Below, in pieces: positions 1-5,067 of a stretch of 5,067 bases of DNA. A model generated the notes under the pieces. The model worked only from the letters and a program-made list of their open reading frames with translations. It did no database searches and was not told the origin of the DNA. The position numbers and the translations under genes are program-made. Source of the DNA: Verrucomicrobiia bacterium (GTDB lineage: Bacteria > Verrucomicrobiota > Verrucomicrobiae > Limisphaerales > UBA11358). Location: contig JASHZU010000332.1 of assembly GCA_030042375.1 (NCBI GenBank), forward strand, positions 1 through 5,067. The letters are read 5' to 3'. How positions within the stretch are numbered: the stretch's first letter is position 1; the number at the start of each line of letters is the position of its first letter.

Positions 1-10
1 AACTTTCTAT

Positions 11-112
11 GAAAAAGCGGCGTCGCGCTGGGCTTGCCGCCGCAGTCCAGGACGCAAGCGCGGAAAGAAGGTTCAAGGTAAATCAGAGCCTCGTCACCTC
101 GGCTCCTACAAA
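11..112. repeat. Probable dispersed intergenic repeat (verrucomicrobial type)
   Basis: This non-coding stretch lies just beyond the sufD stop codon and holds two dyads. The first is GCGGCG (17-22) with CGCCGC (38-43); the second is GAGCC (86-90) with GGCTC (101-105). On the minus strand the second reads GAGCCGAGGTGACGAGGCTC, which also contains the direct repeat GAGG-TGAC-GAGG. I recall near-identical sequence, often mis-called as short KRRRA.LAAAVQDA proteins, scattered between genes in Pedosphaera-like genomes. That is memory, not a search, and no second copy is visible in this window. An ORF can be drawn through it into sufD on the plus strand, but it is a shadow. The boundaries are approximate. 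Confidence 0.55.
12..43 (-). terminator. Rho-independent-like terminator downstream of sufD
   Basis: Read on the minus strand, GCGGCG (43-38), a 15-base loop and CGCCGC (22-17) are followed directly by TTTTT (16-12). A fully GC stem of 6 bp followed by a U tract fits an intrinsic terminator. It lies 83 bases after the sufD stop codon and inside the repeat-like element, so a repeat copy may be doing the terminating. The loop is long and the stem short, so efficiency is uncertain. Confidence 0.45.
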
Positions 113-125
113 TTTCCGGGCAAAA

Positions 126-1463
126 TTATTTATCAATATGGTGATTGGCTTCGAGCCGGTCCCAGACGAGCTTGTCCAATTCCTCGCGCACGGGCGCGCA
201 CTTGACGCGCTCGACAATCTCCCCGGCAAACGCGTGGATCAACATGCGCCGCGCCACGCTCTCGGGAATGCCGCGGGCGCGCAAATAAAACACGCTCTCG
301 GAATTCAATTGGCCCACCGTCGCGCCGTGGGTGCATTTCACGTCGTCGGCGTAAATCTCGAGCTGCGGCTTGGTGTCCGCCGTGGCGTCGTCGGAAAGCA
401 GCAGGTTTTTGTTCGTCTGCTTGGCATCGGTTTTTTGAGCGATGGGATGGACGTAAATGCGCCCATGAAAAACGCCCTTGGATTTGTCATCCAGGATGCC
501 GTTGAAATATTCGTGGCTGGCGCAATGCGGCTGCGCATGCTCGACAATCATGTGATGGTCGGCGAGCTGCTCATCGCGCGTGAGATACAGGCCGTTCAAA
601 ATGCACTCGAGCCCTTCGCCCGCGAGTTTGGTGCGGATGTTATTACGCGAAAGTTTTGCGCCAAGCGCGAAGGAATGGACGTTCACGTTGCTGGCCCGGC
701 CAAATTCGCCAGCGATCGTGGCCATGTGGAAAGCGTTGGCCGTTTCGTCCTGTAATTTCACGTGCTCAATCGCTGCGTTGTCGCCTGCGACAATTTCCGT
801 GACGGCATTGGTCAGGGACGCCGCGCTGCCCGCGCTCAGATAGCTCTCGACGATCGTCGCCTTGCTGTTCGCGCCGGCGATGATGAGATTGCGCGGCTGG
901 ATGGTCTCGCCATTTTGTTTGGCTGAAGAAATGTAAACCAACTGGATCGGCTCGGCGATTTCCACGCCATCGGGAATCGAGATGAACGCGCCATCGGTAA
1001 AGAACGCCTGGTTAAGCGCGGCAAAGGCGTTGTCCGTGGTGCGGGCATATTTGCCGAGGTGTTTTTCAATGAGAGCGGAATCTTTGGCCAACGCGGCAGT
1101 GAGGCTTTCCACGCGCGCGCCATTGGGAATTTTCCCGCTGCGCGAAAGTTTCGGCGCGAAAAATCCGTTCACGAAAACGAGGCGGCTGCCGGATAGTTGG
1201 CCAAAGGGCGCCTCGTCCAGGGTCTTGCTTTCCGCGCCGTTGGCGGCCACGGGTTTGGCCGATTGAAGCGGCAATGCGGCAATGGGCGCTACATTGGTGA
1301 AGCGCCAGTCCTCGTCCCGCAGGGTGGGGAATCCTTTTTCGGTGAAGGCGGCAATAGCGGCGTTGCGCAAGGGCGGCAGCCAGGCGGGTTGGCCCGCGGC
1401 CGGGCCGGCTTGCCGGAACGTTTCTACAATCTGCGATTCGCTGGAATTTTTCGTCGGCGTCAT
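126..1463 (-). CDS. sufD: SufD, Fe-S cluster assembly scaffold subunit
   Basis: SufD is a subunit of the cytoplasmic SufBC2D complex, which assembles iron-sulfur clusters on SufB/SufD under SufC ATPase control. The 445-residue protein has a variable N-terminal region with FPTLRDEDWRFTN (the 'R.E.WR.T' start typical of SufD), then the SufB/SufD beta-helix core. The C-terminal signature includes HEYFNGILDD, GVFHGRIYV, QTNKNLLLSDDA and KCTHGATVGQL. His379 in CTHGAT aligns with E. coli SufD His360, the cluster-assembly residue, and Cys377 lies two residues before it. Length is close to the family norm (E. coli 423). I chose the ATG at 1463 (MTPTKNSSES), with AGGG about 12 bases upstream; ATGs at 1490 and 1502 would add up to 13 residues without a better RBS. 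sufB and sufC are not beside it: the upstream neighbour is divergent and a terminator-like hairpin follows. The family is certain; SufD is favoured over SufB by length and by the HGAT context. Confidence 0.95.
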   Translation of the reverse strand: MTPTKNSSESQIVETFRQAGPAAGQPAWLPPLRNAAIAAFTEKGFPTLRDEDWRFTNVAPIAALPLQSAKPVAANGAESKTLDEAPFGQLSGSRLVFVNGFFAPKLSRSGKIPNGARVESLTAALAKDSALIEKHLGKYARTTDNAFAALNQAFFTDGAFISIPDGVEIAEPIQLVYISSAKQNGETIQPRNLIIAGANSKATIVESYLSAGSAASLTNAVTEIVAGDNAAIEHVKLQDETANAFHMATIAGEFGRASNVNVHSFALGAKLSRNNIRTKLAGEGLECILNGLYLTRDEQLADHHMIVEHAQPHCASHEYFNGILDDKSKGVFHGRIYVHPIAQKTDAKQTNKNLLLSDDATADTKPQLEIYADDVKCTHGATVGQLNSESVFYLRARGIPESVARRMLIHAFAGEIVERVKCAPVREELDKLVWDRLEANHHIDK

Positions 1464-1599
1464 GATGTCAAATAGCCCTAATCTTTTCATGCAATCGGCC
1501 ACTGTGCAAATGAAAAAGGGAGGGTTTTTGACAGGCGTTTTGCGTCCTTGGCCGCCATATTTGCCTCATTTTTGTTTTTATTAAAATCCGAAAGTCGCG

Positions 1600-1605
1600 T
1601 ATAAT
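1600..1605 (+). promoter_or_regulatory. Candidate -10 box for the fatty-acid hydroxylase gene
   Basis: A perfect TATAAT lies 39 bases before the ATG at 1645, within the 181-base divergent region between sufD and the hydroxylase gene. The -35 region at normal spacing (TTTATT, 1577-1582, 17-base spacer) is weak. A perfect TTGACA exists at 1528-1533 but is much too far upstream to pair with this box. On the minus strand the same bases read TATTAT (1606-1601), so the box could also serve sufD. There is no clear Shine-Dalgarno before the 1645 ATG. Confidence 0.4.
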
Positions 1606-1644
1606 AGCTGTGATAAGACAGGCGCCGAATTAATTACACGCAGC

Positions 1645-2460
1645 ATGGACCAACTTGAGGCATTTCTGGACCGATGCGGGAGTTCTTTTCTCGATGGCAC
1701 CATTTATATTGCCATTGGTTTTCTCCTCTTTTCCCTGATGGAGCGCATCTTTTCCCTGAAACCCATTAAAAAACCGTGGCGTTCCTACCAGCTTGATCTC
1801 CAATACACGTTTATCTCGATGCTTTACCCGCCGTTTATTTATTTCATCTTCTCCGTCATTTTTGGCCTGATGGCCGTGCGATTCAAAGGCGCTTTCCACA
1901 ACCCGCACATCTCCGTGCTTTCCTTTGTGGCGCAACTGGTGATTTTTCTTTTCGTGCGGGACTGTCTCATTTACCTCCGCCACCGCATTTTTCACACCCG
2001 GCCCATCTGGGCGTTTCACTCCATTCATCACAGTTCGGAGGAAGTGAATTGGCTCTCCGCCGCGCGCTTTCATCCGACGGAAAGCTTGATCGAAACCGGG
2101 GGCGAAAGCGTGCTCGTTGTGGTCTGCGCCCTCATCGGCATGGATGCGTCGGTGATTTCCGTGGCCACTTTGCTCATCGGCTTTTACAACCTTTTCATCC
2201 ATTCCAATCTGCGCTGGACGTTCGGCCCGCTGCGCTATGTCCTCGTCAGCCCGGTCTTTCACCGCTGGCATCATTCCGATTTGCCCGAGGCGCAGGACAA
2301 AAATTTCGCCGCCATGTTTTCGTGCATTGACCTGGTGCTGGGGACTTTCTACATGCCGATGCATTTGAGGCCCGATACCACCGGGCTTTCGGCGCAGGAA
2401 AAAACCGTTCATCCGCGCACGCTGGGGGGGCAGTTGTGGTATCCGTTCCGGAAGCGCTAA
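1645..2460 (+). CDS. Fatty-acid hydroxylase / sterol desaturase family membrane protein
   Basis: This is a 271-residue integral membrane protein of the di-iron fatty-acid hydroxylase superfamily, whose members use O2 to hydroxylate or desaturate lipids, sterols or carotenoids. The histidine ligand clusters are intact: H113-RIF-H117 in YLRHRIFH, H125-SI-HH129, H143 in RFHPTE, H186 in FIHSN and H206-RW-HH210. Hydrophobic segments lie at about 18-32, 54-78, 92-112 and 154-182, and the His boxes fall on loops between or after them, as expected for a cytoplasm-facing metal site. Length fits the family. The ATG has no good RBS but starts just before the first hydrophobic region and lies 39 bases after a TATAAT. 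The gene is divergent from sufD and is followed by a long non-coding region, so it is probably monocistronic. The substrate cannot be told from sequence. A long minus-strand ORF across it (1630-2412) is a shadow, because the His-box protein is in the plus frame. Confidence 0.92.
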   Translation: MDQLEAFLDRCGSSFLDGTIYIAIGFLLFSLMERIFSLKPIKKPWRSYQLDLQYTFISMLYPPFIYFIFSVIFGLMAVRFKGAFHNPHISVLSFVAQLVIFLFVRDCLIYLRHRIFHTRPIWAFHSIHHSSEEVNWLSAARFHPTESLIETGGESVLVVVCALIGMDASVISVATLLIGFYNLFIHSNLRWTFGPLRYVLVSPVFHRWHHSDLPEAQDKNFAAMFSCIDLVLGTFYMPMHLRPDTTGLSAQEKTVHPRTLGGQLWYPFRKR

Positions 2461-2627
2461 ATTCTGGCCCGATTCTTCTTCCCAGAACGGTTTCGGCTCA
2501 GGTCTTCTGCTCTCGTCCTGATTCTGCCGCTTTTGTTACATGTTGGTTACAGCGGGGACGGCAACTAAAGTGTAAATGGCACGGACGCAATGGGTAATAA
2601 CATGGGTGTTTTTTCGTGATTACTTTT

Positions 2628-2633
2628 TATAAT
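2628..2633 (+). promoter_or_regulatory. Candidate -10 box for the DNase II gene
   Basis: A perfect TATAAT sits in the AT-rich run TACTTTTTATAATATTTAAG. The matching -35 position (about 2605-2610, GGTGTT) is poor. If it is used, the leader would be about 180 bases and would include the TACAT/ATGTA dyad and the 2783-2803 palindrome. A nearer start site cannot be excluded, because TTTAAATATT (2777-2786) is also AT-rich. Confidence 0.28.
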
Positions 2634-2782
2634 ATTTAAGTTGCATAAGACGATTGCACCCATTTAGAGTTTTTTCAGTCGGAGAGTGAAGCGGGATACA
2701 GGCAGCCGCGGGGATTTTCGTAAATTGAAAGCAACATTAACAATCGGCTCTGTACATGATACGCGATGTATTTCTCTTTAAA

Positions 2783-2803
2783 TATTACCTGCGGCAGGTA
2801 ATA
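2783..2803. promoter_or_regulatory. Perfect palindrome, operator or leader hairpin
   Basis: The arms TATTACCTG (2783-2791) and CAGGTAATA (2795-2803) are exact reverse complements of 9 bases around a CGG spacer. The element ends 13 bases before the GTG at 2817 and 6 bases before the AGGGGGAG tract. As DNA it looks like a dimeric regulator's operator. As RNA it would form a 9-bp hairpin with a 3-base loop next to the ribosome binding site. There is no T tract after it, so it is not a typical terminator. The regulator is unknown. Confidence 0.6.
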
Positions 2804-2816
2804 ACCTTCAGGGGGA

Positions 2817-4190
2817 GTGAAGCTGCCATGTGAAGAGTCAAGCCAGACAACTAAATTTATGAATGTTACAGCACTTGATGAAAATGGCAGGGCAGTTGAT
2901 TGGTTCTTTATTTATAAAGTTCCCCAGCTATCCAAGGGGGCGACCACCGATAAGGCGACTGGCTATGAATATGTCTATTACGATGCAACCATTGACACGC
3001 TGGAACCTGTCAAACGGGTCATTGACAAATCGCCATATGTTTTGAACAGCGACCAGGGCGCGCTGAACCAAACACTGGATTTGGTGTTCAAAAAGCCCGA
3101 CGACACGACCGGCTGGATTTTGTACAATGACGAGAGGCCGGGTGATATTCCTGGCAAGGACAACGGCGCCCTGGGCCACACGAAAGGCGTGCTGGCGTTT
3201 GATACGAAGACCAAAACAGGTTTCTGGCTGTTGCACTCATGGCCAAAGTTCACCGACCCCGAAGAGAAATCGGACCCGACGCCGAAGTACGGGCAAACCT
3301 ATCTCTGCTTGTCACTCGATTTGGCCACAATTGAAAAAATTGCGAACCAGATGATCGATCACCAGCAACCGCAGGTGTATAACAATCCCAAGGAGGGACC
3401 CAGGCTGGGCGGTTTGGACAAAACGGACCCAACCAATCCAATTGTTCAACTATCGAAGCAGGTTAACCTCACCGCCACTGGAAATGCCAGCGTGCTTGAA
3501 TTGCAAACGGCCGGTGTGAAACCGGCCAAAAGCATGAAGTTTATGGTCATCGCCAAAAACAAGGCGTGGAACCAGGATTTCTGGAATGGGTTGGTGGGGC
3601 CAACTTTGAAAGAGGATATGGATGTGGAAACGTGGATTCGCGGGCCGATTCCGCCGGTGGCGGATACAGACGGCATTCACAAGACGTTTGACATTAAGTA
3701 TATTAACCTGGGGGCATTGGGTATCCACATGGCCTGGCCGGAAACGCATGACCATGCCAAATGGGGAATCACCACCCATGAAGACTGGGTCTGTGTGGGA
3801 GATATCAACCGGATGATCTCCCAGCGCAAGCGGGGCGGCGGCACGATTGCGTTTCAAAACGAGACGTTATGGAATAACCTTTCCAAGACGGATTTGGTGC
3901 TGGCCCCTCCGGGGGTAACCCGTACTGATGCGCTGTCTCTGGTTCATCAGACCCACTATGATCCGGCGGATCAGCACGGGTCCTCGCCCCCGTCAAAGAT
4001 TGCCAGGATGGCCCATCTGCCGCCGCGAGGGGGAGCATCGTACCGTGGCCAGGAGAAGGATCCGTTGGTAGTTGCTAAAGATCATATTAAGCTTTCAAAG
4101 CCGCAGCCCCGGAAAAAGGCCCCGCGGAAAGCGCGAAAAAATAAACCATCAAAGTCACCGACCCCGAAGAAGGCTTCAGGGAAACCGTAA
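2817..4190 (+). CDS. DNase II family nuclease with basic C-terminal tail
   Basis: DNase II enzymes are metal-independent acid endonucleases with a phospholipase-D-like pseudodimer fold and one HxK motif per half. Both motifs are present: H121-T-K123 in LGHTKGVLAFD (human His115 region) and H313-A-K315 in HDHAKWGI (human His295 region). Other family blocks are DENGRAVDWFFIYKVP (21-36), LYNDERPG (102-109), GFWLLHSWPKF (135-145), YGQTYLCLSL (158-167) and WVCVGDINR...RGGGT (324-343). Numbering is from the GTG at 2817, which makes 457 residues; the animal enzyme is about 360. The extra length is C-terminal: about 345-427 is a linker of unknown role, and 428-457 has 10 Lys, 3 Arg, 7 Pro and no acidic residue. 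No signal peptide is seen. The start is uncertain: GTG 2817 has its purine tract only about 1 base away, and ATG 2859 begins right at the conserved domain but lacks an RBS. GC is low at the 5' end (28 of 80 in 2851-2930). The family call is firm; cellular role and activity are unknown. Confidence 0.9.
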   Translation: MKLPCEESSQTTKFMNVTALDENGRAVDWFFIYKVPQLSKGATTDKATGYEYVYYDATIDTLEPVKRVIDKSPYVLNSDQGALNQTLDLVFKKPDDTTGWILYNDERPGDIPGKDNGALGHTKGVLAFDTKTKTGFWLLHSWPKFTDPEEKSDPTPKYGQTYLCLSLDLATIEKIANQMIDHQQPQVYNNPKEGPRLGGLDKTDPTNPIVQLSKQVNLTATGNASVLELQTAGVKPAKSMKFMVIAKNKAWNQDFWNGLVGPTLKEDMDVETWIRGPIPPVADTDGIHKTFDIKYINLGALGIHMAWPETHDHAKWGITTHEDWVCVGDINRMISQRKRGGGTIAFQNETLWNNLSKTDLVLAPPGVTRTDALSLVHQTHYDPADQHGSSPPSKIARMAHLPPRGGASYRGQEKDPLVVAKDHIKLSKPQPRKKAPRKARKNKPSKSPTPKKASGKP

Positions 4191-4223
4191 AAATAGGGTA
4201 TCCATTTGGGAAGTGCTGAATTC

Positions 4224-4751
4224 TTATTCTTCTTCCCAAAGCGTCCGGCCCAGGCTGTTCCAGAGCGGTTTCAAGTCGGAATCCTCCCGGGCGATTTTTT
4301 TGACGGCCGCCTCATCAATGGCTGCCGCTTTTTTCAGCCATCGTTCCGCCTGTTCCATTTCCCCAAGCTGCGAACAGTAACAGGCCAGGTTGTAGGGAAA
4401 TAAATAATGCCCGGGAAACTTCGGCTCCGCGCCGAGGAGAATTTCCTTCGCCTCCGGAATGCCGCCGCCGGTTTTGCGTCGCGCGGCGTAGGCCAGGCTA
4501 ATCCAGGCAAAAGGCCGGTCGGGCAGCAGTTTCACCAGGTCATGAGCCACGCTTACCGCCTCGTCCCATTGCTTTGCCTGGGCATAAATCTGGTAGCGCA
4601 CCGACAGCACCGCGGGATGCGTCCGCTCGGCCGGGGAAATTTCCTTCAGCTCGTTATTTGCGGATTCCACATCGCCCAGGCCAAGCCATCCTTCGGCCGC
4701 CTGCAAATGAAAGCTGTCCGGCGCGTCCAACGGCTTGATGCTCTTTTTCAC
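4224..4751 (-). CDS. Small tetratricopeptide-repeat (TPR) protein
   Basis: This is a 175-residue helical-repeat protein made almost wholly of about four TPR units, at roughly 13-45, 46-79, 80-113 and 115-148. TPR-like positions are visible, such as GWLGLGDVESANNEL, YAQAKQWDEAVSVA and YNLACYCSQLGEMEQAERWLKKA. It ends DSDLKPLWNSL, a C-terminal cap I recall from small TPR proteins in Verrucomicrobia and Planctomycetes. TPRs are protein-interaction scaffolds; no catalytic domain, signal peptide or membrane segment is present, so a soluble cytoplasmic adaptor is the most one can say. I chose the GTG at 4751 (VKKSIKPLDAPDS), because related proteins begin a few residues before 'PLDAPDS'. The frame stays open to a GTG at 4814, adding 21 residues (VAEPFLKCPCYIPIPS...) that look non-coding. 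Neither start has a clear RBS. The gene converges with the DNase II gene, with 33 bases between the stops and no obvious shared terminator. Confidence 0.85.
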   Translation of the reverse strand: MKKSIKPLDAPDSFHLQAAEGWLGLGDVESANNELKEISPAERTHPAVLSVRYQIYAQAKQWDEAVSVAHDLVKLLPDRPFAWISLAYAARRKTGGGIPEAKEILLGAEPKFPGHYLFPYNLACYCSQLGEMEQAERWLKKAAAIDEAAVKKIAREDSDLKPLWNSLGRTLWEEE

Positions 4752-4938
4752 CTGCGCCCAAATGTCACTAGGAATGGGAATATAACAAGGACATTTTAAA
4801 AACGGCTCCGCCACAATCGCTCATGGGGATATTTGCATGCAGGGCAGAAATTAATGGCACACAAAATGCGGCATGTTACGACTGTGGACTCGTTTGTTTG
4901 GGGAGGCGCGGTCTTCGTAAATGAATTTGTTTTGAAGT

Positions 4939-5067
4939 ATGAAAAAAGTTTTCTCGCTGCCGAAAATCCTGCTTTATCAGCACCTCGGTTTTCTGGCAAT
5001 CATCGTCATTTGTTGGCTGAATGAACTGCTCCAATTGCCATCTTTAATATTTTCCAATCATCCCTTC
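4939..5067 (+). CDS. N-terminal fragment of a membrane protein (runs off the window)
   Basis: An open frame starts at ATG 4939 with MKKVFSLPKILL and stays open for 43 codons to the window edge. It encodes a basic start, then a hydrophobic stretch at about 10-32 (LLYQHLGFLAIIVICWLNEL), then LPSLIFSNHPF. The pattern fits a first transmembrane helix or an uncleaved signal anchor; no signal peptidase site is evident. The HLGFL...WLNELLQLP layout resembles short membrane segments I associate with hypothetical or sensor proteins in Verrucomicrobia, but I cannot name the family. The RBS is weak (GAAG at 4934-4937, very close to the ATG). The gene is divergent from the TPR gene, with 187 bases between the chosen starts. 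A plus-strand frame at 4833-5024 and a minus-strand frame at 4796-4999 overlap it but show no protein character. Confidence 0.6.
   Translation, partial: MKKVFSLPKILLYQHLGFLAIIVICWLNELLQLPSLIFSNHPF

What the first reader, a model, noticed from the sequence alone, without database searches (positions are those of the whole stretch)
2817..4190. A DNase II nuclease with both catalytic HxK motifs in a bacterial chromosome
Seen: co-linear DNase II blocks from DENGRAVDWF to RGGGT, with HTK (121-123) and HAK (313-315) in the right places. Known: DNase II is chiefly an animal lysosomal/apoptotic enzyme, and as I recall only scattered bacterial cases, such as Burkholderia pseudomallei, have been noted. 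Inference: an active, transferred nuclease whose bacterial role (DNA scavenging, toxin or effector, defence, predation) is undescribed.
Basis: partly seen in the sequence, partly recalled or inferred. Interest (0 to 1): 0.75.

Follow-up and report, generated by a model that had tools for sequence, protein, structure and literature searches.

The report
Bacterial acid DNase without export signal
A bacterium carries what looks like a genuine DNase II, the acid-working DNA-cutting enzyme best known from animal lysosomes, but in a form with no visible signal for leaving the cell, which suggests a stored nuclease that works only where it turns acidic.

Summary
The ORF is a DNase II (PF03265, E 5.5e-75) with both HxK motifs; its closest solved relative is the Burkholderia thailandensis enzyme (5i3e, E 1.8e-131), whose fold the predicted model matches (TM by target 0.88). 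The real start is probably ATG 2859, not GTG 2817. The family is not new: 1209 homologues, and species genomes labelled as seven phyla. The host is most likely a verrucomicrobium of the Pedosphaera order.

What looks unremarked is the anatomy. The clade starts at the enzyme fold, without a signal peptide in nearly all members read, and 40 of 110 tails are rich in Lys/Arg. A distant bacterial DNase II branch with leaders and 8-10 cysteines gives a contrast. In related loci a PF04185 hydrolase is often nearby (14 of 55). Two loci adjoin contractile-injection clusters; a plasmid copy lies by R-body genes. In one genus 13 of 14 DNase II genomes have a tube gene against 58 of 135 others, but these are not independent.

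Best reading: a cytoplasmic, acid-switched nuclease kept as cargo or posthumous toxin (0.35). The window itself shows no delivery system.

The parts
2859..4190 (+). Leaderless DNase II, 443 aa, most likely start ATG 2859
   Evidence: PF03265 E 5.5e-75; 5i3e E 1.8e-131; homologue starts
2817..4190 (+).
   Evidence: alignment A1
3177..3185 (+). First catalytic motif H-T-K (H107, K109)
   Evidence: sequence; H and K invariant in 91 rows
3753..3761 (+). Second catalytic motif H-A-K (H299, K301)
   Evidence: sequence; H and K invariant in 91 rows
3969..4187 (+). C-terminal tail of 73 residues, 20 of them Lys/Arg, modelled with low confidence (10-residue means 51-62)
2783..2803 (.). 21-bp palindrome TATTACCTGC-G-GCAGGTAATA that starts 76 bases before ATG 2859: possible operator
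   Evidence: not seen in the 160 bases upstream of 16 other DNase II genes checked

Best explanation
The protein is a DNase II: a PLD-fold endonuclease that needs no metal and whose two HxK motifs make one active site. It belongs to a bacterial clade without a visible export signal, so it is made and kept in the cytoplasm, where near-neutral pH should hold it mostly idle. I infer that it acts when it reaches an acidic place with foreign DNA: either when a predator's food vacuole acidifies and the bacterium bursts, or when it is carried out by a contractile injection particle. The basic tail would hold it to DNA. Shown by computation: family, motifs, fold, lack of leader, tail, neighbour genes in relatives. 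By analogy with 5i3e: one active site. Inferred: activity, pH switch, delivery, target.
For: Family and fold: (5i3e_B, TM by target 0.88, E 5.6e-44). Intact site: (120 of 120). No leader: in 98 of 120 homologues the start lies exactly 12 residues before VDW, and the most hydrophobic 11-mer of the first 25 residues scores at most 1.33 on the Kyte-Doolittle scale; on a wider stretch a distant DNase II branch (L071-L074) scores 2.1-2.9 and has 8-10 Cys, against 2 in the window. Basic tail: over 25% Lys/Arg in 40 of 110 homologues with tails of 15 or more residues. Neighbours: PF04185-type genes in 14 of 55 loci (13 by clustering, plus L045 by likeness to the second PF04185 gene of L042), immediately next door in 11; the N-termini I read show no leader by eye. 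Delivery systems: a contractile injection cluster beside DNase II in L042 (Pvc16, sheath, tube) and in L036 (DUF6519, Baseplate_J); PF06841 tube in 23 of 50 DNase II genomes (0 of 14 control genomes); in the genus of G014, a Mucilaginibacter, 13 of 14 with DNase II against 58 of 135 without (Fisher 2.9e-4); all 4 DNase II genomes of 301 in its family have the tube against 75 of 297. The Pedosphaera genome with the nearest named relative has a contractile injection cluster. In Burkholderia pyrrocinia the gene heads an operon-like row about 10 kb from RebB R-body genes; type 51 R-bodies unroll below pH 6.5 and the R-body toxin is unknown (PMC3583457, PMC13430693, passages).
Against: No delivery or immunity gene was recognised in the window. 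The N-terminus is ordered (means 96-98 for residues 1-20) and lacks the hydrophilic, disordered loading segment described for eCIS toxins (PMC11297309, passages). Of the 23 tube-bearing genomes only 2 have tube and DNase II within 30 kb; the rest lie on other contigs or over 1 Mb away. The nine loci of that genus that I read fall into about five gene-order groups, so the Fisher value overstates the link; one of the 14 hits (G653) is partial. Tube base rates are high: 71 of 149 in the genus, 79 of 301 in the family, 49 of 300 in the order of G026; and PF06841 also covers phage tubes. RebB is in only 4 of 50, T6SS VipB in 9 of 50. The one leaderless case in the order of G026, G026 itself, has no tube. 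Three loci (L009, L004, L016) have hydrophobic stretches (2.3-2.7) upstream of the fold if any start is allowed.
Confidence: 0.35

Rival explanations
1. Nutrient scavenging: the enzyme degrades extracellular or taken-up DNA for phosphate and purines, together with the neighbouring phosphoesterase and, in flavobacteria, a xanthine dehydrogenase.
For: In 7 of 55 loci (six Flavobacteriaceae, one Saprospiraceae) DNase II lies in a row with a molybdenum xanthine/aldehyde dehydrogenase-type protein and the PF04185 gene, and in five of them an XdhC-type gene follows (one member of each type was scanned).
Against: No visible signal peptide and no known export route; an acidic optimum (recalled for the B. 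thailandensis enzyme) does not suit the cytoplasm; the five such loci put in the tree form one clade.
Confidence: 0.2
2. Suicide or anti-phage nuclease: it destroys the cell's own or invading DNA when the cytoplasm acidifies on membrane damage.
For: Predicted cytoplasmic location, basic tail, sporadic presence: 1 clear and 1 weak hit in 156 genomes of the Pedosphaera order, 4 of 301 in the family of G014.
Against: No PADLOC match for the three window proteins tested (DNase II, hydroxylase, TPR); by eye I saw no defence genes beside it in the loci read except a restriction-type cluster in L049.
Confidence: 0.15
3. Another substrate: a PLD-fold phosphodiesterase that acts on RNA, nucleotides or phospholipid rather than on DNA.
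For: PLD fold (weaker matches to TDP1, phosphatidylserine synthase, PLD3 and PLD4); a DNase II preparation also cut rRNA at pH 4-5 (PMC11430429, passages).
Against: Close match in sequence and fold to 5i3e, whose recombinant form is recalled to be an acid DNase.
Confidence: 0.15

Closest known systems
Burkholderia thailandensis DNase II (PDB 5i3e, 5unb)
   Same: Homology over the whole core (E 1.8e-131; Foldseek 56% identity, TM by target 0.88); both HxK motifs; the Met at chain position 9 aligns with Met 1 here.
   Different: The crystallised chain ends where the window's core ends; the window protein goes on for 73 residues, 20 of them Lys/Arg. Different phylum.
Animal lysosomal DNase II
   Same: PF03265 family and two HxK motifs; the acid, metal-free mechanism is assumed.
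   Different: Animal enzymes have a signal peptide, disulphides and sugars (recalled); the window protein has no visible leader and two Cys.
Distant leader-bearing bacterial DNase II (L071-L074)
   Same: PF03265 at E 3.4e-17 to 3.8e-16.
   Different: Leader-like N-terminus and 8-10 Cys; L071 and L072, the two put in the tree, stand on a very long branch.
R-body killer systems (reb genes)
   Same: Acid-triggered release of an unknown toxin from an ingested bacterium (PMC3583457, PMC13430693, passages); reb genes near DNase II in B. pyrrocinia.
   Different: No reb gene found in the window; RebB in only 4 of 50 DNase II genomes.
eCIS-associated toxins
   Same: Enzymes without Sec leader encoded near contractile particles; two DNase II loci adjoin such clusters.
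   Different: No N-terminal loading-type segment (against PMC11297309); no such gene recognised in the window.

Membership tests
DNase II (PF03265) | Profile match over the whole domain | tested here: met
   E 5.5e-75, 253 bits against cut-off 23, profile 3-318 of 326
DNase II (PF03265) | Two HxK motifs | tested here: met
   HTK 107-109 and HAK 299-301; H and K invariant in 91 rows; both motifs in 120 of 120 listed homologues
DNase II (PF03265) | PLD-type fold with both motifs at one site | tested here: met
   Model mean pLDDT 81.8, best match 5i3e_B, TM by target 0.88, E 5.6e-44. Distances between the motifs were not measured; the meeting at one site rests on the match to 5i3e
DNase II (PF03265) | Metal-independent endonuclease activity at acid pH | not testable with these tools
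   Needs an assay; recalled for the B. thailandensis homologue (paper not held)
Lysosomal (animal-type) DNase II | Signal peptide and route to an acidic compartment | tested here: not met
   Start lies 12 residues before the VDW motif; no hydrophobic leader. No trained signal-peptide predictor was at hand
eCIS-associated toxin | No Sec signal peptide | tested here: met
eCIS-associated toxin | Encoded in or near an eCIS locus | tested here: inconclusive
   Not in the 5 kb window; seen in L036 and L042 of 55 loci; the window's genome is not held
eCIS-associated toxin | Hydrophilic disordered N-terminal loading segment | tested here: not met
   Residues 1-20 have mean pLDDT 96-98 and lie in the fold
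R-body system component | reb genes nearby | tested here: not met
   tblastn with a RebB of L056 found none in the window or in L001-L055; present by L056
Known anti-phage defence | PADLOC model match | tested here: not met
   0 families for the window protein at E 0.01

The most novel reading that the evidence does not exclude
Leaderless bacterial DNase II is a widespread acid-armed weapon: a nuclease that is harmless at cytoplasmic pH and becomes active in the acidified vacuole of a eukaryotic predator after R-body-driven bursting, or in a cell reached by a contractile particle, often paired with a leaderless phospholipase-type enzyme. It would be a candidate for the unknown toxin of at least some R-body killers.
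Probability: 0.15. Interest if true: 0.8.

Novelty: new member of a known kind. Interest (0 to 1): 0.42.

Why it matters
An acid nuclease that animals keep in lysosomes occurs in many bacteria in a form that does not seem to leave the cytoplasm by the usual route. If the acid switch is what makes that safe, it gives a simple logic for a stored anti-predator nuclease and a testable candidate for the unknown toxins of R-body and some contractile systems. If not, the gene still poses a clear question: what does an acid DNase do in a neutral cytoplasm?

Tried and rejected
Viral or phage origin: viral contigs gave 22 pattern matches and 0 confirmed relatives, phages none, plasmids one record. Type VI secretion as the common route: VipB in 9 of 50, not pursued. 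R-bodies as the general route: RebB in 4 of 50, with no base rate measured, so kept only as a special case. A co-occurrence test in the order of G026 (Burkholderiales by my own knowledge): only 1 of 300 genomes has the leaderless form, so no test was possible. Window gene order in relatives: 121 of 156 genomes of the Pedosphaera order match the window's SufD, some only as the SufB paralogue; in seven fetched stretches around sufD (L081-L087, some on short contigs) the hydroxylase, DNase II and TPR genes were not found, and L041 has DNase II without the other three. The first structure model, from 20 sequences, was poor (pLDDT 55.8) and was replaced by one from 91 (81.8). Branching against eukaryotic DNase II was not tested for lack of rows. 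Active-site distances were not measured.

Rows left out: one search used 50 of 55 loci (L015, L016, L031, L034 and L054 dropped as near-copies, because the tool takes 50). One search used 46 of 55 loci plus the window, L056, L071, L072 and 8 proteins. One search read 50 of 55 loci (L037, L038, L046, L047 and L051 did not fit the motif filter). In one search three open frames (L009, L004, L016) hold hydrophobic stretches of 2.3-2.7 upstream of the fold if the start is ignored; for L009 and L004 my ORF caller picked an upstream start, so a leader there is not excluded. The notebook entry ('no signal peptide in any', 'all homologues start there') is wider than these counts; the counts stand.

Full report
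Observation. The ORF at 2817-4190 on the + strand is open and codes for 457 residues from GTG or 443 from ATG 2859. Pfam gives one family, DNase_II PF03265, at E 5.5e-75 over profile positions 3-318 of 326. The only PDB sequence matched at E 0.1 or better is the putative deoxyribonuclease-2 of Burkholderia thailandensis, 5i3e/5unb, at E 1.8e-131. Chance is excluded.

Start. In 98 of 120 listed homologues the first residue lies exactly 12 residues before the VDW motif, which is where ATG 2859 lies, and the 20-row alignment agrees for most rows. I therefore prefer ATG 2859. By eye no clear ribosome-binding site precedes it.

Fold. A model from 91 aligned sequences reached mean pLDDT 81.8; 22 of the first 26 ten-residue blocks score 85 or more, and residues 351-443 score 49-62. 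The best PDB matches are three chains of the B. thailandensis enzyme (TM by target 0.85-0.88), followed at a distance by TDP1, phosphatidylserine synthase and PLD3/PLD4, that is, the PLD superfamily. The catalytic H and K pairs are invariant over the 91 rows. I did not measure atom distances; that the motifs meet at one site rests on the match to 5i3e.

Host and distribution. The window's other genes are sufD (126-1502, -), a fatty-acid-hydroxylase-type protein (1645-2460, +) and a TPR protein (4224-4814, -). The SufD product is 76% identical to the best of its hits in the order of a Pedosphaera MAG, and 81% over a 119-residue fragment in that MAG itself. The DNase II tree puts the window with the Pedosphaera copy (L041) and P0002 (support 99/96). 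The host is therefore most likely a verrucomicrobium of that order. In that order DNase II is rare: 2 of 156 genomes, one of them weak. It is also rare in the family of G014, Sphingobacteriaceae by label (4 of 301), and in the order of G026 (5 of 300, of which only G026 is of the leaderless clade); 0 of 14 control genomes have it. Across all sources the family is large: 1209 proteins at E 1e-3 or better among 5717 candidates, 120 of them listed, and 55 loci in species genomes. The 46 loci put in the tree carry labels of seven phyla, scattered on it. Labels of metagenome bins can be wrong and scatter is no proof of transfer, but rarity within groups and spread between them fit horizontal movement. 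None was confirmed in viral contigs or phages, one in plasmids.

No leader. In this clade the protein begins at the fold. Among the 120 homologues the most hydrophobic 11-residue stretch of the first 25 residues scores at most 1.33. Among the 50 of 55 loci that could be read, 40 have 40 or fewer open residues before the motif; in three (L009, L004, L016) hydrophobic stretches of 2.3-2.7 lie upstream if any start is allowed, so a leader there is not excluded. By contrast four proteins of a distant DNase II branch (L071-L074) have leader-like segments of 2.1-2.9 and 8-10 cysteines, against two cysteines in the window. So leaderlessness looks like a property of the clade and not of gene calling. 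No trained signal-peptide predictor was used.

Tail. After the core the window protein has 73 residues, 20 of them Lys or Arg. Tails with over 25% Lys/Arg occur in 40 of 110 homologues with tails of 15 or more residues. The others have shorter or less basic tails, so the tail is frequent but not general. DNA binding by it is inference.

Neighbours. The window's own neighbours are uninformative. In the 55 loci the commonest shared neighbour is a PF04185 phosphoesterase: 13 loci by clustering, 14 with L045, which has a relative of the second PF04185 gene of L042; it is immediately next door in 11 by my mechanical ORF caller. Six of these loci are close flavobacterial relatives. Of the members scanned, the domain starts at residue 16 in L025, 24 and 25 in L042, and 309 in L032 after an N-terminal part that shows no leader by eye. 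Another set, L048, L050, L051, L052 and the B. pyrrocinia plasmid L056, shares a row of DNase II, a 949-980-residue protein (weak phosphorylase-type match below cut-off in L048, called GTPase in L056), two related proteins (no Pfam match in L048), a metallophosphoesterase and a ferritin-like protein, with small changes of order in L052. Their DNase II copies sit in two places of the tree: L056 lies on the window's side. A DUF2278 protein follows DNase II in L011 (E 1.7e-51); in L036 the match is below cut-off (E 1.7e-4).

Delivery systems. L042 carries a PF04185 gene, DNase II and a second PF04185 gene in a row, then Pvc16, sheath and tube genes within about 9 kb downstream. L036 has baseplate-type genes starting about 3.5 kb downstream. 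The Pedosphaera MAG with the nearest named DNase II has a contig with CIS_tube, spike and gp25. PF06841 occurs in 23 of 50 DNase II genomes and in 0 of 14 controls, but only in G032 and G038 within 30 kb of DNase II; the rest lie on other contigs or over 1 Mb away. In the genus of G014, 14 of 149 genomes have DNase II (one hit partial) and 71 of 149 the tube; 13 of the 14 have both against 58 of the other 135 (Fisher one-sided 2.9e-4). The nine loci of this genus that I read fall into about five gene-order groups, so I treat this as suggestive. PF06841 also covers phage tubes, and base rates are substantial (79 of 301; 49 of 300). VipB (T6SS) is in 9 of 50, RebB in 4 of 50. In B. pyrrocinia the row that starts with DNase II ends about 1.6 kb before the first of four RebB genes, among which lie a Crp/Fnr and a sigma-70 gene; from DNase II itself it is about 10 kb.

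Interpretation. The enzyme of B. thailandensis is recalled to be active at low pH without metal (DOI 10.1093/nar/gkx222, not held; nothing of it was read). If this holds for the clade, the cytoplasm is a safe store and acid is the trigger. R-bodies extend at low pH in the food vacuole of paramecia, type 51 below pH 6.5, and the toxin is unknown (PMC3583457, PMC13430693, PMC8322103; passages). eCIS toxins are expected to lack Sec signals but to have a hydrophilic, disordered N-terminus (PMC11297309, passages), which this protein does not. In the main texts of two eCIS toxin surveys the word deoxyribonuclease occurs 0 times and DNase once each (PMC8213781, there in a reference; PMC11297309, place not shown). 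Searches for papers that join eCIS with DNase II or with phosphoesterase found none. I therefore favour an acid-switched stored nuclease with the route of release open, at 0.35, over scavenging (0.2), suicide or defence (0.15) and a different substrate (0.15).

Verdict. By sequence and fold, an intact DNase II of the known B. thailandensis type, in a further host group: a new member of a known kind. The unexplained part is a clade of presumed acid nucleases with no visible way out of the cell, which deserves tests but is not resolved here.

Noticed in passing
window 2783-2803: Perfect 10+1+10 palindrome TATTACCTGC-G-GCAGGTAATA, starting 76 bases before ATG 2859; no chance match in 200 shuffles of the window. 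The core pattern occurs in 1 of 90 fetched loci (L022 6460-6476, inside an ORF). Possibly an operator.
   Followed up: partly
L071-L074: A distant DNase II branch with leader-like N-termini and 8-10 cysteines, apparently an exported bacterial DNase II.
   Followed up: partly
L048 9986-19482, L050, L051, L052, L056 20001-29445: A shared gene row under labels of Acidobacteriota, Bacteroidota and Pseudomonadota: DNase II, a large protein with a weak phosphorylase match, two related unknown proteins, a metallophosphoesterase and a ferritin-like protein.
   Followed up: partly
L055 9009-14611 and L032 1810-6128: DNase II near proteins that look by eye like glutathione-synthesis enzymes, and near an unknown family of about 440 residues that also occurs in L046 and L047.
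   Followed up: no
L037 6851-7912: DNase II reading frame split between two frames in a betaproteobacterial bin; left as it is.
   Followed up: no
L051: The record is labelled Limnohabitans, but its DNase II groups with a Saprospiraceae copy and its gene row resembles L052; the bin label may be wrong.
   Followed up: no
L076 (G759): Weak PF03265 match (E 2.4e-9) in another genome of the Pedosphaera order, in an open frame of 466 residues.
   Followed up: no
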